From Candidatus Methylomirabilis tolerans (lineage in GTDB: Bacteria; Methylomirabilota; Methylomirabilia; Methylomirabilales; Methylomirabilaceae): DNA of 36,735 nt. Both the position numbers and the translations under genes were made by a program. How positions within the stretch are numbered: the stretch's first letter is position 1; each line of letters opens with the position of its first letter. The notes below the pieces were generated by a model that saw only the letters and a list, made by a program, of their open reading frames with translations, did no database searches and had not been told where the DNA came from. Shown in pieces: positions 1 to 36,735 of this stretch. The stretch is taken from contig JAIOIU010000021.1 of assembly GCA_019912425.1 (NCBI GenBank), positions 1-36,735 on the forward strand, read 5' to 3'.

Positions 1-1
1 C

Positions 2-244
2 GGGATGTTGTATACGTTTGGATGCCTGGTACTGCCCGCCCTTATCGCAAAGAATCTCTGCCGCGAGGTTCGCCCCATGTTCATTGTCGCCCCGCTCGTT
101 GCCCTCATGACCGGCGCGATAGCGTTCGTGCTCGCAAACCACTATGATTATCCGCCGGCGCCGATGACAGTTGCGCTGCTGAGTCTGCTGCTGACGATCG
201 CGTGGCTATTCCGGCGGGTGCGTCAGGTAAGTGGAATGTTCTGA
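2..244 (+). CDS. C-terminal part of a metal-type ABC transporter permease (ABC-3 family), 5' truncated
   Basis: The reading frame is open to the left edge, so only the last ~80 residues are present. They form hydrophobic segments containing the stretch CLVLPALIA, which resembles the last membrane helices of ZnuB/MntB-type (ABC-3) permeases, where a conserved LLVLPA-like motif is usual. Such permeases pass Zn, Mn or Fe delivered by a periplasmic binding protein through the inner membrane. The internal ATG at 5 is unlikely to be the true start, because the protein would then lack most of its helices. The metal cannot be told from this fragment. The ATPase and binding protein, if present, would lie left of the window. 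Confidence 0.6.
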   Translation, partial: GMLYTFGCLVLPALIAKNLCREVRPMFIVAPLVALMTGAIAFVLANHYDYPPAPMTVALLSLLLTIAWLFRRVRQVSGMF

Positions 245-264
245 GTACGACCACAAAAATCGTT

Positions 265-281
265 GTTCGCGCGCGGCGAAC
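265..281. promoter_or_regulatory. Inverted repeat before the peroxiredoxin gene
   Basis: GTTCGC and GCGAAC form a perfect 6-bp inverted repeat around a 5-nt centre, 20 bases after the permease stop and just before a TACAAT hexamer at 289-294. It could be an operator for the peroxiredoxin gene or a weak terminator hairpin. No T-run follows, which argues against a terminator. I see no good -35 element at the right spacing. Confidence 0.35.
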
Positions 282-401
282 TATCGATTACAATAATAGT
301 GAATCACCATATCCGGATATACGAGGGTTGGGTTGATTGATACGAGAAGCGCAAGGGTCGATTCTGACAACTCCATTAAGGACGTTTCAAAGGAGGTCAT
401 C

Positions 402-1010
402 ATGGTCAAGATCGGATCGAAGGCGCCGGATTTTACCGTCAACACCACCAAGGGACCCGTGACCCTGTCACAGTTCCGCGGCAAGTGGGTTCTGCTTTTC
501 GCCCACCCTGCCGACTTTACACCGGTCTGCACGACGGAGTTCATTCAGTTCGCCAAGCGACACAAGGAGTTCAAAGATCTGAACTGCGAGGTGGTCGGTC
601 TGAGCGTAGACAGTATCTACTCGCATATCGAGTGGATCCGCCACATGGAAGAAAGCGCCAAGGTTAAGATCGATTTCCCGGTCATCGCCGACCCCGAGAA
701 GACTGTCGCGAACCTCTATGATCTGATCAACCCAGAGCTCGGACTCACCGTCCGTGGCGTGTTCTTCATCGACCCTGAGGGGATCGTCCGTTTCGCTATG
801 TACTATCCGATCCCATTCGGGCGAAACATCGACGAGATCCTGCGGAGCCTGAAGGCGCTACAGACCGTCGACAAGTACGGGGTTGCCTGCCCGGTCGACT
901 GGCAGCCTGGCCAGGATGTCATCGTTCCGCCGCCGCAAACGATCGATGAGGCTGACAAGCGCGTTAAGGCGGGCGCCGATCGCTGGTACCTGACGCGGAA
1001 AAAGCTCTAG
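402..1010 (+). CDS. Peroxiredoxin (Prx6 / 1-Cys type)
   Basis: This is a thiol peroxidase that reduces hydrogen peroxide or alkyl hydroperoxides in the cytoplasm. The 202-residue protein carries HPADFTPVCTTE with the peroxidatic Cys43, the conserved catalytic Thr/Pro context, and the Prx6-type C-terminal extension including PVDWQPG. A second Cys lies at GVACPVDW, where most Prx6 proteins have Thr or Ala, so a resolving disulfide is possible but unproven. The ATG at 402 is chosen because AAAGGAGG lies just upstream; a longer in-frame extension to 333 has no family support. The next gene starts within about 40 bases, followed by a DoxX protein, so the three may form an oxidative-stress operon. 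Confidence 0.93.
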   Translation: MVKIGSKAPDFTVNTTKGPVTLSQFRGKWVLLFAHPADFTPVCTTEFIQFAKRHKEFKDLNCEVVGLSVDSIYSHIEWIRHMEESAKVKIDFPVIADPEKTVANLYDLINPELGLTVRGVFFIDPEGIVRFAMYYPIPFGRNIDEILRSLKALQTVDKYGVACPVDWQPGQDVIVPPPQTIDEADKRVKAGADRWYLTRKKL

Positions 1011-1050
1011 CGTGAGCCTCCGATCCCCAATCGTAGTCGAGGACAGGCCG

Positions 1051-1308
1051 ATGCAGCGCATTGTTGTCCGGGCTCCCACGTGTAGCGCGGATATCATCAC
1101 CTACTTAAAGGGTATCTTTCGATTTCATGCTGAGGAGCTTCAGCCCGGTGAGCGGGTGGAACTCGCGTTTGACGCCGAGCGATTCCAGTTTGCGATCGCG
1201 ATCTTCGAATCGTTACTGGTCGGCGTCGACCTGAAACTCCTCTCAATCCGCGAGGAGGATAGCATCAGGATCTTCGAGGTCGAGAAGCTGCGGCATGGGA
1301 GCACATAG
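1051..1308 (+). CDS. Small protein of unknown function between peroxiredoxin and DoxX
   Basis: I do not recognise this 85-residue protein with certainty. It has no signal peptide or membrane segment and reads as an alternating beta/alpha domain, with TYLKGIFRFHAEEL near the start and a conserved-looking tail EEDSIRIFEVEKL. There is one Cys near the N-terminus (RAPTCSADI). The ATG at 1051 follows GAGGA at 1039-1043 with 7-nt spacing, so I prefer it over a GTG at 1012, which would add 13 residues. It sits tightly between the peroxiredoxin stop and the DoxX start in the same direction. A remote link to DUF4911-like small domains is possible but only a guess. Confidence 0.6.
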   Translation: MQRIVVRAPTCSADIITYLKGIFRFHAEELQPGERVELAFDAERFQFAIAIFESLLVGVDLKLLSIREEDSIRIFEVEKLRHGST

Positions 1309-1317
1309 GGAGCATCG

Positions 1318-1800
1318 GTGACCAAGCCGAAGGGCAACTGGCAGACAGAAACAAAGCTCTGGCAGGTCGCGCTTCTGCGCATCTTTTTTGGCTACTATTT
1401 CTTCCAGGATGGCTTCGGAAAGTTGACCAGCGGTTTTACCGGTTCAGACGCACTGGAGAAGTGGCTTACAACCAAGACCTCCGGTGCGTTTGACTGGTAC
1501 AAACCGTTCCTGACCGATATGGCGATTCCCCATTATCAGCTCTTTGCCTGGCTGGTCACCTGGGGGATGATCCTGGGCGGCCTAGCGCTCCTACTTGGGC
1601 TCTTGACGCGTCCGGCTGCACTCATGGGGATCTTGATGACACTCAACTTCTATCTGGCCAAGGGGGGCGGGTCGCCGGCCACCACCTCGGACCAGGCGTT
1701 TATCGCCGGTCTGTTGGTGGTCTTCCTCACCCGATCAGGTCGTTCACTTGGATGTGACCGCTGGCTGGCCCGGCGTTATCCAGACTCCCCGCTCTGGTAG
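1318..1800 (+). CDS. DoxX family integral membrane protein
   Basis: The 160-residue protein has about four hydrophobic segments and the DoxX hallmarks: an N-terminal LLRIFFGYYFFQDGFGKL helix, then MILGGLALLLGLLTRPAAL. DoxX proteins sit in the inner membrane. Some family members act with thiol or quinone-linked oxidoreductases and in sulfur or oxidative-stress metabolism. Start is GTG at 1318, preceded by AGGGAG and 9 bases after the previous stop, consistent with coupling to the peroxiredoxin gene. The exact substrate is not evident. The loop between helices 1 and 2 (TTKTSGAFDWYKPF) is exposed and could bind a partner. Confidence 0.85.
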   Translation: MTKPKGNWQTETKLWQVALLRIFFGYYFFQDGFGKLTSGFTGSDALEKWLTTKTSGAFDWYKPFLTDMAIPHYQLFAWLVTWGMILGGLALLLGLLTRPAALMGILMTLNFYLAKGGGSPATTSDQAFIAGLLVVFLTRSGRSLGCDRWLARRYPDSPLW

Positions 1801-1833
1801 ATCACTGAAGGGAATCGTCCAGCGCAGGAACGC

Positions 1834-3138
1834 ATGACCTATTCCCAGGCGATTGCCTATCTCTACGGGCTCCAGCGTTACGGCGTGAAGCTGGGTCTCG
1901 AAAACATTCAACGACTGCTTGAGGCGGTTGGCGATCCGCACCGCCGGTTTCCATCCATCCTGATCGGCGGGACCAACGGTAAAGGGTCCACCGCCGCATT
2001 TCTGTCTTCGATCCTTCAAGCCGCCGACTATCGAGTTGGGCTTTATACCTCTCCGCATCTTCTGGAGTTTACGGAGCGAATCCAGGTGGACGGCCAAGCC
2101 ATTGCGGAGACAGACGTCGCCGCCCTCACCAATGAACTTCGTCATGTTATCGCCGATCTCTTCCCCGCACCGGGCGCAGCAAGCAACACCCCTATGCACC
2201 CAACGTTTTTTGAAGTCGCAACCGTCCTTGCCTTCATGCACTTCATTCGCAGTCAGGTGGACTACGCAGTTGTAGAAGTGGGGATGGGAGGTCGATTCGA
2301 TGCAACCAATGTGCTTGACCCCCAGGTGGCGGTTATCACCAATATCGCCTTGGAGCACGAGGAGTATCTGGGAAAGACGCTGGGGGCGATCGCTGCGGAG
2401 AAGGCAGGAATCATCAAGGAGGGAACGCGGGTCGTCACTGCCATCGATGCCCCAGAGGCTCTGGCCGTCATTTCCGACACATGCCAAAAGCGGGGCGCCA
2501 CCCTCCTTGATGTCCACGCCTCATACAACTGGCGGATTTACCGGTCAGATCTCTCTGGTCAGCGATTCAGCGTGGGCGAAAAGAGGCAGCCCACTGAAAC
2601 CTTCGACATCCCTCTGCTCGGCCGGCATCAAGTCGGCAATGCGGTCACCGCCCTTGCGGCAGCCAGGCTCCTCCGAATCGCCGGCGCCACCATTCCGGAG
2701 AGTTCAATCCGCGAAGGGCTCTGCCGAGCACGATGGCCTGGCCGTCTCCAGCTTTTTCCGGGCCGGCCCTTTGTGATTTTAGATGGCGCGCACAACCCGG
2801 CCGGTGCAGTTGCACTGCGGGCTTTTCTTGAGGAGCACCGGTTTTCCGGTCGCTTGACCCTGGTGTTCGGCGTACTGCAAGACAAGAACTGGATCGCGAT
2901 GCTGCAAGAGTTGGCGCCACTGGCAAAGCGAGTGATCCTCACGCGTCCGGAGAGCGAGCGTGCCGCCGATCCGCACCGTCTATTGGAGGCCGAACGATTT
3001 TGTCCAAAGATCGAGATCCTGGAAGACGTAGCCAAGGCGATCGCGCTGGCCAAGGCAGTCACCGATCCGGAGGATACCGTTGTCGTCACCGGTTCTCTTT
3101 TCGTCATCTCGGCGGCACTGCGCGCGCTCGGGGTATAG
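1834..3138 (+). CDS. folC: Bifunctional dihydrofolate synthase / folylpolyglutamate synthase
   Basis: FolC joins glutamate to dihydropteroate and adds further glutamates to folates using ATP. The 434-residue length is normal. The P-loop GTNGKGS is at residues 46-52. The Mur-ligase family signature GMGGRFDATN lies in the middle, and the C-terminal ligase domain begins with the DGAHNP motif. The N-terminal YLYGLQRYGVKLGLENI is typical of FolC. It lies 33 bases after the DoxX gene and is followed by a 94-base gap with a plausible glmU promoter, so it may end a transcript or read through. Confidence 0.95.
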   Translation: MTYSQAIAYLYGLQRYGVKLGLENIQRLLEAVGDPHRRFPSILIGGTNGKGSTAAFLSSILQAADYRVGLYTSPHLLEFTERIQVDGQAIAETDVAALTNELRHVIADLFPAPGAASNTPMHPTFFEVATVLAFMHFIRSQVDYAVVEVGMGGRFDATNVLDPQVAVITNIALEHEEYLGKTLGAIAAEKAGIIKEGTRVVTAIDAPEALAVISDTCQKRGATLLDVHASYNWRIYRSDLSGQRFSVGEKRQPTETFDIPLLGRHQVGNAVTALAAARLLRIAGATIPESSIREGLCRARWPGRLQLFPGRPFVILDGAHNPAGAVALRAFLEEHRFSGRLTLVFGVLQDKNWIAMLQELAPLAKRVILTRPESERAADPHRLLEAERFCPKIEILEDVAKAIALAKAVTDPEDTVVVTGSLFVISAALRALGV

Positions 3139-3162
3139 GGGGAGTACGAACGTGGGACAACT

Positions 3163-3190
3163 TTGCAGCTATTGGAAGGTGTGGTAGCAT
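3163..3190 (+). promoter_or_regulatory. Possible sigma-70 promoter for glmU-glmS
   Basis: TTGCAG at 3163-3168 and TAGCAT at 3185-3190 are separated by 16 bases. They lie in the only sizeable gap between folC and glmU. A transcript from here would have a leader of about 36 bases carrying the GAGGAGGGG ribosome-binding site before the GTG start. This is a by-eye call. Confidence 0.35.
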
Positions 3191-3232
3191 CATGAAGATT
3201 AGAACCCATAGCCTGAGGAGGGGTATCAGCAC

Positions 3233-4621
3233 GTGAACGATCTCTGCGCGGTCATCCTGGCTGCCGGCCAGGGGACCAGGATGCGCTCGAAGCTACCGAA
3301 GGTGGTACACCCGGTGGCCGGTCTGCCGATGATCGCCTACGTCGTCGAAGCGTGCCGCCCTTTCCTGGCGAAGCGAACATTGGTAATCGTCGGCTACCAG
3401 GCCGATAGAGTGAGAGAGGCGCTGGCGGGCGAGGCCGTCGAATTCGTGTCCCAACTAAATCAGCAAGGAACGGCTCACGCCCTGCTGCAAGCCCAGGAGG
3501 CCCTCGTCGGGTTCGATGGCGATTTGTTGGTCGTATCCGGGGACACGCCGCTCCTCACCTCAGCAACCCTCGACAGCCTCCTGCGAGCGCATCGTGAGGC
3601 CGGCGCGCTGGCCACCGTGCTCACCGCTGAGGTGGCGGAGCCAACCGGCTACGGGCGGATAGTGCGATCCACGACAGGGGAACTCCTGCGAATCGTTGAG
3701 GAGTTGGAGGCCACACCACAGGAGCGGCAACTCCATGAAATCAACGCCGGAGTCTACTGCTTTTCCGCGCTTGCGCTCTTCGATGCCCTCCAGACGATCC
3801 GTCCTTCTGCTGTCAAGGGCGAACTCTATCTCCCAGACGCCATCGCGCTGCTGCGGAATCGCGACGGGGGCGTGCAGGCTTGCCAAGCGCTCGATCCCGA
3901 CGAGGTGCGAGGGGTGAACACCCGCACCGAGCTGGCTGAGATCCATCGCCTTCTTTGGCGAAAGGCCGCCCTGCAGTTGCTCACCGAGGGGGTCACCCTC
4001 CTCGACCCCGAACGTACCTATGTCGGCCCGTCCGTCAGGATCGGTTCCGATTCGATCCTCTATCCCAACGTCACCCTCGAAGGACAGACCGTGATCGGGG
4101 ACGGAACTACGATCCACTCAGGCTGCCGGATCCGCAATGCGACAGTGGGCGATGGCACCGTTATTCTGGATGGGTGCATCATTCAGGAGAGCCAGATTGG
4201 AGATGGGTGCCAGGTCGGGCCCTACGCGCATTTAAGGCCCCACACTCAGCTTCGGCAACGGGCCAAGGTTGGAAACTTCGTGGAGGTCAAGAAGTCGGTC
4301 GTCGGAGAAGGGTCCAAGGTCCCGCACCTCACGTACATCGGCGATACCAACATCGGGGAACGGGTGAACATCGGCGCCGGGACGATTACCTGCAACTATG
4401 ACGGCGTTACCAAACACCAGACCGTCATCGAAGATGACGTGTTTGTGGGTAGTAACGCGAGCCTCGTGGCGCCGGTCTCAGTAGGTCGCGGCGCTATCAT
4501 CGCCGCCGGATCGACCATCACCAAGGACGTGCCGGCCGATGCGTTGGCGTTCGGCCGGGCGCGGCAGATCAATAAAACCGGCTTCGCTGCGACATTTCGA
4601 TCTAAACGGCAGAAGGAGTAG
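3233..4621 (+). CDS. glmU: Bifunctional GlcNAc-1-P uridyltransferase / GlcN-1-P acetyltransferase
   Basis: GlmU makes UDP-N-acetylglucosamine for peptidoglycan and LPS. The N-terminal uridyltransferase shows LAAGQGTRMRSKLPKV (about residues 10-25). The C-terminal left-handed beta-helix contains repeated hexapeptides and the acetyltransferase motif around HLTYIGD and NIGAGTITCNYDG. The 462 residues match the family's usual length. Start is GTG at 3233 behind a strong GAGGAGGGG site. The stop is 4 bases before the glmS ATG, so the consecutive pathway enzymes GlmU and GlmS are translationally coupled. Confidence 0.97.
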   Translation: MNDLCAVILAAGQGTRMRSKLPKVVHPVAGLPMIAYVVEACRPFLAKRTLVIVGYQADRVREALAGEAVEFVSQLNQQGTAHALLQAQEALVGFDGDLLVVSGDTPLLTSATLDSLLRAHREAGALATVLTAEVAEPTGYGRIVRSTTGELLRIVEELEATPQERQLHEINAGVYCFSALALFDALQTIRPSAVKGELYLPDAIALLRNRDGGVQACQALDPDEVRGVNTRTELAEIHRLLWRKAALQLLTEGVTLLDPERTYVGPSVRIGSDSILYPNVTLEGQTVIGDGTTIHSGCRIRNATVGDGTVILDGCIIQESQIGDGCQVGPYAHLRPHTQLRQRAKVGNFVEVKKSVVGEGSKVPHLTYIGDTNIGERVNIGAGTITCNYDGVTKHQTVIEDDVFVGSNASLVAPVSVGRGAIIAAGSTITKDVPADALAFGRARQINKTGFAATFRSKRQKE

Positions 4622-4625
4622 AGCG

Positions 4626-6461
4626 ATGTGCGGGATCGTGGGGTATGTCGGACACAAGAAGGTCGTCCCGGTCCTTCTGGAGGGACTCAAGCGGCTGGAG
4701 TATCGGGGCTACGATTCGGCCGGCCTGGCTATCCTCCAACAGGATCGTATCGCCCTGTATCGCAGCGTGGGTAAGATCAAGGAGCTGGAAAATGCTTTGT
4801 GGGGTCGCGATCTCTCCGGAGAAGTCGGTCTCGGCCATACACGCTGGGCCACCCACGGACGGCCCACCGAAGAGAACGCTCATCCTCACAGCGATTGCAC
4901 CGGCGATCTCGTTGTCGTCCACAACGGCATTATCGAGAACTACCTGACCCTGAAAGAGACACTTCAACAGGAAGGGCACCACTTCAAGTCGGATACCGAT
5001 ACCGAGGTCATCGCCCACCTGATCGAGCAGCAACTTCAGGCAACGGGAGACTTAGAGGTTGCCGTGCGCCTGGCTCTGACCCGCATTATTGGAACCTACG
5101 CCATTGGAATCCTCTGGCGGGGCGATCCACACAGACTGGTAGCAGCCAGGAATGGCAGCCCACTGGTGGTCGGGCTTGGTGACGGAGAGTTCTTCATCGC
5201 TTCCGATGTCCCCGCCATTCTCTCCCACACCAGTGACGTCCTGTTTCTTGACGACGAAGAGGTGGTCGTCCTCTCCCATGACGGTGTCAACGTCATCACC
5301 TTGACCGGAGAGCCGGTGGAGAAGAAGGTCCAGAAGATCCTCTGGACCCCCATCATGGCCGAGAAGAGCGGATACAAGCACTTCATGCTGAAGGAGATCT
5401 ATGAGCAGCCCAGAGCGATCCGCGACACCATTCATGGTTGCTTCTCATTGGAGAGCGGTCACATCTACCTTGAAGGGTTGGAGTCGCTCCACAGCATGCT
5501 GCCGATGATCGATCGGATCGTCCTCGTCGCCTGCGGGACCTCCTGGCACGCCGGGCTAGTCGGTAAATTCCTCATCGAGGATCTGGCGCGTATTCCGGTC
5601 GAGGTGGACTACGGCTCCGAGTTCCGGTACCGAAACCCGATCCTGAATGAGCGGACGCTGATCGTGACAATCAGTCAGTCCGGTGAAACGCTGGATACCC
5701 TGGTCTCCTTGCGCGAGGCCCGTCGCCGCGGCTGTAAGTCCCTCGCGATCTGTAACGTGGTCGGCTCTACGCTCAGCCGCGAAAGTGATGGCGTCCTGTA
5801 CACCCATGCCGGTCCGGAGATCGGCGTCGCCTCGACAAAGGCCTTTACCTCCCAATTGGCCGCTCTCTACCTGCTGGCCCTGGCCCTGGGTCGAGCCAGA
5901 GGGTGCCTCGATGGAGCGAGGATGCAGGAATTGCTCAGCGAACTGATCCGCCTGCCACAGCAAATGGAGCACGTGCTCTCCCTTGGTCCCGCGCTGGAAG
6001 AGCTGGCCGGGCACTTCTACGCCGCCTCGGATTTCCTCTACCTGGGTCGCGGCATCAACTACCCCATCGCACTGGAGGGGGCCCTGAAGCTTAAGGAGAT
6101 CTCCTACATCCACGCCGAGGGGTATCCGGCCGGAGAGATGAAACATGGGCCCATCGCCCTGGTCACTGAAGAAATGCCGGTGGTCTTTCTCGCGCCAAAA
6201 GATAGGATCATCGAAAAGGTGTTGGGCAATATCGAGGAAGTGAAAACGCGTAACGGGATCGTCATCGCCCTCTCCGACGAGACCGATCCCCGCCTCATGG
6301 CCAAGGCCGATCATCTGATCAACATCCCTCATACGTCCCCTTATCTGATGCCTCTGCTCCTTGTCGTCCCGCTGCAACTCCTCGCCTACCACATCGCCGT
6401 AAGGAAGGGGTGCGACGTGGATCAGCCGCGGAATCTCGCCAAGAGCGTGACCGTCGAGTAG
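4626..6461 (+). CDS. glmS: Glutamine-fructose-6-phosphate aminotransferase (isomerizing)
   Basis: GlmS converts fructose-6-phosphate and glutamine to glucosamine-6-phosphate, the first hexosamine step. The start must be the ATG at 4626, because the mature N-terminal Cys2 (MCGIVGYVG) is the glutaminase nucleophile. A longer in-frame reading into glmU is spurious. The 611-residue protein has the N-terminal Ntn glutaminase domain (about 1-240), two SIS isomerase domains (for example VACGTSWHAG and SQSGETLDTL), and the conserved C-terminal NLAKSVTVE. Only 4 bases separate it from glmU, so no glmS ribozyme can sit in between. Confidence 0.97.
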   Translation: MCGIVGYVGHKKVVPVLLEGLKRLEYRGYDSAGLAILQQDRIALYRSVGKIKELENALWGRDLSGEVGLGHTRWATHGRPTEENAHPHSDCTGDLVVVHNGIIENYLTLKETLQQEGHHFKSDTDTEVIAHLIEQQLQATGDLEVAVRLALTRIIGTYAIGILWRGDPHRLVAARNGSPLVVGLGDGEFFIASDVPAILSHTSDVLFLDDEEVVVLSHDGVNVITLTGEPVEKKVQKILWTPIMAEKSGYKHFMLKEIYEQPRAIRDTIHGCFSLESGHIYLEGLESLHSMLPMIDRIVLVACGTSWHAGLVGKFLIEDLARIPVEVDYGSEFRYRNPILNERTLIVTISQSGETLDTLVSLREARRRGCKSLAICNVVGSTLSRESDGVLYTHAGPEIGVASTKAFTSQLAALYLLALALGRARGCLDGARMQELLSELIRLPQQMEHVLSLGPALEELAGHFYAASDFLYLGRGINYPIALEGALKLKEISYIHAEGYPAGEMKHGPIALVTEEMPVVFLAPKDRIIEKVLGNIEEVKTRNGIVIALSDETDPRLMAKADHLINIPHTSPYLMPLLLVVPLQLLAYHIAVRKGCDVDQPRNLAKSVTVE

Positions 6462-6482
6462 GCAGAGAAATCTGAAGCCTTG

Positions 6483-6521
6483 TTGACATGTTGTCCTTTA
6501 ATATGTACACTAAAAAGGACA
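6483..6521 (+). promoter_or_regulatory. Promoter with overlapping palindromic operator of the first toxin-antitoxin module
   Basis: TTGACA at 6483-6488 and TACACT at 6506-6511 are spaced by 17 bases, a strong sigma-70 match. A perfect 8-bp inverted repeat, TGTCCTTT at 6492-6499 and AAAGGACA at 6514-6521, is centred on the -10 element. A repressor bound there would block RNA polymerase. Type II antitoxins usually autorepress in this way, so the antitoxin encoded at 6546 is the likely ligand. The antitoxin ATG has its own GAGGAG site at 6531-6536. Confidence 0.65.
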
Positions 6522-6545
6522 GATACCGTCGAGGAGAAACACGCT

Positions 6546-6815
6546 ATGCGGAAAGAGCTTCCCATTACCGAAGCCCGACACGCGCTCACGTCCCTTCCAG
6601 AGCGCCTGGCAGAAGATCCGGGCACAGTCAAGATCACGCGACGCGGCAAGCCCGTCCTGGCCGTGATGCCCTGGGACCTTTATGAGTCTATCACAGAAAC
6701 ACTGGAGATCATGGGGGATGACGACCTTATGGCAGCGCTTCGTCAGGGCATTAAGGAGATTGAGGCGGGGAAAGGCGTCCCCTGGCAGCAGGCCAAGCAA
6801 GAACTTGATCTGTGA
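6546..6815 (+). CDS. Type II antitoxin, Phd/YefM family
   Basis: The 89-residue protein begins with the Phd/YefM pattern PITEARHALTSLPERL and continues with VKITRRGKPVLAVMPWDLYESI, the DNA-binding/dimerization fold of this family. The C-terminal half is acidic-amphipathic and would wrap and neutralise the toxin. The ATG at 6546 follows GAGGAG. The stop overlaps the toxin start in a GTGA arrangement, so the two proteins are translationally coupled. It likely represses its own promoter through the palindrome at 6492-6521. Confidence 0.88.
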   Translation: MRKELPITEARHALTSLPERLAEDPGTVKITRRGKPVLAVMPWDLYESITETLEIMGDDDLMAALRQGIKEIEAGKGVPWQQAKQELDL

Positions 6816-7141
6816 TCTATCAGATCCGACTCGCACCCTCCGCCTTCCAATGCCTGAAAGACATTGCTGACCGCCGGGTCCAGGCGAAGCTTCTGGAAAC
6901 GATTGATGGCTTGGCGGAAGAGCCGGCGAAACAGGGCAAAGCGCTCATCGGGGAGCTTGCGGGCTATCGGAGCCTCCGCGTTATTGGACAGCGATATAGG
7001 GTTATCTATCGGGTGGACACCAATAACGCTCTGGTTCTCATTGTCGCCTTGGGAATTCGGAAAGCGGGAAACAAGAAAGATGTGTACGCACTCGCACAGA
7101 AGCTACTTCGTCTGCGTCTCGTAGGACCGCCTCACATTTGA
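6812..7141 (+). CDS. Type II toxin, RelE/ParE superfamily
   Basis: The 109-residue protein shows the RelE/ParE fold: an N-terminal strand YQIRLAPSAFQCLKDI, two helices, then the sheet containing YRSLRVIGQRYRVIYRVD and a final LIVALGIRK strand. RelE members cleave ribosome-bound mRNA, while ParE members poison gyrase. The R-x-Y-R-V-I-Y-R signature favours RelE-like, but the target is not certain. The start is a GTG that shares bases with the antitoxin stop. The 3' neighbour is a convergent second toxin gene 57 bases away. The C-terminal residues after about 95 look like an extension beyond the usual fold. Confidence 0.88.
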   Translation: MIYQIRLAPSAFQCLKDIADRRVQAKLLETIDGLAEEPAKQGKALIGELAGYRSLRVIGQRYRVIYRVDTNNALVLIVALGIRKAGNKKDVYALAQKLLRLRLVGPPHI

Positions 7142-7198
7142 GGCTCTTCCGACTTTTGTGTGGGTCCCCTGGTATTGTGATAGGGGTACGGTAGGAAC

Positions 7199-7606
7199 CT
7201 ATCCAATCCACAGAATCTTCAGTTCCCCTTCTACTTGCCTGTACTCCTTATCCCCTGTCACCAGCTCGGCTTTTCGTTGTTTGGCGAGCGCTACAGCGAA
7301 ACAATCCGCATAAGACATTTTGTGTTTGGACTTGAACTCGCCAGCCTGTCTGGTCAGCTCCAGATCGGCCGGAACAATCTGGATGGGCAGCGTCGAAATG
7401 AGGTGAGCCACCTCCTCAGCCTGCTCGCGTCCCGCCTCTCTCAGCGTGATGTAGTACACCTCACCCCAGTTAATCACTGAGAGGAGAAGATCGCGCCCGG
7501 AATCCCTCGCGACCCGGAACAGTTCAATCATCCTGTCCGCCCCGGCTTCACCTTCCAGGTACGCAATGAGACTGTACGAATCCAACACCCGAAGTGCCGC
7601 CCTCAC
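7199..7606 (-). CDS. vapC: VapC-type PIN-domain toxin ribonuclease
   Basis: PIN-domain toxins cut specific RNAs (often tRNA or rRNA) with Mg2+. The 135 residues carry the acidic active-site set: Asp9 in VLDSYSLIAYL, Glu49 in NWGEVYYI, Asp101 in MSYADCFAVALA, and Asp119 in LVTGDKEY. Start is GTG, overlapping the upstream antitoxin stop as GTGA. This is the same coupling seen in the neighbouring RelE-type module. It converges on the RelE-like toxin gene. Confidence 0.9.
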   Translation of the reverse strand: MRAALRVLDSYSLIAYLEGEAGADRMIELFRVARDSGRDLLLSVINWGEVYYITLREAGREQAEEVAHLISTLPIQIVPADLELTRQAGEFKSKHKMSYADCFAVALAKQRKAELVTGDKEYRQVEGELKILWIG

Positions 7607-7833
7607 AGCTCCCGTTCCTTCGCCTTTTCCTCCATCAACGTCTTCAGGAGCCTGCCCTTGGTGCCGGTCATCCCTGCCATCGTCCGGATGTATTCGTCAG
7701 TAATCGGCTTAAGAATGATTTCCCCCTCGCGTTCGTAAAGGTACACCTGCGTTCCCTTTTTAATGCCAAACCTCCGCCGAAGCCTCGACGGGATCACCAC
7801 CTGGCCTTTGACCGTTACAACTGCCTTGTCCAT
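7603..7833 (-). CDS. vapB: VapB-type antitoxin with SpoVT/AbrB DNA-binding domain
   Basis: The 76-residue protein has the swapped-hairpin AbrB fold at residues ~3-48 (VVTVKGQVVIPSRLRRRFGIKKGTQ, with typical KGQVVIP), followed by a basic and helical tail that should bind VapC. The ATG follows a very strong AAAGGAGG site. The preceding region (7834-7930) is markedly AT-rich and contains two GTATAC palindromes that may be operators. Confidence 0.9.
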   Translation of the reverse strand: MDKAVVTVKGQVVIPSRLRRRFGIKKGTQVYLYEREGEIILKPITDEYIRTMAGMTGTKGRLLKTLMEEKAKEREL

Positions 7834-7860
7834 AGAACCTCCTTTGGGAATACTTCTAAT

Positions 7861-7930
7861 AGATGTATACCATTTATAACTTAATTAGTCCATACATCAT
7901 ATATCCTACTTTATATAGATAGTATACCCA
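7861..7930 (-). promoter_or_regulatory. AT-rich control region of vapBC with two GTATAC palindromes
   Basis: This stretch is far more AT-rich than the flanking genes. GTATAC occurs at 7865-7870 and 7922-7927, each followed by C, with TATA-rich sequence between. Palindromes of this type suit binding by an AbrB-fold antitoxin and its toxin complex. On the minus strand TATAAA-like sequences offer -10 elements, but I see no convincing -35. The operator role is inference. Confidence 0.4.
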
Positions 7931-7977
7931 TACCAGATACGTTGCCTGGAGATGGAATACATCTACCCTGCTCCCTC

Positions 7978-8006
7978 TTGTCAATCATCGCCGAAGTGAG
8001 GATAAT
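7978..8006 (+). promoter_or_regulatory. Likely sigma-70 promoter for glgC
   Basis: TTGTCA at 7978-7983 and GATAAT at 8001-8006 are separated by exactly 17 bases, each one mismatch from consensus. A transcript would begin near 8013 and have a leader of about 100 bases before the glgC ATG. Confidence 0.5.
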
Positions 8007-8037
8007 CACCATCTCAGCCCACTGAATTCCAACGTAC

Positions 8038-8064
8038 TGACCGTCGTTGGACCGAGGACGGTCA
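8038..8064 (+). promoter_or_regulatory. Hairpin in the glgC mRNA leader
   Basis: TGACCGTC and GACGGTCA form a perfect 8-bp stem around an 11-nt loop, inside the predicted leader of glgC. There is no T-run after it, so it is not a simple terminator. It could stabilise the mRNA, bind a protein, or be an operator at the DNA level. Confidence 0.4.
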
Positions 8065-8115
8065 AACGCGGGGCTATACCATGCAGTAGACACGAGACGA
8101 AGAGGAGGCAAGCGG

Positions 8116-9369
8116 ATGACCGTTCTGGGAATGATTATGGCCGGGGGACGAGGTGAAAGGCTGCATCCTTTGACGAAGGACCGCGCCAAACCGGCGGTCC
8201 CTTTCGGCGGAAAGTACCGGATCATCGACGTGGTCCTGTCAAACTTCGTCAACTCCGGCATCTATTCCATCTATGTCCTGACACAATTCAAGGCCCAGTC
8301 GCTGGTGGAGCACCTGCAGGAAGGCTGGCAAGTGACCAGCGTGTCCCGAAATCATTTTGTCGTTCCGGTCCCCGCCCAGATGCGAACCGGGGACGACTGG
8401 TACCGCGGGACGGCGGATGCCGTCTTCCAGAACCTTCACCTGATCAAGCGGGTTCACCCAAGCGTTGTTGCGGTCTTTGGGGCCGACCATATCTATAAAA
8501 TGAATATCCGCCAAATGATGGGGTACCACCTGCAAAAGGAGGCAGAGGTCACGGTGGCGGCTCTTCCAGTAGGCATTGAGGAGGCGTCGCATTACGGCGT
8601 GATGGAGGCGGACCACGACTGGCGACTCCTTGGCTTTGAGGAGAAGCCCGCACGGCCGAAACCGATCCCGGGGGAATCAGAGCACGCGCTCGTCTCGATG
8701 GGCAATTATCTGTTCGAGACAGACCTTCTGCTCCGCGCAGTAGAGGAAGACGCGCATGACCCCCACAGTACCCACGACTTCGGCAGGGATGTTCTCCCTC
8801 GTCTGGTGGCAGAAGGGAGGACGGTGTATGCGTACGACTTCAGGACAAACCGTATCCCGACCCTGGCGAGAGGAGAAGAGCCGAGCTATTGGCGGGATGT
8901 CGGAACCATCGAGGCATACTACGAGGCGAACATGGACCTGCGGGCTGTGAATCCGACCTTTAATCTGTACAACCGGAGCTGGCCGATTCGCACCGTCAGC
9001 TACAGTGACCCGCCCGCCAAATTCGTCTTTGATGAGGACGAGCGGCGCGGAATGGCGCTGAACTCCATCGTCGCCGAAGGGACCATCATCAGCGGAAGCC
9101 TGGTCCGGAATTCAGTGATCGGCCGTAACGTCCGCATCCACAGCCATTGCCTGATTGAGGACGCGGTGATCATGAATCGGGTTGAAGTCGGAAGGGGCTG
9201 TCGAATCCGGCGGGCGATCATTGACAAGAATGTGTTTGTCCAACCAGGAACCGAGATCGGCTATCATGCAGAAGCCGACCGTGAACGTTACCACGTATCT
9301 GACTCTGGTATTGTCGTCGTCGCTCGAAAAGAGCCTGACCAAGCCTGGTCCATGACCCCATCAGATTAG
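8116..9369 (+). CDS. glgC: Glucose-1-phosphate adenylyltransferase (ADP-glucose pyrophosphorylase)
   Basis: GlgC makes ADP-glucose, the committed step of bacterial glycogen synthesis. The 417 residues include the nucleotidyltransferase signature [20 protein letters not shown] and the substrate loop [14 protein letters not shown]. They also show GTADAVFQN and a C-terminal beta-helix with VIGRNVRIH-like repeats. ATG at 8116 is preceded by AGGAGG. An in-frame extension upstream to 8047 is not supported by the family. No other glycogen gene (glgA, glgB, glgP) is in the window. The gene has its own promoter and leader and converges on sdhB. Confidence 0.95.
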
Positions 9370-9394
9370 GCCGCGTCTTTCAATGGAGCGGCGA

Positions 9395-10144
9395 CTATCT
9401 TTTCCGGGTGAGCTTGCGAATCACCCAGAGGAGCGGGTCGTAGCAATCGTCTACCACGCGCTCTTTCAGCGGAATGATGGCGTTGTCGGTAATCCGGATC
9501 TGCTCCGGGCAGATCTCGGTACAGCACTTGGTGATGTTGCAATAGCCGATCCCGGCCTTCGCCCGGAGTATCTCCGTGCGCGAGTGGGTATCCAGCGGGT
9601 GCATCTCCAGCGCCGCAATCCGAACGAAGAAGCGGGGTCCGGCAAAGTGCGGCTTATTTTCTTCGTGGTCGCGGATAACGTGGCAGACATTCTGGCACAG
9701 AAAGCACTCGATGCACTTGTGGAATTCCTGGACCCGATCGATGTCCGCCTGCATCATCCGGTGGGCGCCATCAGGCCCTGGCGGTCGCGGCCTGAAGGCG
9801 GGAATCGTCTTAGCGACCTCGTAGTTGAAGGAGACATCGCCTACCAGGTCCCGGATAATCGGGAAGGCCTTCATGGGGGCGACCGTGATCGGTTCACCGG
9901 GAGGAAACAGACTCATCCGGGTCATGCACATGAGTCGCGGCCGGCCGTTGATTTCGGCACTGCATGAGCCACATTTACCGGCCTTACAATTCCACCGAAC
10001 TGCCAGATCAGGCGTCTGCGTCGCTTGTAGCCGATGAATCACATCGAGCAGGACCATTCCCTCCTCGGCCTCCACCCGGTACTCCGTATAATCTCCGGCC
10101 CTTGCGTCGCCCCGGAAAAGTCGCAACGTAACAACCGGCATCAT
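9395..10144 (-). CDS. sdhB: Succinate dehydrogenase iron-sulfur subunit
   Basis: SdhB carries electrons from FAD to the membrane anchor. The 249 residues hold the [2Fe-2S] ligands Cys53, 58, 61 and 73 (CKAGKCGSC, then C). Two further clusters use CIECFLCQNVC (Cys144-154) and CNITKCCTEICP (Cys202-212). The start overlaps the sdhA stop as ATGA. It is the last gene of an anchor-flavoprotein-iron-sulfur operon, the same order as the mycobacterial Sdh1 operon. It converges on glgC with only 25 bases between and no visible terminator. Confidence 0.93.
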   Translation of the reverse strand: MMPVVTLRLFRGDARAGDYTEYRVEAEEGMVLLDVIHRLQATQTPDLAVRWNCKAGKCGSCSAEINGRPRLMCMTRMSLFPPGEPITVAPMKAFPIIRDLVGDVSFNYEVAKTIPAFRPRPPGPDGAHRMMQADIDRVQEFHKCIECFLCQNVCHVIRDHEENKPHFAGPRFFVRIAALEMHPLDTHSRTEILRAKAGIGYCNITKCCTEICPEQIRITDNAIIPLKERVVDDCYDPLLWVIRKLTRKR

Positions 10145-11943
10145 CCTTTCTCCCTGAGAAGCTGCCTGAGATCCTCGGGCATCTCGAGGATCGGCTCAAG
10201 CGAGGTGACGACCGCACCGTCTCGCTTGCAGACAACCACGTTTACTGAACCAAATCGTGGATCAGCGGACGGGTAGTCATCCCGCGCATGCCCTCCGCGG
10301 CTCTCCTTGCGCTCCAGCGCCGCTCGCGTCACGCATTCCGCCACGGTCAGCATCGTGCGCAGGTCTAAGGCTGTATGCCATCCGGGATTGTATGCGCGGC
10401 CCTCGTCGACGCGAATCTGCGGCAGTCGCTGTCGGTACTGCTCGATTCGCGCTATCGCTTCCCGCATTTCCGTTTCCTTCCGGATAATCCCCACCAGCGC
10501 CTGCATGGTCTCTTGTAACTCAGCCTGAAAGGCGTGGGGATTCTCAGTGCCCTCACCCTGAAACGGTATCAGGGCCTCGCGCGCGAAAGCGTCAAGTCTG
10601 GTCGCCTCTACGGTCGGCGCGTCGGAAAGGTTTTTCGCGTACAGCGCCGCATGCTGACCCGCGCGCCGGCCAAACACCAGGAGGTCGGACAGGGCGTTAC
10701 CGCCAAGGCGGTTGCCGCCATGCAGTCCCCCCGCGACCTCACCGGCCGCGTACAAGCCGGGCACCGCTGTTGCTGTTGTCTCCGCGTTAACCCGGATCCC
10801 CCCATTCATATAATGAGCGGTCGGTCCGACCTCCATCGGCTCTTTCGTGATGTCCACGCCGGCCAGTTCTTTGAACTGGTGATACATCGACGGCAGACGC
10901 CGTACGATGTAGTCTGCGGGTCTCCGCGAGGCGATATCCAGGAATACCCCGCCGTGCGGACTGCCGCGTCCGGCTTTCACTTCTGCGTTGATTGCCCGCG
11001 CCACCTCGTCGCGCGGTAACAGATCGGGTGTTCGTCGATTCTGCTTTTTATCCGTATACCACCTGTCGGCCTCAGCTTCATTATCAGCGGTCTCGGCCTT
11101 GAAGAACTCCGGGATGTATCGGAACATGAAGCGTTCGCCCTTGCTGTTCCGCAATGTCCCGCCGTCACCGCGCACTCCTTCAGTCACGAGAGTCCCCCGC
11201 ACCGAGGGCGGCCACACCATCCCGGTCGGGTGAAACTGGTACGATTCCATGTCGATCAGGTCCGCGCCCGCATCGAGGGCCAGCATGACGCCGTTACCGG
11301 TGCACTCCCATGAGTTGGAGGTGAACTTCCACAGTTTACCGATTCCGCCGGTCGCGAGGATCACCGCCTTCGCTCTGAAGACGATGAATTGACCGGTGCT
11401 CCGTCTGTATCCGAATGCGCCGCATACTCGGTCGCCGTCTTTCAGCAGACGCGTCACGGTGCACTCCATGTAGACCTCGATCCCCTGGGCTACCGCGTGC
11501 TGCTGCAGCGTACGGAGCATCTCAAGACCCGTCCGGTCGCCGACGTGGGCCAGGCGCGCGTAGCGGTGACCGCCGAAGTCGCGTTGCAGGATGAGCCCAT
11601 CCTTGGTTCGATCGAACACCGCGCCCCACCGCTCCAGTTCCAGGACGCGGTCCGGCGCCTCCTGGGCGTGGAACTGAGCCATCCGCCAGTTATTCAACAT
11701 CTTGCCGCCTCGCATCGTATCGCGGAAGTGTACCCTCCAGTTGTCATCCGAGTAGACGTTGCCGAGAGCCGCCGCGATGCCGCCTTCAGCCATGACCGTA
11801 TGGGCCTTACCCAGAAGCGATTTACTGATGAGACCTACAGAGACACCCTGTGCCTTGGCTTCGATGGCGGCGCGCAGACCCGCGCCTCCCGCGCCGATGA
11901 TCAGCACATCATGCTCATAGGTCTCGTACTGTTCCGGCGGCAT
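10141..11943 (-). CDS. sdhA: Succinate dehydrogenase flavoprotein subunit
   Basis: SdhA oxidises succinate to fumarate using covalently bound FAD. The 600 residues begin with the FAD motif VLIIGAGGAGLRAA. They then have KAHTVMAEGGIAAA, where His48 is the likely FAD attachment site, the substrate motif FHPTGM, and LHGGNRLGGNAL near the C-terminal capping region. Its ATG shares one base with the sdhC TAA, and its stop overlaps sdhB, so expression is coupled. This is a quinone-linked enzyme of the inner membrane. Direction (succinate oxidation or fumarate reduction) cannot be read from sequence, but the TCA neighbours favour oxidation. Confidence 0.95.
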   Translation of the reverse strand: MPPEQYETYEHDVLIIGAGGAGLRAAIEAKAQGVSVGLISKSLLGKAHTVMAEGGIAAALGNVYSDDNWRVHFRDTMRGGKMLNNWRMAQFHAQEAPDRVLELERWGAVFDRTKDGLILQRDFGGHRYARLAHVGDRTGLEMLRTLQQHAVAQGIEVYMECTVTRLLKDGDRVCGAFGYRRSTGQFIVFRAKAVILATGGIGKLWKFTSNSWECTGNGVMLALDAGADLIDMESYQFHPTGMVWPPSVRGTLVTEGVRGDGGTLRNSKGERFMFRYIPEFFKAETADNEAEADRWYTDKKQNRRTPDLLPRDEVARAINAEVKAGRGSPHGGVFLDIASRRPADYIVRRLPSMYHQFKELAGVDITKEPMEVGPTAHYMNGGIRVNAETTATAVPGLYAAGEVAGGLHGGNRLGGNALSDLLVFGRRAGQHAALYAKNLSDAPTVEATRLDAFAREALIPFQGEGTENPHAFQAELQETMQALVGIIRKETEMREAIARIEQYRQRLPQIRVDEGRAYNPGWHTALDLRTMLTVAECVTRAALERKESRGGHARDDYPSADPRFGSVNVVVCKRDGAVVTSLEPILEMPEDLRQLLREKG

Positions 11944-12686
11944 TAGAACAATCTCACATCGCTGATGATGCCCATCGACAGGAGGCGGATATACAGATCG
12001 GTCAATCCCACGGAAAAGAGACTGACCCAGAACCAGACATGGTGATACTCATTCAGACGGCTGACCTGATTCCAGAGGGCATGCCGATTGGGGCAATGTG
12101 AGAAACAGTCAAGCCGCCCGCCGATGAGATGTCGAAAGGAATGACAGGAGGTCAGGTAGAGACTGAGAAACACGGCGTTGGCCACCATCACAAACGAGCC
12201 CGCCCCTGCGCCGAATCGGCCGTCAAAGACGACGCTGCGGGCGGCGTGATACCACAAGATGATCAACTCGACTGTGGCAAGGTAGAGAAAATAGCGATGG
12301 AGGTTCAGGAGAATCAGGGGAAATCGGGATTCCCCCGTATAGCCGGCCCGCGCGTCAGCAACCGCGCAGGCCGGCGGAGACAGTAAGAGAGAGCGATGGA
12401 CGGCCTTCCGGAAGTAGTAGCAACTGAAGCGAAAGCCCGCTGGGGCCCACAGAATCAAAAAGGCCGGCGAGAGCGGCCACCATTCGGGTTTGGCGAACGT
12501 CGGATAGAAGGGTGAAAAGTAGTTCTTGTACTCATAGTGGGTTCCCTGGAGGGCCGCCCAGGCCGTATAGACCATGAACCCGCCCAGCGCCGATACGATC
12601 AGCATCGGCTGCAGCCACCAGATCTCGCGTCGCGCAGTTGCTGCCATAGCCTGTCCCATCCGGTCGTTCAGCCGCTCTTCGGTCAT
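11943..12686 (-). CDS. sdhC: Succinate dehydrogenase membrane anchor, Sdh1-like with possible Rieske-type ligands
   Basis: This single 247-residue anchor has about five membrane segments and replaces the usual SdhC plus SdhD pair. It resembles the anchor of mycobacterial Sdh1 in length, operon position and motifs: FRFSCYYFRKAVHRS, then LSPPACAVADARAGYTGESRFPL, then LNLHRYFLYLA. A block TSCHSFRHLIGGRLDCFSHC follows, then LTDLYIRL and GIISDVRLF at the end. For the mycobacterial enzyme a membrane-embedded Rieske iron-sulfur cluster has been reported. Here Cys89, Cys181, His182, His186, Cys194, His197 and Cys198 are candidate ligands. The ATG at 12686 follows GGGAG; an upstream TTG is less likely. 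Confidence 0.88.
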   Translation of the reverse strand: MTEERLNDRMGQAMAATARREIWWLQPMLIVSALGGFMVYTAWAALQGTHYEYKNYFSPFYPTFAKPEWWPLSPAFLILWAPAGFRFSCYYFRKAVHRSLLLSPPACAVADARAGYTGESRFPLILLNLHRYFLYLATVELIILWYHAARSVVFDGRFGAGAGSFVMVANAVFLSLYLTSCHSFRHLIGGRLDCFSHCPNRHALWNQVSRLNEYHHVWFWVSLFSVGLTDLYIRLLSMGIISDVRLF

Positions 12687-12728
12687 GTGTCTCCCAAGGG
12701 TCAACGGTTGCGCCGTCGACCGGGCTGA

Positions 12729-13013
12729 CTACTTTTTCTTTGCGGGTCGACTTGGCCTTGAGCCTTTCGTCTGCTTCGTCCGCTGCTCCATCTGCTCTAT
12801 CTTCGCCTTCACCTCCTCCAGTTCCTTTGTCATCGCCTCATTCTCACCCTTCAGTACCACGATCTCGGCTTTGAGATCGACATTTTCCTTCTGAAGGTTT
12901 GTGACCTGCTCTTTCAGTTGTTCATTCTCTTTCTTCATCTCCTGCCCGCAGCCTGCGACCAACAGCCCTACGGCCAGCACCAACGCACCTAGGTATCTGC
13001 CTCTCGGTTGCAT
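12729..13013 (-). CDS. Small coiled-coil lipoprotein with basic C-terminus (Lpp-like layout)
   Basis: The 94-residue product has a signal peptide with lipobox LVAGC (Cys22). An uninterrupted heptad coiled coil of about 50 residues follows (repeats such as NEQLKEQVTNLQKENVDLK). The tail is basic and ends PAKKK. The layout resembles Braun-type lipoprotein, where a C-terminal Lys is linked to peptidoglycan, but I see no sequence proof of homology. The ATG at 13013 follows AGGAGGA; a longer in-frame start upstream would hide the signal peptide. It sits inside the TCA gene block between mdh and sdhC. Confidence 0.85.
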   Translation of the reverse strand: MQPRGRYLGALVLAVGLLVAGCGQEMKKENEQLKEQVTNLQKENVDLKAEIVVLKGENEAMTKELEEVKAKIEQMEQRTKQTKGSRPSRPAKKK

Positions 13014-13062
13014 CACGATCCGTCCTCCTCTTCTTAAGGATTTACAGTATACGATACACACT

Positions 13063-13992
13063 TCAGAGTTTCAGGATGTCGACCAGCTCCTTCACGGCGG
13101 CCGCCGACCGGTTCAGGGCAGCCGTCTCAGCGGGTGTCAGCCGGATTTCGACGATCTGCTCAACGCCGGCAGCGCCCAGCTTAACCGGGACACCGACGCA
13201 TAACCCGTGTATTCCGTACTCCCCTTCCAGATAGACACAGCAGGACAGGATCTTCTTCTTATCCTTGATGATCGCCTCCGCCATCTCCACGACTGAGGCG
13301 CCAGGCGCGTAATACGCACTTCCCGTTCCAAGTAGCGCCAGAATCTCCCCTCCACCAGAGGCCGTTCGCTTCACCAGCGCCTCGACGCGGTCTGGCGGCA
13401 GCAGCTCAGTAATCGGAATCCCGGCAACCGTGGAGAACCGGGGCAAGGGAACCATCGTGTCGCCATGGCCGCCGAGTACGCAGGCATGAACATTCTCAAC
13501 AGAGACCAGAAGCTCCTGCGCGATAAAGGTCCGAAATCGCGCAGCATCCAGTACGCCCGCCATACCAATGACCCGCTCACGAGCAAAACCGCTTCGTTTG
13601 AGCGCCAGTTGAGTCATCGCGTCAAGCGGGTTACTGACGATGATAAGGATAGAGTTCGGCGAGCGGGCCACAACCTGCTCGATCACCTCGCCTACGATCC
13701 TGGCGTTCGTGTGGAGCAGATCGTCCCGACTCATCCCCGGCTTTCTGGCAATGCCGGCCGTCACAACCACGATGTCGGAGTCGGCGGTGTCCCGATAGTC
13801 CTTCGTACCGATAATCCGGCTGTCCGATCCCAGAATCGGACCCGTCTGGAGCAGGTCCAGCCCCCGTCCATGCTGGACGCTCTCCAGGATATCACACAGC
13901 ACCACATCGGCCAGCTCTTTTGCGACAAGATACTGACCAACGGTACCTCCGACGTTGCCGGCGCCACCAACGACAGTCACCTTCGGTCGCAT
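13063..13992 (-). CDS. mdh: Malate dehydrogenase (LDH-like)
   Basis: Mdh interconverts malate and oxaloacetate with NAD. The 309-residue protein has the dinucleotide motif GGAGNVGG at residues 9-16. An Asp follows in VVLCDILE, giving NAD preference. The substrate loop [12 protein letters not shown] has the Arg that marks malate rather than lactate dehydrogenases. The catalytic His is in [13 protein letters not shown] at 13992 follows GGAGGGG. It lies downstream of icd, separated by a gap that holds heptamer repeats, and upstream of the lipoprotein and sdh genes. Confidence 0.95.
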
Positions 13993-14006
13993 CAGCCCCC
14001 CCCTCC

Positions 14007-14080
14007 AGTTCAGGGTTCATAGTTCACAGTTCACAGATACGCTCTTCGGCCTCTTCTCTGAACTATAAACGACGAACTGC
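14007..14080. repeat. Heptamer repeat array with inverted partner
   Basis: Four in-register 7-mers of the form RGTTCAN occupy 14007-14034 (AGTTCAG, GGTTCAT, AGTTCAC, AGTTCAC). After AGATACG and a 19-base spacer, 14060-14080 holds inverted-orientation 7-mers (TGAACTA, TAAACGA, CGAACTG). The whole gap between mdh and icd is thus an array-spacer-inverted array that could fold into a long hairpin. The same layout recurs at 26759-26897. Confidence 0.6.
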
Positions 14081-14091
14081 TCTTCCTAGCC

Positions 14092-15510
14092 CTAGCCCAT
14101 CTGCTCGATGACTGCTGTGGCGAATTCGGAACACTTCAGCTCCTTGACATCAGTGGCCCCCTCGGCACGCAGCAGTCTGGCAAAGTCATAGGTGACCTGT
14201 CTCCGAGCAATGGTCTCCTCCAGTCCCCGAACCACCAGGTCCGCCGCCTCGTCCCAGCCCAGATGTCGCAGCATCATCTCACCGGAGAGGATGACCGAGC
14301 CGGGATTCACCTTGTCCAGATCGGCGTATTTCGGCGCCGTGCCATGCGTCGCTTCAAAGATCGCGTGACCGGTACGATAGTTGATATTTCCCCCTGGAGC
14401 AATTCCGATCCCACCAATCTGGGCGGCAAGCGCGTCCGACAGGTAATCGCCGTTCAGATTCAGCGTCGCGATCACGTCGAACTCATCGGCCCGTGTGAGT
14501 GTCTGCTGCAGCGTGATGTCGGCAATCGAATCCTTGATCAGCAGCTTACGCTTCCACTGCCCATCGCCGTGCGTCGGCCACAGCCTCATGGCAGCCTCGA
14601 CCTCCTTGCAGGCTATCGCCTGCCGGTCTGGTGTCATATCTTTGTAGCCGGGCTCGATGGCCAGGGCATGCTCCTCAACCGTGAGGGCGGACTGTTTCTC
14701 TTGGTTATCGAGAATCCAGCTCTCTCGGAGGCTAACCGTCTCGTGTCGGTACTTGTCGGCCGACAGGGCATACCCCCAGTCCCGAAAGGCGCCCTCTGTA
14801 AACTTCATGATGTTCCCCTTGTGGACCATCGTCACGGACTTCCGCTCATGTCGGAGCGCGTATTGAATTGCTGCGTCAATCAGCCGCTCACTCCCTTCTC
14901 GGCTGACCGGTTTAATCCCAATTGCGGAGCTCTCCGGGAAGCGGATCTTCTTGACCCCCATCTCGTCTTGAAGGAAGGCAATCACCTTCTTGACCTCCGG
15001 CGATTCCGCATCCCACTCAATACCGGCGTAGATATCCTCTGTATTCTCTCGAAAGATCACCACGTCGACCAAATCAGGGCGCTTCACAGGGCTCGGAACG
15101 CCGCGAATGTATCGAACCGGCCTGAGACAAACATACAGATCGAGGAGTTGGCGGAGCGCCACGTTCAGGCTCCGGATACCGCCGCCCACGGGGGTCGTCA
15201 GCGGTCCCTTGATCCCGACTACATACGTGTGGAAGGCGGCAATAGTCTCCTCAGGTAACCAGGTTTTGAGGGTATTAAACGCCTTCTCACCCGCATAGAC
15301 CTCGAACCAGATAATACGACGCCGGCCGCCATAGGCACGTGTCACCGCCGCATCGAATACACGGATCGAGGCGCGCCAGATATCTCGCCCTGTCCCATCA
15401 CCCTCGATGAATGGGATGATCGGATTATCCGGGACGATCAACCGGCCATCCTCCACAGTAATCGCACAGCCCTCTTTCACCGGCTGAAGCCCTTCATGTC
15501 GCTCTATCAT
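14092..15510 (-). CDS. icd: NADP-dependent isocitrate dehydrogenase
   Basis: Icd converts isocitrate to 2-oxoglutarate with NADP. The family core is clear: [55 protein letters not shown], and [16 protein letters not shown]. The APKY Lys-Tyr pair, the following Val and the later YDFAR Tyr/Arg are the E. coli NADP determinants. At 472 residues it is about 55 longer than E. coli Icd, owing to an insertion before [13 protein letters not shown], as in cyanobacterial-type enzymes. The ATG at 15510 has GAGAGG upstream; starts at 15531 or 15558 would add a basic, unconserved N-terminus. It heads the TCA block. Confidence 0.93.
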
Positions 15511-15664
15511 CGACCTCTCCCTGACCAGCATCCGCCCTCGTTTACCAACCTCGCCCACAAGTAGGCGTAACAGGCCCTTTGATCCGCCAGTGTTACCAAA
15601 AGATTATGTGTGAGGAACACGCGAAGAGAGGACTCACGAAGACCTTTTAACTCTTGACAGGCGC

Positions 15665-15694
15665 ACGCTAACACGAACGCCGGAGGGGTGTCAA
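15665..15694 (-). promoter_or_regulatory. Possible promoter upstream of icd
   Basis: On the minus strand TTGACA (15689-15694) and TAGCGT (15665-15670) are spaced by 18 bases, about 150 bases before icd. A second TTGACA lies on the opposite strand at 15654-15659, so CTTGACA and TGTCAAG form an inverted pair. The -10 is weak. Confidence 0.33.
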
Positions 15695-15718
15695 GTCATC
15701 GCGCTCGACACCCAAGCC

Positions 15719-16231
15719 TCAACTCTTATCAGTAAGCAACCCGGTATATATGGCAAGGTCGGCGGCAGAGAAGCAGACAAAGATTACCTCTTTTACTACC
15801 TGTTCTCCCGCAACACAATCGCGAACCGTTTCCACAGCAACCCGCGCAGCCGATTCCTTCGGGTATCCATAGGCACCGGTACTGATACACGGAAAGGCCA
15901 CACTGGTCAGCCCGGCATCGGCGGCCAGCCGTAACGATCTGATGTAGCAGGAAGCGAGAACCTCCTGCTCACCGTGAGAGCCCCCTCGCCATATCGGACC
16001 AACGGTATGGATGACATACTTCGCAGGCAGCCGATAGCCCTTCGTGATCTTGGCATCGCCCGGATGGCACCCACCCAGCGAACGACACTCGGCCAGCAAT
16101 CCAGGCCCGGCGGCTCGGTGGATCGCGCCATCTACTCCACCTCCGCCAAGCAACGACGAATTTGCGGCATTCACTATCGCATCGACAGCCAGTGTTGCAA
16201 TATCGGCCTGCACTGCTCTCAGAATCGCCAC
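15719..16231 (-). CDS. Macro-domain protein, probable ADP-ribose / O-acetyl-ADP-ribose hydrolase
   Basis: Macro domains bind ADP-ribose; the YmdB-like bacterial class removes acetyl from O-acetyl-ADP-ribose or ADP-ribose from proteins. The sequence has [27 protein letters not shown], the catalytic Asn and Asp loop, and the second loop [13 protein letters not shown] prefer the GTG at 16231 (170 residues) because GGAG precedes it by 6 bases and it places the N-terminus as in YmdB. A GTG at 16270 would add 13 residues. No ADP-ribosyl transferase, sirtuin or other NAD enzyme is adjacent, so its partner is unknown. Confidence 0.88.
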
Positions 16232-16354
16232 TCTGACCTCCGTTACTGAAAGAGACTCCAACGAAGTCACAGAATGGTAATTCCCGAACGTGCGAGTGTC
16301 AAGGGAAACGGAGGAACCTGCGACGATGGCAACCTCGCCTTGTCAACCGGACAT

Positions 16355-17899
16355 CTACGGCGATTGAAGAACCGTATCAAGGAACTCCCGCGCGACGACA
16401 GTAACATCGCGGCGGCTGACATCCACATCGTAGTTCATCTGCCGCATCGCCTCCTCCGAGATCCGTCCCGCTAATCGTTCGATCGCCGTCCGAAGCTCCG
16501 GGTGGGCGGCCAACGTCTCCGTTCGCACAACGGGGATGGCGTGGTAGGGTGGGAAGTAGCGCCGGTCATCCTCGAGCAAGTAGAGATCGAGTCCCTTGAT
16601 CAGCCCACTGGTCGCCTCTCCGGCGATCAGATCGACGGAGCCGCCGGCGAGTGCCCGATAGCTCAGCGTGAGATCCATCACATGCGGCGTCCCGGCGAAT
16701 CGCAGCCCGTAGGTCCGTACCAGTCCTCTATAGCCGTCCTCGCGTTCCAGGAATTCGTATCCGAAGGCAGCCTTCCAGCCCGGTGTATGGGGCGCCACAT
16801 CGCTGATCGTGGTAAGGTTGAGGCGCTGCGCATCTGCCGCACGGATGAGGATCGCAAAGGTGTTGTTGAAGCCGAGCGGCGACAGCACCGCACGGCCGGT
16901 CGCCGCATATGCTGCGGTGACGCGCTCAAGCACGTCCACATGATCCCGCAATACCGGCTGATGAAAGATCGCGGTCAGGGCCGTTCCCGTATACTCGACG
17001 TAGGCGTCGATGGCGCCGGACTGCAGTGCCTGATCGCTGATAAACGTGCCGCCCAGATTGAGGCGGCGTTCGACGCTGAGATCGGTTGTCCGCTCGATGA
17101 CCTGGGCCAGCAGCTCGCCGAGGATCACCTGCTCTGAAAAATTCTTCGATCCGACAATAACCCTGGAGCCCCAGCGTCCTGAGACAGCATAGCCGCCCAT
17201 GACGATCAGCAGCAGTACGACACCCCCGACCGTCATCGCACGGGTCGTCACGCGCCGCGATCGGGCGGCCCCCGGCGTCATGGCGCGCTCCAACCATCCA
17301 AGTGATGCGTCCACCGCAAGGGCGAGGAGCGCGGCCGGCACCGCACCGGCCAGGATCAGGGTCGGCTCGGTCATGGAGAGGCCCCGGAAGATATAATCGC
17401 CGAGCCCGCCGGCGCCGATGGCAGCGGCAATTGTGGCCGCTCCCACGCCGACCACTGCCGCCACTCGCACTCCCGCCACCATCGTCGGCATCGCCAGCGG
17501 CAGTTCAACCTGCAGCAGTAACTGTTGCGGCGTCATCCCCAGGGCTACCCCCGCATCCCGCGCAGCCCGATCGATCCCCTGGATACCGGCGACCGTGTTG
17601 CGCATGATCGGTAGTAGCGCATAGAGAATGAGCACGAGCAGCGCGCTTCTGGCGCCGACCCCTCCAAGAAGAGGCAGCGCCACCAGGAACCCGAACATGG
17701 CAAGGCTGGGCACCGTCTGTGCGATATTAGCGAAGGTCAGCAGCGCGGTACCCAGCCGAGGACGCCGTGTCGCCACGATCCCGAGCGGCACCGCGATGGC
17801 GATCGCCGCGATAGTCGCGACCAGCGTAAGCGTGAGATGCTGAGCAATGGCGCCCAGCATGTCGGCCCGATGAGCGATCCAGAAGCTAAGCAGATTCAT
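16355..17899 (-). CDS. Osmoprotectant-type ABC transporter, permease fused to substrate-binding domain
   Basis: Residues ~1-210 are an OpuCB/OpuBB-like permease with the coupling-loop region around RDAGVALGMTPQQLLLQVELPLAMPTM. A further helix near 235 leads into a periplasmic OpuCC-like binding domain (VIVGSKNFSEQVILGELLAQVI, then YVEYTGTALTAIF, then GLIKGLDLYLLEDDRRYFPPY). Such fusions import quaternary amines (glycine betaine, choline, carnitine), and one subgroup imports ergothioneine; the ligand here is undecided. The ATG at 17899 overlaps the ATPase gene by 14 bases. The 514-residue fusion means one gene provides membrane channel and ligand capture, with no separate lipoprotein. Confidence 0.93.
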   Translation of the reverse strand: MNLLSFWIAHRADMLGAIAQHLTLTLVATIAAIAIAVPLGIVATRRPRLGTALLTFANIAQTVPSLAMFGFLVALPLLGGVGARSALLVLILYALLPIMRNTVAGIQGIDRAARDAGVALGMTPQQLLLQVELPLAMPTMVAGVRVAAVVGVGAATIAAAIGAGGLGDYIFRGLSMTEPTLILAGAVPAALLALAVDASLGWLERAMTPGAARSRRVTTRAMTVGGVVLLLIVMGGYAVSGRWGSRVIVGSKNFSEQVILGELLAQVIERTTDLSVERRLNLGGTFISDQALQSGAIDAYVEYTGTALTAIFHQPVLRDHVDVLERVTAAYAATGRAVLSPLGFNNTFAILIRAADAQRLNLTTISDVAPHTPGWKAAFGYEFLEREDGYRGLVRTYGLRFAGTPHVMDLTLSYRALAGGSVDLIAGEATSGLIKGLDLYLLEDDRRYFPPYHAIPVVRTETLAAHPELRTAIERLAGRISEEAMRQMNYDVDVSRRDVTVVAREFLDTVLQSP

Positions 17900-18653
17900 G
17901 GGCGACAACCGGTACCGGTGGCATGGCGTCGAGGAACATCCGAATCCTCCGATCATCCGTACGGGCGACCGCCTCCGGCGTATCGAGCGCTATGAGGCGG
18001 CCCTGGTCCAGGACGCCAAGCCGAGTGGCAAGCGCAAACGCTTCACCCATATCGTGCGAGACCATGACCACGGTTTTGTGAAGTTGTTCCTGAATGCGAC
18101 GGAACTCGCAATGCAGTTCGGCTCGCGTCAGCGGATCGAGTGCGCCGAACGGCTCATCCATCAGGATGACGGGGGGATCGGCGGCCAACGCCCTCGCGAA
18201 CCCTACTCGTTGACGTTGCCCGCCTGAGAGCTGGTGGGGAAATCGTCCCTCAAAAGTTAACGGATCAAGCCCGACAAGCTCCAGTAACTCCCGGCAACGC
18301 GCATCGATACGGGCCTCCGGCCACCCGTTCAGGCGGGGTACGACCCCGATGTTGCGGTCGATAGTCATGTGTGGAAACAGGCCAACCTCCTGCAGCACAT
18401 AGCCGGTTCGGCGGCGCAAGGCGATCGGGTCCCACTCGCGCGTCGGCTGACCCTCAACCCGAACCTCGCCTGCGCTCGGTACCAGGAGGCGATTGATCAG
18501 CCGAAGGATGGTCGTCTTGCCGACGCCGCTGCGGCCAACCAGGACGAGCACCTCGCCGCGCACCACGGTAAAGCTGACATCATCCAGAATGACGGCACCG
18601 CCGGGAGCTTGGTAGTGGACGTGCTCAAACTCAATCGCAGACAGATCGTTCAT
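17886..18653 (-). CDS. Osmoprotectant-type ABC transporter ATPase
   Basis: The 255-residue ATPase has Walker A GRSGVGKTT (40-48), the ABC signature LSGGQ (142-146) and Walker B VILMDEP (162-168). The family's FPHMTIDRNI sequence follows the Q-loop. It lacks the C-terminal CBS domains found in OpuA/OpuCA, so ionic-strength gating through CBS is absent. Start at MNDLSAIEF (18653) is preferred over an upstream in-frame start at 18662. It overlaps the fused permease gene, forming a two-gene operon. Confidence 0.93.
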   Translation of the reverse strand: MNDLSAIEFEHVHYQAPGGAVILDDVSFTVVRGEVLVLVGRSGVGKTTILRLINRLLVPSAGEVRVEGQPTREWDPIALRRRTGYVLQEVGLFPHMTIDRNIGVVPRLNGWPEARIDARCRELLELVGLDPLTFEGRFPHQLSGGQRQRVGFARALAADPPVILMDEPFGALDPLTRAELHCEFRRIQEQLHKTVVMVSHDMGEAFALATRLGVLDQGRLIALDTPEAVARTDDRRIRMFLDAMPPVPVVAHESA

Positions 18654-18971
18654 GGCCCGCAAGAAGAAGCTCCTGGGTGATCCAAATAGAGACTGGTCAT
18701 CGCAACATCTTTCTGTTCATGCAACCCGTGTTGTTGCTTCAGCAAAAGACTATAGTGATTACGCAACGTTTATGCTACAAATATAGCACACCAGCGGATC
18801 GATCCGACGCAAGTGGAGCCTGCATGCGGACAACGGAAGCGCGTCGAAGTAATTGCCGTTTCCATCGAATCGGGACTATCGAGCAGGATAAGACAATACT
18901 GATACCGGAGTAGCGCCGAAGCCTTCAACCGCTGCTTCGTAGCGGACGAGAGTCAAAGAGGGGGTTGGCGC
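18654..18971. other. Divergent intergenic region, no gene seen
   Basis: These 318 bases separate the minus-strand importer operon from a plus-strand small gene. The left half is AT-rich and contains TATAGT at 18751-18756 and a small inverted repeat TGCTA/TAGCA at 18773-18788. An open stretch of 78 codons on the plus strand (18677-18913) has no ribosome site and an unlikely composition, so I do not call it. Promoters for both flanks should lie here, but none is a clear match. Confidence 0.4.
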
Positions 18972-19232
18972 ATGGCGAAGCGCATCAAGGTTCAAATCGG
19001 TACTGAGGCTGTTGACGGGGTTGATCTCGATTTCCGGACGCTCCGCGAGGAGTGGAACGAGTACGAGACCGAGGACGGGAGCCGGATCCGTGTAAAGCTG
19101 GTAGTCAGCGAGATTATCCGTACAGATCAATACGATACCCAGACAGATCAACCACTCTATGTTGTCCGATCCGGGAACATCGTGGTCACGAAGGCCCCGG
19201 ACGAGCTGAAAGAAAAGCTGCGCCGGCGCTAG
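18972..19232 (+). CDS. Small conserved-looking protein of unknown function
   Basis: I do not recognise this 86-residue protein. It is soluble, strongly charged, with a basic start (MAKRIKVQIG), an acidic middle (LREEWNEYETEDGSRIRVKL) and a basic end (ELKEKLRRR). Alternating hydrophobics suggest a small beta-rich domain (IRVKLVVSEIIRT, YVVRSGNIVVTKA). It ends 24 bases before tRNA-Leu(UAA) in the same direction and could be co-transcribed with it. There are no Cys residues or membrane segments. Confidence 0.7.
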   Translation: MAKRIKVQIGTEAVDGVDLDFRTLREEWNEYETEDGSRIRVKLVVSEIIRTDQYDTQTDQPLYVVRSGNIVVTKAPDELKEKLRRR

Positions 19233-19256
19233 TCCGGGTAGCGGAGGAACGACCTT

Positions 19257-19342
19257 GCCGGGGTGGCGGAACAGGGAGACGCCGGGACTTAAAATCCTGC
19301 GGGCTTCGGCCTATGCGGGTTCGACTCCCGCCCCCGGCACCA
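19257..19342 (+). tRNA. tRNA-Leu (anticodon UAA)
   Basis: A complete class II cloverleaf: the acceptor stem GCCGGGG pairs with CCCCGGC, the anticodon loop reads ACTTAAAAT giving UAA, there is a long variable arm, the T-loop is GGTTCGACTCC, and CCA is encoded. Confidence 0.97.
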
Positions 19343-19463
19343 ACGTGTCTCAACAGTTAGTCGTACTCTCAGATTGGGCTACGTATCGGATACTGTAAGG
19401 CGAGCGGCTCTTCCAGCGAGTTCGAAGAAAGGTAGCGGACCTACAGGGGGTATTTCATGAAGA

Positions 19464-19500
19464 ATGGGCTAAGCGATTTCGCCTAGCCCATCAATTATTT
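19464..19500. terminator. Hairpin terminator between the two convergent tRNA genes
   Basis: ATGGGCTA (19464-19471) and TAGCCCAT (19484-19491) form an 8-bp stem that extends inward by GCG/CGC. On the plus strand a T-rich tail (TTATTTT) follows. On the minus strand the structure starts directly after the initiator tRNA. It probably ends both transcripts, at least for the plus strand. Confidence 0.55.
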
Positions 19501-19577
<77 letters not shown>

Positions 19578-19582
19578 AATGT

Positions 19583-19611
19583 ATGTTAGGTGAGGCGCCC
19601 GGTAGTGTCAA
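19583..19611 (-). promoter_or_regulatory. Promoter of initiator tRNA-Met
   Basis: TTGACA (19606-19611) and TAACAT (19583-19588) on the minus strand are spaced by 17 bases, placing initiation at or next to the first base of the tRNA. The -35 and spacer lie within the 3' end of rlmN, the upstream gene. Confidence 0.6.
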
Positions 19612-20668
19612 GTCTTTTCTGATCGGTCTCGGTAGCCAGCAAGCCACAGGCGGCGGAGATATCCAGGCCGCGGCTCTCGCGGATAGTCGCAACGATGCCG
19701 GCTGACTTCAGGATGTGTTGAAATGCCTCAATGTGTTCTCTTGAAGATCGCCGAAACGGGATGGCGTGAGCCTCGTTCAATGGCAGGAGATTAACCTTAC
19801 ACCGAAGGCCGCGCAGCAGCTTTACCAGATCACGGGCGTCCTCCGGTCGGTCGTTCACCTCGTCGATGAGCACATACTCAAAGGTGAGACGGCGGCGGGA
19901 CGGAAGCGGATACGCTCTGAGCGCGGCTATAAGCTCTTTGAGGGGATAGCGACGATTGATCGGAACCAGGCGGTTACGCAGTTCATCATTTGCCGCATGG
20001 AGCGATACGGCCAGGTTCACCTCAAGCCCACTTTGACCAAGGCGTACGATCTCCGGAACCAGGCCGACGGTGGAGAGAGCGATCCGACGCGGGGGATACG
20101 CAAGGCCCAGAGGGTGCGCCAGGATCGTGAGCGCCTTCACGGTGGCGTCATAGTTATGGAGCGGTTCCCCCATCCCCATCAACACCAGATTGCTGATTCG
20201 TTCTCCCGGCTGAAGATCTCGCTGGAGGGCAAGCACCTGATCGACGATCTCGCCGGACTGCAAGTGCCGAACAAAACCCATGGTTCCAGTCAGGCAAAAG
20301 GCGCAGGCCAGGGCACACCCCACCTGGGTCGAGAGACACACGGTCAGCCGCCCCTCATCAGGAATCAGGACCGTCTCGATCTGCCGTCCATCTGCGCAGC
20401 TAAACAAGTATTTCCGCGCACCATCCTGGGAAACCTCTCTCGCGGCAAGGATGATGGTACCAATCGAAGCCTGCTCGGCCAGCTTTGCGCGCAACGCGAT
20501 CGGTAGATCGGTCATCTCCGCGAACGTGCTTGCACCGCGCCCATAGATCCAGTGGAAGAGTTGTCGACCACGGTAGGCCGGCTCGCCGTGGCCGACAATA
20601 AAGCGCTCTATCTCCTCAAGGCTCAGTCCTTTGAGATCGCTTGGCTTTCCCGCTGCTCGCAGCTCCAT
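19586..20668 (-). CDS. rlmN: Dual-specificity 23S rRNA A2503 / tRNA A37 C2-methyltransferase
   Basis: RlmN is a radical-SAM enzyme that methylates 23S rRNA A2503 and some tRNAs. The 360-residue protein has the radical-SAM cluster ligands Cys118, Cys122 and Cys125 (CALACAFC) and the GEPLHNYD motif. It also has the SLHAANDELRN segment and a C-terminal SAACGLLA with the methyl-carrying Cys. ATG at 20668 is chosen because the family starts shortly before LKGLSLEEI. An in-frame extension to 20770 runs through a repeat-like element and has no support. Confidence 0.95.
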   Translation of the reverse strand: MELRAAGKPSDLKGLSLEEIERFIVGHGEPAYRGRQLFHWIYGRGASTFAEMTDLPIALRAKLAEQASIGTIILAAREVSQDGARKYLFSCADGRQIETVLIPDEGRLTVCLSTQVGCALACAFCLTGTMGFVRHLQSGEIVDQVLALQRDLQPGERISNLVLMGMGEPLHNYDATVKALTILAHPLGLAYPPRRIALSTVGLVPEIVRLGQSGLEVNLAVSLHAANDELRNRLVPINRRYPLKELIAALRAYPLPSRRRLTFEYVLIDEVNDRPEDARDLVKLLRGLRCKVNLLPLNEAHAIPFRRSSREHIEAFQHILKSAGIVATIRESRGLDISAACGLLATETDQKRLDTTGRLT

Positions 20669-20735
20669 CTTGACAGTACCTTTGCTGGCTAACCGTGTAC
20701 TCAACTCACTTGACTCAATGACGCAGTAAGACGAT

Positions 20736-20774
20736 GAGATTGCCGTGCTCCCGGTGGTCGCACCTCGCAATGAC
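20736..20774 (-). repeat. Palindromic element resembling a dispersed GTCATTGCGAGG-type repeat
   Basis: Read on the minus strand, the element begins GTCATTGCGAGG and ends GCAATCTC, with ATTGC/GCAAT as inverted ends. A widespread bacterial intergenic repeat has the same outer sequences. It lies between the TPR lipoprotein stop and rlmN. Identification is from memory of the pattern, not a search. Confidence 0.45.
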
Positions 20775-20799
20775 AGGCGGGGAGTTCTTGCCGGCGAGA

Positions 20800-21552
20800 C
20801 TATTGACTAAGCTGTTTGAGTTGGCGCATCGCCTCGGCTGTCATCTCGCTCGTCGGGCTCAACTCTACCACCTTCTGAAATGCCTGTTTGGCCCGATTTT
20901 TCTCTCCCGCCGACAGATAAGCAAAACCCAAGCTCTGATAGGCAGTGGCGAGATCCGGCGCCTGTTTCACAGCCAGCGTCAGTTCGGCGATTGCCAGCTC
21001 CAACTGCCCTTGCGTCAGGTAGACGTAACCCAGTCGATTGTGGGCCTCGGCGAAGTCTGGAACCACACCCAGTGCGCGCTTGAACTCCACAACCGCATCG
21101 GCAGCCCGACCCTGGACTACATAGACATTCCCCAGGTTCAGGTACGCCTGTTCTGGCGTCAGGTAGGCGGGATTTGAAAGCGCCTGCCTGAAGGACTTGA
21201 TGGCTTGGCCATACTCGGCCCGCTGGACATATGCCGAACCGAGATTATTGTAGGCATCAGAGAATTTCGGATTAAGCTGGATCGCCTTTTGAAAGGAGGC
21301 GATCGCCAGATCGGGTCGATGCTCTACCAGGTACGCAAGCCCTAAGGCATTGTGATAGGACGGATTATCTGACGCATCACCGATCGCCTGGCTGAACTCC
21401 GCAATAGCCTGTTTGGCGTCACCGCTGGCCAGGCGCGCGATGCCGATATTGTAATGGGTATCGGCCTTCTCCTGTTCCACCGCCATCTGCTCAGTGGCGC
21501 AGGCAGTCAAAAGACAGCTCAGTAGAACGATAATGATGAAACCCCGCATCAC
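20800..21552 (-). CDS. TPR-repeat lipoprotein
   Basis: The 250-residue protein has a signal peptide with lipobox LLTAC (Cys18), then about six tetratricopeptide repeats, for example the unit NPSYHNALGLAYLVEHRPDL and its copies. The overall design matches PilF/PilW pilotins and similar outer-membrane TPR lipoproteins that assist secretin assembly, but no pilus gene is nearby, so the partner is unknown. Its ATG overlaps the mltG stop (ATGA), so it is translated with mltG, possibly as an envelope-maintenance pair. Confidence 0.88.
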   Translation of the reverse strand: MMRGFIIIVLLSCLLTACATEQMAVEQEKADTHYNIGIARLASGDAKQAIAEFSQAIGDASDNPSYHNALGLAYLVEHRPDLAIASFQKAIQLNPKFSDAYNNLGSAYVQRAEYGQAIKSFRQALSNPAYLTPEQAYLNLGNVYVVQGRAADAVVEFKRALGVVPDFAEAHNRLGYVYLTQGQLELAIAELTLAVKQAPDLATAYQSLGFAYLSAGEKNRAKQAFQKVVELSPTSEMTAEAMRQLKQLSQ

Positions 21553-22568
21553 CCTGCTCTCCTGATCTGATATCGCCTCACCATCGCGCCGTGCTCCCGC
21601 AGTGTATTCGAGAAAGCATGGGTGCCGTTATTTTTCGAAACAAAATACAGATACCGAGAGGAGGCGGGATAGAGGGCGGCCTTGACGGAGGCACGTCCGG
21701 GGCTTGCGATCGGACCGGGCGGCAGACCCCGATGAAGATACGTGTTGTACGGCGAGCGCGCCCGCAGGTTCGTTTTGGTGAGCTTACCGCTAAACCGTGA
21801 AAGACTGTAGAGTACCGTCGGATCGGATTGCAGCGGCATTCCCAGCCGTAGCCTGTTATGGAATACCGCTGAGATAAGCGGCCGTTCTTCATCCGCCTTC
21901 GCTTCCCGTTCGATCAGGGACGCCATAGTCACGACCTGTGCAACCGACATCTTCAGCTCGATGGCGCGCGCCCGTTCTGCAGGACCGAATACCTCAGTAA
22001 ATCGCTGAACCATCAGCCCGATAATCGCCTCCTCGCCCAGCCCCTTGGTAAGACGATAGGTATCGGGAAACAGATACCCTTCGAGCGACTCACCATCCAC
22101 TCTGTATTGCGTCAGCAACTGACGATCCCGCAGGAGACTCATAAACCGATCCTGATCGACCAGCCCCTTCCCCTGAAGTGCCTCGGCGATCTGTCGGGCG
22201 GAAAACCCCTCGGGAATCGTTACCTGATGGACGAATCCTTTCCCCTGCTCGAGCCGGCGGACAACCTCAAGCAGGTTGAGGCCGGGGACGAACTCATACT
22301 CTCCGGCAAGCAGGCGTCGTTGCGTGCCACGAGCGACGGCGACAGCCAGAAAGGCGACACGACTACGGATCACACGCGCCTCTTTCAGCCTCCTCGCGAT
22401 ATCGAAGGCGCCCGTCTGCGGCCTGATAACAACGGCCCGTGTGGCCTCGTTCGTGGACGGCGCCGGCCCGCCCAGGACGTACCATACAAGACCTACTCCT
22501 ACCAATAAACAGAGGCCTAGAGCAAGAGTCCGCTGCGACAGCGACAGGAAGGGAAGTGTCGCGCTCAC
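21549..22568 (-). CDS. mltG: Endolytic murein transglycosylase
   Basis: MltG cuts nascent peptidoglycan glycan strands at the outer face of the inner membrane. The 339-residue protein has one N-terminal membrane anchor (about residues 13-32). A LysM-like domain follows, then the catalytic YceG domain with LFPDTYRL, SLIEREAKADEERPLISAVF (catalytic Glu in LIEREA) and GMPLQSDPTVLY. Start is a GTG at 22568 that overlaps the ruvX stop as GTGA, with GGGAG 9 bases upstream. An upstream TTG reading is less likely. It forms the run ruvX-mltG-TPR lipoprotein. Confidence 0.93.
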   Translation of the reverse strand: MSATLPFLSLSQRTLALGLCLLVGVGLVWYVLGGPAPSTNEATRAVVIRPQTGAFDIARRLKEARVIRSRVAFLAVAVARGTQRRLLAGEYEFVPGLNLLEVVRRLEQGKGFVHQVTIPEGFSARQIAEALQGKGLVDQDRFMSLLRDRQLLTQYRVDGESLEGYLFPDTYRLTKGLGEEAIIGLMVQRFTEVFGPAERARAIELKMSVAQVVTMASLIEREAKADEERPLISAVFHNRLRLGMPLQSDPTVLYSLSRFSGKLTKTNLRARSPYNTYLHRGLPPGPIASPGRASVKAALYPASSRYLYFVSKNNGTHAFSNTLREHGAMVRRYQIRRAG

Positions 22569-22999
22569 AAGGAGGACTCCCGTTGACGATGGCAACGATC
22601 GAGGAAGCCCTGTAGGATAAGGATAGCAGCCATCTGATCGACGCGTCGCTTCCGCTTGGCCCGCGACAGATCGGCCTCAATTAGTAAGCGTTCAGCCGCC
22701 CTGCTGGTCAGCCGCTCATCCCACATCGTGACCTTTGCAGTCCCACCCTCTTCCAGTCGCTTGGCAAACGCCAGGGCCGCCTCGGCCGCGGGGCCAAGAG
22801 AACCGTCCATGTTTTTTGGCAGGCCGACAACCACCTCGATCACACCATACTGGTCAATCAGCTCTTGAATAGCCCCAAGGGCTTCCTGCTCTGAAGACGG
22901 TTCGAGCGTGGACAGCGGTTGGGCTGTCAGCCCCAACCCATCGCTTACGGCTATCCCAATCCGCTTCGTCCCGAAATCGATCCCCAGGTATCGCTGCAC
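22565..22999 (-). CDS. ruvX: RuvX/YqgF RNase H-fold nuclease (pre-16S rRNA processing)
   Basis: This 144-residue RNase H-like protein is implicated in 5' maturation of 16S rRNA and historically in Holliday junction resolution. It shows the first catalytic Asp in YLGIDFGTKRIGIAVSD, the central VVGLPKNMDGS motif, and the final Asp in WDERLTSRAAERLL. It is divergent from the endonuclease III-like gene across a 53-base gap and overlaps mltG. Confidence 0.93.
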   Translation of the reverse strand: MQRYLGIDFGTKRIGIAVSDGLGLTAQPLSTLEPSSEQEALGAIQELIDQYGVIEVVVGLPKNMDGSLGPAAEAALAFAKRLEEGGTAKVTMWDERLTSRAAERLLIEADLSRAKRKRRVDQMAAILILQGFLDRCHRQRESSL

Positions 23000-23052
23000 T
23001 GTTTGTTGACTCTCCTCTTGACCTCTCAGAAAAACCGATCACAATACTGGAC

Positions 23053-23739
23053 ATGCTGCAGACAGCAATCGGACGTCGACTCATCTCTCTGTACCGCCAT
23101 CTCTTCCGACGTTTTGGACCACAGCACTGGTGGCCGGCCCGCTCCCGTTTCGAGGTCATGGTCGGCGCCATCCTGACCCAGAATACTGCCTGGACCAATG
23201 TCGAGAAGGCGATTACGGCGTTGCGCACCGCACGACTGCTCAACCCCCCCGGGATCGATACCGCGTCGCAGGAGACGCTCTCCAGGCTCATCCGTTCATC
23301 CGGATATTATAACATGAAGGCGAAGCGCCTGAAACAATTCACGCGCTTCCTGTTGACGCGTTACAGCGGGAGTGTGCGGCGGATGTTTCGGACGGAGACA
23401 GCCGGATTACGCGAGGAGTTGCTGGACGTTACAGGGATTGGCGAGGAAACGGCAGACTCGATTCTTCTATACGCGGGCGACCGACCGATCTTTGTCGTGG
23501 ACGCGTACACTCGTCGGGTGCTGGAGCGGCACGAGCTGATTGCAGCGAACACTTCCTACGGTGAAATCCAGCGCCTCTTTATGACACATCTATCGGCCGA
23601 TCCGGCGCTCTTCAATGAGTATCACGCCTTACTGGTCGCCGTCGGTAAGACCTACTGCCGGAAAACTCCACAATGCGACAGTTGCCCTCTCCGATATGAC
23701 CTACCGGAAGGATCACCCCTTCTGCCGAGCCCAGAGTAG
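23053..23739 (+). CDS. Endonuclease III-like HhH-GPD DNA glycosylase, atypical active site and cluster
   Basis: The 228-residue protein has the HhH-GPD fold, with ILTQNTAWTNVEKAI, hairpin TGIGEETADSILLY (127-140) and the catalytic Asp150 in FVVDAYTRR. The position that is Lys120 in E. coli endonuclease III is Glu132 here, so it is probably a monofunctional glycosylase without lyase activity. Only three Cys (202, 208, 211) of the usual four-Cys iron-sulfur loop are present. It belongs to the broader COG2231-like group. It converges on thrC, overlapping by 27 bases. The damaged base recognised is not known. Confidence 0.88.
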   Translation: MLQTAIGRRLISLYRHLFRRFGPQHWWPARSRFEVMVGAILTQNTAWTNVEKAITALRTARLLNPPGIDTASQETLSRLIRSSGYYNMKAKRLKQFTRFLLTRYSGSVRRMFRTETAGLREELLDVTGIGEETADSILLYAGDRPIFVVDAYTRRVLERHELIAANTSYGEIQRLFMTHLSADPALFNEYHALLVAVGKTYCRKTPQCDSCPLRYDLPEGSPLLPSPE

Positions 23740-25569
23740 GTTGTACCCCTCCACGAAGGCATTCACCGAGGCAACGATAATGTCGGGGGAGGTCCCGCTG
23801 GCGACGATTCGATTGCCTTCGGCGTCCTTCATGACAATGGTGGTCTCAACTGAGGCATTAGTCCCTGGCGAGCTGATCTCCACATTGTAGTCGATCAGCT
23901 CAAAGAAAAGCTTCCCACGGGTCAAGGCGGCTTGTTTCAGGGCATTGATAACGGCATCCACCGGCCCGACACCCAGCGCGGTCGCCTCCACCTTTTCTCC
24001 CTCAAACAGCACCCACACGGCGGCCTCCGCCTGGCCATGGAGCGACGTCAAGACCTTAAAGTCCTTTACGGTAAGAATCGGTTCGTGAACCGATAGGCCC
24101 TTGAGGACATTCTCCACGATGTACTGAAGGTCGGCCTTCATGATCGGCTTCCCCTTCTTCACAAACTCCTCGATCAATAACCGTACTTTCCCGCCGTATT
24201 CGGCGGTCAGCTTGACGCCGAATTCCTGTCGTACCCGCGTTGTGACGTCGGCTACCGAGGGGACTGCCTCAAACAGGTTCTTATCGCCGTTTTTGGCGCC
24301 TGCGGCCCGGATCTCATACAGGCGCAGCTTCAGAAACTTCTCGACCTCCTGCATTGAGGGATCGATGGTAGCGGGCGACGGGAGGACCCGCAGTGCCGCC
24401 CTGGGATCCTTGAGTCCGTTCCCTGTGGCGAGGCACACCACCGTCTCATCCGCCCTCACACGCCCGCTGGTCAGCAGCAGCGCGAGCGCCCCGACGGGGA
24501 TCGCCCCGGACGGCTCCACGAAGATCGACTCCTGGCGCGCGATTCGCTGCTGCGCTTGCAAGATCTCGGTATCGTTGAGCGACAGAGCGCATCCGCCAGA
24601 TTCTCGCAGCGCCGCCAGTGCCTTCAGCCCATCCAACGGATCGCCTGCCATCAGTGCTGAGGCGACCGATTCCGGTTTCTTCACAGGAATAATATCGTCG
24701 CTACCCTGGTTAAACGCGGCCACGATCGGCGAACAACCGACCGGCTGGACACCGATCATCCGCGGCAGAGACGAGATCAACCCCAGCTCATGAAACTCTT
24801 TGAACCCCTTCCACAGAGCGGCAATATTGGTTCCGCACCCCATCGGGACGATGACAACAGATGGGGCCTGCCAGTCTAACTGCTCCACGATCTCGAACGC
24901 CTGTGACTTCTGGCCTTCAACACGAAAGGCGTAATCGCCGGCCAGATAATATCCGTAGCGCCGGCTCATCTGCTCGGCGATGGATGCCGCATCGTTATAC
25001 GTCCCTCGGATCTGCAGGACCCGGGCGCCATAGGAGAGGGACTGAGCCATCTTACCGATCGGGGTCCCCTCCGGCACCGCCACATAGCAGGGCAAATTCG
25101 CGATCGAGGCATAGGCGGCGACGGAGCCGGCCATATTGCCGGTAGAGGCAACGCAGATCGCCTTGGCGCCTTGCTCTTTGGCTTTCGTAATCTCCACCAG
25201 CGTTCCTCGATCCTTGAAGACGCCGGTCGGGTTCATCCCCTCGTTCTTGATGTACAGTTGTTTGATCCCCAACTCCTCCGCTAACCGATGGCACCGGTAC
25301 AGCGGCGTTCCGCCCTCATCAAGCGAGACCACCAGATCGAGGTTGAGGATGGGGTAGAAATCGAGGTATTTGAGCGCCTTGATCGGAGAGGTCTTGAGCG
25401 AGTATCGATTCAAGCGAGCCCTAATGTAGGCATAGTCATAGCGCACGCCGAGCGGCTTGCCGCAACTGACGCAACGCGAACTGCTCTCCTGCTCGGTGCA
25501 GGTTGCGCCGCACACAATACAGTAGAGCTCGTAAAACCTGGCTTCCCTACGCCGTCCCCTTGCGGCCAT
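23713..25569 (-). CDS. thrC: Threonine synthase with zinc ribbon and C-terminal LeuA-type allosteric domain
   Basis: Threonine synthase makes threonine from O-phosphohomoserine with PLP. Residues ~13-40 form a zinc ribbon (Cys17, 20, 33, 36). The PLP fold follows, with GGTPLYRC, Lys119 in NPTGVFKDRG as the Schiff-base lysine, and STGNMAGSVAAYAS. The enzyme ends near residue 400. Residues ~405-490 match the LeuA accessory helical region, and ~495-615 the LeuA dimerization/regulatory domain (GHGPVDA-like LGVGPVDAVINAL, SGTSPDIIVASVNAF). At 618 residues it is longer than ordinary ThrC. Isoleucine or a related product may inhibit it, which is inference. Confidence 0.94.
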   Translation of the reverse strand: MAARGRRREARFYELYCIVCGATCTEQESSSRCVSCGKPLGVRYDYAYIRARLNRYSLKTSPIKALKYLDFYPILNLDLVVSLDEGGTPLYRCHRLAEELGIKQLYIKNEGMNPTGVFKDRGTLVEITKAKEQGAKAICVASTGNMAGSVAAYASIANLPCYVAVPEGTPIGKMAQSLSYGARVLQIRGTYNDAASIAEQMSRRYGYYLAGDYAFRVEGQKSQAFEIVEQLDWQAPSVVIVPMGCGTNIAALWKGFKEFHELGLISSLPRMIGVQPVGCSPIVAAFNQGSDDIIPVKKPESVASALMAGDPLDGLKALAALRESGGCALSLNDTEILQAQQRIARQESIFVEPSGAIPVGALALLLTSGRVRADETVVCLATGNGLKDPRAALRVLPSPATIDPSMQEVEKFLKLRLYEIRAAGAKNGDKNLFEAVPSVADVTTRVRQEFGVKLTAEYGGKVRLLIEEFVKKGKPIMKADLQYIVENVLKGLSVHEPILTVKDFKVLTSLHGQAEAAVWVLFEGEKVEATALGVGPVDAVINALKQAALTRGKLFFELIDYNVEISSPGTNASVETTIVMKDAEGNRIVASGTSPDIIVASVNAFVEGYNLLWARQKG

Positions 25570-25609
25570 TGATCCTCCTCACGTATTGACTCTATGGAAA
25601 ACCCGCTCA

Positions 25610-25638
25610 ATCTAGCGGGGTTCACGGCAAGGTGTCAA
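25610..25638 (-). promoter_or_regulatory. Promoter of thrC
   Basis: TTGACA (25633-25638) and CTAGAT (25610-25615) on the minus strand are spaced by 17 bases, giving a leader of about 35-40 bases. The ATG at 25569 has GAGGAGGAT just upstream. No leader peptide or attenuator fits in so short a leader. Confidence 0.5.
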
Positions 25639-25667
25639 GAATTTTTCCAGGAACCGACACAGCGGCA

Positions 25668-26042
25668 TTACTCATATCCAACCTGCTCCAGCTCATCTTC
25701 AGAGAGGCCGAAATGATGACCGATCTCGTGCAGTAGGGTCGTACGGATCTGCATCTGGATCTCTTCCTTGGTCCGGCAGCCCTCTTCAATCGATCGCTGG
25801 TACAGTGTAATCTTATCGGGGAGAACCATCCCGTACGAGCTGCTCCGTTTTGTAAGCGGGATACCAGTGTACAGGCCGAAAAGGGTTTCCGCCCGATTGG
25901 TCCCAGTCATCGCTAACTCTTCAGACGTAGGACGAACCTTGACCACAATCTCAACATTCGCGAGCCGTTTCACCACTTGCGGCGGGAGGGACGCGATCGC
26001 CAGAGCAACCAGTTGACGGAACTCCTCGTGACTTAGAGCCAT
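25668..26042 (-). CDS. Minimal zincin metallopeptidase-like protein
   Basis: The 124-residue protein resembles the small Zincin_1 family. It carries LLHEIGHHFGLSEDELEQ, where His105, Glu106, His109 and the C-terminal Glu context form the metal-binding set (HEIGH). It also has LPDKITLYQRSI, typical of these proteins. The family's substrates are unknown. It lies between the rhomboid protease gene and thrC in the same direction, so two proteases are neighbours. Confidence 0.88.
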   Translation of the reverse strand: MALSHEEFRQLVALAIASLPPQVVKRLANVEIVVKVRPTSEELAMTGTNRAETLFGLYTGIPLTKRSSSYGMVLPDKITLYQRSIEEGCRTKEEIQMQIRTTLLHEIGHHFGLSEDELEQVGYE

Positions 26043-26062
26043 CCCCTATTTCGCCGTTCCCA

Positions 26063-26755
26063 TCACAGACGATCCTCCCAGCGAGGCCGTCTGCGACCAC
26101 CGGTTAACAGCACCACCATCACGAGGCCCGCCACGAACCCGCCGACATGAGCGAGCCACGCAACGCCCCCTACCTGTACGCCAAGCGTCATGACACCGTT
26201 CAGAATCTGGACGATGATCCAGAATCCTAAGACGATCAACGCCGGGATCTCCGTAACCCGAGAGAAAAAGCCGAGCGGGATAAGGGTCAGGACGCGGGCA
26301 TGAGGAAAAAGGAACAGATAGGCTCCCAGTACGCCGGAGATCGCCCCGCTGGCCCCCACCATTGGGATCTTTGAAGCGGGATCAGCCCAGATCTGGGCGG
26401 AGGCAGCGCCCAGCCCGGAGAGCAGATAAAAGGCCAGGAATTTAAGCCGTCCAATCCTGTCTTCCACATTATCACCGAAGATCCAGAGATAGAGCATGTT
26501 CCCGCCAAGATGGAACAGGCCGCCGTGTACGAACATCGAGGTCAAGAGAGTAGCATGGAGCGGAACTGGATGCGGAATCAACAGATCACCACTGCTGATC
26601 TCCAGTGGGATGAGACCATACAGGTGGATAAACTGTACCGCAGCCTGTGGTGAGAGCATTATCTGGTTTAAGTAGACAAGGACGTTGGCGGCGATGAGTC
26701 CAATTGTGACGATCGGGGTGCGAGATGACGGAATGTTGTCCCTAAGTGGGATCAT
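26063..26755 (-). CDS. Rhomboid family intramembrane serine protease
   Basis: Rhomboids cleave membrane-anchored substrates within the bilayer. The 230-residue protein has six or so helices, with the oxyanion-type loop HGGLFHLGGNMLYLW, catalytic Ser136 in GASGAISGVLGAY and His203 in WLAHVGGFVAG. The N-terminus MIPLRDNIPSSRTPIVT is typical of this subfamily. It follows a heptamer-repeat region upstream and is co-directional with the zincin gene 20 bases downstream. Confidence 0.93.
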   Translation of the reverse strand: MIPLRDNIPSSRTPIVTIGLIAANVLVYLNQIMLSPQAAVQFIHLYGLIPLEISSGDLLIPHPVPLHATLLTSMFVHGGLFHLGGNMLYLWIFGDNVEDRIGRLKFLAFYLLSGLGAASAQIWADPASKIPMVGASGAISGVLGAYLFLFPHARVLTLIPLGFFSRVTEIPALIVLGFWIIVQILNGVMTLGVQVGGVAWLAHVGGFVAGLVMVVLLTGGRRRPRWEDRL

Positions 26756-26758
26756 GGG

Positions 26759-26897
26759 AGTTCACGGTTCAAGGTTCACGGTTCAAGGTTCAAGCTTCAC
26801 GGAGAAAGCGAGATTGGTGTTCTGGGTACTATGTCCGGCGTTTGGGGAGAGCTGAGGCTGCAGATACGATGAACTCTGATCCCCGAACTATGAACTA
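26759..26897. repeat. Heptamer repeat array with inverted partner
   Basis: Six contiguous 7-mers at 26759-26800 read AGTTCAC, GGTTCAA, GGTTCAC, GGTTCAA, GGTTCAA, GCTTCAC. After a 69-base spacer, 26870-26897 holds inverted-orientation 7-mers (TGAACTC, TGATCCC, CGAACTA, TGAACTA). The last two bases of this overlap the pcm stop codon. The motif AGATACG appears next to both this array and the one at 14007-14080. Confidence 0.65.
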
Positions 26898-27554
26898 GTC
26901 CTGGGCGCCTCCCTTTCCCGTCAACGGTACGAAGACCACAGGCGCAACCGAGCGCACCAGAAATTTTCCCTCACGTTTCTCCCCGAGGATCAGGTCCTGC
27001 GTTCCCCTCGCAATCCCGACCGGGATCGCCATTCTCCCCCCCTCGTGTAGCTGTTCGATCAGCGGGAGCGGGATCTGCGGGGCGCCGGCAGCAACCACGA
27101 TTCCGTCAAAGGGAGCAGCCTCCGGCCACCCCTCATATCCATCCCCGTATTGAACGTGTACATTCCGGTATCCGAGAGCCTTAAGGCGGGTATAGGCTTC
27201 TTCTGCAAGCGATGGGATGATCTCGACGGTATAGACCTCGGTCGCCAACTCGGCCAGGATAGCAGCCTGATAGCCTGAACCGGTCCCGATCTCAAGGACC
27301 CGATGCGACGGTTGCACCCGGAGGAGTTGAATCATGAGCGCCACAATATACGGCTGAGAAATAGTCTGTCCCATCCCGATAGAGAGCGGACGGTCTTCGT
27401 AGGCATAATATTCCAGGGCCGACTCGACAAACAGGTGACGGGGAACTCTTTCCATCGCCGCAAGAACCCGCTCATCGACGATATCCCGGGCTCTGAGCTG
27501 CTCCTCCACCATCCGCCATCGCGCCGCCTTCGCACTTTCATCTCGGTCGGCCAT
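26895..27554 (-). CDS. pcm: Protein-L-isoaspartate O-methyltransferase
   Basis: Pcm repairs isoaspartyl residues in aged proteins by SAM-dependent methylation. The 219 residues include the family start AARWRMVEEQLRARDI, the conserved IGMGQTISQPYIVALM, and SAM motif I VLEIGTGSGYQAAIL (86-100). The C-terminal segment VRSVAPVVFVPLTG is the family's typical end. GGAGGA precedes the ATG. It lies just downstream of a sigma factor gene but is separated by a good terminator. Confidence 0.95.
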   Translation of the reverse strand: MADRDESAKAARWRMVEEQLRARDIVDERVLAAMERVPRHLFVESALEYYAYEDRPLSIGMGQTISQPYIVALMIQLLRVQPSHRVLEIGTGSGYQAAILAELATEVYTVEIIPSLAEEAYTRLKALGYRNVHVQYGDGYEGWPEAAPFDGIVVAAGAPQIPLPLIEQLHEGGRMAIPVGIARGTQDLILGEKREGKFLVRSVAPVVFVPLTGKGGAQD

Positions 27555-27575
27555 GCATCCTCCGAAAATAATCAG

Positions 27576-27603
27576 ACTGTAGAGCTACGCGAGATCAACG
27601 CAA
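27576..27603 (-). promoter_or_regulatory. Possible pcm promoter
   Basis: TTGCGT (27598-27603) and TACAGT (27576-27581) on the minus strand are spaced by 16 bases, leaving a ~15-base leader with the GGAGGA site. Support is moderate to weak. Confidence 0.3.
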
Positions 27604-27645
27604 CGCGAGAGTGAGGCAATCATAACGGAATACGAAAATAGCGTT

Positions 27646-27668
27646 CTGACTCAGCAATCAGCTCTCAG
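27646..27668. repeat. Short heptamer repeat, CTGANNG family
   Basis: On the minus strand CTGAGAG, CTGATTG, CTGAGTC and AG run in tandem, a period-7 pattern different in sequence from the GTTCA family. A related piece (GCTGACGGCTAAG) lies at 27700-27712. The overlapping TCTCAG-T5-CTGAGA (27663-27679) can form a small hairpin. Confidence 0.35.
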
Positions 27669-27737
27669 TTTTTCTGAGATATCCCCTGTTTTGTCCGAAG
27701 CTGACGGCTAAGCGTCGATTGCGGATCGCTATGCTAA

Positions 27738-27778
27738 GGAAAAACAAAAGCCCTGATCTCCGCAAAAGGTCAGGGCTT
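27738..27778 (-). terminator. Rho-independent terminator after the sigma factor gene
   Basis: On the minus strand AAGCCCTGA and TCAGGGCTT form a 9-bp stem. A T-rich run (TTTTGTTTTT) follows. It ends the sigma factor transcript before pcm. A second, weaker GC hairpin (CCCGCC/GGCGGG, 27814-27840) precedes it. Confidence 0.7.
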
Positions 27779-27849
27779 ATCAATCCGATCGCAATTCATT
27801 TGAACTGGATTGTCCCGCCCTTCTCGTGATACTCGGCGGGCCAATAGAC

Positions 27850-28710
27850 TTAATTTAAGTAATCCTTCAGATGCCGGGATTTGGCCATAACACGCAATTT
27901 CTGCTTAGCGCGCTCCTCGATCTGTCGGACTCGCTCCCGCGAGAGCTTGAGCCGCTCACCAACCTCTTTGAGAGTCATCGCATCTTCTTCCCCCAATCCG
28001 AAGCGCAACTCCACAATGAGCCGCTCTCTGGAGGCAAGACCGCCAAGCATCCGCTCCACCTCCTCACGGAACGACCTCCGAATCAGTTCGTGGTCGGCAG
28101 CAGGGAGTTGCTTCGAATCGTATAACTCCATCCCAATCCGTTGTTCAAGGCCGATCTCATCGCTGAGAAACGCCAACTGACCTGCCCGGTGTAATGCCCC
28201 CTCCAGGTCGCTTGCGCTAAGGTCCAATTCTTCTGCTACCTCCGAGTCGGTCGGCGCTGCTTGTAACTGCTGCGAAAGGTCGGCGCGGACCTCGTCAAGT
28301 CGCGATGCGAGGCGAGCCTTGCGGAGCGGAAGCCTCACCGCTCCTCCACCGGCGGCCAAGGCCTGCATGATCGCTTGCCGGATCCACCAGACTGCATAGG
28401 TGATAAACTTAACGTTGTAGTCCGGGGAGTAGCGGCGCGCGGCTTCGAGCAGACCGATGTTGCCTTCGTTGATCAGGTCCGGCAGCGACAGACCGCACCC
28501 TCGATAGCGGAGGGCCACCTTGACCACGAAACGAAGGTTGGCCTCCACCAGTTTTTTCAGAGCCTTCTCATCCCCCCGTTGACTCGCCTTTCCCAGGACA
28601 AGCTCCTCCTCTTTCTTCAGGAGGGGAACCTGAGCGATGCGCTTCAGATAGGCGCCAAGAGCGTCGTTGGAGACCCCTTTGTAAAAATCTGCAAATGATG
28701 CTCTCGCCAC
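27850..28710 (-). CDS. Sigma-70 family RNA polymerase sigma factor (group 2-like)
   Basis: The 286-residue protein lacks region 1.1, so it is not the main housekeeping factor. It has region 1.2 (DALGAYLKRIAQVPLL), the region 2 core LVEANLRFVVKVALRYRG, and the -10-binding helix LINEGNIGLLEAARRY. The melting segment is FITYAVWWIRQAIMQAL. Region 4 has the helix-turn-helix TLKEVGERLKLSRERVRQIEERA. The size and domains fit an RpoS-like or general stationary/stress factor, but its role here is inference. It has its own terminator downstream. Next on the same strand is pcm, a stationary-phase repair gene that also neighbours rpoS in gammaproteobacteria (there with the order reversed). Confidence 0.93.
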   Translation of the reverse strand: MARASFADFYKGVSNDALGAYLKRIAQVPLLKKEEELVLGKASQRGDEKALKKLVEANLRFVVKVALRYRGCGLSLPDLINEGNIGLLEAARRYSPDYNVKFITYAVWWIRQAIMQALAAGGGAVRLPLRKARLASRLDEVRADLSQQLQAAPTDSEVAEELDLSASDLEGALHRAGQLAFLSDEIGLEQRIGMELYDSKQLPAADHELIRRSFREEVERMLGGLASRERLIVELRFGLGEEDAMTLKEVGERLKLSRERVRQIEERAKQKLRVMAKSRHLKDYLN

Positions 28711-28776
28711 TCTGTTTTACCTGCGCAGGAATTCAGGATCCATTTATACTATGAAAAAGCCATACTGCAGTAATAG

Positions 28777-28806
28777 AGCCTAACACAGTGCTTCACGCAT
28801 TGTCAA
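28777..28806 (-). promoter_or_regulatory. Possible sigma factor gene promoter
   Basis: TTGACA (28801-28806) and TAGGCT (28777-28782) on the minus strand are spaced by 18 bases. The -35 overlaps the stop of the preceding SAM hydrolase gene. The leader would be about 60 bases. Confidence 0.3.
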
Positions 28807-29633
28807 AGATGCGACGTTACGACGTCTCTCCTGCCGACCACAACCTCGGTTCCTCGTCCTACGTCGAGGAACCGGGACGCATCCCCCTGATTCACGAAGA
28901 TCTCCAAATAGTCCGCACTTCCAATGACGGCACCAGGGGCGGAAGGGGCAACCTGGCCGTAGTAGGCAACAATCGGAATCTCCCGGCCGGCGGCATGCAC
29001 CAAGAGCCCCATAAGCAGCCCTCCGGCCGCCAGGAGTTCTAAATCAGCCCTCGCAATGTTTGTCACCAGATTACCGAACCGATCGACATGGAGAACCTCC
29101 CCCCTGATTAATGAGGTCCCGGACGGCGTAGCACGTGGGAGTGCCAGTCGGACATAGTCATCAATCGGCTCTCCAAGCTCAGCGGGTTCGGTCCCAAGTG
29201 ACAGGTGACCTGCCACAGGTGCGAAGATGTCGCGTCCGTGAAAGGTGGCGCTGACCGGCTGGAGAAAATACCTGGCTGCGGTAATGGCCCTGACTCCTGA
29301 CGACCCGGCCTGCTCTGCGAGCGAGGAAAGGAGTCCGTTGTCTGGACCGATGAACAGATGACCGTCGCAGGTAACCAGGATCGGCCGACGAGGCCCGCCT
29401 ACCCCCGGATCAACCACCGCAACATGGATCGTGCCTTGAGGAAAGTAGCGGTACGCAGTAGTAAGAAGAAACGTCCCCTCGGAAGGATCGTACGCCTTGC
29501 TGGTATGGCACAGATCGACGAGCGCCACATAGGGGTTGATCCCGAAGATGACCCCTTTCATCATGCCAACAAACGGGTCGTTCAACCCGAAGTCCGTCAG
29601 CAGCGTGATAATCCGGCGTGCCTCCCATCCCAT
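28803..29633 (-). CDS. S-adenosyl-L-methionine hydrolase (hydroxide adenosyltransferase, DUF62 type)
   Basis: These proteins cleave SAM to adenosine and methionine using water and are related to fluorinase/chlorinase. The 276 residues have the N-terminal ITLLTDFGLNDPFVGMMKG and AVVDPGVGGPRRP with Asp75 and Arg82. His132 in TFHGRDIFAPVAGHL completes the triad usual for the hydrolase subgroup. The C-terminal domain has LRV-like HVDRFGNLVTNI. There is a 1-base gap to the thioesterase gene upstream. Physiological role in bacteria is unclear; SAM level control is suggested by family work. Confidence 0.92.
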   Translation of the reverse strand: MGWEARRIITLLTDFGLNDPFVGMMKGVIFGINPYVALVDLCHTSKAYDPSEGTFLLTTAYRYFPQGTIHVAVVDPGVGGPRRPILVTCDGHLFIGPDNGLLSSLAEQAGSSGVRAITAARYFLQPVSATFHGRDIFAPVAGHLSLGTEPAELGEPIDDYVRLALPRATPSGTSLIRGEVLHVDRFGNLVTNIARADLELLAAGGLLMGLLVHAAGREIPIVAYYGQVAPSAPGAVIGSADYLEIFVNQGDASRFLDVGRGTEVVVGRRDVVTSHL

Positions 29634-29634
29634 T

Positions 29635-30039
29635 TCACCCTCGGACTTTCATCATCATCAGGAGACCAGTGGCCTCGGCAACGATCGTTCCGTCCTCTCG
29701 CTCAGCCCACGCCTTCATGTTGACGGTTCTCGTATTCTTCTTCAGAATCTGGCCGTAAAAGATCAATCGTTCTCCGATAGCGGCCGGACGCCTGAGCCTG
29801 ATCTCGAGCTTGGTGGTTACGGCCATGATCTGCCGCAAGTAGGCGCCGTTGACCATCACCTCATCGAGTATAGTCGCGATAAGCCCACCATGCAGGACGT
29901 CCTTCCAGCCTTGAAACCTCTTCGATGGGGTAAACTCAGTCCGGATACGATCAACGCCGATCAGCTCGAAATCGAGGTGCAGACCGTCTCCGTTTTGTGT
30001 GCCGCAGACAAAACACATCTGATCGTCTTCGTAATCCAT
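29635..30039 (-). CDS. Hotdog-fold thioesterase (PaaI/4HBT type)
   Basis: The 134-residue protein has the hotdog core QGWKDVLHGGLIATILDEVM, where the Gly-rich turn and the Asp/Glu of TILDE are typical of acyl-CoA thioesterases, and a final strand VAEATGLLMMM. An N-terminal MCFVCGTQNGDGLHL adds two Cys in a CxxCG pattern, often seen in this group. Substrate acyl-CoA unknown. It is the first gene before the SAM hydrolase, with stop and start one base apart (TGAAATG). Confidence 0.9.
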   Translation of the reverse strand: MDYEDDQMCFVCGTQNGDGLHLDFELIGVDRIRTEFTPSKRFQGWKDVLHGGLIATILDEVMVNGAYLRQIMAVTTKLEIRLRRPAAIGERLIFYGQILKKNTRTVNMKAWAEREDGTIVAEATGLLMMMKVRG

Positions 30040-30061
30040 GGATTCTTCCTGCGCTTTTCCG

Positions 30062-30103
30062 TTGACTTTTTAGCGTTGACCCTTTACAAGTGTAAGGTAC
30101 AAG
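30062..30103 (+). promoter_or_regulatory. Two nested promoters for tRNA-Leu(CAG)
   Basis: TTGACT (30062-30067) with TACAAG (30085-30090, 17-base spacer) and TTGACC (30076-30081) with TACAAG (30098-30103, 16-base spacer) overlap. The second places initiation about 9 bases before the tRNA. Near-palindromic CCTTTACAAGTGTAAGG lies between them. Confidence 0.45.
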
Positions 30104-30119
30104 GCTTGCTGCCAGTCAT

Positions 30120-30206
30120 GCCGAAGTGGCGGAATTGGTAGACGCGCTGCGTTCAGGGCGCAGTGGGCGTACGCCCATCGGGGTTCGAGTCCCCGCTTCG
30201 GCACCA
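30120..30206 (+). tRNA. tRNA-Leu (anticodon CAG)
   Basis: Class II cloverleaf: acceptor GCCGAAG pairs with CTTCGGC, anticodon stem CTGCG/CGCAG encloses TTCAGGG giving CAG, the long variable arm is present (TGGGCGTACGCCCA), and CCA is encoded. Confidence 0.97.
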
Positions 30207-30379
30207 TACAGATTCATCGAGTCACAGACCTCAGATTGGTTAGGTTCTTCATCTGTTGCTTTTGAACTCCGCAACATGTCGTTCTCTCGCGATTGGTCGC
30301 CACATTCTCCTTAACGTAGCCTTCCTGTGCGGCCTTCCGCAAGAAGATTCTTAAAAGACTGAACGAGCGAGAATCTGCC

Positions 30380-30784
30380 ATGACTGATAAGCTGATCAGG
30401 TCCAATGAGGAATGGAAGCAGCGACTCACGCCGGAGCAGTTTTACGTCTGTCGGCAGAGGGGGACCGAAAAACCGTTTTCCGGTGAATACCACGACTGCA
30501 AAGAAGATGGAATCTACCAGTGCGTCTGCTGCGGCAATGAGCTGTTCGGCTCCGAGACGAAGTTCGACTCGGGGACCGGGTGGCCCAGCTATTGGGCTCC
30601 TCTGACTCCCGAGCGGGTTAAGACCGTGGAGGATACCGATCTGGCGATGTGTCGCACCGAGGTGCGGTGCGGTCGGTGCGACGCGCACCTAGGCCACGTC
30701 TTTGCTGACGGGCCACCGCCGACACGCCTCCGCTACTGCATCAATTCAGCCGCGCTCACACTGGCAAAGCGTGCAGGTCAGTGA
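30380..30784 (+). CDS. msrB: Peptide-methionine (R)-S-oxide reductase
   Basis: MsrB repairs the R-epimer of methionine sulfoxide using thioredoxin. The 134 residues have Zn ligands Cys48, Cys51, Cys97 and Cys100 (two CxxC pairs), the motif FDSGTGWPSYW, and HLGHVFADGPPP. The catalytic Cys120 is in RYCINSAAL. The protein starts at MTDKLIRSNEEWKQRL as in the family. It lies 173 bases after tRNA-Leu; the gap between holds no recognised gene. No msrA is in the window. Confidence 0.95.
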   Translation: MTDKLIRSNEEWKQRLTPEQFYVCRQRGTEKPFSGEYHDCKEDGIYQCVCCGNELFGSETKFDSGTGWPSYWAPLTPERVKTVEDTDLAMCRTEVRCGRCDAHLGHVFADGPPPTRLRYCINSAALTLAKRAGQ

Positions 30785-30818
30785 ACGACACTCAGCGGGG
30801 CACTCGACGATATCTTGA

Positions 30819-31217
30819 TTAGGGCCTCTCGCCTTCTTGTGGGCGTGCGATAAGGGCGGGCGACACCACCGTCCGTCCCGGTTCAAAGGGATAGCGTGGA
30901 CTCAAGATTGGCCTGTAATCATCCGGAATCGGGATCGGGAAGGTGACAAGTTCGTACGCTCCGACGCCCATCCGCATCAATCCGAGACCGAAGCCAGCAA
31001 GAAATCCTGCTGGAATTCCTACAAGCGGCCCCTGCTCTCGCGCCTCATAACAGATCATTTTCGGCCATTCGATGAACAACCCAAGGGTCAGATTGGCGAC
31101 ACCTCTCAGCGCCTTCTGGCCCCGCGTCGAATGGGTTAGCTCCCCGGCAATAGCCTGGGCGGTGAGGATCATCGATATCATAAGCGCAAGCAAAACGACC
31201 CGCACGGTCATCTTCAT
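30819..31217 (-). CDS. Exported small protein resembling the exosortase-associated TIGR04073 family
   Basis: The 132-residue protein has a signal peptide ending near AIAGE. The pattern KALRGVANLTLGLFIEWPKMICY, PLVGIPAGFLAGFGLGLMRMGVGAYELVTFPIP and RPILSPRYPFEP is, from memory, that of a small family often found in organisms with exosortase/PEP-CTERM systems. The ATG at 31217 is chosen because TTGGAGG supplies the ribosome site; a TTG reading at 31229 would use it as coding. No exosortase or PEP-CTERM protein is nearby, so the link is inference. Confidence 0.75.
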   Translation of the reverse strand: MKMTVRVVLLALMISMILTAQAIAGELTHSTRGQKALRGVANLTLGLFIEWPKMICYEAREQGPLVGIPAGFLAGFGLGLMRMGVGAYELVTFPIPIPDDYRPILSPRYPFEPGRTVVSPALIARPQEGERP

Positions 31218-31321
31218 TGGTGCCTCCAATAGGTTTGAGGAGCCGCCATGCCGCCTCCGAAACTCATTGCGCGGCTACCCCATGGATTGATGACGATGAG
31301 GGAAGGTAGACAAGCTGCCGC

Positions 31322-31660
31322 CTACCTCCGCAGTTCTGATTCTCTCGCAAGCTGCTTGACCTGCTGAGGCGACACATAGTACCGCCCGCCACAGGTCTGG
31401 TTAGTCCCGGCCGCCAGCTCTTCCCGAACGATCTCGCTGGTCCCCATAGTCAGCCCATAGACCGTCCCGCCAAGCACCACCGTCGCAGCGCAGGTGACAA
31501 GCTTGAGCGGGAGCGTGATCACGGTGGCAATTACGCTGACCGCGCCGGCGGATACATCTGCCCCCAGGCTGGTCTCCCCGGCCCTCGCCCAGGACGCCGT
31601 CCCCATCTGCACTAAGAGGCACAGCGCAAGGATCGCTGTCAGTCGTCTGAACGGCTTCAT
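31322..31660 (-). CDS. Small exported protein of unknown function
   Basis: I do not recognise this 112-residue protein. It has a clear signal peptide (RLTAILALCLLVQMG, cleavage near ARAGE). A hydrophobic, glycine-rich middle follows (VIATVITLPLKLVTCAATVVLGGTVYGL), with a tail containing a second Cys (TCGGRYYVSPQQVKQL). Two Cys may form a disulfide. It is 104 bases upstream of the TIGR04073-like gene in the same direction, and both resemble small helical exported proteins, so they may share a complex or ancestry. A palindrome at 31681-31704 precedes it. Confidence 0.75.
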   Translation of the reverse strand: MKPFRRLTAILALCLLVQMGTASWARAGETSLGADVSAGAVSVIATVITLPLKLVTCAATVVLGGTVYGLTMGTSEIVREELAAGTNQTCGGRYYVSPQQVKQLARESELRR

Positions 31661-31680
31661 GCTGTTATCCTCCCGACTCC

Positions 31681-31704
31681 GAAACGGTCCGAGATCACCG
31701 TTTC
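31681..31704. promoter_or_regulatory. Perfect palindrome before the small exported protein gene
   Basis: GAAACGGT and ACCGTTTC form a perfect 8-bp inverted repeat around 8 bases, 20 bases before the ATG. It is a plausible repressor/activator site or a leader hairpin that could influence translation. Confidence 0.5.
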
Positions 31705-31746
31705 AATAGTCGCTGTCATAGAACCTGCGTTCCCTGCACCCCACAC

Positions 31747-31774
31747 CTTGAACTTCAAACCTTGAACGTTGAAC
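31747..31774. repeat. Heptamer repeat, GTTCAAN family
   Basis: CTTGAAC, TTCAAAC, CTTGAAC and GTTGAAC occur in exact 7-base register between uppS and the small exported gene. To the left CACCCCACACC resembles the GGGTGTC family seen at the right edge. Confidence 0.5.
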
Positions 31775-31784
31775 GACTCTTTCC

Positions 31785-32561
31785 TTACACCCCAAACCGG
31801 CGCTCACGCTGCTGAAAGCTTCGAATGGCTCGAAGGAAGTCGATCTTTCTGAAGACCGGCCAGTAGGCGTCACAAAAGTAATACTCGCTGTATGCGCTCT
31901 GCCAGAGCAGGAACCCGCTCAGTCGAACCTCGCCGCTGGTTCGGATGATGAGATCGGGATCGGGCAGATCGTATGTGTAGAGATACTTGCCGATCTCATC
32001 GATGGAAATCTCATCGATCATCTTCTCCAACGGGACTCTTTGCGCTGACTTCTCCCTGAGCATGGTTGCAATGGCATCCGCAATCTCCTGCCGCCCGCCA
32101 TACCCCACAGCAACATTCAGGAAAAAGGCGTCGTAGTCTCGTGTCGCCTCCTCTGCCTCGTGGATCGCTTTTACGGTAGACGAAGGAAGGAGTTCCATTT
32201 TGCCGATAGCCCTGATCCGCATCCGCTTCCGGTGTACCTTTGGATCCCGGGCAGTGTCACGCATCTTCTTCTCAATCAGCGCCAGAAGACCGTCCACCTC
32301 TTCCTGGCTTCGAGATACGTTTTCAGTGGAAAAGATCCATACGGTCACCATCCTGATCTCGAGTTCCTCGCACCAATTCAGGACCTCTTCCAGCTTCTCC
32401 GCTCCCATCCTGTGGCCTTCAAGGATACTGGAATATCCGCGCTCTCTCGCGTAGCGCCGATTGCCATCAAGGATCAGACCGATGTGCCGGGGCAGCTCTC
32501 CGCCTCGAACTTCCTGAAACAGCCGCCCTTCGTACAGGCGGTACAGCAGATGCGTGAACAT
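31785..32561 (-). CDS. uppS: Undecaprenyl diphosphate synthase
   Basis: UppS makes the C55 lipid carrier for peptidoglycan and other polymers. The 258-residue protein has the family start LPRHIGLILDGNRRYARERG with catalytic Asp32, the central WIFSTENVSRSQEEVDGLL, and the end DPDLIIRTSGEVRLSGFLLWQSAYSEYYF. The ATG at 32561 is preferred; a TTG at 32591 adds 10 residues. Its stop is near heptamer repeats. Downstream of the site-2 protease gene, it is in the same strand; in many bacteria uppS and a site-2 protease lie in one cluster with cdsA and dxr, which are absent here. Confidence 0.93.
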   Translation of the reverse strand: MFTHLLYRLYEGRLFQEVRGGELPRHIGLILDGNRRYARERGYSSILEGHRMGAEKLEEVLNWCEELEIRMVTVWIFSTENVSRSQEEVDGLLALIEKKMRDTARDPKVHRKRMRIRAIGKMELLPSSTVKAIHEAEEATRDYDAFFLNVAVGYGGRQEIADAIATMLREKSAQRVPLEKMIDEISIDEIGKYLYTYDLPDPDLIIRTSGEVRLSGFLLWQSAYSEYYFCDAYWPVFRKIDFLRAIRSFQQRERRFGV

Positions 32562-32639
32562 GCTGTGTCGTTCTTCCTTCGCTTGAACCAAGCCGATCGC
32601 TCCTTCTTTCCGGAGTTCTCAGTCTCTCCACCGAGGGAC

Positions 32640-33728
32640 TTACGATTCCGAGAGATTGAAGGGCGACGGCGTGATGACGCTGAGCAACAGCAGCAGCGAC
32701 GCAAAGCCTACCAGCCTTCTGCGTTCATCCAGTCTGGTTACATCGTTGAGAGGAGGAGGATGTTTCAGCCCAAGGATCAGGGAGAGCGATGCCCAAAACA
32801 GCCACCCTGGCCAATACGCGATCCCCATACCGACCAGCACAAGCAGCGCGCAGATCGCCACCATTCGATGCCGTTTCCCCACCAGCGCATACGCAATGTG
32901 ACCGCCATCCAGTTGACCAATCGGGAGCAGGTTCAGCGCCGTCACGAACAGACCGATCCAGCCGGCGAAAGCCACCGGGTGCAACAGAACATCGCCTCCT
33001 TGGGGTATCGGTCCCAGCGTCAACCATTGCAGGAGCGAAAACAAGAGCGGTGTCCCGAGGGCAATGCCGGCATGTTCATCCGAACCTGTCAGAATCAACT
33101 TCGACCAGCGCAGGCCCACGACGATGGCCGGCAGTGCCACGCACAACCCTGCAAGCGGTCCTGCGATCCCGACATCGAAAAGCGCTCTGCGATCGGTAAC
33201 CGGCGACTTCATCTTGATGAACGCCCCGAAGGTTCCAAGCCCAACCGGAGCGGGAATAAAATAGGGCAGCGTGACGGTGATACCATACCGTCGAGCGGTA
33301 AAGTAATGTCCGAACTCATGAATACCAAGGATTAAAAGAAGCGTGACTGCAAAGGGAAGCCCCTGCACTATCGACCATGGATCCGCCAGGGGATGGGCGC
33401 CGCGGTTGATGGCACCCACAAATACAGTGGTCGTAAGGGTAGCGAGAAAGAGAAGGATATTCACCCACAGGCCCGAACGAAACAGGCTTTTTTCGGGCAT
33501 CACCCGGAGGATCGCCAGGTCCTCTTCGTCCTGGAGCATCGGGTAATAGCCGTGGGGGGCAAGTCGTTCCGTCAGTTCGGCCACAGCCTTGCCGGGGTCG
33601 ATCAGCAATCTTCCTTTGAAACGGACAGTCCCATCAAGCAGACGCCCCTCGCTAATCGCAAAGACGCCTGCCACCTCCCGTTCAAGAAAAAAAACGGCGT
33701 CCTCTTCCGGATTCAGCCAGCTTGCCAT
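32640..33728 (-). CDS. Site-2 protease family (M50) intramembrane metalloprotease, EGY-like
   Basis: The 362-residue protein has HEFGH (137-141) on one helix and LLPIGQLDGGH (267-277) on another, the zinc ligands of M50 proteases. A short soluble N-terminal domain (about 80 residues) precedes six to seven helices. It contains GTFGAFIKMKSPVTDRRALF as in the EGY/cyanobacterial group, and no PDZ domain, unlike RseP. Substrates may be anti-sigma factors or other membrane proteins. It lies between tonB and uppS. Confidence 0.92.
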   Translation of the reverse strand: MASWLNPEEDAVFFLEREVAGVFAISEGRLLDGTVRFKGRLLIDPGKAVAELTERLAPHGYYPMLQDEEDLAILRVMPEKSLFRSGLWVNILLFLATLTTTVFVGAINRGAHPLADPWSIVQGLPFAVTLLLILGIHEFGHYFTARRYGITVTLPYFIPAPVGLGTFGAFIKMKSPVTDRRALFDVGIAGPLAGLCVALPAIVVGLRWSKLILTGSDEHAGIALGTPLLFSLLQWLTLGPIPQGGDVLLHPVAFAGWIGLFVTALNLLPIGQLDGGHIAYALVGKRHRMVAICALLVLVGMGIAYWPGWLFWASLSLILGLKHPPPLNDVTRLDERRRLVGFASLLLLLSVITPSPFNLSES

Positions 33729-33839
33729 ATCTTATTTATATCACGGACCCTATGAGCCGTCAAAACCTTCCACCGCCTCCCTGCAGAACTCTATGCCGCA
33801 TAACGGCAGGCCCTTCGACAGGTATCCAGGCAGCGAGAC

Positions 33840-34772
33840 TCATTGATCCCTGGGACTTGCACGGCTTACATGATAGTAAAAGGCCGCTCGAATATTCAGC
33901 CGTTCGAAGCTCATCCGCTCCGGAAACGGACCGAAGGGGGTAGCTTGCCGGATTGCTCGAATCGCCTCGTTATCCAGCGGAGCGATACCGGAGGTCTGAG
34001 TAAGCTGCAAGTCGCTCAAGCGGCCATCGCGGGTAATCCCAAAGGTGATCACGAGATTTCCGGTCAAGCCTCGCGCGTCCTGAGGGTAACTCCACACATT
34101 TTCAATTCGCCTTTTCACTCCAAGCAGATAGGACGCAAACCGCGAGTCCTTGCTGTCCAACGACACAGTCGGTCCTCCAGGAGCATCTATGTCGCCTCCC
34201 TCCCCCGCATCAGTCCCCTGGTCGGGATATTGTTGAGCATCGAGGCTTTTCCAAAGCAAAGCCAGTTGCCCTCTGAGATCGGAAGCGCGAGTCGATCCAC
34301 CGACACCTTCGCCTTCAAGTGGCTCTATGTGAGCCGGCTTTTGGTTGGGGGTAACGGCCGGCCCCGACAATGTCCGCAGCGGAGGCGGCACCCAAGGGGT
34401 AAGCGCAGCGTGACGGGCAGAAGGGATGTCGGGCTTCGCTACTGTCGGCGATGCGGTCGGCGGAGTTGCACGCGCTGCATGCGGAGGAGCCGCTTTGAGG
34501 CGCGCAAGGCCTGACTTTTTCGATATTCTCGATTGGTCTATCTTTTTCGCAGGCTGGTGGGCGCGAGCGGCAAACTTTTTGAGGATCCGATGGCTACGCG
34601 GAGGCGGGGTCTGCCCGTGAACGGGTTGATTGATAATCCGGACCTGAAGCGGTCGATCGGCAGGTAGCCGGGCAGACAACTGCATTACGCTGAGCAAGCC
34701 GACAAGCACCAGATGCGCCAGCAGTGAAAAGATAATGAAGTTGCGGATCTGCGGAGACCCAGCAGGCATCAT
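33840..34772 (-). CDS. TonB family energy-transducing protein
   Basis: TonB transmits energy from the inner membrane to outer-membrane receptors. The 310-residue protein has an N-terminal anchor (about residues 12-30, NFIIFSLLAHLVLVGLLSVM). A long Pro/Ala-rich middle (TPPPRSHR, AATPPTASPT-type) follows, then the C-terminal domain SYLLGVKRRIENVWSYP to FGPFPERMSFERLNI. I choose ATG 34772 because the likely promoter starts transcription near 34810, which would make a GTG at 34808 leaderless. No strong ribosome site is visible. It follows the importer genes on the same strand, without exbB or exbD. Confidence 0.82.
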   Translation of the reverse strand: MMPAGSPQIRNFIIFSLLAHLVLVGLLSVMQLSARLPADRPLQVRIINQPVHGQTPPPRSHRILKKFAARAHQPAKKIDQSRISKKSGLARLKAAPPHAARATPPTASPTVAKPDIPSARHAALTPWVPPPLRTLSGPAVTPNQKPAHIEPLEGEGVGGSTRASDLRGQLALLWKSLDAQQYPDQGTDAGEGGDIDAPGGPTVSLDSKDSRFASYLLGVKRRIENVWSYPQDARGLTGNLVITFGITRDGRLSDLQLTQTSGIAPLDNEAIRAIRQATPFGPFPERMSFERLNIRAAFYYHVSRASPRDQ

Positions 34773-34816
34773 TCGCGAGCCGTCATCGTGACTCTTAACT
34801 TTTAACACTGGCAGCT

Positions 34817-34846
34817 ACAGTAGTCCGCAACTATCACCCTTGTCAA
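34817..34846 (-). promoter_or_regulatory. Likely promoter of the TonB-family gene
   Basis: TTGACA (34841-34846) and TACTGT (34817-34822) on the minus strand are spaced by 18 bases, just after the ABC ATPase stop. Transcription would begin near 34810. I see no iron-box palindrome overlapping it. Confidence 0.5.
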
Positions 34847-34858
34847 GAGTGGATCGTT

Positions 34859-35677
34859 CTATGGGGCGTCTTCGCGAGCGGGAAACAGGTCGAGTGTATC
34901 CGGCAGAATGGTCGCCCAGGGAATACCGCGTCCGGGGTGCCGCTCGACAAATACGGGCACGCCAAAGACCTCCTGGATCAAATCCGGCCGGATGACCTCG
35001 TCCGGGGGACCGTCCGCAACGATACGGCCTAATGATAGAAAGACCAGACGGTCGAAATAGAGTGAGGACAGATTCAGATCGTGCATGGATGAGATCACCG
35101 TCAGACCGTGCTTCACGTTGAGGTCCCTGATCAGTGAGAGAATCCGAAGCTGGTGACTGAGATCGAGGGAGCGCGTCGGCTCGTCGAGAAGCAGCAGGCG
35201 CGGCTTTTGTGCCAGCGCCATCGCCAGGATGACCCGTTGGCGCTCCCCTCCAGAAAGCTCGTTGTATGGGCGGCTCGAAGCGGGCAGCAGATCGGTGGCA
35301 GTGATCGCCGCCTCCACCGCCTCCAGGTCCTCACACGTTGGGCCCCGGTAGCGATGCAGATAGGGCGTCCGTCCCAGCAGCACCACTTCCCTCACGGTGA
35401 GGGCGTAAGGCAGCGGCAACTCCTGGGGAACCATAGCAATCACTCGCGCCAACTCTGCACGACTCATCCCGCCGACGACGTTACCCTCAAAGGAGACCTT
35501 CCCCTCGCTTGGATGCAGCAGTCCCAGCATCAACTTCAGGAGGGTCGTCTTGCCCGAACCATTCGGACCCAGGATCGCCACGCGTTCGCCCTGCCCGATG
35601 AACAGATCGATTCTCGCAAGTCCGAAACCGCTCGGATACGTAAAATGCACGGCATCGAAACGGATCCCTGGTCTCAT
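34859..35677 (-). CDS. Iron/cobalamin-type ABC transporter ATPase (FecE/BtuD-like)
   Basis: The 272-residue ATPase has Walker A LGPNGSGKTT (36-45), Q-loop MVPQELPLP, signature LSGGE (141-145), Walker B LLLLDEP (161-167) and the following TRSLDLSHQLRIL. It energises uptake of a metal-chelate, heme or vitamin B12 with the permease gene overlapping by ATGA. The substrate cannot be decided from the ATPase. Confidence 0.92.
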   Translation of the reverse strand: MRPGIRFDAVHFTYPSGFGLARIDLFIGQGERVAILGPNGSGKTTLLKLMLGLLHPSEGKVSFEGNVVGGMSRAELARVIAMVPQELPLPYALTVREVVLLGRTPYLHRYRGPTCEDLEAVEAAITATDLLPASSRPYNELSGGERQRVILAMALAQKPRLLLLDEPTRSLDLSHQLRILSLIRDLNVKHGLTVISSMHDLNLSSLYFDRLVFLSLGRIVADGPPDEVIRPDLIQEVFGVPVFVERHPGRGIPWATILPDTLDLFPAREDAP

Positions 35678-36735
35678 CGCCACTCAGACTCTCGCCCAGT
35701 GCGCCGAAGCAGAAAGAGGAAAAGAGGACCTCCGAGCAGGGCCGTGAAGATCCCTACGGGGAGCTCTGTCGGGGCGGCAATGGAGCGCGCCGCCGTATCC
35801 GCCAATACCAGAAGGGTCGCGCCGGCCAAGGCCGAGGCCGGCACAAGCCGTCGGTGATCGGGCCCGATCAGGAGGCGCAGGATATGCGGAACGGCCAGCC
35901 CCAGGAATCCGATCAGACCGCTGATGCTGACCGCGGCGCCCGTCAGCAGCGCCCCGAGCGTAATGATTCTTCCGGCTTCCCGATCTAAGTCTACCCCCAA
36001 GGCTTGCGCCCCCTCCTCTCCCACCGCCAGGGCATTCAGCGAGATCGCATACCCATACGCCATAACAATCCCTACGAGAATGATCGACCCTACTACCAAC
36101 AGTTGTCGCGGATCATTGACCGCGATCCCACCCATAAGCCAGGTAAATACTCGACGAAGCCGAAACTCGCTCCCCTCAAAGAGTAAGATGCTCAAGGAGC
36201 CCAGATAGCCGAGGACAGTATTGACAATAACACCGGCGAGCAGCAGGGTCACCGGCGAGCATCGCCCATCTACTCGTGAGAGTCGGTAGACCAGCAGTAC
36301 CGCCAGCAGGCCGCCGACGAAAGCTGAGAACGCCACCGATCCGAAGCCGAGGATAGAGGCCGGTGGCAGGACAAGCATGGCCACCGTCGCCGAAAAGCCG
36401 GCGCCGGCCGATGTGCCGATGATATACGGATCGGCGAGCGGATTGCGAAGGAGCCCCTGGAATAGGACGCCGGCAGTCGCCAAGGCTGCGCCCACCAGTG
36501 CCCCACCCAACACTCTGGGCAGTCTAAGTTCCAGCAGGATCGTCTCATCCGCCGCCTGCCAGGTCACCGGACCGACCGAAATACCGGCCGACCGAAGAAG
36601 GATTTTGAGGATGGTTACGGGATCTAATGCGACCGCACCCTGCATGATGCCAACAAGCAGCGCCAAGAAAAGTACAATGGAGAGAATCAGATAGGTGCGA
36701 AACGCAGGGTGTCGGGTGTCGGGTGTCGGGTGTAG
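35674..36735 (-). CDS. FecCD/BtuC-family ABC transporter permease, 5' end not in window
   Basis: About ten helices and the motif LRLPRVLGGALVGAALATAGVLFQGLLRNPLADPYI (read as the family's RLPR...A..G..Q..LRNPLADP) identify the permease of iron-siderophore, heme or cobalamin importers. SGLIGFLGLAVPHILRLLIGPDHR is the family's coupling region. The frame stays open to the right edge, so the start is outside or a TTG at 36666 that would begin mid-helix; I treat it as truncated. The substrate-binding protein is probably beyond the edge. Confidence 0.9.
   Translation of the reverse strand, partial: LHPTPDTRHPAFRTYLILSIVLFLALLVGIMQGAVALDPVTILKILLRSAGISVGPVTWQAADETILLELRLPRVLGGALVGAALATAGVLFQGLLRNPLADPYIIGTSAGAGFSATVAMLVLPPASILGFGSVAFSAFVGGLLAVLLVYRLSRVDGRCSPVTLLLAGVIVNTVLGYLGSLSILLFEGSEFRLRRVFTWLMGGIAVNDPRQLLVVGSIILVGIVMAYGYAISLNALAVGEEGAQALGVDLDREAGRIITLGALLTGAAVSISGLIGFLGLAVPHILRLLIGPDHRRLVPASALAGATLLVLADTAARSIAAPTELPVGIFTALLGGPLFLFLLRRTGRESEWR
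36707..36733. repeat. Tandem GGGTGTC heptamers at the right edge
   Basis: Three exact copies of GGGTGTC, then GGGTGT, lie in a 27-base run ending just before the window edge. In the minus-strand reading they fall within the open frame of the permease (as CACCCGACA-type codons), so either the gene start lies right of them or the permease begins at 36666 and this is intergenic. Confidence 0.5.

Follow-up and report, generated by a model that had tools for sequence, protein, structure and literature searches.

The window, that is, the whole 36,735-nt stretch of Candidatus Methylomirabilis tolerans DNA analyzed here, encodes on its reverse strand a 618-aa protein in which a catalytic domain of the threonine synthase (ThrC) family is fused to a LeuA-type allosteric domain. 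The following features were assigned to this gene:

23713..25569, minus strand: fusion coding sequence, 618 aa, with an ATG start and a TGA stop
25574..25580, minus strand: Shine-Dalgarno-like GAGGAGG just upstream of the fusion ATG, from sequence reading
25438..25533, minus strand: N-terminal Zn-ribbon, residues 13-44, with C17, C20, C33 and C36; the four cysteines are invariant in 20 orthologs
24421..25329, minus strand: PALP (threonine-synthase-family) catalytic domain, residues 81-383, by Pfam
24100..24354, minus strand: linker helices, residues 406-490, with the LeuA accessory subdomain match from residue 448 on, by NCBIfam and AlphaFold2
23737..24144, minus strand: LeuA_dimer allosteric domain, residues 476-611, by Pfam PF08502

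The catalytic half matches the PALP family with an E-value of 5.5e-74. The LeuA-type allosteric domain, which a sequence-only reading had proposed, was confirmed by the PF08502 model at residues 476-611 (3.5e-24; 85.6 bits vs. a gathering score of 24.9), and the same domain exceeds the gathering score in the eight full-length CPR and Methylomirabilota relatives scanned. Neither an IlvA-type C-terminal regulatory domain (PF00585 or ACT) nor the HMGL-like catalytic domain (PF00682) was found by Pfam in the fusion protein. The sequence-only reading had assigned residues 405-615 to the LeuA accessory and regulatory region; this holds for residues 448-615, which match the NCBIfam 2-isopropylmalate synthase model, whereas NCBIfam gave no LeuA match for residues 405-447 or so. 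The latter segment is partly helical in an AlphaFold2 model built from 49 family sequences, which is confident (pLDDT 87.8, pTM 0.82); an earlier model from close relatives only (pLDDT 57.9) was too poor and was discarded. No riboswitch or T-box was identified with Rfam near the fusion gene or near seven CPR loci that carry its relatives. The window also holds three tRNA genes (19257-19339, 19504-19577 and 30120-30203).

The fusion of a LeuA_dimer domain to a Zn-ribbon threonine-synthase-family PLP domain is real and not an artefact. A chance or misassembled fusion was rejected because full-length orthologs without stop codons occur across many independent assemblies: 40 relatives possess the full-length protein at 70-97% identity, and one ortholog lies in a genome assembled as a single 2,752,854-base contig. 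A survey for the same gene architecture, suggested by the sequence-only reading, covered 70 genomes of the phylum, each at least 85% complete. The fusion was found in 20 of the 23 genomes of the window's order (the Candidatus Methylomirabilis group), being split over two contig ends in G004, and in none of the 47 genomes from sister families. Directly upstream of the fusion, two Methylomirabilota relatives carry a further, diverged ThrC-like gene (L017:138-1409 and L016:3541-4128). A scan of named genomes returned 23 Methylomirabilota-type records, Candidatus Methylomirabilis included, and one Candidatus Peregrinibacteria genome; a further hit from Nitrospina was an ordinary LeuA and was discarded. 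Among 241 genomes of the CPR class to which the Peregrinibacteria genome belongs, there are 21 full-length fusions and two more cut by contig ends, as well as three copies that have the same catalytic domain without the regulatory domain. In a maximum-likelihood tree, the fusion-type catalytic domains form one clade, separate from other ThrC-like proteins, with a support of 97/100.

Motif comparison with ThrC proteins revealed a distinct catalytic-site signature of the fusion, in which the residues of the ThrC pocket are numbered as in Thermus thermophilus ThrC:

25201..25233, minus strand: PLP-lysine motif NPTGVFKDRGT, residues 113-123, with K119; Val or Cys replaces the ThrC Ser
25123..25146, minus strand: substrate loop STGNMAGS, residues 142-149; Met replaces T88
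24922..24945, minus strand: LAGDYAFR, residues 209-216, in place of ThrC VNSVNPxR; one residue shorter, N154 and S155 lost, R160 kept
24826..24843, minus strand: MGCGTN loop, residues 243-248, in place of ThrC VGNAGN; N188 lost in 49 of 51 fusions

The complete signature, consisting of [VC]FKDRG[TS], STGNM, LAGDYxFR (in general form LAGD[YF]xFR) and GxGTN, was found in every one of the 51 fusions, and all 21 other ThrC-like sequences compared lack it. In 51/51 fusions, T88 is replaced by M, N154 by G and S155 by D, and N188 is changed in 49/51, whereas both R160 and K165 remain as in the ThrC pocket. We take T88, N154, S155, R160 and N188 to be the phosphohomoserine pocket of T. thermophilus ThrC, in agreement with the sequence numbering. 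T88, N154, S155 and N188 are presumably the contacts of the substrate carboxylate and phosphate; we treat this assignment as a lead and not as a test of function. Three CPR genomes (L149, L150 and L151) encode proteins of about 400-440 aa with nearly the same altered signature and no LeuA_dimer, which may reflect an ancestral, unregulated state or a later loss of the domain.

These data bear on the possibility that the fusion is a genuine threonine synthase, converting phosphohomoserine to threonine under feedback control by a branched-chain amino acid such as isoleucine. Such an enzyme would be consistent with the 38-42% identity of the catalytic domain to solved bacterial ThrCs, with the retained R160 and with a score above the NCBIfam threonine synthase equivalog cut-off; the lysine motif, however, reads [VC]FKDRG[TS] in 51/51 fusions, and T88, N154, S155 and usually N188 are replaced. 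A fold search places ThrC structures on top and also matches serine racemases and deaminases; since the top matches are ThrC structures, this modeled similarity does not discriminate the function of the fusion. The genome context argues further against a working threonine synthase. Another contig of the same genome encodes a canonical ThrC that matches TIGR00260 at 328 bits and shows the classical motifs NPTGSFKDRGM, STGNTSAS and NSVNPYRIEGQK. An E. coli-type ThrC also accompanies the fusion in at least eight CPR genomes, the family being confirmed for one of them. In favor of threonine synthase activity, the three PALP proteins of the CPR genome G082 include no ThrC besides the fusion. Assigning the fusion to threonine synthesis would leave the near-complete genome of the window without a source of 2-oxobutyrate, and on balance we consider it unlikely that the protein is a true ThrC.

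The genome of the window is 99.96% complete and encodes six PALP proteins. Besides the fusion and ThrC, these are TrpB, two cysteine synthases and a ThrC-like protein that lies next to a sulfur carrier. With all six accounted for, IlvA is absent. Citramalate synthase (CimA) is absent as well, because the only HMGL-like protein in this genome is LeuA. We also considered 2-oxobutyrate formation by gamma-lyase or MetB-type enzymes and rejected it for the Methylomirabilota genomes tested, the window's genome among them: none has a genuine member of the Cys/Met-metabolism gamma-lyase family (PF01053), and therefore no gamma-elimination route of that kind leads to 2-oxobutyrate. The absence of IlvA, CimA and gamma-lyase thus leaves no other obvious source of 2-oxobutyrate for isoleucine in this genome. 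Among the 23 genomes of the window's order, CimA occurs in none and a full IlvA in only one, which has 9% contamination. In the sister families, a full IlvA and/or CimA was found in 45 of 47 genomes (in one of the 45 via a partial CimA). This complementary pattern is at the level of clades and reflects few independent events. A single-domain dehydratase occurs in the f5 genomes, and in one f4 genome as well. In the CPR genomes with the fusion, no IlvA-like protein was recognized among the PALP matches by scores, lengths and reading of sequences. A CimA-like protein accompanies the fusion in seven of these genomes (L217-L223), one being confirmed by TIGR00977 at 684 bits, and two isoleucine entry routes may coexist there. 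Hence, because of the f5 dehydratase and these CimA-like proteins, the fusion is not always the sole candidate.

Within the window, the fusion gene has no ilv neighbors. The Peregrinibacteria record has the gene order ilvE-ilvB-ilvN-fusion-ridA, and isoleucine-branch genes are located within five genes of the fusion, always on the same strand, in 13 of 26 CPR loci. These include ilvE (8 loci), ridA (8), ilvB (6), ilvD (3), ilvC (3) and ileS (3), and they are arranged in at least five different gene orders. With genome content roughly estimated at about 1,200 genes, chance would bring any particular gene into this range in about 1% of loci. Representatives of ilvE, ilvB, ilvD, ilvC and ileS, as well as the small subunit of acetohydroxyacid synthase (AHAS) of one locus, were confirmed by NCBIfam equivalogs, and a RidA representative by an NCBIfam subfamily model; for the AHAS small subunit of L122, which had no NCBIfam hit at the threshold applied, the assignment relies on its position and sequence. 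RidA hydrolyses 2-aminocrotonate, the enamine released by threonine deaminase. The proximity of ileS to the fusion suggests a connection to isoleucine itself. The isoleucyl-tRNA synthetase at L134:10200-13823, which adjoins ridA and the fusion, contains a phosphoglycerate-mutase/CobC-like insert at residues 511-668 or so.

A second possible reaction is the formation of 2-oxobutyrate directly from O-phosphohomoserine, where the first half-reaction of ThrC, the gamma-elimination of phosphate, would take place, but 2-aminocrotonate would then leave the enzyme without water being added, thus bypassing threonine. Such a lyase would account for the ThrC ancestry, the retained R160 and K165, the RidA and ilv neighbors and the missing IlvA. 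The other presumed phosphate contacts are lost, though, and every fusion copy has an Asp in the segment that we take to contact the phosphate, which would disfavor a phosphorylated substrate; we regard this reaction as very unlikely.

The regulatory half of the fusion matches a single solved structure, 3f6g/3f6h from Leptospira interrogans, which we take to be the isoleucine-binding regulatory domain of citramalate synthase. Its effector contacts are presumably Y430, L451, Y454, I458, V468, P493 and Q495, in agreement with the sequence numbering, and the corresponding candidate contacts in the fusion are V537, L558, Y561, I565, V574, P595 and I597. Compared with the Leptospira enzyme, the fusions conserve L451, Y454 (as Y or F), I458 (except for V in nine CPR copies), V468 (except for T in four copies) and P493 (except for S in one copy). 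At Y430 and Q495 they deviate from it and have LeuA-like residues (V, I). In LeuA sequences, I458 is replaced by A or S, V468 by A or G and P493 by T (V in one sequence), and the CPR CimA proteins have I, A and E/G/K at these positions, respectively. As judged from these alignments, the pocket of the fusion resembles that of the isoleucine-binding Leptospira citramalate synthase and not that of LeuA, and the comparison favors isoleucine over leucine as the predicted effector.

The LeuA-like residues at the Y430 and Q495 positions would also suit a PLP enzyme of another pathway, such as a serine deaminase or a beta-replacement enzyme, with a regulatory domain sensing leucine or valine. The match of the PALP fold to serine racemases and deaminases is compatible with such a role, as is one CPR locus (L129:854-2809) where leuD and leuB are located upstream of the fusion; LeuA or CimA was not found in that assembly. 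The isoleucine-type pocket positions and the recurrence of ilv, ridA and ileS neighbors in several gene orders argue against it, and an enzyme of this kind is the least probable of the readings considered.

Taken together, the fusion is quite probably an isoleucine-feedback-regulated threonine deaminase that arose from a ThrC paralog; we infer its substrate, product, effector and direction of regulation from the comparisons above. The sequence-only reading had placed the feedback control on the threonine step itself, which is probably wrong. Given a separate ThrC, a pocket that differs in every copy, the lack of both IlvA and CimA and the location of half of the CPR copies in ilv/ridA/ileS clusters, the evidence points to the step after ThrC, threonine to 2-oxobutyrate, as the regulated reaction. 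What stands of the proposed regulated ThrC is the LeuA-type domain on a ThrC-family enzyme, with isoleucine control as its likeliest role, whereas the catalytic half is probably not a working threonine synthase. In the suggested scenario, a duplicated threonine synthase would have become a threonine deaminase (threonine ammonia-lyase) and would have acquired a regulatory domain of the LeuA/citramalate-synthase type. The PLP domain would convert L-threonine via 2-aminocrotonate to 2-oxobutyrate and ammonia, AHAS (IlvBN), IlvC, IlvD and IlvE would complete isoleucine from 2-oxobutyrate, and the catalytic half would be inhibited when isoleucine binds to the dimer domain at the C-terminus. The job of IlvA would be done by a different catalytic lineage with a different regulatory domain.

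Comparison with known systems delineates this candidate. Its proposed reaction, isoleucine feedback, PALP fold and ilv/ridA-side location resemble those of IlvA, but the catalytic subfamily is another one, the N-terminus is a Zn-ribbon and LeuA_dimer occupies the place of the IlvA-type C-terminal domain. The scores against the IlvA models TIGR01127, TIGR01124 and TIGR02079 range from 59 to 96 bits vs. cut-offs of 379-441 (for the TIGR01127 equivalog, 95.5 vs. 378.75, not reached), which makes the fusion a functional IlvA-like candidate outside the IlvA sequence family. With Class II (Thermus/Aquifex-type) ThrC (PRK08197/TIGR00260) it shares the catalytic fold, the PLP lysine, about 40% identity and, for some members, the Zn-ribbon; it differs in the changed substrate pocket of every copy, in the extra linker and regulatory domain and in its coexistence with a canonical ThrC. 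The regulatory domain and accessory subdomain are homologous to those of the Leptospira citramalate synthase and LeuA (PF08502), although in the fusion they are attached to a PLP enzyme and not to an HMGL-like acetyl-CoA condensing domain. The transition from ThrC to a deaminase is plausible because in vitro deamination of threonine is reported for ordinary ThrC proteins, namely the Microcystis, Thermus and Bacillus enzymes (PMC12172450). The moonlighting Microcystis protein is likewise a ThrC-lineage protein that deaminates threonine, but ThrC is its primary activity, and neither LeuA_dimer nor an isoleucine gene cluster is described for it (PMC12172450).

No published description of the fusion was found in the papers searched. 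It is likely that the family represents a third design of isoleucine entry beside IlvA and CimA, a ThrC-derived, LeuA_dimer-regulated 2-oxobutyrate-forming lyase of Methylomirabilis-type and many CPR bacteria that is systematically misannotated as threonine synthase. Annotation pipelines would give the fusion this name, and it is probably a different enzyme, one forming the first committed isoleucine precursor. If so, it would explain isoleucine synthesis in NC10 methane oxidizers and in ilv-bearing CPR bacteria, the CPR carriers being ultra-small, and would correct the misannotation behind an apparent gap in pathway predictions. It would also constitute a domain swap between two committed-step enzymes, the threonine route having taken over the sensor of the citramalate/leucine route. 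The fusion family provides a clean sequence set for studying the change from synthase to deaminase.

The ThrC-like protein beside a sulfur carrier in the window's genome is located on contig C61 (L040:2130-3452, minus strand) and adjoins a ThiS/MoaD-like carrier (L040:1797-2120, minus strand). The cluster also holds two cysteine synthases and MoeB-like and JAMM-like proteins. Since the genome has no PF01053 enzyme, this protein may act as a homocysteine or cysteine synthase that depends on the sulfur carrier, and it is likely annotated as threonine synthase as well.
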